Position numbers and translations under genes: made by a program
Part shown: positions 1 through 25,025 of the stretch, piece after piece
Numbering within the stretch: position 1 is the first letter of the stretch
Layout: the number at the start of each line of letters is the position of its first letter
Virus record (IMG/VR): IMGVR_UViG_3300037193_002971
Coordinates: 1 to 25,025 of that record
Origin: a virus
Length of the DNA: 25,025 nt
Reading direction: 5' to 3' (one strand)
Notes under the pieces: generated by a model
What the model was told of the DNA's origin: nothing
Database searches by the model: none
The model's input: only the letters and a program-made list of their open reading frames with translations

Positions 1-1
1 G

Positions 2-781
2 AATCTGGCGCTGGAGCGCGCCAAGGCGCTCGAGCAGTTCAAGATGGAGATCGGCAACCGGGAGCGCACCGCGCAGACCGAGCGCATCGACGCCGCCACC
101 GGGAAGATCGCTGACGCGAAGGTCGGCGAGCGGCGCGCCGAGGTCGAGCGCGGGATCGTCGATCGCGCCGGCTGGACCCCCGAGCAGCAGGCTGCGGTGG
201 ATCAGTCCATGGCGGCCGACCGGCAAGCGCTCATGGGCGACGTGAAGACCCGCACGCAGGCGGCGATTCAGACCGGCGACATCGCCCCAAAGGACGCGGC
301 CGTGCTGAATCAGAAGAGCGAAGCGGACCTCACCCGCCTGATGCTCGGCGAGCAGCGCAACCAGACGATGGCCCTGATCGCAGCCGGGCACGACGAGACG
401 CGCAAGCTTGTCGCCGGCATGGCGGCGGCGTCGAAGCGCGACTCGTCGAGCAAGGAGGACCGCGTGCTTGTGCACCAGTTCCTCGCACAGTTCGACCGCA
501 AGATTTCCGGCAACCAGGCCGAGATCCGCAGTCTCCGCGCGTCGATGAAGAACAGCTTCGACGAGGAAGAGAAGAAGGGCATCCAGTCGCAGATTGCGGA
601 GCTGGAAGCGGCCAACCGGAACCTGGAAAAGGCGCAGATGCAGTACGCCAGGGACTCGGGAGTGAAAGTTCCCGAGGTGGCTTCGACGCCAGCGCCTGCA
701 CCCGCGCCAGCTGCCGCCGGCGGCGCGAAGCCCTGGGAGAAGTACCGCACGCCGGCCGCTGGTGGCCGCAGCGGCAAGTAA
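2..781 (+). CDS. Coiled-coil phage protein, 5' end outside the window
   Basis: The frame is open from the first bases of the window with no stop. The ATG at 44 lacks a ribosome binding site, so the true start probably lies upstream and this is a C-terminal part of about 259 residues. It is rich in Glu, Lys, Arg, Ala and Gln with heptad-like helices, especially over the middle third, and ends in an Ala/Pro-rich low-complexity stretch followed by a basic Gly/Arg/Ser tail. It has no signal peptide, membrane segment or catalytic motif. It stops 9 bases before the giant virion-protein gene on the same strand, so the two are probably co-transcribed late genes. A role as an internal or scaffold-like virion component is inferred from position only; I do not recognise the family. 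Confidence 0.75.
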   Translation, partial: NLALERAKALEQFKMEIGNRERTAQTERIDAATGKIADAKVGERRAEVERGIVDRAGWTPEQQAAVDQSMAADRQALMGDVKTRTQAAIQTGDIAPKDAAVLNQKSEADLTRLMLGEQRNQTMALIAAGHDETRKLVAGMAAASKRDSSSKEDRVLVHQFLAQFDRKISGNQAEIRSLRASMKNSFDEEEKKGIQSQIAELEAANRNLEKAQMQYARDSGVKVPEVASTPAPAPAPAAAGGAKPWEKYRTPAAGGRSGK

Positions 782-790
782 GGGAACCTC

Positions 791-3700
791 ATGGCAGAAC
801 TTGCTGTCGGAACCGAGGAAAACGGCTACCGGTTCGTCGGAGGCGATCCGGCTTCGCCAACCAGCTGGGAGCCGGCGGGCCTGAAGATCGGCACGGAGGA
901 CTCCGGCTTCCGCTTCCGCGGGGGGGACCCTTCCGACGAGGCGAGCTGGGAGCCGGTGCCGGCGAAGAAGGGCGTCCTCGACCGCATCGGCACCGAACTC
1001 GGCCAGCTGCGCGACGAGGCCTTCTCCGGCATCGAGCAGGCGGTGTCGGCCGTGAAGAACGTGAATGCCGCCGGCCAGGCGAAGCGCCTGCAGTCGACGC
1101 AGGAGCAGATCCGCGAACTGGAGCGGCGCGGCCGCGGAGACAGCATCGCGGCGCGCCAGCTGCGCGGCGAGGTGGCCAGCCTGCAGGAGCGCCTGCCCAC
1201 CACGATCGGCACCGCCGCAGAGGCCAATGCGACCGCGCAGCGCGGCTCCGAGATGGTCACCCGGCCGGCCGTGCAGAAGGTGGCGGCCGCCAAGACGCTC
1301 GGCGAGGCCTGGGACGCCTTCAAGGAGGCTCCGTACGACGTGATCGCGGGCGTGACGGCGCAGTCCCTGCCGCAGACGCTGCCGGCCCTGATCGTGGGCG
1401 CCATGGCCGGCCCTGCCGCCGGCGCGGCTGGCATGGGCCTGAGCAGCGGCGCCGTGGAATTCGGCAGTTCGCTGACGGACTTCGCCCGGGAGCAGGGCGT
1501 GAACACCGGTGACGCCAAGGCGCTGGAGGCCTTCTACTCCGACCCGCAGAAGCTGCAGGAGGGCTTGGCCTACGCGGGCAAGCGCGCCGGCATCATCGGC
1601 ACGCTGGATGCCGCTTCCGGCGGCATCGCCGGCAAGACCATCGCGCCTGCCATCAAGCGGCCGCTGGCGCGCCAGGCGGTCAACGTGCCCGCGCAGATGG
1701 GCGTGCAGGCCGCGGCCGGCGCTGCAGGTGAGGCAGGCGCGCAGCTGGCGACGAAGGGCGAGGTCGCCGCGCCCGGCCAGGTGCTGCTGGAAGCGGCGGG
1801 CGAACTGGGCGGCGCGCCGGCGGAAGTGGTGGCGTTCTCCCGCGAGGCGCGAGCGGCACTGCGGCCGCAGCCGAAGCCCGAGGACATCCTGAAGGCACCG
1901 GACGTCGATACGGCCATCCAGACGGCGCAGGAGGTGCTGGCGCTGCCGCCGCCAAGCGCGAACAGCGGAGACACCATCCTGACCACGTCCAGCGGCGAGG
2001 CAGGAACGACCGCCCAGATCGACGCAATGCGCCGGCAGCGCGAGATCCGCGAAGGCGGTAATGCGGGGCTGGGCCGCAATTCGGACATCGTGGACGTGGA
2101 TCCGAAGCCGGCACCGGGCCCAATCGTCAACGATGCCTCAGCGCTGCTGGAGCGCCAAGCTGCCGGCGACGTGCTTCCGTCGATGCTGGAGGCGCGCCGC
2201 ATGCGCACGGAGGCAGCTGACGCGGCGCAAGCTGAAGCGGCGCAGCGCCGGGAAGCCGAACTGGCCGCGATTCCCGAGCTGGCCGCGAAACAGAACACGG
2301 TGCAGGAAGCGCTCCAGCGCGCCGGCGCTGTGGAGGCGCCCACGGCGATGCAGTTGGCAATGCAGCGCGCGCGCGCCATCCCTGCTGCTGCCGAAGCCGC
2401 TGGTGCGCCAGCCGCACCGACGCAGCCAGCGCCGGTGCTCCCCCGGATCGTGGAGCGCACGCCTGAGATGGTCGCGTTGCCGCAGAAGCTCGCCGAGCAG
2501 CGCGTCGCAGCGACAGGCGGCGAGGTGGTGCGCATCAGGAACAAGTCGGGCAAGTTCGCCTTCACCGTCATCCCGAGGACTGCCGATGCGACCCAGCCAA
2601 CCTCAAGTGCCGCGTCCCCCGCGCCTGACCGCGCAGCAGCGACGCCGAGCGCGCCGGCAGAACCTGCCGCCGGACGTGCTGGCAGCGTGGGACCGGCTCC
2701 TGGTGGCGCCGCTGTCGCACCGCCTGCCGCAGTAGGCGAGCCGGCTGCGACGTGGTTTGGGCGCCGCGGCGACGGCTATCTTACGCAGGCGGATGCGGCC
2801 CTTGCGGTGCGTACGCGCGAGCGCAACAACCCGGATCTGCGCTGGGTCGTGGAGCAGATGCCTTCGGGCAAGTTCCGGCTGGCCGGGTACACCCAGGAGC
2901 AGCGGCCGACGGTTACTGCAACAGCAGTGCCGCGCCTACAATCCGATGAAGCAACTCGTGCACCCGATGAAACAGCGCCGCCGCAGACTGCTCGTCAAGA
3001 AGCCATTACCCAGGATCCTGCGCCTGAAGCTGGAAGTTCTCCGGGCCGCGTTCCCTCGACCGCTGAAGCCGGTACTGAAGGCGGCCAATCGGCGTCTGCC
3101 GATGGTCGAAACCGGGACGATCGTGTTCCGCAGGCCGGCCTGGCGGCAGGCGACCTAGCCGCCCAGCGAACCGACCAGGCGGCAGACGCCGATTCGGCGC
3201 AGGCGCGCGGCACCCAGCAGCCAGCGAAGCCGTTGGACCATGGCGAGCTGAACGTCCCCGGCCGGACGAGCCGGATCGACGCGGATCTGGATCGCTTCAA
3301 GGCCGAACAGGCGAAGGCGAAGAAGGCCGAGGCCAAGCAGATCTCCGCGCAGCGCCAGTCCGACAAGACCCGCGCCAAGGACCTGTTCGTCAAGCACTGG
3401 CCGGCCATGAAGGAGCGGATGGGCGCCCGCTTCGGCGAGAAGGCGTTGCGCGACATGCTGGACTCCATGGTCAAGTGGGAGCCGGCCAAGTTCATCGCCA
3501 TGGTGGAGAAGTTCCAGAAGGAACAGGCCGAGCGCGAGAACGACTCCGCGCAAGCGCGTGACACCGCCCAGCGCCGCTCCGACGAGCGCATGCCATCCGG
3601 CCTGACCATGGAGGAGGCGCGGCGCGCCATCCGCCGCATGCGCGGCCCCCGGGCGGGCGACGTCCAGAAGATCGTCAATGACCTGACCGCCGGCTGGAAG

Positions 3701-6700
3701 AACGGCCCGCGGATCCACGTCGTACAAACCGCGGACGACTTGCCTGGCGAGAACCCGTCGAACACCCGCGGCCTCTACGAGCGCGGCGAGATCTGGATTG
3801 TGGCCGGTTCGCTCGAGCACGGCACCCGCGCTGGCATCGCACGAACGCTCGCCCATGAAGCGGTGGCGCACTGGGGATTGCGCAACATGCTGGGCCGCGA
3901 GGCCTGGACCAAGCTGATGAACACGATCCAGCTGGGGATCAAGGCCGGCAACAAACAGCTGCGCGAGATTCAGGCCTATGTGCGCGAAACCTACGTTGAT
4001 GCCGAAGGTAACCTGTACCTGAACGAAGCACAGGAGGCCGACGAGATCGCCGCCATGGCGGTGGAAGACGCGATCGACGACGACGGCAACTTCAAGCCCG
4101 GCTTCGGCTTCCTGAAATCCGTGTGGGCGCAGGTGGCCCAGTTCCTGCGCGACCTGGGCATCAAGGTCGCCTTCAGCAACGCGCAGCTGCAGGGCATGCT
4201 GGTGCTGTCCATGCGGAACATGGAGGCGGGCCGACGCACCGCGGGCGGCGGGCAGCTGGCGGTAGCGGCGGCGCGCGAGGACGGCCGACTGAACGCCCTC
4301 GATGGTGAAGTGGCGGATGACACCCAGGCGACGGGCGCGCCGGAGGAGGACGCGTTCGAAGGCACCCAGCAAGCCCGAAGCACGATCACCGGCATCGCTC
4401 TGCCCAAGACCTGGCAGGCCCCGGACGAGTCGAAGCTGGACGACCTGATCTACACCCTGCAGGACAAGCACGTCGACACCAAGCGCGCGGTGCAGGCGGT
4501 GCGCGACTCGATCGGCGCCATCGCGGACGAGCAGGACCCCTACCTGCAGGAGGAACTGTTCCACGGGCGCGCGGCCAAGTCCACGAAGGACTTCCTGGAT
4601 AAGGAGCTTCGGCCGCTTCTCGTGGACATGCAGGCCCGCGGGGTGGAGCTCTCCGACTTCGAGGAATACCTGCACAACCGGCACGCAGAGCGCCGAAACG
4701 TGCAGGTGGCAAAGGTCAACGCCGGCATGTCCGACGGCGGCTCCGGGATCAAGACCAAGGACGCCCGCGCCTACCTGGCCGGCCTGCCGGCGGGGACGCG
4801 CCGCACCTACGAGATGCTGGCCAAGCGCGTGGATGCCATCACGAAGGCGACGCGCCAGCTGCTGGTCGACTCGGGCCTCGAGAAGCAGGAGACCATCGAT
4901 GCCTGGGATGCCGCCTACGGCGACGAGTACGTGCCGCTCATGCGGGAGGAGATGGACGACGGCCGCGCCGGCCTCGGGCAGGGCTACAGCGTCCGCGGCT
5001 CCGCGTCGAAGCGCGCCATGGGAAGCGACAAGCCGGTGGCCGACATCATCGCCAACATTGCCATGCAGCGCGAGCGCACCATCACCCGCGCGCAGAAGCG
5101 CCGAATCGGTGAGGCCCTGTACGGGCTGGTGCTGAAGGCTCCCAACGATGACTTCTGGATCGCGGTGGACCCCGCGCTGCAGCAGGACCCCAAGCAAGTG
5201 ATGCAGACGCAGCTGCAACTGATCACCATGGGGCTGGATCCGGCGGACGCCGAGAGCATCGCGAAAGAACCGACCCAGCGCTATGTCGACCCGCGCACCA
5301 AGCAGGTGGCCGAGCGCATCAACCCAGCGCTGCGCAGCGCCGACAACGTGCTGGCGGTCCGGGTCAACGGCGATGACAAGTTCGTCTTCTTCAACGCCCG
5401 CGACCCGCGCGCGATGCGCATGGTCACCGCCTTGAAGAACCTGGACGCCGACCAGCTCGGCACGGCCATGGGGTATGTGGCGAAGATGACGCGCTGGTTC
5501 GCCTCGGTGAATACCCAGTTCAACCCGATCTTCGGCATCACCAACCTCACGCGCGACGTCCAGGGCGCGCTGCTGAACCTGACTTCCACTCCGCTGGCTG
5601 CCCACAAGGCGGAAGTGGCAAACCACGTTCTTCCGGCGTTGCGCGGGATCTACATCGACCTGCGCGACCACCGTGCTGGCAAGACGCCAACGTCATCCTG
5701 GGCCCAGCTGTTCGAGGAATTCCAGCGGGAGGGCGGCGCCACCGGCTATCGCGACATGTACGCCAACGCGGCCGAGCGCGCCGACGGGATCGTGTCGGAG
5801 CTGCGTTCGATCAAGAGCGGCCGAGCCTTCAAGCTCGCCAAGGGCGTTTTCGACTGGCTGTCCGACTACAACGAGTCGATGGAAAACGCTGTCCGGGTGT
5901 CGGCCTACAAGGTCGGCGTAGAGCAGGGCCTCACGAAGCAGCAGGCCGCCAGCCTGGCCAAGAACCTGACGGTGAACTTCAACCGCAAGGGCCAGGTGGC
6001 GCTGCAGGCGGGCGCGCTGTACGCCTTCTTCAACGCATCGGCCCAGGGCACTGCGCGCCTCGCGCAGACGCTGTTCAAGGACGGCAAGCTGTCCGCGGCC
6101 GGCCAGAAGATCATCGCCGGCGGCCTGCTGCTGGGGGTGATGCAGGCGCTGTTGCTCGCGGCCGTCGGCTTCGACGAGGACGAGCCGCCCGACTTCGTGC
6201 GGGAGCGCTCCCTGGTGATCCCGATCTCCGGGACGAAGTACATCGCGATTCCGATGCCGCTTGGGTACCACGTCATCCCCAACCTTGGCCGCATCCCGAC
6301 CGAATGGGCGATGTCCGGTTTCAAGAACACGACGAAGCGGATCGCGCAGCTGGTCGGGGTGTTCGTCGACGCGTTCAACCCGATCGGCAATGCCGGCCTG
6401 TCGCTGCAAACGATCGCCCCGACGGTGATCGATCCGCTGGCCGCCCTGGCTGAGAACAAGGACTGGACCGGAAAGCCGATCGCCAAGAAGGACTTCGACG
6501 CGAACCGGCCCACCGCCGGCCACACCCGGGCGAAGGACACGGCAACGCCCTGGGCCAAGATGATCTCCTACGGGGTGAATATCGCCACGGGCGGCACCGA
6601 CTACAAGCCGGGCCTGGCGAGTCCAACGCCGGACCAGATCGACTACCTGATCGGCCAGGTGACCGGCGGCGTCGGCCGCGAAGTGAGCAAGCTGGCGCAG

Positions 6701-7102
6701 TCGGCCAGCGGCGCGATGTCGGGCGAGGACGTGCCGCTGCACAAGATCCCGCTGGTGGGCCGCTTCGTCGGCACCACTGAGGGTCAGGCCGCGGAGGCTG
6801 CGCGCTACTACGACAACCTGCGCGAGATCGGCTCCCACAAGGTGCAGATCGACGGGCTTCGAAAGGACGGCCGCGGCGCCGAGATCAGCGCCTACGTGCG
6901 CGAGAACAGCGCGGCCACCCTGGTGCCGATGGCTACCGCGATCCAGCGAGAGGTTACCGAGCTGCAGCACCGCAAGCGCGACCTGATCAAGAAAGACGCC
7001 CCGCCCGAGCGTGTGAAGCTGGTCGACCAGCAGATCACCAGCAGGATGAAGCTGCTGAACGACCGGGCGCGCAAGCTCGAAAAGGCGGCGGTCGCGCCCT
7101 AG
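791..7102 (+). CDS. Giant internal virion protein with LPD38-type domain (2103 aa)
   Basis: This very long late protein resembles the large polyvalent proteins of phages, thought to be carried in the capsid or ejected with DNA. The ATG at 791 follows AAGG at suitable spacing. Residues 6-29 and 33-56 are a tandem repeat, each with G-T-E, G-G-D-P and S-W-E-P. Residues of about 180-230 are Gly/Ala-rich and hydrophobic. Residues of about 540-890 are Ala/Pro/Gln-rich linker. Around 1022-1029 is H-E-A-V-A-H-W-G, a metallopeptidase-like HExxxH pattern seen in such proteins but not canonical HExxH. From about 1570 the sequence N-P-I-F-G-I-T-N-L-T-R-D fits LPD38. A hydrophobic helix lies near 1775-1795. 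The C-terminus is helical and charged. Assignment to LPD38 is from memory of the family; the enzymatic role is unknown. Confidence 0.85.
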   Translation: MAELAVGTEENGYRFVGGDPASPTSWEPAGLKIGTEDSGFRFRGGDPSDEASWEPVPAKKGVLDRIGTELGQLRDEAFSGIEQAVSAVKNVNAAGQAKRLQSTQEQIRELERRGRGDSIAARQLRGEVASLQERLPTTIGTAAEANATAQRGSEMVTRPAVQKVAAAKTLGEAWDAFKEAPYDVIAGVTAQSLPQTLPALIVGAMAGPAAGAAGMGLSSGAVEFGSSLTDFAREQGVNTGDAKALEAFYSDPQKLQEGLAYAGKRAGIIGTLDAASGGIAGKTIAPAIKRPLARQAVNVPAQMGVQAAAGAAGEAGAQLATKGEVAAPGQVLLEAAGELGGAPAEVVAFSREARAALRPQPKPEDILKAPDVDTAIQTAQEVLALPPPSANSGDTILTTSSGEAGTTAQIDAMRRQREIREGGNAGLGRNSDIVDVDPKPAPGPIVNDASALLERQAAGDVLPSMLEARRMRTEAADAAQAEAAQRREAELAAIPELAAKQNTVQEALQRAGAVEAPTAMQLAMQRARAIPAAAEAAGAPAAPTQPAPVLPRIVERTPEMVALPQKLAEQRVAATGGEVVRIRNKSGKFAFTVIPRTADATQPTSSAASPAPDRAAATPSAPAEPAAGRAGSVGPAPGGAAVAPPAAVGEPAATWFGRRGDGYLTQADAALAVRTRERNNPDLRWVVEQMPSGKFRLAGYTQEQRPTVTATAVPRLQSDEATRAPDETAPPQTARQEAITQDPAPEAGSSPGRVPSTAEAGTEGGQSASADGRNRDDRVPQAGLAAGDLAAQRTDQAADADSAQARGTQQPAKPLDHGELNVPGRTSRIDADLDRFKAEQAKAKKAEAKQISAQRQSDKTRAKDLFVKHWPAMKERMGARFGEKALRDMLDSMVKWEPAKFIAMVEKFQKEQAERENDSAQARDTAQRRSDERMPSGLTMEEARRAIRRMRGPRAGDVQKIVNDLTAGWKNGPRIHVVQTADDLPGENPSNTRGLYERGEIWIVAGSLEHGTRAGIARTLAHEAVAHWGLRNMLGREAWTKLMNTIQLGIKAGNKQLREIQAYVRETYVDAEGNLYLNEAQEADEIAAMAVEDAIDDDGNFKPGFGFLKSVWAQVAQFLRDLGIKVAFSNAQLQGMLVLSMRNMEAGRRTAGGGQLAVAAAREDGRLNALDGEVADDTQATGAPEEDAFEGTQQARSTITGIALPKTWQAPDESKLDDLIYTLQDKHVDTKRAVQAVRDSIGAIADEQDPYLQEELFHGRAAKSTKDFLDKELRPLLVDMQARGVELSDFEEYLHNRHAERRNVQVAKVNAGMSDGGSGIKTKDARAYLAGLPAGTRRTYEMLAKRVDAITKATRQLLVDSGLEKQETIDAWDAAYGDEYVPLMREEMDDGRAGLGQGYSVRGSASKRAMGSDKPVADIIANIAMQRERTITRAQKRRIGEALYGLVLKAPNDDFWIAVDPALQQDPKQVMQTQLQLITMGLDPADAESIAKEPTQRYVDPRTKQVAERINPALRSADNVLAVRVNGDDKFVFFNARDPRAMRMVTALKNLDADQLGTAMGYVAKMTRWFASVNTQFNPIFGITNLTRDVQGALLNLTSTPLAAHKAEVANHVLPALRGIYIDLRDHRAGKTPTSSWAQLFEEFQREGGATGYRDMYANAAERADGIVSELRSIKSGRAFKLAKGVFDWLSDYNESMENAVRVSAYKVGVEQGLTKQQAASLAKNLTVNFNRKGQVALQAGALYAFFNASAQGTARLAQTLFKDGKLSAAGQKIIAGGLLLGVMQALLLAAVGFDEDEPPDFVRERSLVIPISGTKYIAIPMPLGYHVIPNLGRIPTEWAMSGFKNTTKRIAQLVGVFVDAFNPIGNAGLSLQTIAPTVIDPLAALAENKDWTGKPIAKKDFDANRPTAGHTRAKDTATPWAKMISYGVNIATGGTDYKPGLASPTPDQIDYLIGQVTGGVGREVSKLAQSASGAMSGEDVPLHKIPLVGRFVGTTEGQAAEAARYYDNLREIGSHKVQIDGLRKDGRGAEISAYVRENSAATLVPMATAIQREVTELQHRKRDLIKKDAPPERVKLVDQQITSRMKLLNDRARKLEKAAVAP

Positions 7103-7254
7103 CGGAACGCCGGCCAGAAGAGCGCGATCACTGGGGACGCCAGCAGCAGCGCGACCAGGATGATCCAGGTCAGCTGCATCGCTTCCTTGCTGACCAGCGC
7201 GACGTAGCCGAGCACCAGTCCCCAAGCCCCCACGAGGATCAACGCCTCGACCAT
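7099..7254 (-). CDS. Small two-helix membrane protein (51 aa)
   Basis: A 51-residue frame starts at the ATG at 7254, with GGAG five bases upstream. It encodes two hydrophobic segments, roughly residues 3-20 and 28-48, joined by a short polar loop with S-K-E. Nothing else is in the protein. It converges on the giant virion gene, the two stop codons sharing the CTAG at 7099-7102. Size and topology would allow a holin-like or superinfection role, but no lysozyme or endopeptidase gene is next to it, so the function is open. The frame is short; the good ribosome binding site and coherent hydrophobic pattern are the main support. Confidence 0.5.
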   Translation of the reverse strand: MVEALILVGAWGLVLGYVALVSKEAMQLTWIILVALLLASPVIALFWPAFR

Positions 7255-7371
7255 CCACGCTCCAGAAGCCGCCCGGCGGGCGGTCTCCCGCGAGTGTAGG
7301 CGCAAAGCCGCGCCAGGCATGGGCCCCTCAATGCCCGGCACCTCTTTCCCACCACGACCCAGGAGGTCACC

Positions 7372-7683
7372 ATGCGCTTCTCCCTCGCCTTGATCCTGCT
7401 GCTGGCCGCAGCGCCTGTCCTGGCCGACTCGGAGGCCCGCCAAGGCAACGACTGGGTGCGGATCACCGCGAAGCCGTGCACGGACGAAAAGGTGCTGGCG
7501 CACATCGCCGCGGCTGGTGACAACCCGCTTGACTACCGCGCCGCGCGCGCCGAATTCTAGGGCGCGACGTACTCCGGCTGCTGGAAGCCGATGTTCGGCC
7601 GCAACGAGGTCTATCTCCGCTACGAGGACGGCGATCAGGGCCTGGTGCCCTTCAGCGAGCTGAAGCCGGTGAAGGAGGCGTAG
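7372..7683 (+). pseudogene. Small secreted phage protein interrupted by an in-frame amber codon
   Basis: The ATG at 7372 has a perfect AGGAGG five bases upstream and begins a signal peptide (M-R-F-S, a Leu/Ala core, then A-L-A-D-like cleavage near residue 19). The frame meets TAG at 7558-7560 after 62 residues, then stays open for 40 more codons to TAG at 7681-7683. The downstream part (G-C-W-K-P-M and Y-E-D-G-D-Q-G-L-V-P) looks like the conserved C-terminus of small periplasmic phage proteins of this type, where a Cys pair and the E-D-G-D-Q-G-L motif recur. A single C-to-T change, CAG to TAG, would explain the interruption. Either the gene is broken, the amber is suppressed, or the base is a sequencing error. 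Confidence 0.65.
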
Positions 7684-7686
7684 CCT

Positions 7687-8901
7687 CTAAGGCCGCGAGC
7701 CGGCCAATCTCGCGGAGCTGGTCGATGCCTGGCCGAGATGAGATCGCCCGTCCGTGTAGATCGCGAGTAACTTTTCCGAGAATGCCGCGGGATCGTGCTT
7801 CTCGCGAATTCTCCTGATCGCTCCCTGCGACTTCGCCAGGATCTGCCCCGGATTGGCAAAGATGTCCCGCACGACGTTCTCCAAGCCGGCGGCTATGTGG
7901 GCCGACAGATCACGGCGTTCTTGCGCGGTGGCGTATAGCGCCTCCCCGTGCATGTTCCGTGGCACTTCAATCAGCCAGCCGGCCTCACTCGAATTGATCT
8001 CCGGCAGGGCTCGCACGTTGGTGCTGATGACTGGGCAACTGCATGCCTGCGCCTCCAGCACCGAAAAGCCATAGGTGTCCGCGTAGGTGGGAAGCAGCGC
8101 AACGTGGGACTCGCGCATGATCTGCAGCACGGCGTCGTTGGGCAGAGAGTCGTGATGAGTGATCCAGTGCCGGTTGGCCGCGATCTCTTCTCGCGCGGAC
8201 AGCAGGTCGGCCGCTGTTTCGCCGCTCGCGTAGGGATCCAACTGAATCGAGCTTACCAGCGTCAGGTGTAGATCGAAGCCTTCTCTGCGCAGCCGACCCA
8301 GCACGTCCAGTACCTCTCGGCCACCCTTGCGGTGAAATGAGGCGCCCACCAGCACGAAGCGCATCGGCCCAGAGATCTCGACGTTACGCGGGTGCTGCTG
8401 TGATACGAGCAGCTTCTGCGGTGGGTGCAGCACGTGCATCTTGCTCTGGATCGCATCGGCGTACCGGGGAGCGAGGTCAAGAACGCGCTGCTGCATCCGG
8501 AAGTTGCAGCTGGACATGGCAATCAGTCCGCGACAGGTGGTGGAGGCGAGCAGCTTCAGCGCCGTCTGCACTCGCGCGTCCCCAACGGATGCGGCCCACA
8601 TCGCAGGGTTCAGCATGCTGCGGTAGCGAGGAACAACCGATTCGAAGGTCGTTACCCATGGCGTTCTGCCAAAGGAGACCTGGTTGAATAGGTGCAGGAC
8701 GTCAACCTGCCGGTGCAGCGCGGAACGGAAGTCCTGATGCAGATTCCAGCGGTCCCAGTGTCCGATCGACAGGTGCAATCGGTTGAAGATGCCAGCAGCG
8801 ATACTGGAAAGGTTCACGTCCCGCACGTACTCCACGTCGGGGCATGCGCCCACAACATTCCTGAGTAGCGGGTAGCTCCTGCCTGTGTATCCGACTCTCA
8901 T
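7687..8901 (-). CDS. Glycosyltransferase, GT4 family (404 aa)
   Basis: A cytoplasmic GT-B fold glycosyltransferase that should transfer a sugar from a nucleotide-sugar donor to a glycan or lipid acceptor. The N-terminal half begins M-R-V-G-Y-T-G-R-S. The donor-binding half begins near F-V-L-V-G-A-S-F-H-R-K-G-G, and carries the E-x7-E-like signature in D-T-Y-G-F-S-V-L-E-A-Q-A-C. The length of about 400 is normal for the family. I chose the ATG at 8901 because it overlaps the stop of the 38-aa gene upstream (ATGA) and matches the usual N-terminus; an ATG at 9069 would add unrelated sequence. It sits between the tail genes and the putative attP, where lambdoid phages carry accessory genes, so a role in altering the host surface after infection is plausible. 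The acceptor is unknown. Confidence 0.8.
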   Translation of the reverse strand: MRVGYTGRSYPLLRNVVGACPDVEYVRDVNLSSIAAGIFNRLHLSIGHWDRWNLHQDFRSALHRQVDVLHLFNQVSFGRTPWVTTFESVVPRYRSMLNPAMWAASVGDARVQTALKLLASTTCRGLIAMSSCNFRMQQRVLDLAPRYADAIQSKMHVLHPPQKLLVSQQHPRNVEISGPMRFVLVGASFHRKGGREVLDVLGRLRREGFDLHLTLVSSIQLDPYASGETAADLLSAREEIAANRHWITHHDSLPNDAVLQIMRESHVALLPTYADTYGFSVLEAQACSCPVISTNVRALPEINSSEAGWLIEVPRNMHGEALYATAQERRDLSAHIAAGLENVVRDIFANPGQILAKSQGAIRRIREKHDPAAFSEKLLAIYTDGRSHLGQASTSSARLAGSRP

Positions 8902-9014
8902 CGTGCCAGCACTGCGCCAATGACCAAGCCGACACACGCCCAGAAGAGGACGAGCAGAAGCGAGATGGGCAAGGGCTTTTTGCTGTCTGGCAGCCACCAG
9001 GGTTGCGTTTTCAT
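8898..9014 (-). CDS. 38-aa single-helix membrane protein, coupled to the glycosyltransferase
   Basis: The ATG at 9014 opens a 38-residue frame: a short polar N-terminus (M-K-T-Q-P-W-W), a lysine pair, and one hydrophobic helix at about residues 16-36. Its TGA overlaps the ATG of the glycosyltransferase as ATGA, the standard arrangement for translational coupling. No strong Shine-Dalgarno is visible; the upstream bases are locally A+T-rich and include CATAAT at -10-like spacing. The overlap and the coherent helix are the evidence that it is real. A small anchor or partner for the transferase is an inference. Confidence 0.5.
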   Translation of the reverse strand: MKTQPWWLPDSKKPLPISLLLVLFWACVGLVIGAVLAR

Positions 9015-9072
9015 GGTGGATGATTATGTAGCTAATTGAAACTTGACGAAATGACGGTTGCAGTGACATCGG

Positions 9073-9690
9073 TCACTTCTTCCAGGTGCGCCCCTCCTGC
9101 CAGCCGGGCCTCTTGACCTTCCGCCAGTCCCGGCTGATGACGCCCGGCTGGTAGGTGCTGGCTAGGCGCTTCGCCACGAACCCTTCCAGCTTCGCGCCCA
9201 GCACCAGCTTATTGAACAGGTCGGCATCGGCTGGGAAGTGACCCACGACGACCAGGCGGGGCACCAGCGGCGCGAGGAGGTCCACCAGGATCTTCTTGCG
9301 GTCGACCAGCGGGAGGTGCATCACAGAGTGGCCGTTGGCGTAGAGGATGTCGAAGGCGCAGATGGCCACGTGGTCAGCGCCCGGGTACCAGCGCCGATGC
9401 CGGGCCCGCGCCTGGAGCCGCTCGAAGTCCGAGCGGCCGATGTCGTCTAGGACGCAGACCTCGCCGTCGATGATGTGGGGACCGCCTGGCAGTTCGCCCA
9501 GCAGCTGCGCCACCTCTGGAAACCACTTCGTGCAGTTGGCGCCGCTCTTGGTCCGCAGTTCGACCGGATCGCCGCCTCCGGCACGCGCGAGCGTTCGGTA
9601 GCCGTCGTACTTGATCTCATAGATCCAGTCCGGATCCGTGAACGGCCGGCCGCCCTCGGTCGCGTGCATCGGCGCCGGGATGGTGATCAT
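9073..9690 (-). CDS. Minimal ATP-dependent DNA ligase (adenylation domain only, 205 aa)
   Basis: Seals nicks in duplex DNA through a lysyl-AMP intermediate. From the ATG at 9690, motif I is E-I-K-Y-D-G-Y-R with catalytic Lys27. Motif III is represented by I-C-A-F-D-I-L-Y, motif IV by L-E-G-F-V-A-K-R, and motif V by W-R-K-V-K-R-P-G near the C-terminus. The protein ends about ten residues after motif V, so the OB-fold domain that normally follows is missing. It most resembles the ligase domain of LigD and phage or archaeal relatives. The start overlaps the stop of the small upstream frame as ATGA. A longer form, starting at 9900 or 9942, is possible because a frameshift in that upstream gene puts it in frame with the ligase. 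Strand and position suggest an accessory gene. Confidence 0.8.
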   Translation of the reverse strand: MITIPAPMHATEGGRPFTDPDWIYEIKYDGYRTLARAGGGDPVELRTKSGANCTKWFPEVAQLLGELPGGPHIIDGEVCVLDDIGRSDFERLQARARHRRWYPGADHVAICAFDILYANGHSVMHLPLVDRKKILVDLLAPLVPRLVVVGHFPADADLFNKLVLGAKLEGFVAKRLASTYQPGVISRDWRKVKRPGWQEGRTWKK

Positions 9691-9900
9691 TTGTCCCGGC
9701 CAGCTGACGGGTAGTTCACCTGGGCCCGCAGCCGCTCCTCGTCCGTTTCCGGGACCTCCCGGGTTTCTTCCGTGCCTGGGACGACGCCCAGCGCTCCCGG
9801 CCGCCGCGGCATCCTCCGGTGACATCTTCCACCGGCTGGCGTGCGGCTTCTTGCCCGGTAGGCCTCGGAGGTAGTAGCGGGCGTAGGTGACCTGGCGCAT
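9687..9900 (-). pseudogene. Small phage gene upstream of the ligase, apparently frameshifted
   Basis: The frame from the ATG at 9900 encodes a coherent basic start (M-R-Q-V-T-Y-A-R-Y-Y-L-R-G, then S-R-W-K-M-S-P-E-D-A). From about 9793 the coherent sequence continues in the other frame as A-L-G-V-V-P-G-T-E-E, then R-E-V-P-E-T-D-E-E-R-L, ending at a TGA that overlaps the ligase ATG. Removing one base near 9795 joins the two into a single frame of about 70 residues. As written, the first frame instead runs through a Gly/Arg/Pro-rich stretch into the ligase. I read this as a one-base insertion, either a mutation or a sequencing error in a G-rich run. The function is unknown. Confidence 0.55.
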
Positions 9901-9942
9901 GGAGAGGAGAATAACGGCCGGCCATCCGAAACCAGGGGCCAA

Positions 9943-10162
9943 GTTATTGTTTTTACTGAGCGCCGATGGTGGGTTTTAGTGGGTATTGAAATGGCCGAGA
10001 AACAGCAGAAAAGCGAACAAAATCAACGCTCTTTCGCGGTTTTGTTCATCTGCATGGGCAACACCCGGCGCCAGAGGAAAAGCCATTTAATTCAATGGCT
10101 TGGAGGCGTCGCTCCGAATCGCCTCCAAAACTCCTCCGAAAAAATTGCGCGTCAATTGACGG
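9943..10162. other. Gene-free region, candidate attP
   Basis: These 220 bases between the ligase region and the integrase stop hold no convincing gene. They are A+T-richer than their surroundings and contain two neighbouring hairpins, repeated CTCCGAA (10113-10119 and 10134-10140) and two copies of the palindrome TCAATTGA (near 10152 and 10163). Lying immediately downstream of a lambda-type integrase, this is where attP with its core and arm sites is expected. I cannot define the core without the host attB or a prophage junction. A 63-codon frame on the plus strand here has no family features. Confidence 0.5.
10080..10128 (-). terminator. Two adjacent hairpins, possible terminator of the leftward operon
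   Basis: A stem of AAGCCATT with AATGGCTT (loop six, 10080-10101) abuts a 9-bp stem TTGGAGGCG with CGCCTCCAA (loop eleven, 10100-10128). On the minus strand the first stem is followed by TTTT, weak support for intrinsic termination after the integrase gene. The stems share two bases, so they may compete. They could equally be part of the attachment site. Confidence 0.4.
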
Positions 10163-11329
10163 TCAATTGATGCTCACCAGCTTGAATTCCGCCCCGCGCC
10201 CGTCCTCGTAAAGCGCGGCCATGTCGTCGGTCCTGTGGCCCAGCAGGTCCTTGGTATCCACGCCGCCCTGGGCCTCGTACAGCCGCTTGGACAGGCTTCG
10301 CAGCTCGTGAAACGTGGGCGGCGTCTTGTCGCCCCAGTTCAGCCCGAGCTTTTCCGTCAGGTCGTCCATCGCTTCGGTGAAATCCTTGCTCAGGCGGTCG
10401 ACCATGTAGGGGTCGCCCAACCGGGCGCCTTTCACCCGCTGGTGCACGTGGACCATGTACTTGCTGGCCACGCCGGTGGCGCGACACTGGCGAATCACCT
10501 CGCGCAGGCTCATGCCGAAGGCGTCCAGCCGCAGGTCCAGCGGGATGGCGATCTTCGCGCCGGTCTTGCCGCGGGTGGCTTTCCAGCATTCCACCGGCTC
10601 CAGGCCAGGGCGGTCCACCATCCCGACGTCGGTGAACTTGCCGGCGCAGACCACCTCCCGCGGCTGGCCGCTCACCAGCGCCAAGGCGGTGGCGTTCTTC
10701 AGGCGGCCGGGCGGCATGCGCTCGTACAGCGCCTGGAAGATCTCCCATGTCAGGCGGGCACGCTGCACCTTCACGGTCACGTCGTCGGTGACGGTGACCG
10801 GGTTGCTCTCCGTCCAGCCCTCGGCGATAGCCGAATCGAAGCTGTGCAGCAGGCGTGAGCGCATGGCCTGGGCGGTTCGGGCGTTCGTTGCCTTCAGCAC
10901 CCTCAGCCCATCCGCGATGATCTTCGTGGTCACCCTGGGCAGCGGCAGGTCCAGCGACTCGGCGTAGACCTCTCGGATCTTCTTGACCAGCGTTCGGTAG
11001 GTCTTGAGCGTGTTGATCGACAGGGCCGGCGCATCTGCCGGGCGCGGCGCGTCCTTGAGCAGGCCGAGCTTCTTCTCGTACTCGACCAGCCACGCGCGCC
11101 AGCTGGTGTCCGACTTTCCCAGCAGGCGGTCGACCAGCCGCGGCTTGTTCTGGAGACCATGAACGGCAATGTTGGCCTCGGACGCCTGCGCCTTGGCCTC
11201 GCCGAGCGTCACCCGGCCGATGCCCATTTCCTTGCCCGTCAGGGGATTGCGCCAGCTGAAATAGCCTCCCCGCTCATAGAGACCGTCCGGCCACCCGCGC
11301 TTCTTCGTGCTACGCGGGCGAGAGGCCAT
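10163..11329 (-). CDS. int: Lambda-type tyrosine integrase (388 aa) with an altered first catalytic arginine
   Basis: Catalyses site-specific integration and excision. The N-terminus (W-P-D-G-L-Y-E-R, then P-L-T-G-K-E-M-G-I-G-R) matches the lambda Int arm-binding domain. A core-binding domain spans about residues 75-180 and the catalytic domain follows. Visible catalytic residues by alignment to lambda Int are Lys255, His341 and Arg344 (H-E-L-R-S-L-S), His365 (L-L-G-H-R) and nucleophile Tyr374 (A-L-Y-E-D). At the place of lambda Arg212 (T-G-Q-R) this protein has S-G-Q-P-R, so Pro223 occupies the catalytic position and an arginine follows at 224. The length is normal. The start overlaps the xis gene by 20 bases, as expected for a coupled int-xis pair. 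Confidence 0.92.
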   Translation of the reverse strand: MASRPRSTKKRGWPDGLYERGGYFSWRNPLTGKEMGIGRVTLGEAKAQASEANIAVHGLQNKPRLVDRLLGKSDTSWRAWLVEYEKKLGLLKDAPRPADAPALSINTLKTYRTLVKKIREVYAESLDLPLPRVTTKIIADGLRVLKATNARTAQAMRSRLLHSFDSAIAEGWTESNPVTVTDDVTVKVQRARLTWEIFQALYERMPPGRLKNATALALVSGQPREVVCAGKFTDVGMVDRPGLEPVECWKATRGKTGAKIAIPLDLRLDAFGMSLREVIRQCRATGVASKYMVHVHQRVKGARLGDPYMVDRLSKDFTEAMDDLTEKLGLNWGDKTPPTFHELRSLSKRLYEAQGGVDTKDLLGHRTDDMAALYEDGRGAEFKLVSIN

Positions 11330-11534
11330 TGTGCAGGCGATCGACCAGGCGCTTGCCGGGGGCCGGTTCGTTGATGTGGCGGGCGGTGGGGAGGACCATG
11401 TAATCGCGGCCGACTTTGAACGGGGCCGGCACGATCATGCCATCAGCCACCCAGCGCCTCAACGTGTTGGGGTGGGGCGCCGGGTCGAATTTCTTGGCGG
11501 CCCAGGCCTGCAGGGTGATGTACTGCGCGTTCAT
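11310..11534 (-). CDS. xis: Lambda Xis-like excisionase (74 aa)
   Basis: A small winged-helix DNA-bending protein that directs integrase towards excision. The pattern Y-I-T-L-Q-A-W-A, then T-L-R-R-W-V, then G-R-D-Y, followed by a basic C-terminus (K-R-L-V-D-R-L-H-N-G), parallels lambda Xis in order and spacing, and 74 residues is the usual size. It overlaps the integrase start by 20 bases and its own ATG overlaps the stop of the upstream gene as ATGA, so the three are one translational chain. The family call is from remembered lambda Xis features. Confidence 0.82.
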   Translation of the reverse strand: MNAQYITLQAWAAKKFDPAPHPNTLRRWVADGMIVPAPFKVGRDYMVLPTARHINEPAPGKRLVDRLHNGLSPA

Positions 11535-12079
11535 TGGCGCCCATCCTTCCAGCGCTGGTTGGCGTGCACCACGTTGTGCAGCGGCCGCTCCGATTCAATG
11601 GCCAGACGCTCGGCGTGCAGCGCCTCGGCGCGGGTGCAGAAAGTCTGGACGTCGACCCGCGCGATGGCAGCGGCCCAACTTGAGGAGGCAAGGTGCTGCT
11701 GCAGGCGGTGCATCACTCCGAGTGAAATCCCGACGTAGAGCAGCTGGCCGGCAGCATCGAAGTGCCGGTACAACCGAGTGATCCCGCTGGCCGGGGGCCG
11801 ACGTCGCTTCGGCGGCGGGGTGGACGGCGTAGGCTGTTCCTGCGCGCTATCTCCGTGCTCCACCCATCGCTCATAGGCCTCGATGTTGATCTCCATCCCC
11901 TGGGGGGCGATCCGGTACTCGCGGCCATCGCGCCAGGTCTTCCGGATCAAGGCGTGCCGGCGGAAGAAGCTCTCTGGCAGTCCGGTGACCGCGCAGGCGA
12001 TCCGCACTGACATCCAGGGGCGCTGGTCAACCGCTTGTGGCATACCCAGTCGGACAGGGGGAGCGTCGTTGCTGCCCAT
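11531..12079 (-). CDS. Excisionase-like (DUF1233) domain fused to a GIY-YIG nuclease domain (182 aa)
   Basis: Residues of about 20-75 (S-V-R-I-A, then W-R-D-G-R-E-Y-R-I-A-P, then I-N-I-E-A-Y-E-R-W-V) look like the DUF1233 putative excisionase winged helix. After a basic Pro-rich linker (P-P-P-K-R-R-R-P-P), residues from about 98 form a GIY-YIG domain: L-Y-R-H-F then L-L-Y-V-G-I-S, the catalytic-type Arg in M-H-R-L-Q-Q-H, Glu in L-H-A-E-R-L, and Asn in P-L-H-N-V. It should bind DNA and may nick or cut it. I chose the ATG at 12079, two bases after the upstream stop; the longer frame has no better signal. The neighbouring xis and int suggest a role in recombination or its control, or a homing-type nuclease. 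The fusion is the unusual part. Confidence 0.72.
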   Translation of the reverse strand: MGSNDAPPVRLGMPQAVDQRPWMSVRIACAVTGLPESFFRRHALIRKTWRDGREYRIAPQGMEINIEAYERWVEHGDSAQEQPTPSTPPPKRRRPPASGITRLYRHFDAAGQLLYVGISLGVMHRLQQHLASSSWAAAIARVDVQTFCTRAEALHAERLAIESERPLHNVVHANQRWKDGRQ

Positions 12080-12081
12080 GA

Positions 12082-12288
12082 TCACTGCATCCAGGAGACA
12101 CACCCAGCCTGCGCACACCGCCCGCGCGACATCCCGCTGGGGAACACGGTGAAGGACAGGCTCGAGCGGCAGCGCGGGCAGGGCAGTTGGCCGGTGACGT
12201 CCTGGCCCGATTCACGGCGCTGGTAGACCTCGGCCATGGCGCGGGCGATCTGGCCGCGGAACTGGATGGTGGGGCTTTCGTACCTCAC
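12082..12288 (-). CDS. Small zinc-ribbon phage protein (68 aa, GTG start)
   Basis: The GTG at 12288 has GGAGG six bases upstream and overlaps the preceding stop as GTGA. The N-terminal half is helical (I-A-R-A-M-A-E-V-Y-Q-R-R). The C-terminal half has C-P-R-C and then C-A-Q-A-G-C, four cysteines fit to bind one zinc. Such tiny zinc ribbons are common in phage early operons and often bind nucleic acid or a host protein. The exact function is unknown. Confidence 0.7.
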   Translation of the reverse strand: MRYESPTIQFRGQIARAMAEVYQRRESGQDVTGQLPCPRCRSSLSFTVFPSGMSRGRCAQAGCVSWMQ

Positions 12289-12761
12289 GCGGGACCTCCA
12301 TCGGGGTCTGGAGTGCGAAACGTCTCAGCGCCGGGTACCGTCACGCCATTGGCACGTTCGATGAACGGCAGCAGGGCTTCGGCCAATGCGCCAGCACCCA
12401 GCGAGTGCGAGCCATCCACGCGGCGAATCTCCTGCGCCAGTGCGTCAACGTCGAGCGTTGGGCGCGCTACCCGCACGCCAGCAGCGGCTTTCGCCAGCGC
12501 CTTGCTGGTGGGGCATGGCGGCGTGCTCCAGATGACGCGCTTCTCACCCTCGGCGGGGTAGAGCGTGACGCTGGTCAGTCGGTAGCGGTCAGGCGCAGCT
12601 TGGCGAGCCATGTCCACGAACTGCTGTTCCGTGTGCTCGGGCAGGTCGGCCAGCTTCACCGTGAACGCGCGCGTGCCCCAGCCCGGTTGCGGGCGGAAGG
12701 CGTCGGCCAGCGTCCAGCCCTCGCAGTGGTAGATCGTTTCGTAGAACGGACGCGCGCTCAT
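12285..12761 (-). CDS. Hypothetical early phage protein (158 aa)
   Basis: An unrecognised protein beginning M-S-A-R-P-F-Y-E-T. It is soluble, with mixed composition, no signal peptide, no membrane helix and no clear catalytic motif. The first 100 residues look globular, and the C-terminal third carries an Asp/Ala/Leu-rich helical segment and a Pro/Asp-rich tail. It is joined to both neighbours by overlapping start and stop codons (ATGA at 12758-12761 and GTGA at 12285-12288), so it is translated as part of the leftward operon. Coding potential is supported by that chain. Confidence 0.65.
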   Translation of the reverse strand: MSARPFYETIYHCEGWTLADAFRPQPGWGTRAFTVKLADLPEHTEQQFVDMARQAAPDRYRLTSVTLYPAEGEKRVIWSTPPCPTSKALAKAAAGVRVARPTLDVDALAQEIRRVDGSHSLGAGALAEALLPFIERANGVTVPGAETFRTPDPDGGPA

Positions 12762-13132
12762 CGCTGGGCTCCGGGAGGTACATCCACGCCATGGGTGGCG
12801 TGGATGGCCTGTAGGCTGGTGGCGCGCAGCTTCTTGAGGAATGCGAAATCCTCCGGCGTCTTGGGCTCGCAGTTCCCATAGCGCAGCGCCACGATGCGCG
12901 GCTGGATGACCAGGAAGGTCAGGTCGTGCACGTCGCCGGCTTCGCAGTCTTCGATGGTGCAGTAGGACCCGTGAATGCCGCTGGTTGAGAACAGCACGAA
13001 GTTCAGGTCGTTTGCTTCGCCATCGGGGAACATTTGCCGCAGGGCTTCCATCCCGCCTTCACCCCCGCGCAGCCGATGCACCGAGTAGTAGTCCGATGTG
13101 CCCTTGTCGTTGAGGTTCTGCCAGTGCTTCAC
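12758..13132 (-). CDS. Hypothetical early phage protein (124 aa)
   Basis: Starts M-K-H-W-Q-N-L-N at 13132, overlapping the upstream stop as ATGA. The central part (L-N-F-V-L-F-S-T-S-G-I-H-G and L-T-F-L-V-I-Q-P-R) suggests beta strands in a compact soluble fold. Two acidic, Cys-containing turns (C-T-I-E-D-C-E-A-G-D) lie between them. No family is recognised and no catalytic motif is evident. It belongs to the chain of overlapping small genes 12082-14241. Confidence 0.68.
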   Translation of the reverse strand: MKHWQNLNDKGTSDYYSVHRLRGGEGGMEALRQMFPDGEANDLNFVLFSTSGIHGSYCTIEDCEAGDVHDLTFLVIQPRIVALRYGNCEPKTPEDFAFLKKLRATSLQAIHATHGVDVPPGAQR

Positions 13133-13371
13133 GACTTTTCCTCCAGGCCATCGGCGGCCATCGCCTCGTCAATGGCGGCGTCAAGGCGGTCCAACGCAGG
13201 GCAGTCGTGCCCGAGCTTGACGGCTTGCCGGGGCTGCATCACGACGCACATCGGCGCCTCGTTCCAATGCTGCTGCCGCAGCCAGCGGTAGCGCGCCGCC
13301 TCGCGTTGAAGTTCGGCCAGCTTGTCGGCCGGGACGGTCACGGCGCCGCTGATGCGTTCGGTATCAGCCAT
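13129..13371 (-). CDS. Hypothetical phage protein with coiled-coil helix (80 aa)
   Basis: I start it at the ATG at 13371 (M-A-D-T-E-R-I-S-G), which overlaps the end of the upstream gene by eight bases; the longer frame to 13461 is out-of-frame shadow of that gene. It has a helix L-A-E-L-Q-R-E-A-A-R-Y-R-W-L-R and an acidic C-terminus (L-D-A-A-I-D-E-A-M). The motif A-R-Y-R-W-L-R-x-x-H is familiar from many small phage proteins of unknown function. The ATGA overlap with the next gene supports it. Confidence 0.68.
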   Translation of the reverse strand: MADTERISGAVTVPADKLAELQREAARYRWLRQQHWNEAPMCVVMQPRQAVKLGHDCPALDRLDAAIDEAMAADGLEEKS

Positions 13372-13735
13372 TCTTCGATCCCTCCACCGCGGCTTTCTTC
13401 TCCGTGCGCCAGCGCTTCCACGTCTCGCGCAGCTCGCGGTAGTTGCTGCAGACCTCTCCATAGAAGCCGCCCGGCTGCGAGCGGTCGACGATCACCACGC
13501 CGGTCTTCGGCGGCTCGAATGCCGGCGTGCGCTTCGTGGCCGGCTTCGGCTTGCGCGTGTCGTATTGCTCCTGGATCGGCCAGGCGCGTCCGTCCGAGCC
13601 GAACCAGGTGTAGATCCCGGCGCCGCCGTCACGGCCATAGTTGAAGTGGACGTCCATCACCTTGCAGCCGGTGAACTTCTCGGGCAGTTCGTCGGGCAGT
13701 TCATTGTCTGGAATCGGATTGCGGCCAGTGGTCAT
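13364..13735 (-). CDS. Hypothetical phage protein (123 aa)
   Basis: The ATG at 13735 overlaps the stop of the DUF1643 gene as ATGA, which fixes the start. The protein has an acidic N-terminus (D-N-E-L-P-D-E-L-P), a Tyr/Gly/Asp-rich central part (H-F-N-Y-G-R-D-G-G-A-G), and a basic C-terminus (W-K-R-W-R-T-E-K-K). No family is recognised. It is soluble and probably expressed with its neighbours. Confidence 0.65.
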   Translation of the reverse strand: MTTGRNPIPDNELPDELPEKFTGCKVMDVHFNYGRDGGAGIYTWFGSDGRAWPIQEQYDTRKPKPATKRTPAFEPPKTGVVIVDRSQPGGFYGEVCSNYRELRETWKRWRTEKKAAVEGSKNG

Positions 13736-14241
13736 TCGGTTCCTTCCATGGCGGCCTGGATGGCCTCGATGTCGAACGGCATCAGCCGGCAGCTGCTGGG
13801 CAGCATCAAGGGGTGCTGCGGATAACCGCTGCGGGTGATCCGCAGGCACTGGGGCTGCACTCCGAGCGCGCGCAGCTGCTGCAGCACGATCCCGGGACGC
13901 TCCAGGCCGGCGACATTGCTGCCCCAGGCCAGGCACACCGCCGCGGCGTCGCGCACGGCGGCGGCAATGTGCTGGTCGTTCTCCGGGCCCACCGGGTAGC
14001 CGGCGCGCTTCAGGTCCTTCGGATCGGTGGCTCGGAAGGCGAAGAGGTTGACCACCTCGAGCTCGCCGTAGCCGTGAGCCTCAGCGAAGCGCAGGCAGCG
14101 GCGGATGGTGGGATCGTCGACCTCGGCGTCTGCGGTCGACGGGTTCAGCATGAGGAACAGCAACGGCGAGCCGTGGCCCCACTTCCGCCACAGGCGGTAC
14201 CGGTACTTGCCGCAGTCGCTGAGGGTGGCGTGCTTCTTCAT
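13732..14241 (-). CDS. DUF1643 domain protein (169 aa)
   Basis: Recognised from the sequence L-F-L-M-L-N-P-S-T-A-D, followed by D-D-P-T-I-R-R-C and later V-N-L-F-A-F-R-A-T-D-P, the standard order in DUF1643 proteins of phages and bacteria. Its biochemical function is not established. The full domain is present at normal length. The ATG at 14241 has AGGAG eight bases upstream. It is the first gene of the block 12082-14241, so a promoter may lie in the stretch 14242-14342, but I see no convincing -35/-10 pair there. Confidence 0.82.
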   Translation of the reverse strand: MKKHATLSDCGKYRYRLWRKWGHGSPLLFLMLNPSTADAEVDDPTIRRCLRFAEAHGYGELEVVNLFAFRATDPKDLKRAGYPVGPENDQHIAAAVRDAAAVCLAWGSNVAGLERPGIVLQQLRALGVQPQCLRITRSGYPQHPLMLPSSCRLMPFDIEAIQAAMEGTE

Positions 14242-14342
14242 TGCAGCTGCTCCTCACGATCCAGTCCTACCCGATCAGCTGCTTCTATCCTGCCTCTGGA
14301 CATGGCTGAACGGCGTACCGTCTCGCTTTTCCGGAGATTCAT

Positions 14343-14537
14343 ATGAGCGTTGAAATGAATACCGCCGAGGTCGCCTACATGGCCGCGCAAGAGCGGTGGG
14401 CCGCCATCGGAGCGGAGATTGAGGCGGCCGCTCGTGGCGGAAAGGCAGTCCCCATCGAACTGCATGACCGTTGGAGTGAGGCTCGGCGCGCCAAGGAGCA
14501 GGCCGAGGAAGCGTGGAAGGCGAGTCTGAGCCGATAG
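14343..14537 (+). CDS. Small Ala/Glu-rich helical protein on the opposite strand (64 aa)
   Basis: The ATG at 14343 has GGAG six bases upstream and fills the only 300-base gap in the leftward operon. The protein is almost entirely helical (A-A-Q-E-R-W-A-A-I-G-A-E-I and A-K-E-Q-A-E-E-A-W-K), acidic, with no membrane segment. It is the only plus-strand gene in the early region and converges on the Gp37/Gp68-family gene, ending six bases from it. The function is unknown. Its independent orientation could mean separate, for example lysogenic, expression, which is inference. Confidence 0.5.
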   Translation: MSVEMNTAEVAYMAAQERWAAIGAEIEAAARGGKAVPIELHDRWSEARRAKEQAEEAWKASLSR

Positions 14538-14542
14538 CTGCA

Positions 14543-15517
14543 TCACCGCACCTCCGGGAATCCATCGTGCTGCTGGCCATCCAGCAGGCGGCCGGCGGCC
14601 TTCTTGCCGACATCTGCCATCGTGATGACGTTGGCATTCTCGTCACGTCCCTCAGCGGACTGCGGATCGACTTCCGAGCCGTCGGGTCGCAGCAGCGCGA
14701 CGCGCCGCGTGCGCGCGGTGCCGAAGGCGCGCTCACCTGGCGAGACCCACTCGCCGTGTTGCTTGAACAGGAACGGCACGCCGGCGGCGGCGCACTGGTC
14801 GCGCAGGCTGCGGGCCCAGTCCGGGTGCATCGGCCGCGCGCCGTGGCCGCTCTCGCCGCCGACGATCACCCAATCGATGCCGGCCAGTGCCTTCTTTCCC
14901 AGCTGCCTCACAGCATCGGCGCGCCGGGTTACGTTCGAAAATTCCACCGGCCCCAGCAGCGGCTCCATGCTCAAGAACCTGACGCGCGCCGGCACCTCCA
15001 GCAACTTGGGAATGTCGCGGTCGGCCTCCTCCTGGTTGACGATCGTGGCGCCGATCCAGACGTTGGGCCAGGGCCAGTAGGGCGGCTCGTCCTCCGTGGA
15101 GGCGGATTCCCGCACCAGGCTGTCGATCACGTTGCGCAGCATGCGGCTCACGTTGCCGATGCGCTTCGTGAGCAGCAGCCAGTCCAGGTTCGGGGTGTCC
15201 GCGATCAGGCGGAACAGGTCGACGCGCCACTGCGCCGGCACCTCGTTGTCGAACACGTCGGCCAGGCTCGCGCAAAAGACCCGCTGGCGCCGCCCGTGCG
15301 CGGCGAAGAAGGCCTCGTGCTGCCGGTTCCAGCGCCCCGGGTCACCCCAGTCCTTCGTGCGCACGCGCGGCTGGCCAGCGCCCCACTGGACGCGGTGCAG
15401 GCGGGTGTCCATCCGCGCCTCGGCGTAGCAGTGGTCACAGCCCGGGCCGACCTTCGTGCACCCGTACCAGGGGTTGAAGGTGTGGTCCGTCCATTCGATG
15501 TTGCTGTTCTCGGCCAT
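14543..15517 (-). CDS. Phage Gp37/Gp68 family protein, DUF5131 (324 aa)
   Basis: The start E-W-T-D-H-T-F-N-P-W-Y-G-C-T-K-V is the hallmark of this family, followed by G-P-G-C-D-H-C-Y-A-E, a Cys cluster like those holding an iron-sulphur centre. Later blocks (S-L-A-D-V-F-D, W-L-L-L-T-K-R, F-L-S-M-E-P-L-L-G, V-I-V-G-G-E-S-G) are also typical and in order. The family is widespread in phages and resembles radical-SAM TIM-barrel proteins, but its reaction is not established. The length is normal. Its ATG shares one base with the upstream TGA (TGATG), so it is coupled to the J-domain gene. Confidence 0.88.
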   Translation of the reverse strand: MAENSNIEWTDHTFNPWYGCTKVGPGCDHCYAEARMDTRLHRVQWGAGQPRVRTKDWGDPGRWNRQHEAFFAAHGRRQRVFCASLADVFDNEVPAQWRVDLFRLIADTPNLDWLLLTKRIGNVSRMLRNVIDSLVRESASTEDEPPYWPWPNVWIGATIVNQEEADRDIPKLLEVPARVRFLSMEPLLGPVEFSNVTRRADAVRQLGKKALAGIDWVIVGGESGHGARPMHPDWARSLRDQCAAAGVPFLFKQHGEWVSPGERAFGTARTRRVALLRPDGSEVDPQSAEGRDENANVITMADVGKKAAGRLLDGQQHDGFPEVR

Positions 15518-16134
15518 CAGCGAAGCTCCTGCAGCGCCTCGTCGCGGGCGCGATTGAGTTCAGCCATCTTGGAAGGGTCCCCGCCGCGGTCGGGGTGGTA
15601 GGCGCCGGCCAGGCGGCGGTAGACCTCCTGCAGCTGGGCGCGCGTGTGCACTCCGGTGCCGAACACGTCGCGCCAGGTGCGCTGCGCCGGGGCAGCGCCG
15701 GGTCCGGCCGCCGGCGGCGGGGGCAGGGCCGTGAAGCCTGTGAACGCCGCCTCCAGCATGTCGCCGGTCCCCCAGCGCGCGATGCCGCGCAGCGCCTCGA
15801 TCGTCTTGGCGATCGCCTGCATGTTGTGCTCGATCTTCCGCCAGCGGTCGCAGGCGAAGGACATCTGCCGCTTCTTGTAGAGGAAGTACACGGCCACGCC
15901 CGGATCGTCCGGCTGGCGCTGGTTGGCCAGCGGCAGGCCGTCGCGGCGCAAGGCGATGTTCGTGCTGATCACGATCTGCGGGTCCGGGTAGCGGCCGGCC
16001 AGGCGCCCGATCTCCGCGACGATGTTGTCGCGCGCCCGGGCGAAGGTCACCTCGAACTTGGCGTTCTCCCGGCGCCAGTTGTCGGTCCGCTTGCGGCCGG
16101 CGGGCCACTGTAGCGGGTAGGCTTCAGCCGTCAA
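15517..16134 (-). CDS. J-domain (DnaJ-like) phage protein, TTG start (205 aa)
   Basis: The C-terminal 60 residues form a J domain: V-Y-R-R-L-A-G-A-Y-H-P-D-R-G-G-D with the diagnostic H-P-D at about 180-182, followed by helix L-N-R-A-R-D-E-A-L. This should stimulate an Hsp70 (DnaK) ATPase. The N-terminal 130 residues are unrelated to DnaJ and appear globular, joined by a Pro/Ala-rich linker. The frame has no good ATG; TTG at 16134 is preceded by a perfect AGGAGG six bases away, so I start there, overlapping the zinc-ribbon gene by 11 bases. Phages may use such proteins to recruit the host chaperone for replication; that is inference here. Confidence 0.82.
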   Translation of the reverse strand: MTAEAYPLQWPAGRKRTDNWRRENAKFEVTFARARDNIVAEIGRLAGRYPDPQIVISTNIALRRDGLPLANQRQPDDPGVAVYFLYKKRQMSFACDRWRKIEHNMQAIAKTIEALRGIARWGTGDMLEAAFTGFTALPPPPAAGPGAAPAQRTWRDVFGTGVHTRAQLQEVYRRLAGAYHPDRGGDPSKMAELNRARDEALQELR

Positions 16135-16270
16135 CTTGGTCCTCCTCTTCGGCCGGCTCGTCCTCCGGCACATGGTTGTTGATCGCGCCGCAGTTCTCGC
16201 ACTCGGTGTGCGTCAGGTCGGTGAGCGGGCCGCGCCAGGTGACGAGGCCTCCGCAGGATTGGCACTGCAT
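16124..16270 (-). CDS. 48-aa zinc ribbon protein
   Basis: Starts M-Q-C-Q-S-C-G-G with a second pair C-E-N-C-G 22 residues later, a classic four-Cys zinc ribbon, then an acidic tail (E-D-E-P-A-E-E-E-D). Its ATG at 16270 shares a base with the upstream TGA, and its 3' end provides the ribosome binding site of the J-domain gene. Likely nucleic-acid or protein binding; nothing more specific can be said. Confidence 0.72.
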   Translation of the reverse strand: MQCQSCGGLVTWRGPLTDLTHTECENCGAINNHVPEDEPAEEEDQVDG

Positions 16271-16785
16271 CAGGCGCCCTCCTGCGTGCTGGGCTTCATG
16301 AACACCATCCAGTGGGTGCCGGCCTTCTTGCCGGACGTGTTGCCGAACAGCGGGCGGTGCGGCGTCAGGGCCAGCACCTCGGCGATCCGAACCTGCGTTT
16401 CGTTCCACTTGAACACCAGCACGCCGTCGGTGGCCAGCACGCGGAAGCACTCCGCGAAGCCCTTGCGTAGGTCCTCCCGCCAGTCATCGGACAGCTTTCC
16501 GTACTTCGCCGCCATCCAGCTTCGCGGCCCGGCGCGGACCAGGTGCGGCGGATCGAACGCCACCAGCCTGAATGTGCCGTCAGCGAAAGGGATGGCGCGG
16601 AAGTCCATCTGCTGGTCGGGCTCGATGCGGAGGACCCGCTTACCACTGGGGTTTCCGTGCGAGCGGTCGGTGACGGTCACGGTTTCGCGTCGGCGATCTC
16701 CGTAGATCACATCCGGGTGCTCGCGGTCGAACCACCACATCCGGCTGCCGCAGCAGGGGTCGAGAACCAGAGGGATCTGCCTCAT
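16270..16785 (-). CDS. SAM-dependent DNA methyltransferase-like protein (171 aa)
   Basis: From the ATG at 16785 the protein begins M-R-Q-I-P-L-V-L-D-P-C-C-G-S-R-M-W-W, a SAM-binding motif I variant. Next come D-V-I-Y-G-D and F-D-P-P-H, the D-P-P-x catalytic-type motif of amino-methylating enzymes. The C-terminal part (R-V-L-A-T-D-G-V-L-V-F-K-W and H-W-M-V-F-M-K) completes the Rossmann sheet. It is short, with no target recognition domain, as in several phage enzymes. Its start overlaps the previous gene by four bases. The substrate, whether DNA base or something else, is not determined by the sequence. Confidence 0.75.
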   Translation of the reverse strand: MRQIPLVLDPCCGSRMWWFDREHPDVIYGDRRRETVTVTDRSHGNPSGKRVLRIEPDQQMDFRAIPFADGTFRLVAFDPPHLVRAGPRSWMAAKYGKLSDDWREDLRKGFAECFRVLATDGVLVFKWNETQVRIAEVLALTPHRPLFGNTSGKKAGTHWMVFMKPSTQEGA

Positions 16786-17240
16786 GCGTCCTCCACTGTG
16801 AACAGGTCCGCCTGCGGGCTCGGCGCCTTCCGCGCCGGGCTCGGTTCGGGCATGCGGTATTGGTCGGCGATGGCCTTGGCCCGCGCGCGCAGCACCACGC
16901 GCACACCGGGCAACGTCACGAGGTCGCGGCGGTTGCCGTGGTAGACCGTCTGCAGCCACGCCGGGCCAGGCAGGGAGTCGTCGTGCCTCGGGTGCCGCAG
17001 AAGCAGGTCGTGGTAGATGGGGTTGTTGATGGCGTAGTACGGCCGGTTCTGCCGCAGCTGCGCCTGCAAGCCGAGGCGCAGCTCCATCGGATCGAAGCCG
17101 CACCGGTCGGACCTCTCGAACCGGCCTCCCAGCTGTAGGCGGCGGATTGCCTGCCGTTCGCGCCAGGTGATGTTGGGCCGCTCGCGGTCAGCCTGCTGCA
17201 CCAGATCCTGGTGCGTTGGTGCCGTGGGCTTGCGTTTCAT
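16782..17240 (-). CDS. Hypothetical early phage protein between two methyltransferases (152 aa)
   Basis: The start M-K-R-K-P-T-A-P-T-H at 17240 overlaps the stop of the cytosine methyltransferase as ATGA, with GAGGCGG just upstream. The protein is basic, with N-I-T-W-R-E-R-Q-A-I near residue 25 and a long Arg-rich helical region, ending in an acidic tail. No catalytic motif or family is recognised. Its place between two methyltransferases hints at a DNA-related role only by association. Confidence 0.65.
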   Translation of the reverse strand: MKRKPTAPTHQDLVQQADRERPNITWRERQAIRRLQLGGRFERSDRCGFDPMELRLGLQAQLRQNRPYYAINNPIYHDLLLRHPRHDDSLPGPAWLQTVYHGNRRDLVTLPGVRVVLRARAKAIADQYRMPEPSPARKAPSPQADLFTVEDA

Positions 17241-18145
17241 GCCGCCTCCCGAATCGCGTTGATCACGTCGCACGCCACCGGCGGGCAGACAGCGTTCCCA
17301 AACATGAAGGTGGCCAGCGTGATGCTGTCCGGGTACAGGTAGCCGTTGGGGAACCCCATGAAGCCGCAGGTTTCGGCCGCCATCAGCATGCGCATCCGGT
17401 CGCCATCTACCACGCCCCAGCGGTTCTTCGTGGTGATCGCGCCGATTGGGCGGCGCAGACAGCGGCCGGTCAGCCCCGATCCGCTCCCGTAGTAGGGCAT
17501 CACGAACCGGGTGCCAAAGCAGGCGCGACCCCTGGCAACGCGAGCGCGGGTCGCCGGCACCTTGTCCGCGACCTGCGTCCAATTGCCGGCGGCGAAGTCG
17601 ATCACATCGGCGGCAGGCACGTGCGAGCGCTGCGGCAGCTTCAGCTCGATCGGGTGCTTCGACCTGGTGCCGACGATGAACAGCCGGCGGCGATGCTGAG
17701 GAACGCCATGGTCCGCGGCGTCCAGGATCATCGGCGCCAGGGCGTAGCCGAGCGCGTGCATCGCGGCGCACCACGCGGGGAACAGGATCCATCGGCTGTA
17801 CTCGGGGACGTTCTCCACCAGCACAACGGGCGGGCGGTGGCACTCCGCGGCGCTAACCACGGCCCACGCGGTGGAGCGCTGGGCGTCATGATGCGGCCGC
17901 TCCTTGCCGCGGGCCCGGCTGTGACCCTGGCAAGCCGGCGACGCCATCAACAGGTCGTGCGCAGGCACGACCGTCCAGTCGGCCTGCTGCAGGTCCTGGC
18001 ACACGTGCTCCGTTTCCGGGTGGTTGTTCGCGTGCACCTGCACGGCCGCAGGCCAGTGGTTGGCGGCCCAGACCACGCGGCAGCCGGCCATCTTGGCGCC
18101 GGTGCTGAAGCCGCCGGCTCCGGCGAACAGGTCGATCGCTCGCAT
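17237..18145 (-). CDS. dcm: C5-cytosine DNA methyltransferase (302 aa)
   Basis: Transfers a methyl group from SAM to carbon 5 of cytosine in DNA. Conserved motifs are in order: motif I D-L-F-A-G-A-G-G-F (5-13), motif IV S-P-A-C-Q with nucleophile Cys72, motif VI E-N-V (111-113), motif VIII Q-H-R-R-R-L-F (150-156) and motif X G-N-A-V (283-286). Motif IV reads P-A-C rather than the usual P-P-C. The length is near the lower end for the family, with a short target-recognition region. No endonuclease gene is adjacent, so it is probably a solitary enzyme protecting phage DNA. The ATG at 18145 shares one base with the TGA of the reverse transcriptase, so it is translationally tied to the DGR. Confidence 0.9.
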   Translation of the reverse strand: MRAIDLFAGAGGFSTGAKMAGCRVVWAANHWPAAVQVHANNHPETEHVCQDLQQADWTVVPAHDLLMASPACQGHSRARGKERPHHDAQRSTAWAVVSAAECHRPPVVLVENVPEYSRWILFPAWCAAMHALGYALAPMILDAADHGVPQHRRRLFIVGTRSKHPIELKLPQRSHVPAADVIDFAAGNWTQVADKVPATRARVARGRACFGTRFVMPYYGSGSGLTGRCLRRPIGAITTKNRWGVVDGDRMRMLMAAETCGFMGFPNGYLYPDSITLATFMFGNAVCPPVACDVINAIREAA

Positions 18146-19521
18146 CAGGAGTTCACTTTCTTGTAGATCTTCGACAGGTCACCAGCCACCACATGCCCGC
18201 GCTTCAGCAGCACGCGCGCGATGGCGGCCTGTTCGTTGTGGCTGTGGCTGGCCTGGCGCACCAGACCGAGGTAGCTGTTCCCCGCCTGGAACACCTCGTC
18301 GGCCGGCATCTGCTGCAGCCGGCGCATTCCGCCGACCAGCGTGCGGCGCCTCGTCGTGCGCCGCCACGGCTTCACGATGTGGCCGACGAAGTCGATGCCG
18401 CGCGCCACCGGCTGCAGGATGGTCTTCGCGTCATTGAGCCGGGCGCCCAGGCGCGCCGGCAGGAATTCCCGGATCCGCGCGTGCGCCGTGTTCAGCCAGC
18501 TCGCGTCGTGGTGCAGCAGCACGAAGTCGTCGACGTAGCGCACGTAGTGGCGCGCGCGCACCTGGTGCTTGCAGAACTGGTCCAGCGCGTCCAGGTGCAC
18601 ATTGGCGAAGAACTGCGACGACAGGTTGCCGATCGGCAGGCCGGTGTTGGCCGGCGCGTTGAACAGGCTCTTGTGCGGCGGCACCTTGGCCAGCAGCTCG
18701 GCGCGGCCGCGCAGTTCCACGTTCTCGCGCGGATCGTGGAAGAGAACCTGGCCGGCCAGCCACAGCCACCAGGGCTCATGGATCTTCCTGGCCAGCTGCT
18801 CGTGCAATACGTTCTTGTCGATCGCGACGAAGAAGTTGGCCAGGTCGCACTTCAGGTAGTGGGCGGGGCGGCTCCAGTTCTCGGTGACGCTGCGCACGCT
18901 GGCCTCGAGCCGGCGCGCCGCGTAGAGCGTGCCGCGGCCTGGGATGCAGGCGCTGCTGCCGGCATCAAAGCTGGTGTGGAAGCGCGCCGCCACGTGGTTG
19001 TACAGGAGGTGGTGCACGATCCGGTCGCGGAAGTCGGCCGCCCACACCTCGCGCGGCTTCGGCCGCGTGATGACGAAACAGATGGAGCGGCCGGGGCGGT
19101 AGGTGCCCGCGGCCAGCTCCTCGAACAGCGCGCAGAGGTTCGCCTCGAGGTGGGCCTCGAATGCGAGGGCGCTGGCGGTGTTGCGCTTGTGCTGGCGGCA
19201 GTCCAGATAGGCCTGCACGAGCGCGGAGAACGAAAAGCTTGGATCTGCGGACGGCGCGGGCACGCGCCTCGAACTTCTTGTTGTTGTTGTTCTGGTTGCC
19301 GTTGTTGAAGTTCTGGTTCCAGGCGTTGTTGCTGGCGTACTGCGTTTGTTCGCGCTATCCACGTCGCCCTGCCGGAGGCCTGCGCCGACCAGCGGGGAAA
19401 CTGCGCCGGACCGGTCCTGCCTGCGGGCAGCGGTATCCGTGATGCGCATGGCGGTGCCCTCGTGAGGCAGCGGCGCGACCAGATTCAATGTGCGCTCGGG
19501 CATGTGGGCCGTGACCGTCAT
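18145..19521 (-). CDS. DGR reverse transcriptase (458 aa in the longest supported form)
   Basis: Copies the template RNA into cDNA with adenine-directed errors. The RT domain covers about residues 95-430: catalytic Asp226 in K-C-D-L-A-N-F-F, I-G-N-L-S-S-Q at 297-303 (the IGxxxSQ form typical of DGR enzymes, in place of QGxxxSP), and Y-V-D-D at 329-332. There is no maturase or endonuclease domain, so it is not a group II intron. The ATG at 19521 overlaps the avd stop as ATGA and is my choice. M25 at 19449, or a GTG inside or just after the TR, are alternatives because residues 1-95 lack family features. Residues 60-92 are the TR read in another frame and form a Thr/Arg-rich stretch. It ends in a one-base overlap with the methyltransferase gene. 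Confidence 0.93.
   Translation of the reverse strand: MTVTAHMPERTLNLVAPLPHEGTAMRITDTAARRQDRSGAVSPLVGAGLRQGDVDSANKRSTPATTPGTRTSTTATRTTTTRSSRRVPAPSADPSFSFSALVQAYLDCRQHKRNTASALAFEAHLEANLCALFEELAAGTYRPGRSICFVITRPKPREVWAADFRDRIVHHLLYNHVAARFHTSFDAGSSACIPGRGTLYAARRLEASVRSVTENWSRPAHYLKCDLANFFVAIDKNVLHEQLARKIHEPWWLWLAGQVLFHDPRENVELRGRAELLAKVPPHKSLFNAPANTGLPIGNLSSQFFANVHLDALDQFCKHQVRARHYVRYVDDFVLLHHDASWLNTAHARIREFLPARLGARLNDAKTILQPVARGIDFVGHIVKPWRRTTRRRTLVGGMRRLQQMPADEVFQAGNSYLGLVRQASHSHNEQAAIARVLLKRGHVVAGDLSKIYKKVNS
19247..19345 (-). repeat. DGR template repeat (TR), 99 bp
   Basis: In the coding direction this is 33 codons, eleven of them AAC, followed by a G+C-rich constant end encoding K-K-F-E-A-R-A-R-A-V-R. 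I count 33 adenines. It is 89% identical to VR1 (11 differences) and 83% to VR2 (17 differences), with differences almost only at adenines. Identity with VR2 runs four bases further, to 19243. It lies between avd and the RT domain, the order known from phage BPP-1, but here inside a frame open to the RT. Confidence 0.96.
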
Positions 19522-19883
19522 GCTGCAGGCGCCTTTTCGCGGGTCTTGGACATCCAGCCATTGGCCTGCTTGCCTATGCTGTCCAGCATCTCCACCGACC
19601 GCGCCCAGGGTTTCGTGGACACGGCGCGCAGGTCCAGCGCAACGCGCAGCCACACGGTGGCGGCTCGCACGTGCGTGAGGATCTGGCCGATGTGTGCCGC
19701 GCGCTGAGCACCCCTGGTGGCGTTTGCCAGCGCCATCAGGTCCAGCATTTCCGAGCAGTGGCTGACGATCTTGTCGCCCACCGTGCGCTTGAAGCCGCGA
19801 GGCATCTGCGCTTGGATGGTGGCGGCGAGACCGAGCAGCTCGCTTCCGGTCCTGTGAATCGGCAGTTGGTGGTGCAGGGCCAT
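19518..19883 (-). CDS. avd: Avd-like accessory variability protein (121 aa)
   Basis: Avd proteins are small, basic four-helix bundles that form a pentamer, bind the template RNA and the reverse transcriptase, and are required for mutagenic homing. This 121-residue protein is all-helical and basic, with helices over about 12-30, 33-55, 60-85 and 90-115 (A-A-T-I-Q-A-Q-M-P-R-G-F-K-R-T-V-G-D-K-I is typical of the first loop). The size matches the family of about 120-130 residues. Position immediately upstream of the TR and RT agrees with BPP-1. The start at 19883 has no Shine-Dalgarno; 17 bases separate it from the stop of the VR2 gene, a stretch occupied by the octamer repeats, so coupled translation is likely. 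Its TGA overlaps the RT ATG. Confidence 0.87.
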   Translation of the reverse strand: MALHHQLPIHRTGSELLGLAATIQAQMPRGFKRTVGDKIVSHCSEMLDLMALANATRGAQRAAHIGQILTHVRAATVWLRVALDLRAVSTKPWARSVEMLDSIGKQANGWMSKTREKAPAA

Positions 19884-19886
19884 TTG

Positions 19887-19910
19887 GAAGGACTAAAGGA
19901 TCAAAGAATC
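19887..19910. repeat. Three tandem degenerate octamers after VR2
   Basis: On the plus strand three consecutive 8-base units of the form (A/G)AAG(G/A)A(C/T)(C/T) lie between VR2 and avd. They include the stop codon of the VR2 gene (19901-19903). A related tract follows VR1 at 20507-20530. The TR has no such tract. Confidence 0.65.
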
Positions 19911-20494
19911 AATCTGCGGACGGCGCGGGCACGCGCCTCGAACTTCTTGCCGCCGTTGCTCTGGGTGCCGTGGAAGAAGCCCTGGAGCCAGGCGCCGTTG
20001 CTGGCGCCCTGCGTACTCGTCAGGTACCACTCCTTCTCGAACAGCTCGGGCACGTTGCACCACAGGAGGCGCGATTCGATCCGCGACGGCAGGTAAAAGT
20101 CGCTGTGGCCATCGATCTCCAGCGCCAGGATCTCGCGGCACAGGTCGCTGCCGGCTTGCGCGAATGCCTTCGTGTTGGCGAGGCCGTCATGGTCGCTGGC
20201 CGCGCCTTCCACCTCGGTACCGTAGGTGCCGATCGCGCGCTTTGTGAAGACGGACTTCGGATCGGTCGCTAGCACCAGGTGGTAGTCCGGCGCGCCGTCG
20301 CGGCCGCGCATCAAGCCGGCGTAGATGCCGCCCTGGCCAGCCCAGTACTCGCCGATGGCCGGCGGCACGGGCTTGCCCGTGGGCGCCGTGGTGATCTCCG
20401 CTTCCGGGGCGCTGCCGAACTCCGCGAGCGCAGAGAGCAACGCTGCGCCGAAGCCGGGCACGCTCAGGTGGATGTTGACGTTCTGGATGTGCAT
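19901..20494 (-). CDS. DGR target 2: DUF1566/C-type-lectin-like variable protein (197 aa)
   Basis: Starts at the ATG at 20494, with AGGAGG four bases further upstream. The N-terminal 120 residues are unrecognised (N-I-H-L-S-V-P-G-F-G). The C-terminal part follows the DUF1566 plan: D-F-Y-L-P-S-R, then E-W-Y-L-T-S-T-Q, then the variable stretch and R-A-R-A-V-R-R. VR2 covers residues 161-193. Compared with the template-encoded protein it differs at codon 3 (Y to G) and at nine of eleven Asn codons (G, L, G, F, H, T, S, G, G). It has no signal peptide or membrane segment, so it acts in the cytoplasm or in virions. It is 27 bases downstream of the other target and 17 upstream of avd. The ligand is unknown. 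Confidence 0.9.
   Translation of the reverse strand: MHIQNVNIHLSVPGFGAALLSALAEFGSAPEAEITTAPTGKPVPPAIGEYWAGQGGIYAGLMRGRDGAPDYHLVLATDPKSVFTKRAIGTYGTEVEGAASDHDGLANTKAFAQAGSDLCREILALEIDGHSDFYLPSRIESRLLWCNVPELFEKEWYLTSTQGASNGAWLQGFFHGTQSNGGKKFEARARAVRRLIL
19916..20014 (-). repeat. DGR variable repeat 2 (VR2), 99 bp
   Basis: Ungapped match to the TR over 33 codons with 17 differences. Sixteen are at template adenines; one is T to G at 20008, the first base of codon 3. The last 33 bases, corresponding to the initiation-of-mutagenic-homing side, are identical to the TR. Identity extends four bases further, to 19912. Confidence 0.96.
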
Positions 20495-20506
20495 TTCCCC
20501 TCCTGA

Positions 20507-20530
20507 AAAGGATTGAAGGATTTAAGGATT
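20507..20530. repeat. Three tandem octamers after VR1
   Basis: Three exact-length 8-base units, each NAAGGATT on the plus strand, start 12 bases after the end of VR1 and contain the stop codon of the VR1 gene (20522-20524). They abut the Shine-Dalgarno of the next gene. The related tract after VR2 is more degenerate. Confidence 0.75.
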
Positions 20531-21136
20531 GAGCTGAATCAAGCGGACGGCGCGGGCACGCGCCTCGAACTTCTTGCTGAGGCTGCCCTGGCTGCCGTCG
20601 TTGAAGTGCTGGCTCCAGGCGTCGTTGCTGGCGTACTGCGTGGAGCTCCAGTACCAGACGGGGTCGAAGGCCTCGGCCCCACCTTCGCGGAAGGCCTCAG
20701 CCGCGGTCTGCGCCGGCAGCTGCTCGGTGTAGGGATAGCCGGCCGGCAGGCTGCTCGGGTTGTCGCCGTCGCGGAAACTGGTGCTGTTCTCGTAGGTGGT
20801 GGGCTTCAGGTAGCGGTAGCCCAGCTCCAGAACGTCGCGCGCCGGGATGCACCAGTCGGTCTTGCCGTTGATGTCCAACCCGCGCGCCCACTGTCCCAGC
20901 GGGCTGCCGGCTTCGGCCATCGCCACGGTGTTGTCCATGCTGTGGAAGCAGCTGGTGGCGTTCGGCACGTCCTTGTAGCTGGGGAGCCAGATCATGGACG
21001 TCTCGCCGAGTGCCTTGGGCGCCCAAACAACGGCGAAGATCTTCTCGCCGCTGCGGATGCGGCCGCCGTAGAAGCCGCCTTCGAAGGGCGTGCCGTGTTC
21101 TGCGGGGACGAGGATGGAAGGGTTGTCGACGTTCAC
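20522..21136 (-). CDS. DGR target 1: DUF1566/C-type-lectin-like variable protein (204 aa, GTG start)
   Basis: I start at the GTG at 21136, which has AGGAG six bases upstream; the open frame runs further but only as shadow of the upstream gene. The protein is a DUF1566 domain: W-C-I-P-A-R-D-V-L-E-L near residue 95, then W-Y-W-S-S-T-Q-Y-A-S and the variable part, ending R-A-R-A-V-R-L-I. VR1 is residues 166-198. Against the template product, nine of eleven Asn codons are changed (D, S, H, D, S, G, S, L, S); Asn6 and Asn14 are kept. These positions are the surface-loop sites of the C-type-lectin fold used by DGR proteins to bind ligands. It has no signal peptide or membrane helix. It is 44 bases after the stop of the preceding gene in the recombination operon. 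Confidence 0.92.
   Translation of the reverse strand: MNVDNPSILVPAEHGTPFEGGFYGGRIRSGEKIFAVVWAPKALGETSMIWLPSYKDVPNATSCFHSMDNTVAMAEAGSPLGQWARGLDINGKTDWCIPARDVLELGYRYLKPTTYENSTSFRDGDNPSSLPAGYPYTEQLPAQTAAEAFREGGAEAFDPVWYWSSTQYASNDAWSQHFNDGSQGSLSKKFEARARAVRLIQLNP
20543..20641 (-). repeat. DGR variable repeat 1 (VR1), 99 bp
   Basis: Ungapped match to the TR over 33 codons with 11 differences, every one at a template adenine (66 non-adenine positions, none changed). The constant 33-base end is identical. Changed codons are 7, 10, 12, 15, 17, 19, 20, 21 and 22. Confidence 0.97.
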
Positions 21137-21180
21137 AGGGTTCTCCTGGTTGGGGTGTGATGTGTTCGTGAAATAGGCGG

Positions 21181-21903
21181 TCAGGCCTTCGCGCGGCGGG
21201 ATTGCTTGCCGGCGGCGCGCGCGATCTTCTTGGCGACCGGCGTCTTGCGCGCGGGCGGCTTGACCGTGACCTCCTTGCCCTCGGCGTGCTGCTGCAGCGC
21301 CCCGGCCAGCGCCTTCTCGGGCGTCAGCTCCTCTCCGAGCCCGTCGCCAGCGTCGTCCGGCTCGTCCCCGTCCTCTTCGGACGGAAGCTCCTGCTGGTGC
21401 ACCTGCGCGGCCTCGAGCTCGAACATGATGTCCGTGTCCTTCAGCAGCAGCAGGTCCCCGGCCGTGTCGCGGTCGATCTCGCCCGTGACCAGGGTGAAGT
21501 CCACCTGCACGGTGCCGCCGTCGCGGGAGCGGATCTTGAAGTCGCTCGCCTTGCAGTCCCTGAGCTTCAGCGGATCGATGGCCCGATCGACGATGAAGGT
21601 GCAGCCGGTCTGCTCGTCGTTCCAGCTGAGGGTGCCCAGCTTCGAACCTTCCTCGGTCAGGTTGGGAAGATCGGACACCACCTCGATGCCCTCCAGCTGC
21701 TTCTGCATCTTTTCGCTGCCGGCCGCCTTTTCGAACAGCAGTGTGCGGATGCGCGGAGAGAACTTGTCCAGGATCGCGTTCGGGGCCGTGGCCCTCACGT
21801 GCAGCTGCGCAGCCGGGCGGTTGTCCTTCTGTCCGAGCTTGATCGTGAAGCCGGCTACGTCCGTGATCCGGCCCTTCGTCTTGCCGATGAATTCCAGTCG
21901 CAT
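21181..21903 (-). CDS. Hypothetical protein of the recombination operon (240 aa)
   Basis: Begins M-R-L-E-F-I-G-K-T-K-G-R at 21903, with GGAG eight bases upstream. Residues 1-165 look like a compact beta-rich domain (G-F-T-I-K-L-G-Q-K-D, then C-T-F-I-V-D-R-A-I-D). An acidic linker follows (S-E-E-D-G-D-E-P-D-D), and then a strongly basic tail rich in Lys and Arg. I do not recognise the family. Its place directly after the exonuclease and RecT genes, and its basic tail, would suit a DNA-binding helper, which is inference. The next gene is DGR target 1. Confidence 0.75.
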   Translation of the reverse strand: MRLEFIGKTKGRITDVAGFTIKLGQKDNRPAAQLHVRATAPNAILDKFSPRIRTLLFEKAAGSEKMQKQLEGIEVVSDLPNLTEEGSKLGTLSWNDEQTGCTFIVDRAIDPLKLRDCKASDFKIRSRDGGTVQVDFTLVTGEIDRDTAGDLLLLKDTDIMFELEAAQVHQQELPSEEDGDEPDDAGDGLGEELTPEKALAGALQQHAEGKEVTVKPPARKTPVAKKIARAAGKQSRRAKA

Positions 21904-21932
21904 TTGAGGTTCTCCGGGGTTGTTGTTGGTGA

Positions 21933-23693
21933 TCAGGCGGCTTGCTGCTGGCGGTGCAGCGCGCGCACGTAGTCGACGTGGTGCAGCAGGGCGGTGCAGA
22001 TCTCGTCGAACTCGTGCTCGGAGAACTTCGTGGCGGAGCGGTCCTTCTCTCCGGCCACGCCCAGCTTCTCGGTGACGAACGCAGCGGGCAGGGTGAAGCC
22101 AAGGCGCTGAGCGACGCTGGTCAGGGTGAGCGTGCGCGCTGCGGACTGGGCTGGCGCCCGGGTGGGCATGGGGATGACGGCGGGGCTGGGGGCGGGCGTA
22201 CTGGCCGCTGCATCCCGGTCCTCGCGCTGCTTCCGCTCCTGCGCCTCGATGAGCTCGCGACGCTGCGCTGCTTCCTGCTCCTCGCGCTGGCGGCGCTCCG
22301 CGTCCTCGCGCTCCTGCTGCTCTCGGGCCGCGGCGGCGCGCGCCTTGGCTTCTTCCTCGGCTCTGATCTTCTGCCGTTCGGCCTCCAGCAGGCGTTCCTC
22401 CGCCGCCTTGTGCTCCGCGATCCGCGCCGCCACCAGTGCCTGCAGGTCGTCCGCTGCCTTCAGCACGATGGTGCCGACGTCCGGGAACAACTGCTTGTGC
22501 TCGCTGGCGTGCTCGCGCAGGTGGCGCAGGTTCATCGTGATCCGGCCGGCGATCTCGTTCGCCTTAAGCTTGCAATCAGCCAGGTGCTGGTCGATCGAAT
22601 CGCGCAGGCTTTGGACCGTCTTCTTGCCCTTGATCGCGGTCGGGAAGTCGTTGTCGACCTGCGGCATGTACGGCTTGCCGATCTGTGTGTTCAGACCGGC
22701 GATGTGTTCCGCGAGCGCCTGCTTGCCGCGTTCGATCTCTTCCCTGCGGATCTCCAGCTTGCGCGCTTCCACCAGTTTCTCGCGCTGCAGCCGGGTGTCG
22801 CGCGCCAGCTTGTGCAGGGTTGCCTTCAGCCGGCGCATCTGTTCGAAAGACTCCAGGCTCGCCAGTGCTGATTCCTCCTGCGCGTCCAGTGCTTCCTCCA
22901 CCTTCTTCAGCGCCTTGCAGGCGGCTTCGGCGTGCGCGAATTCCTCGTCGGTGGATGGCTTGGCCGGGATGCAGTCGATGTAGGCGCGCAGGGCCGGCGC
23001 CAGCACGTCCAGGTTGGAGATGACCCGAAGCGTGCCTTCCATCCGCACGCTCACGACCGGCAGGGCCTCCATCGGCGGGGCGACGGCCTTCGGCGGGGCC
23101 GGCGTGTGGTCGCCATGCTCCAGGTCGTGGTTGAACTGCGCCCAGCCGGCGCGCAGTTGCTCGGCGCGGCCCGGCACCCGCCGGTACTCCATCTGGACGC
23201 GACGCTCTTCGGTGCCGTCCGAGCAGACGAAGATCACCCGCTCGGCCTGGTTCGCCACGATCAGCTGCTGCTCCAGCTGCCATTCCTGGCCGTCGGGAAA
23301 TTCGGTGGCGCCAGCACGGATCGCGGCAGCCAATTCTTCATTCCACTGCTTGTGTTCGAAGATCGTGTCTTCGACCATCGTGATGCCGTCCAGGCTGGCG
23401 AGCATCGAGTCGTCGTCAGCTACCGCGGTGGCGGGATACAGTTCCTCGTCCAGCTGCTGCTCGGTAATGGCGCGCGCCGGCCGCTCCACCTGGTGTCCCT
23501 TGTCCAGAACCATTCGCTGGACGAAGTCGCTGAACTCCTTCTCCATGCCAGCGGACTTCAGCCGCAGCATCTCGGCACGCGTCATGTGGCGGCTGGCGCC
23601 CATGATGATCGGTGCCTCGCTGGCGCAGGGGTACTTTGAGCGGACAGCCTTCCACTCCGGAGAGCCTTGGATGAGTCCTTCCAGAATTCGCAT
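21933..23693 (-). CDS. YqaJ-type (lambda exonuclease-like) recombinase nuclease with long coiled-coil tail (586 aa)
   Basis: The N-terminal 220 residues are a PD-(D/E)XK nuclease of the YqaJ/lambda Exo family: Q-G-S-P-E-W-K-A-V-R, then S-L-D-G-I with Asp102, and F-E-H-K-Q-W with Glu113 and Lys115. It should resect double-stranded ends to produce 3' tails for RecT. The remaining 350 residues are unusual: helical, with a long charged Glu/Arg/Gln coiled coil at about 425-500 and a Pro/Ala linker before the end. The start at 23693 has AAGGA seven bases upstream and lies 12 bases after the RecT stop. Lambda Exo is only about 226 residues, so more than half of this protein is extra. Confidence 0.85.
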   Translation of the reverse strand: MRILEGLIQGSPEWKAVRSKYPCASEAPIIMGASRHMTRAEMLRLKSAGMEKEFSDFVQRMVLDKGHQVERPARAITEQQLDEELYPATAVADDDSMLASLDGITMVEDTIFEHKQWNEELAAAIRAGATEFPDGQEWQLEQQLIVANQAERVIFVCSDGTEERRVQMEYRRVPGRAEQLRAGWAQFNHDLEHGDHTPAPPKAVAPPMEALPVVSVRMEGTLRVISNLDVLAPALRAYIDCIPAKPSTDEEFAHAEAACKALKKVEEALDAQEESALASLESFEQMRRLKATLHKLARDTRLQREKLVEARKLEIRREEIERGKQALAEHIAGLNTQIGKPYMPQVDNDFPTAIKGKKTVQSLRDSIDQHLADCKLKANEIAGRITMNLRHLREHASEHKQLFPDVGTIVLKAADDLQALVAARIAEHKAAEERLLEAERQKIRAEEEAKARAAAAREQQEREDAERRQREEQEAAQRRELIEAQERKQREDRDAAASTPAPSPAVIPMPTRAPAQSAARTLTLTSVAQRLGFTLPAAFVTEKLGVAGEKDRSATKFSEHEFDEICTALLHHVDYVRALHRQQQAA

Positions 23694-23705
23694 GATTCGG
23701 TCCTT

Positions 23706-24812
23706 TCAGAAAGCAAGCTTTTCGCCGCGCTCGTCGGCGATGCGGGTGAGTTCGCCGCGCTGGCCTTCGTCGGCGATCTGTTCGATGAGTTCCTTGGCCG
23801 CGTCCAGCTGGTCGTGGTCCTCGGACTTCTGGATCGCGTCGGCGATCACGGCATAGGTGACCTTGGGCGTCACGTCCTGCACCTGGCTCGCAGGGCTGGC
23901 GGCCGTTGCCGCAGGCGCGGAGGTGGGCGACGGCGCGGCCGCGGCCTTGATGGCGCGGATCTCCGCCTTCTGCGCGTCGGTGAGCGGCGCCTTCGCCTCC
24001 ACCGTGGCGATGACCTCGTCGGCTGTCTTGCGCCCGGCCTCGATCAGCTTCCTCCAGGCGGGGAGGTTCTTGGCGAAGGCGGCCTGGTCGTAGGCGGCTG
24101 GGGGCGCGGGTGGCAGGACCTCGGCCGGGCCCATGAACTTCTCGTTCGGCTCAGCGAGTTCGTCAGGCGTGTAGACGCCGAGGATCACGTCCGGGGCGTA
24201 CAGCCGCGACCAGCGCTTCTGCGCCAGGTAGGCGATCTGCTGCTTCGGGTCCTCGGTCCAGAGCGTGCTGTTGCGGGTACGCGCCTGGGTCATAAGCAGT
24301 TCAAGGACGCGCGGCTCGCGCTCGCCCTTCAGCGTGGCCCAGACCCTCACGCCCAGGCCGCGTTCGTCTTCCTGCTTCCAGTCCGGAACGATGAACTTCT
24401 TCGGTCGGCCGTTGTCGTCGGTCTTGGTCTTGCTCTCGACCTCCTTGAACTTGCCGACGATCTTTTCCCACTCGCCGAACCATTCGAAGTGGAACCGGTC
24501 CTGCACCGCGCCGCTGCTGTTGATCACCGCGGACACGAGCTGCGCCTCGTAGCCCAGAGTGCCATTTACCAGGTGCGTCTTCTGCGCCACCGAGAAGGGA
24601 TTCATGCCCCACTGCATGGACTGCAGCGCGATGGCGAAGCAGTCGCCCTTGCTGCCGCGCAGGTGCTGCGGGACGGTAGTCTTGCCGCTGGCCATCAGGT
24701 CGGCGATGCGTTCCAGCCGCTCCATGCTGGCTTCGTGCAGCAGGAGCGCGCCAGCGGAGGCGCTGCTGGCGACGGCCAGGGCGGTGTTCTCGGACGGGTT
24801 CGGTGCGTTCAT
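23706..24812 (-). CDS. recT: RecT family single-strand annealing recombinase (368 aa)
   Basis: Binds single-stranded DNA and promotes annealing and strand invasion with the partner exonuclease. Diagnostic features are the A-L-Q-S-M-Q-W-G-M-N-P-F block followed by L-G-Y-E-A-Q-L-V and, further on, W-A-T-L-K-G near residue 180 and the T-R-N-S-T-L-W segment. The C-terminus has an Ala/Pro-rich linker and a helical acidic tail. Length fits the larger RecT proteins. The start at 24812 has GAGA a few bases upstream. The pair recT-yqaJ is a standard phage recombination module. Confidence 0.88.
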   Translation of the reverse strand: MNAPNPSENTALAVASSASAGALLLHEASMERLERIADLMASGKTTVPQHLRGSKGDCFAIALQSMQWGMNPFSVAQKTHLVNGTLGYEAQLVSAVINSSGAVQDRFHFEWFGEWEKIVGKFKEVESKTKTDDNGRPKKFIVPDWKQEDERGLGVRVWATLKGEREPRVLELLMTQARTRNSTLWTEDPKQQIAYLAQKRWSRLYAPDVILGVYTPDELAEPNEKFMGPAEVLPPAPPAAYDQAAFAKNLPAWRKLIEAGRKTADEVIATVEAKAPLTDAQKAEIRAIKAAAAPSPTSAPAATAASPASQVQDVTPKVTYAVIADAIQKSEDHDQLDAAKELIEQIADEGQRGELTRIADERGEKLAF

Positions 24813-24865
24813 GTTTTCTCGATCGGGTGGGGGTTCAGAGGGGGGGCTTGAGGCGTTTGTTCGTC

Positions 24866-25018
24866 CTAGGTCGCGCAGCGCTCCTCCAGCACGTGGATGC
24901 GCCGGATCACCTCCGGCAAGTTCGGGTGCAGCGGGTTCATCTCGCGGCGGGCCCAGCGCAGGTGCTCCAGCTCCAGCCGGGCCGGCAGCAGGCGGACGAA
25001 GACGATCAGCGCGCGCAT
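24866..25018 (-). CDS. Small hypothetical protein upstream of recT (50 aa)
   Basis: The ATG at 25018 begins a 50-residue frame with helices (R-L-E-L-E-H-L-R-W-A-R-R-E-M and L-P-E-V-I-R-R-I-H). TGA overlaps the ATG (TGATG at 25020-25016), the same coupling style used along this operon, so another gene may end at the window edge. It is 53 bases before recT. It has no recognised domain. Confidence 0.5.
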   Translation of the reverse strand: MRALIVFVRLLPARLELEHLRWARREMNPLHPNLPEVIRRIHVLEERCAT

Positions 25019-25025
25019 CACCGAC

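Follow-up and report, generated by a model that had tools for sequence, protein, structure and literature searches.

A phage diversity-generating retroelement of the RT-15 subgroup, with a structured RNA upstream of its template repeat and an octamer array after its diversified repeats

The stretch of DNA analysed here (the window), a 25,025-base sequence that makes up an entire IMG/VR record and has 67% G+C, almost certainly holds a complete diversity-generating retroelement (DGR). We assign it to the DGRs because the differences between its template repeat (TR) and its VRs fall almost wholly at adenines, because an Avd protein is encoded next to them and because the reverse transcriptase (RT) is of the DGR kind by profile, solved relative and phylogenetic tree. 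Within the DGRs it very likely belongs to a distinct RT-15 subgroup, and the carrier is a temperate phage, probably of Burkholderiales.

Our best explanation as a whole, to which we give a probability of about 90%, is an RT-15-subgroup DGR of a temperate phage that would work as follows. A single transcript carrying RT-15 and TR would be the template RNA and usually the RT message too. The RT, together with Avd, would reverse-transcribe TR, placing random bases opposite adenines, and the resulting cDNA would then replace VR. An octamer array would serve as the landing mark that separates VR from TR, which is the job of a hairpin in BPP-1. In this way two small C-lectin proteins, whose genes stand apart from the late structural module, would gain new binding surfaces.

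The cassette and its diversified repeats

The DGR lies on the minus strand and is transcribed in the order target 1, target 2, avd, RT-15 RNA, TR, RT (Table 1). RecT- and RecE-like genes are located upstream, and two DNA methylases and an integrase downstream; temperate phages commonly keep leftward early genes at such a position. The initial annotation had proposed a complete DGR at 19243-21136. It gave no strand. Two targets with VRs, Avd, TR and a DGR-type RT were all found, but the RT gene (18145-19449, or less with a shorter start) is mostly outside that interval. The two adjoining DNA methylase genes downstream of RT occupy 16270-18145 (minus strand), and a methylase near the DGR RT was also seen in the phages Cruim01, Haboob and QDWS. 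On the strand opposite to the DGR, positions 791-7102 (plus strand) hold an ORF of 2,103 aa in which the large polyvalent protein associated domain LPD38 was recognised (E 1.1e-42).

Table 1. Parts of the DGR in the window, with positions counted from its first base
Feature	Position	Strand	Description
Target 1	20522..21139	-	205 aa, C-lectin-like (Lcl_C / DUF1566 type), C-terminal VR; Pfam Lcl_C E 2.4e-7
VR1	20543..20641	-	11 of 99 nt differ from TR, each at a TR adenine
Octamer array 1	20509..20532	-	TCAATCCT TAAATCCT TCAATCCT; score 23.0, the highest on either strand of the window
Target 2	19901..20494	-	197 aa, C-lectin-like, C-terminal VR; phrog_4245 E 2.6e-27
VR2	19912..20014	-	17 mismatches to TR in 103 nt: 16 at TR adenines, 1 elsewhere
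Octamer array 2	19889..19912	-	TTGATTCT TTGATCCT TTAGTCCT; score 22.1, second best in the window
avd	19518..19883	-	121 aa; PHROG Avd protein of DGR E 1.2e-20; NCBIfam DivGenRetAVD E 1e-9
RT-15 RNA (RF03018)	19343..19534	-	between avd and TR; 175.5 bits, gathering score 82
TR	19243..19345	-	11 AAC codons in target frame; from TR/VR alignment and adenine bias
DGR RT	18145..19449	-	434 aa if translated from ATG 19449; PHROG reverse transcriptase 1e-109; IGNLSSQ, YVDD

The adenine bias of the TR/VR mismatches was significant for both repeats (hypergeometric P 1.5e-6 for VR1 and 2.4e-8 for VR2). A 27-nt core at the 3' end of TR and VR, TTCGAGGCGCGTGCCCGCGCCGTCCGC, occurs in exactly three copies in the window and in 0 of 100 shuffles. 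The eleven AAC codons counted earlier in TR were confirmed, and 15^11 = 8.65e12 agrees with the 10^12-10^13 proteins that had been calculated from them. Two AAG codons of TR could also yield TAG stops, and both are unchanged in VR1 and VR2.

For comparison we used 80 related viral loci, 80 bacterial-genome loci (mostly from Burkholderiales and Pseudomonas) and 56 BPP-1-type control loci. TR/VR mismatches in the 80 genome loci numbered 1900 at adenines and 28 elsewhere, totals that lean to adenines because the repeat finder penalised other mismatches. Pairs of close relatives were compared directly. Two loci from different samples (L022 and L023) differ at 1 of 7660 backbone sites and at 0 of 104 TR sites; their VRs have changed at 19 of 39 adenine-facing sites, compared with 1 of 65 sites elsewhere. 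In a further pair (L060 and L061), VR change affected 28 of 70 adenines and 2 of 145 other sites. These near-identical members of the subgroup thus display ongoing adenine-directed VR change, which is what mutagenic retrohoming in nature would produce. No near copy of the window phage was found, and the evidence for activity comes from its relatives alone. The initial annotation had named VRs that are invariant and diverge equally at non-adenine sites in related genomes as evidence against a DGR; the VRs of close relatives differ at adenines and hardly elsewhere.

Additional VRs were seen several kb from RT in seven loci (L027, L023, L031, L033, L048, L064 and L083) and in two isolates (QDWS 44976-45066; Magia 38813-38904), and in some loci one RT has up to four listed targets.

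RT-15 RNA, template repeat and the RT reading frame

The gap between avd and TR is filled by a structured RNA. The RT-15 match in the window covers the full model (positions 1-192 of 192), and among the loci scanned with Rfam RT-15 was present in 12 of 12 viral loci and 14 of 16 genome loci, standing 5' of TR in this subgroup. RT-15 was reportedly defined by Weinberg in 2017. Our literature search on RT-15 (RF03018), with most subscription papers outside its reach, found no earlier account, and a paper on permuted RNAs (PMC10085705) does not mention DGRs.

In five loci (L012, L171, L026, L175 and L051), some of which are one prophage present in two collections, TR lies 0.3-1.2 kb from RT. L171, the sole one of these scanned with Rfam, provides a natural test: RT is 0.8 kb away with an unrelated ORF in between, and RT-15 is still joined to TR, indicating that RT-15 goes with TR and not with RT. 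Divergence at 4-fold sites was 0.14-0.25 across the upstream RNA and TR and 0.41-0.51 directly past TR. Because it is already normal from the end of TR on, we conclude that the RT gene contains no second RNA element, and a hidden spacer RNA 3' of TR is not supported. RT-15 is likely to be part of the template RNA, with RT-15 and TR as one molecule. Pairing of RT-15 with the 3' end of TR, which might have given a clue to priming, was not found (energies -33.1, and -33.7 in shuffles).

The RT gene and TR overlap, and in most loci the RT frame continues through TR. The frame of TR relative to RT is identical in 80 of 83 loci, and the stretch from the end of TR to the RT core comes in many lengths but leaves an equal remainder by three in 62 of 66. 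Over the 105 nt before TR, 61 of 65 loci are open in the RT frame, compared with 4 for each of the remaining frames, which is partly an effect of the conserved RNA sequence. Between the start of TR and the RT core, 17 of 66 loci have no ATG, GTG or TTG. A conserved ATG inside RT-15 corresponds to 19449 in the window, where GAGG precedes it; the alternative starts are GTG 19362 and GTG 19263, and the homologous core begins at about 19215. We favour, with some reservation, an RT start at ATG 19449, within RT-15, with translation reading through TR. Reading through appears to be common and not universal, because in 17 of 70 genome loci a stop interrupts the RT frame between the start of TR and the RT core and because TR is distant in the five loci above. 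Conservation as protein of the extension encoded by RT-15 is likewise not supported, since its codon positions vary almost equally. TR/RT overlap was recorded as a class in 2012 (PMC3521204).

The octamer array and the role of the targets

After each VR of the window, three octamers of the form TYARYCMT stand in tandem; elsewhere in the subgroup there are at times four or five. The third-best separate place in the window scored only 5.2, and array 2 begins where the identity of TR and VR2 ends. VR flanks of the subgroup carry a period-8 signal, with a lag-8 self-match of 0.45 compared with 0.27 in shuffled flanks and 0.20 in BPP-1-type VR flanks. We trained an array model on half of the loci and scored the held-out half, where it matched 93% of VR flanks, 0.5% of shuffles and 0% of both TR flanks and BPP-1-type flanks. 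In the genome set, which is nearly but not wholly independent as a few of its prophages are also among the viral loci, the array was found in 93% of 150 VR flanks and in 0 of 74 TR flanks. A scan of 1.47 million positions gave 196 matches, 179 of them at listed VR ends, and most of the remaining 17 can be seen to be VR ends absent from the repeat finder's list. Arrays apart from listed VRs occur at L034:5356, L040:2737, L035:24, L080:57, L026:3555, L012:3286 and 4455, and L070:4612 and 5317. A recognisable VR 3' block precedes most of these, so a search for the array can reveal VRs and targets overlooked by repeat searches.

A G+C hairpin with a GRNA loop, 4-34 nt past VR, was not found after VR1 or VR2 of the window. 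Such a hairpin was detected in 21 of 124 VR flanks of the subgroup and in 44 of 54 BPP-1-type VR flanks. As TR and VR share an identical 3' end, the element that makes copying one-way probably lies outside this end, and the array is the obvious candidate for it. No earlier description of it was found in the searchable literature on direct repeats with IMH and DGR, with most subscription papers outside reach.

Both targets are predicted to be C-lectin folds. The AlphaFold2 model of target 1 (mean pLDDT 94.5) had the Legionella Lcl C-terminal domain 8q4e as its top Foldseek match (probability 1.00, E 5.5e-3), and the model of target 2 (mean pLDDT 89.4) matched the same domain (E 6.6e-5), so that both models match the Legionella Lcl C-terminal type. 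At the profile level, the proposal of DUF1566/C-type-lectin-like targets held in part: the Lcl_C match of target 1 falls just below the cut-off, and a Pfam profile search with target 2 gave no match. The window targets stop 7-22 nt past VR. In the subgroup, each target consists of one short domain (median length 171 aa); a strongly hydrophobic stretch was present in only 8 of 123.

Judged by position and conservation, the array seems reasonably likely to be a retrohoming landing mark that tells VR from TR. It could instead be an all-frame translation stop, or some other intergenic signal. Consistent with a stop signal, the array sits at the target stop codon, often just ahead of the next gene, and 40% of flanks, compared with 5% of shuffled ones, have a stop in every frame within 35 nt. 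However, the best conserved letters (T1 99%, T8 95%, Y5 and M7) are unnecessary for stops, 37% of units have TC at positions 1-2 and hence no stop there, and other gene gaps are without the array, nearly all matches in the scan being VR ends. Stopping in all frames thus accounts for part of the array pattern and not for its best conserved letters, and we consider it unlikely that this function or another gap signal, and not a landing mark, explains the array. As regards the targets, gene position in relatives lends no support to a tail-fibre role, which comparison with BPP-1 would imply. In the isolate genomes of Magia, Haboob, QDWS and LPPA56, every VR lies in a small ORF on the integrase-recombination side, away from the late structural module, and no VR, extra VRs included, was found in a tail gene. 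We lean slightly towards targets that are not tail fibres but lysogen or early-infection proteins recognising something variable. A serious though less favoured possibility is that they act in the virion as adhesins, at the tail tip or in a fibre, like the BPP-1 target, and are only encoded apart from the tail genes. It fits the C-lectin folds of the models and a large survey in which viral DGR targets are mostly tail proteins (PMC8144416), but the placement of all VRs in small ORFs away from tail genes in the four isolates and the short single-domain build of the targets argue against it.

Relation to BPP-1 and other retroelements

The RT carries the motifs that had been given as IGxxxSQ and YVDD. 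Its best solved chain was 8ub7, a 328-aa reverse transcriptase (E 1.8e-40), which we take to be BPP-1 bRT because the lengths are equal. The PHROG match bears out the earlier call of an Avd-like protein, and its NCBIfam DivGenRetAVD score is below the cut-off of that model. In a maximum-likelihood tree, the window RT falls among DGR RTs and is split from group II introns (support 100/99); no retron was included in this tree, and retrons were excluded by model score instead. The RTs of the subgroup form a separate group (support 81/95).

Weak general RT matches could suggest a retron, a group II intron or a DRT defence system, and the first two had been named beforehand as groupings that would speak against a DGR. 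All curated models scored far under their cut-offs (retron, 36 bits with 235 needed; group II intron RT, 76 with 300 needed; Drt3a, 32 with 200; Drt2, 21 with 390), and the tree position and the presence of Avd with an adenine-biased TR/VR pair point the same way. Profile scores and tree thus place the RT in the DGRs, and on the strength of the tree and the TR/VR pattern we regard these other identities as refuted, with a negligible residual probability. Another alternative is an ordinary BPP-1-type DGR whose differences are noise or annotation artefacts, since gene order (mtd-avd-TR-brt in BPP-1), enzyme family, Avd and adenine-directed change at the C-terminus of a C-lectin target are all shared. 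The initial annotation had likewise seen the BPP-1 plan here; the gene order is the same, but the side of the RNA, the TR-RT overlap and the hairpin after VR all differ. In BPP-1, TR directly adjoins avd and 144 nt with Phage_DGR RNA (RF03022) separate TR from RT, whereas in the window RT-15 fills the avd-TR gap and TR overlaps RT. BPP-1 has one target, in the tail module, and the window has two, outside the tail genes by their position in relatives; where BPP-1 has a GRNA hairpin after VR, the window has the octamer array. These differences recur across the sets. The TR-RT distance was 143-186 nt in 56 of 56 BPP-1-type loci, in contrast to the overlap in the window. Phage_DGR RNA was found in 8 of 8 controls tested (in BPP-1 itself exactly between TR and RT) and RT-15 in 12 of 12 viral loci of the subgroup; the array occurred in 0 of 54 control flanks and most subgroup flanks, with the opposite trend for the hairpin as given above. 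With the separate RT group in the tree, the data contradict an ordinary BPP-1-type DGR, which we consider very improbable.

A DGR as such is a known kind of element, and similar cassettes are partly annotated: the Magia record already names possible DGR targets, and the Cruim01 record names RT-15. Burkholderia phage Magia, Pseudomonas phages Cruim01, Haboob, LPPA56 and SC_8_H2H8_2017 and Shewanella phage QDWS belong to the same subgroup as the RT-15 DGR of the window. Their RTs are 59-66% identical over 94% of the query, and they have the order of the window, with TR overlapping RT and VRs in neighbouring small ORFs. They have diverged in sequence, and in Magia and QDWS a third VR lies at a distance. 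The DGR of Bacteroides phage F2 is similar in its short TR-RT distance (33 nt) and long avd-TR gap, and its RT stands beside the subgroup in the tree on a long branch. Unlike the subgroup, it has a GAAA-loop hairpin after VR, with no octamer array seen and no Rfam match. 'Group 3' of the DiGReF survey (PMC3521204) treats TR/RT overlap as arrangement only, and reading-frame evidence, a 5' RNA or an octamer array was not found in the passages available. In Bacillus phage BalMu-1 (L091:3786-3929), Rfam RT-14 (RF02921) lies between TR and RT, and further 'RT-n' families may therefore be DGR spacer RNAs. The combination of a 5' RNA, TR in the RT frame and an octamer array was not found described in the searchable literature, beyond which most subscription papers lie.

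In BPP-1, the folded TR-RT spacer brings in RT and Avd and also provides the primer (PMC12875486), and a G+C hairpin with a GRNA-type loop just past VR, common to other phage DGRs, is required (PMC3240598). DGR mechanism, RNA priming and target-site recognition are known mostly from BPP-1, where the 3' spacer RNA and the DNA hairpin are essential, and a large group in Burkholderiales and Pseudomonas prophages apparently works without either. We tentatively suggest that this group may represent a second way of DGR retrohoming, with a 5' RNA platform for the 3' spacer, a phased array of octamers, which an Avd oligomer might read, for the DNA hairpin, and phage proteins other than tail fibres as the diversified products. 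An RNA platform 5' of TR in place of the 3' spacer would need a different arrangement of cDNA priming. With its 24 nt the array is a portable candidate signal, open to direct testing, from which a second DGR toolkit for directed evolution might be built. The position of the targets apart from the structural genes also raises the question of what a phage gains from hypermutating proteins that may not be tail fibres.

Follow-up and report, generated by a model that had tools for sequence, protein, structure and literature searches.

Organization of the locus

The window analysed here, meaning the whole stretch of 25,025 nt, is a 25-kb virus fragment from IMG/VR, probably derived from a temperate phage. 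Its minus strand carries, in this order, two VR-bearing target genes, avd, a template repeat (TR) and a reverse transcriptase (RT) gene (Table 1). The RT frame matches phrog_1423 (E 2e-110), RVT_1 and the bRT structure of BPP-1 (8ub7, E 2e-40), and it contains the YVDD and IGNLSSQ sequence motifs. The avd product scores 28.4 bits against Pfam bAvd, which is under the cut-off of 40. One TR serves two tandem target genes (19901-21151), each of which matches phrog_4245 (function not annotated); on checking the target fold, we found a lectin fold annotated for a DGR target of Burkholderia phage Magia. At the other end of the locus, the stop codon of the RT shares bases with the start codon of a C5 cytosine methylase gene (TGATG, 18145-18148). 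Together with the ATGA overlap between avd and RT, this suggests that translation of avd, RT and methylase may be coupled. Other genes in the window encode an integrase, a RecE-like exonuclease, a RecT-like annealase and a 2103-aa ORF, phrog_14770 (10163-11329, 21933-24812 and 791-7102).

Table 1. Positions of the DGR features in the window
Feature	Position	Strand	Remarks
DGR reverse transcriptase frame from ATG1	18145..19521	-	458 aa; 434 aa with ATG3 start (19449)
Coding linker, TR end to RT domain	19231..19246	-	~16 nt
Template repeat (TR), 99 nt	19247..19345	-	Thr/Arg-rich RT residues ~59-92, VR+1 frame
RT-15 structured RNA (RF03018)	19343..19534	-	175.5 bits; overlaps avd end and RT codons 1-59
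ATG3 of RT	19447..19449	-	ATG in 80/109 frame-open relatives; GAGG Shine-Dalgarno 8 nt upstream
ATG2 of RT	19501..19503	-	ATG in 78/109 frame-open relatives
ATG1 of RT	19519..19521	-	overlaps avd stop; ATG in 63/109 frame-open relatives
avd	19518..19883	-	phrog_3206, E 1e-20; TGA stop overlaps ATG1 of RT (ATGA)
VR1	19916..20014	-	in target gene 19901-20494; phrog_4245
VR2	20543..20641	-	in target gene ending 20522 (start about 21151); phrog_4245

With the bounds of the TR set by A-only mismatches to the VRs (an A-tolerant TR), all 11 mismatches to VR2 and 16 of the 17 to VR1 fall at template adenines (27/28 for both VRs pooled). The last 34 nt of the TR show zero mismatches to either VR, forming a conserved 3' end of the IMH type. 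An adenine-specific TR/VR pair, a DGR-type RT, Avd and a shared IMH-type 3' end are thus all present, placing the locus among the DGRs. In nearly all relatives the anchor GCCGTCCGCAGA is found beside the TR, with up to 3 mismatches allowed. The segment between avd and the TR (19346-19521) is not an empty spacer: it is filled by RT-15 RNA, whose covariance match is full length, exceeds the gathering score of 82 and abuts the TR start.

Conservation of the reading frame

A sequence-only reading of the window had claimed that the RT frame runs from an ATG overlapping the avd stop through the TR into the RT domain, and that the TR would therefore also encode a Thr/Arg-rich part of the RT. Both statements hold, as no stop occurs between ATG 19521 and 18145 and the TR falls within the frame (Table 1). 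However, openness in the window alone had to be rejected as evidence, because this 97-codon frame also stays open in 29% of the sequences obtained by dinucleotide shuffling of 19231-19521 (P = 0.29). In other words, openness in a single genome is unremarkable, and it is the behaviour of the relatives that exceeds chance.

About 330 homologous loci were collected from phage records, IMG/VR and bacterial genomes. Removal of duplicates and the requirement that the TR have a VR partner left 159 RT clusters (93%). Of the 159 clusters, 111 have an RT frame without interruption between the avd stop and the RT, against 0 and 5 for the other two frames, although these counts are non-independent owing to conserved stops within RT-15. 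RT-15 itself lies within the RT frame in 110/159 clusters. Stops between avd and RT in homologous elements had been named in the sequence-only reading as evidence that would count against it, and such relatives do exist: 49 clusters have no open route from an upstream ATG. Nevertheless, all of them offer an ATG in the RT frame, either within the TR or beyond it, and we therefore read them from their sequences as lineages in which the start has moved. Openness of the TR among frame-open loci was discarded as evidence, since it is circular by definition and a value of 0.90 is expected given the protein encoded in the VR frame.

We mapped segment lengths by parsimony on an RT tree (FastTree, no branch support analysis). 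Between the TR end and the RT, 39 of 43 length changes mapped in this way across the 159 clusters are multiples of three, namely 32/36 outside the Pseudomonas-phage clade (p = 7e-12) and 7/7 inside it; this linker test is independent of how loci were classified. Each of the four non-triplet exceptions (L033, L098, L134 and L178) has an ATG after the TR. An indel test restricted to open loci proved circular and was redone by clade. Upstream of the TR the clades differ sharply. Triplet changes account for 24/29 of those between RT-15 and the TR outside the Pseudomonas-phage clade versus 2/10 inside (Fisher 7e-4), and for 13/20 versus 1/15 of those within RT-15 (6e-4). This is as expected if the RT of that clade starts inside the TR, which would relieve the segment before it of the need to stay in frame. 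Four frame-open loci (L094, L098, L130 and L235) have non-triplet anchor distances in RT-15, possibly because the anchors were misplaced.

Selection at the codon level was assessed by comparing pN/pS in three frames for 48 independent pairs of frame-open loci. In the stretch between ATG3 and the TR, the RT frame gives 0.72 (CI 0.65-0.81) against 0.98 and 1.11, being the lowest in each of 1000 bootstraps; for the linker the values are 0.61 in the RT frame and 1.32 and 1.09 in the other two. Within the TR it is the VR frame that is constrained (0.34), whereas the RT frame reaches 1.18, which indicates that what the TR keeps in the RT frame is just its open phase. By these ratios, the upstream peptide is weakly selected and the peptide encoded by the TR is unselected. 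No RT-frame signal was detected upstream of the TR in the clade with TR-internal starts, where only 12 pairs were available. AlphaFold with 33 full-length homologues returned a confident RT from residue ~93, with pLDDT near 27-34 for residues 1-92, which are accordingly predicted to be disordered. Since model confidence begins at about residue 93, the onset of the RT fold would coincide with the end of the TR-encoded part, and the N-terminal tail would seem to be tolerated rather than folded or needed.

Judging from these patterns, the RT frame across RT-15 and the TR is really kept in the relatives and is almost certainly translated. The further proposal of the sequence-only reading, that the same sequence is both template for the RT and part of its coding sequence, gains support from the triplet length changes, from codon-frame selection and from the absence of downstream starts in relatives, to which we turn below.

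The RT-15 RNA is maintained along with the frame. Its scores range from 98 to 188 bits across loci, translated or not, and it persists where it is untranslated (L002, L006, L033 and L144). In an alignment of 37 upstream-start loci, compensatory double changes occur at 33 of 48 predicted pairs. Covariation in read-through relatives combined with persistence in untranslated ones argues that the fold of the RNA is maintained, and the reading frame as well. A BPP-1-like RNA spacer within the 5' codons of the RT was not found, four-fold sites there varying as elsewhere.

Choice of the start site

A start at the ATGA at 19521, from which the sequence-only reading ran the frame, is possible, but ATG 19503 and especially ATG 19449 are equally available. 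ATG3 has the best Shine-Dalgarno sequence of the window starts (-6.4 kcal/mol) and corresponds by homology to the start annotated for the RT of Burkholderia phage Magia. The idea of one universal start with a Shine-Dalgarno sequence was rejected, as ATG1, ATG2 and ATG3 are each missing from some relatives. Between the TR end and RT residue 10, no ATG, GTG or TTG is present in 60/159 clusters. L011, the closest relative (84% identity), lacks all three codons over the whole stretch from the beginning of the TR to RT residue 10; barring a rarer start codon, translation of its RT must therefore begin upstream.

Three RT start states are seen among the relatives: upstream of, inside or after the TR. 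The annotation of RTs in the clade is likewise inconsistent, with annotated starts at all three places. In Pseudomonas-phage DGRs (L067, L082, L106, L110 and others) the TR lies at about -124 to -20 from the RT. An ATGATG inside the TR directly follows an in-frame TGA in this clade, and the linker is still in frame. It arises in the VR+1 frame from GAT GAT G codons, the 3' half of the TR being coding, and most RTs of the clade appear to start there. In more distant relatives the RT mostly starts after the TR, and the upstream start is therefore probably the derived state.

Proposed mechanism and alternatives

We consider it very probable that translation of the RT sets out from an ATG that precedes the TR and passes through RT-15 and the TR. 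The start would be ATG 19521, 19503 or 19449, the last being best supported by its Shine-Dalgarno sequence, and ribosomes would cross the RT-15 RNA and then the TR before reaching the RT domain. The segment would thus have three jobs: as mRNA for the first ~70-92 residues of the RT, as the RT-15 fold, probably recruiting RT and Avd, and as the template whose adenines are randomised into VR1 and VR2. The product would be an RT with a disordered basic tail, made from the same transcript that is folded and copied. A more tentative extension, which we regard as possible though rather doubtful, is a self-regulating switch. RT and Avd would bind RT-15, which holds the RT's own Shine-Dalgarno sequence and start codon, so that a transcript is either translated or copied, and nascent RT would prefer its own mRNA. 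Binding of RT-Avd to RT-15 might then shut off RT translation. If the switch were true, one sequence would be mRNA, structured RNP scaffold and template.

Other readings of the locus have to be weighed against upstream translation. A start of the RT at GTG 19218, downstream of the TR, is unlikely; on this view the upstream openness would be a matter of chance in GC-rich DNA and the TR would be non-coding as in BPP-1. This GTG (+12, RT domain residue 5) occurs in the window and in about 66/159 clusters, and the chance of openness is not small (0.29). The residues of the TR peptide are not conserved, distant relatives mostly begin just after the TR, and in BPP-1 the frame crosses the TR without a stop even though the annotated brt start follows it. 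However, GTG 19218 has no Shine-Dalgarno sequence in the window (+1.2 kcal/mol), a start there would cut the first RT helix, and the codon is missing in L011, while the 60 clusters mentioned above have no start after the TR at all. Moreover, linker length should then be free, yet its changes are overwhelmingly triplets.

A start inside the TR has a precedent in the Pseudomonas-phage clade, where a TGA followed by ATG ATG is combined with an in-frame linker. For the window it is very improbable: its TR has no in-frame ATG, only GTG 19263 with a weak Shine-Dalgarno sequence (-1.8), the TR of L011 has no start codon, and both the triplet conservation and the RT-frame selection upstream of the TR would be left unexplained. 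We give hardly any credence to the view that upstream translation is only a leader, serving RNA access or avd-RT coupling, with re-initiation at the RT and no fused tail. Although the ATGA overlap with the avd stop suggests coupling and the tail peptide is weakly conserved, a leader has no need of phase or continuity with the RT, yet phase is kept across segments of very different length. Under translation from upstream of the TR, the template RNA must remain an mRNA, and one DNA sequence is constrained as VR-frame template, as RNA fold and as RT coding sequence. With starts before, within and beyond the TR, the clade might then serve as a set of natural experiments on the sharing of a single RNA by translation and reverse transcription.

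Comparison with known systems

Overlap of TRs with annotated RT ends was tabulated in the DiGReF survey of 2012 (PMC3521204). For its structural group 3, overlap with annotated ORFs only is recorded, and the section consulted describes no test of frame maintenance or translation. In the literature covered, which did not include Weinberg 2017 (on RT-15) or Wu 2018 (a survey of DGRs), we came across no previous account of frame conservation, of RT-15 in DGR template RNA or of TR-internal starts. A translated TR itself has been stated once before, for the ACA phages; what is new here is the clade-wide evidence, the Rfam structured RNA embedded in the RT frame and the three start-site states. The Rfam entry for RT-15, with the same full-length match, describes an sRNA, whereas here the element joins avd to the TR inside the RT frame.

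The DGR of BPP-1 (mtd-avd-TR-brt) shares with this locus the avd-TR-RT order, the A-directed VR/TR differences and a homologous RT. Its TR has 134 nt and sits 144 nt ahead of the brt start as annotated, and a structured spacer 3' of the TR recruits bRT-Avd (PMC12875486). In BPP-1 (L342) no stop interrupts the brt frame over the 741 nt that precede the RT core, a stretch that includes the TR, although the annotated start lies 42 nt upstream. The layout with a non-coding TR and a structured spacer 3' of it is not what we find here. Instead, the structured RNA is located 5' of the TR, the gap between TR and RT domain is only ~16 coding nt, and downstream synonymous sites are without extra constraint. 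This suggests that RT-15 is the 5' domain of a DGR template RNA, whereas the structured spacer of BPP-1 flanks the TR on its other side.

By contrast, the locus does agree with the ACA type, in having an RT frame that starts upstream of the TR and is maintained in relatives. In Pseudoalteromonas phages ACA1 and ACA2, the TR was stated to be translated as an N-terminal extension of the RT (PMC10612066), and in VHML-like Vibrio phage DGRs, too, the TR is within the RT reading frame. This second lineage comprises Vibrio and Pseudoalteromonas loci (L344, L346, L349-L363 and L375). With the start positions of loci open beyond -340 disregarded, an ATG some 12 nt ahead of the TR, and no later start, is present in 13 of the ACA/VHML-like loci. 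Their RT is about 33% identical to the one described here and is separated from the TR by a coding spacer of ~141 nt. Since relatives outside the ACA/VHML-like clade mostly start after the TR, the placement of the TR within the RT frame seems to have arisen at least twice, separately.

Follow-up and report, generated by a model that had tools for sequence, protein, structure and literature searches.

The variable region VR1, at the 3' end of a phage gene, is almost certainly one of the two sites targeted by a diversity-generating retroelement (DGR) in a temperate phage whose host we infer to be Burkholderiales-like, and its sequence reflects adenine mutagenesis templated by the template repeat (TR) followed by homing. 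The window analyzed here is the whole IMG/VR record IMGVR_UViG_3300037193_002971 (25,025 bases). RT, Avd, RT-15 RNA, TR and both targets were found in it and VR1 departs from the TR only at adenines; in 73 related loci copying from TR to VR is concerted, and the VR has turned over between sister contigs of a relative. The signature of VR1 is that of a textbook DGR, a system of a known kind. Two traits are less ordinary: the TR is enclosed by the open reading frame of its reverse transcriptase (RT), and template adenines that are followed by G (AG adenines) are spared.

Organization of the DGR cassette

The cassette lies on the minus strand in the order target gene 1 (with VR1), target gene 2 (with VR2), avd, RT-15 RNA, TR and RT (Table 1). 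It is flanked by a DNA methyltransferase on one side and by RecE/RecT-type recombination genes on the other, and a tyrosine integrase is also present on the record. The RT matched phrog_1423 (E 3e-110) and Pfam RVT_1, and its motifs IGNLSSQ and YVDD align with IGSLTSQ and YMDD of bRT from Bordetella phage BPP-1, the DGR SQ motif and the catalytic YxDD being intact. Avd matched phrog_3206, 'Avd protein of DGR' (E 1.2e-20), and reached 28.4 bits with Pfam bAvd, below the cut-off of 40. Directly upstream of the TR, the RT-15 RNA is a full-length member (1-192) of Rfam family RF03018, from which no difference was found (175.5 bits, gathering score 82). It was the sole Rfam DGR RNA in the window; the BPP-1-type Phage_DGR RNA (RF03022), present in BPP-1 and in locus L119, was absent. 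An RNA element 3' of the TR was also sought in the form of conserved synonymous sites at the 5' end of the RT gene, where no clear dip was seen.

Table 1 Features of the DGR cassette, in window positions.
Feature	Position	Strand	Remarks
VR1	20543..20641	-	3' end of target gene 1; 11/33 template A changed, 0/66 other positions
Target gene 1 (VP1)	20522..21136	-	GTG start proposed, 204 aa; predicted Lcl_C/C-type-lectin fold, VR at C-terminus
VR2	19912..20014	-	3' end of target gene 2; 103-nt TR match
Target gene 2 (VP2)	19901..20494	-	197 aa; same fold family as VP1, as predicted by sequence
avd, accessory variability determinant	19518..19883	-	phrog_3206 match
RT-15 structured RNA	19343..19534	-	Directly 5' of TR, overlaps avd stop; RF03018
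TR, template repeat	19243..19345	-	99 nt common to VR1 (19247-19345), 103 nt to VR2
DGR reverse transcriptase	18145..19449	-	phrog_1423, RVT_1; TR within coding sequence if start is at 19449
ATGA overlap of avd stop with RT-frame start codon	19518..19521	-	

Both target proteins appear to belong to the C-type-lectin family. VP1 matched phrog_4245 and, just below the 34.9 cut-off, Pfam Lcl_C (31.5 bits, E 2.3e-7). Its AlphaFold2 model (pLDDT 94.7) resembles the C-terminal domain of Legionella Lcl (8q4e, Z 12.3), a Bacteroides fimbrial protein (4eps, Z 11.4) and a variable protein of T. denticola (2y3c, Z 6.3), indicating that VP1 is a target of C-type-lectin fold with its VR at the C-terminal end. 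VP2 matched phrog_4245 (E 2.6e-27) and, below the cut-off, Lcl_C (E 0.005), and is by homology a predicted target of the same fold, again with a C-terminal VR. In the region 19901-24812 the DGR targets adjoin the RecE/RecT-type genes, without recognizable tail genes beside them, and in other phages of the RT-15 branch the cassette also lies in the integrase-to-RecT region. Elsewhere in the window (7687-9942, minus strand) a glycosyltransferase and a short ATP-dependent DNA ligase, possibly cargo genes, are encoded between a 2103-aa gene and the integrase.

The arrangement target-avd-TR-RT is that of the BPP-1 DGR (mtd/avd/TR/brt), with which the cassette shares adenine-specific TR/VR differences, DGR-type RT motifs and, as predicted here, a C-type-lectin target with a C-terminal VR; the RT is 36% identical to bRT. 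In contrast to BPP-1 with its single target, the window has two; its structured RNA (RF03018) lies 5' of the TR and not 3' of it between TR and RT (RF03022); and its TR directly adjoins the RT and falls in the open RT frame, while brt begins 144 nt past the TR. Burkholderia phage Magia, Pseudomonas phages Cruim01 and LPPA56 and Shewanella phage vB_Sb_QDWS lie on the same RT branch as our phage (59-66% identity), and all four have, as here, two or more VRs and an RT frame that is open through the TR. Magia differs by a further VR-bearing gene (L082:22018-22398) outside the cassette, ~7 kb off.

VR1 and VR2 differ from the TR at template adenines

On the coding (minus) strand VR1 aligns with the TR without gaps over 99 nt and differs from it at 11 positions, each of them a template A (8 A>G, 2 A>C and 1 A>T; TR positions 19, 29, 34, 43, 50, 55, 56, 59, 61, 62 and 65), while every C (35), G (23) and T (8) of the TR is unchanged. 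Were substitutions spread at random over the 99 positions, all 11 would fall on the 33 adenines with a probability of 1.5e-6. An earlier note on this DNA, drawn from a hand alignment, had reported just these 11 substitutions at TR adenines and none at the 66 other positions; our realignment of 20543-20641 with 19247-19345, tabulated by template base, matches it exactly and has no change at template C, G or T.

VR2 is altered at 16 template adenines and has a single non-A change, T>G at TR position 7 (16/17 at A). Together with the next base, a changed A, this T>G turns TA into GG at TR positions 7-8 (window 20007-20008), close to the 5' edge of the VR, and possibly shows where the copied tract ends. 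Relatives L022 and L067 have this double change too, and it is the main type of non-A change near the VR 5' edge. The repeat lengths are exact (99 nt for VR1, 103 nt for VR2), and the GC-rich 3' end is identical in TR, VR1 and VR2, with divergence immediately beyond. This end is a candidate IMH/IMH* pair; homing in BPP-1 also makes use of a hairpin downstream of the VR.

Nine adenines are changed in both VRs, with the same base in only 3/9, so that VR1 and VR2 look like products of separate homing events. This also bears on the idea that VR1 gained its diversity by gene conversion with VR2, or with the VR of another phage, and not by reverse transcription of the TR. The two VRs do adjoin each other and have their 3' end in common, but besides the low agreement at jointly changed adenines the unchanged positions follow the TR, and gene conversion alone produces no A-specific changes. 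We therefore regard this origin as very improbable and retain templating by the TR.

The mutation signature is shared by a family of related loci

Eighty RT relatives were taken from viral contigs; nearly all have a TR, usually with two VRs. Among 135 TR/VR pairs from 73 related loci, collected by a scan that by design admitted few non-A changes and from relatives that are partly near-copies and so not all independent, template A was changed at 1579/3974 positions (39.7%) and non-A at 31/9252 (0.34%). A mismatch-blind scan, run as a check on that design, gave change rates of 0.41 for A, 0.011 for C, 0.020 for G and 0.035 for T. With the DGR hallmark parts present and the same signature in 73 related loci, the interpretation of the VR1 pattern as A-to-N mutagenic retrohoming, already put forward in the earlier note, is supported.

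VRs also track their own templates. Where the TRs of different loci vary at non-A sites, the VR has the base of its own TR in 6694/6715 cases. Between the window TR and that of its nearest relative, L002, there are two non-A differences, and VR1 and VR2 together match their own TR at 4/4. Descent of VR1 and TR from an old duplication through ordinary mutation, with A>G transitions dominant by chance or composition, would suit the 8/11 VR1 changes that are transitions. It is, however, contradicted by the pooled rates at A and non-A positions, as well as by the 1.5e-6 chance given above and by VRs that follow their own TR across loci, and is in our judgment practically out of the question.

The metagenome phage contigs L005 (22-125) and L006 (3173-3276) are sisters that show 20 VR differences, 19 of them at template A, and no difference in the ~5.78 kb after the VR; before the VR, bases at the contig end differ. 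They constitute a natural record of VR turnover by a DGR in relatives of the phage. Because VRs track their own TR in the L002 comparison and L005 and L006 differ almost solely in the VR, homing outpaces drift in this family. A sister of the present phage was sought with the exact 29-nt 3' end of the TR in viral contigs, and none was found.

The earlier note had also taken the signature to mean that homing was recent relative to drift. As a property of the family this stands; for VR1 itself the absence of changes at 66 non-A positions gives no date, because 110 of the 135 family pairs likewise lack any non-A change. VR1 is in this respect typical, 0/66 being the norm of its DGR family and setting an upper 95% limit on divergence of ~4.5%. 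A DGR that is real but inactive in this phage, with VR1 a fossil of earlier homing, would be compatible with turnover seen in relatives L005 and L006 only and with a record whose ends are not known. Against it, the RT motifs, Avd, TR, RT-15 RNA and target reading frames are all intact and the 66 non-A sites of VR1 carry no drift; we consider such a fossil unlikely.

Adenines followed by G are spared

Seven TR adenines are followed by G (positions 5, 13, 32, 53, 68, 71 and 77) and all are unaltered in both VR1 and VR2, compared with 11 and 16 changes, respectively, among the 26 remaining adenines. Across the RT-15 branch loci (the window and L002-L108), AG adenines within the mutated tract were changed in 5/422 cases, while 55% of other adenines <=6 nt from them were changed. 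The BPP-1 family differs, with 15/26 AG adenines changed in 50 pairs, all to G, albeit in small numbers. Bacteroides and Faecalibacterium DGR RTs, used as queries, yielded too few loci for this context test.

Such sparing could stem from selection on the target protein and not from copying fidelity, and most of the spared sites do fall at the middle base of a conserved CAG (Gln) codon. Yet among third positions at which A>G leaves the amino acid unchanged, AG adenines were changed in 0/35 cases versus 71/111 for other adenines (p 5e-13; these counts are partly replicated, with 24 and 73 distinct contexts, respectively). The high rate of change at neighbors within 6 nt and the altered AG adenines of BPP-1-family loci speak against selection as well, which leaves it a doubtful, though not negligible, explanation. 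The likeliest reading of these sequence patterns is a lineage-specific fidelity rule of the RT-15 branch RT: the mutable set in this branch appears to be the adenines without a following G, the RT appearing to copy an AG adenine faithfully. Sequence-context effects are on record for BPP-1 bRT (PMC12875486).

The TR lies within an open RT frame

The proposed RT start is an ATG at 19449-19447 preceded by GAGG at 8-nt spacing, which places the TR inside the coding sequence. An alternative is the ATG at 19521-19519, which overlaps the avd stop as ATGA; an NTGA overlap of avd stop and RT-frame start occurs in 59/93 relatives. No stop interrupts the RT frame between a point ~165-170 nt upstream of the TR and the RT core in 65/72 viral and 19/21 genome loci (84/93, RNA conservation making the loci non-independent). 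The other two frames over this stretch are open in 7/93 and 0/93 loci, and their stops in the RT-15/TR part fall in 23 and 29 distinct alignment columns. Stops in the RT frame are confined to 9 exceptional loci, and in each of them an ATG occurs within the TR or past it. These closed-frame loci do not form a single clade (5 changes on the RT tree), and RF03018 was also matched in every closed-frame RT-15-family locus tested. Between TR end and RT core the linker takes 13 different lengths, and 70/74 linkers are in one phase.

In five loci (L002, L046, L053, L060 and L096) the RT frame has no ATG, GTG or TTG inside or after the TR. Because of these loci and of the frame kept open, RT translation probably starts upstream of the TR, either at ATG 19449 or at the ATGA over the avd stop. 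Annotated starts lie upstream of the TR in Magia and inside it in Cruim01. Against an upstream start, constraint at the amino-acid level was sought by codon-phase entropy and none was seen in the RT-15 part (0.74, 0.75, 0.71), whereas the part after the TR showed a clear third-position excess (0.75, 0.70, 1.21). It thus looks as if in the RT-15/TR stretch the frame stays open while the encoded peptide is unconstrained.

Elements whose TR overlaps the RT ORF in its 5' part have been described before, as group 3 of the DiGReF paper (PMC3521204), the only one found in the literature on the RT-15/DGR link and on a TR within the RT gene. That paper treats the overlap of annotations only, whereas here frame openness and linker phase were tested in 93 loci.

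Proposed mechanism and implications

By analogy with the BPP-1 model, the avd-to-RT transcript would bear the RT-15 RNA and the TR, and RT with Avd would copy the TR into cDNA with misincorporation at template adenines. The cDNA would then take the place of the 3'-terminal VR in one target gene or the other, homing at the shared GC-rich 3' end, and the outcome would be new C-type-lectin binding faces on the target proteins. The biochemical steps, the ligand and the activity of this very DGR copy are inferred.

We tentatively suggest, as a possibility somewhat short of even, that RT-15 DGRs form a mechanistic branch of their own, with the RNA 5' of the TR, a TR that serves both as template and as translated RT N-terminus, and suppressed misincorporation at AG. 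A TR placed within the RT frame would also couple synthesis of the enzyme to templating by the same RNA. If the AG rule is intrinsic, one adjacent base decides whether a template adenine varies, and the lineage-specific fidelity of DGR RTs becomes directly testable; a rule under which adenines are mutable except before G seems not to be that of the one model enzyme studied. VR1 is useful as an entry to a family that includes near-identical natural phages differing only in the VR, and, should the RT-15 reading prove true, the mutation alphabet of this branch is not the one that BPP-1 writes.
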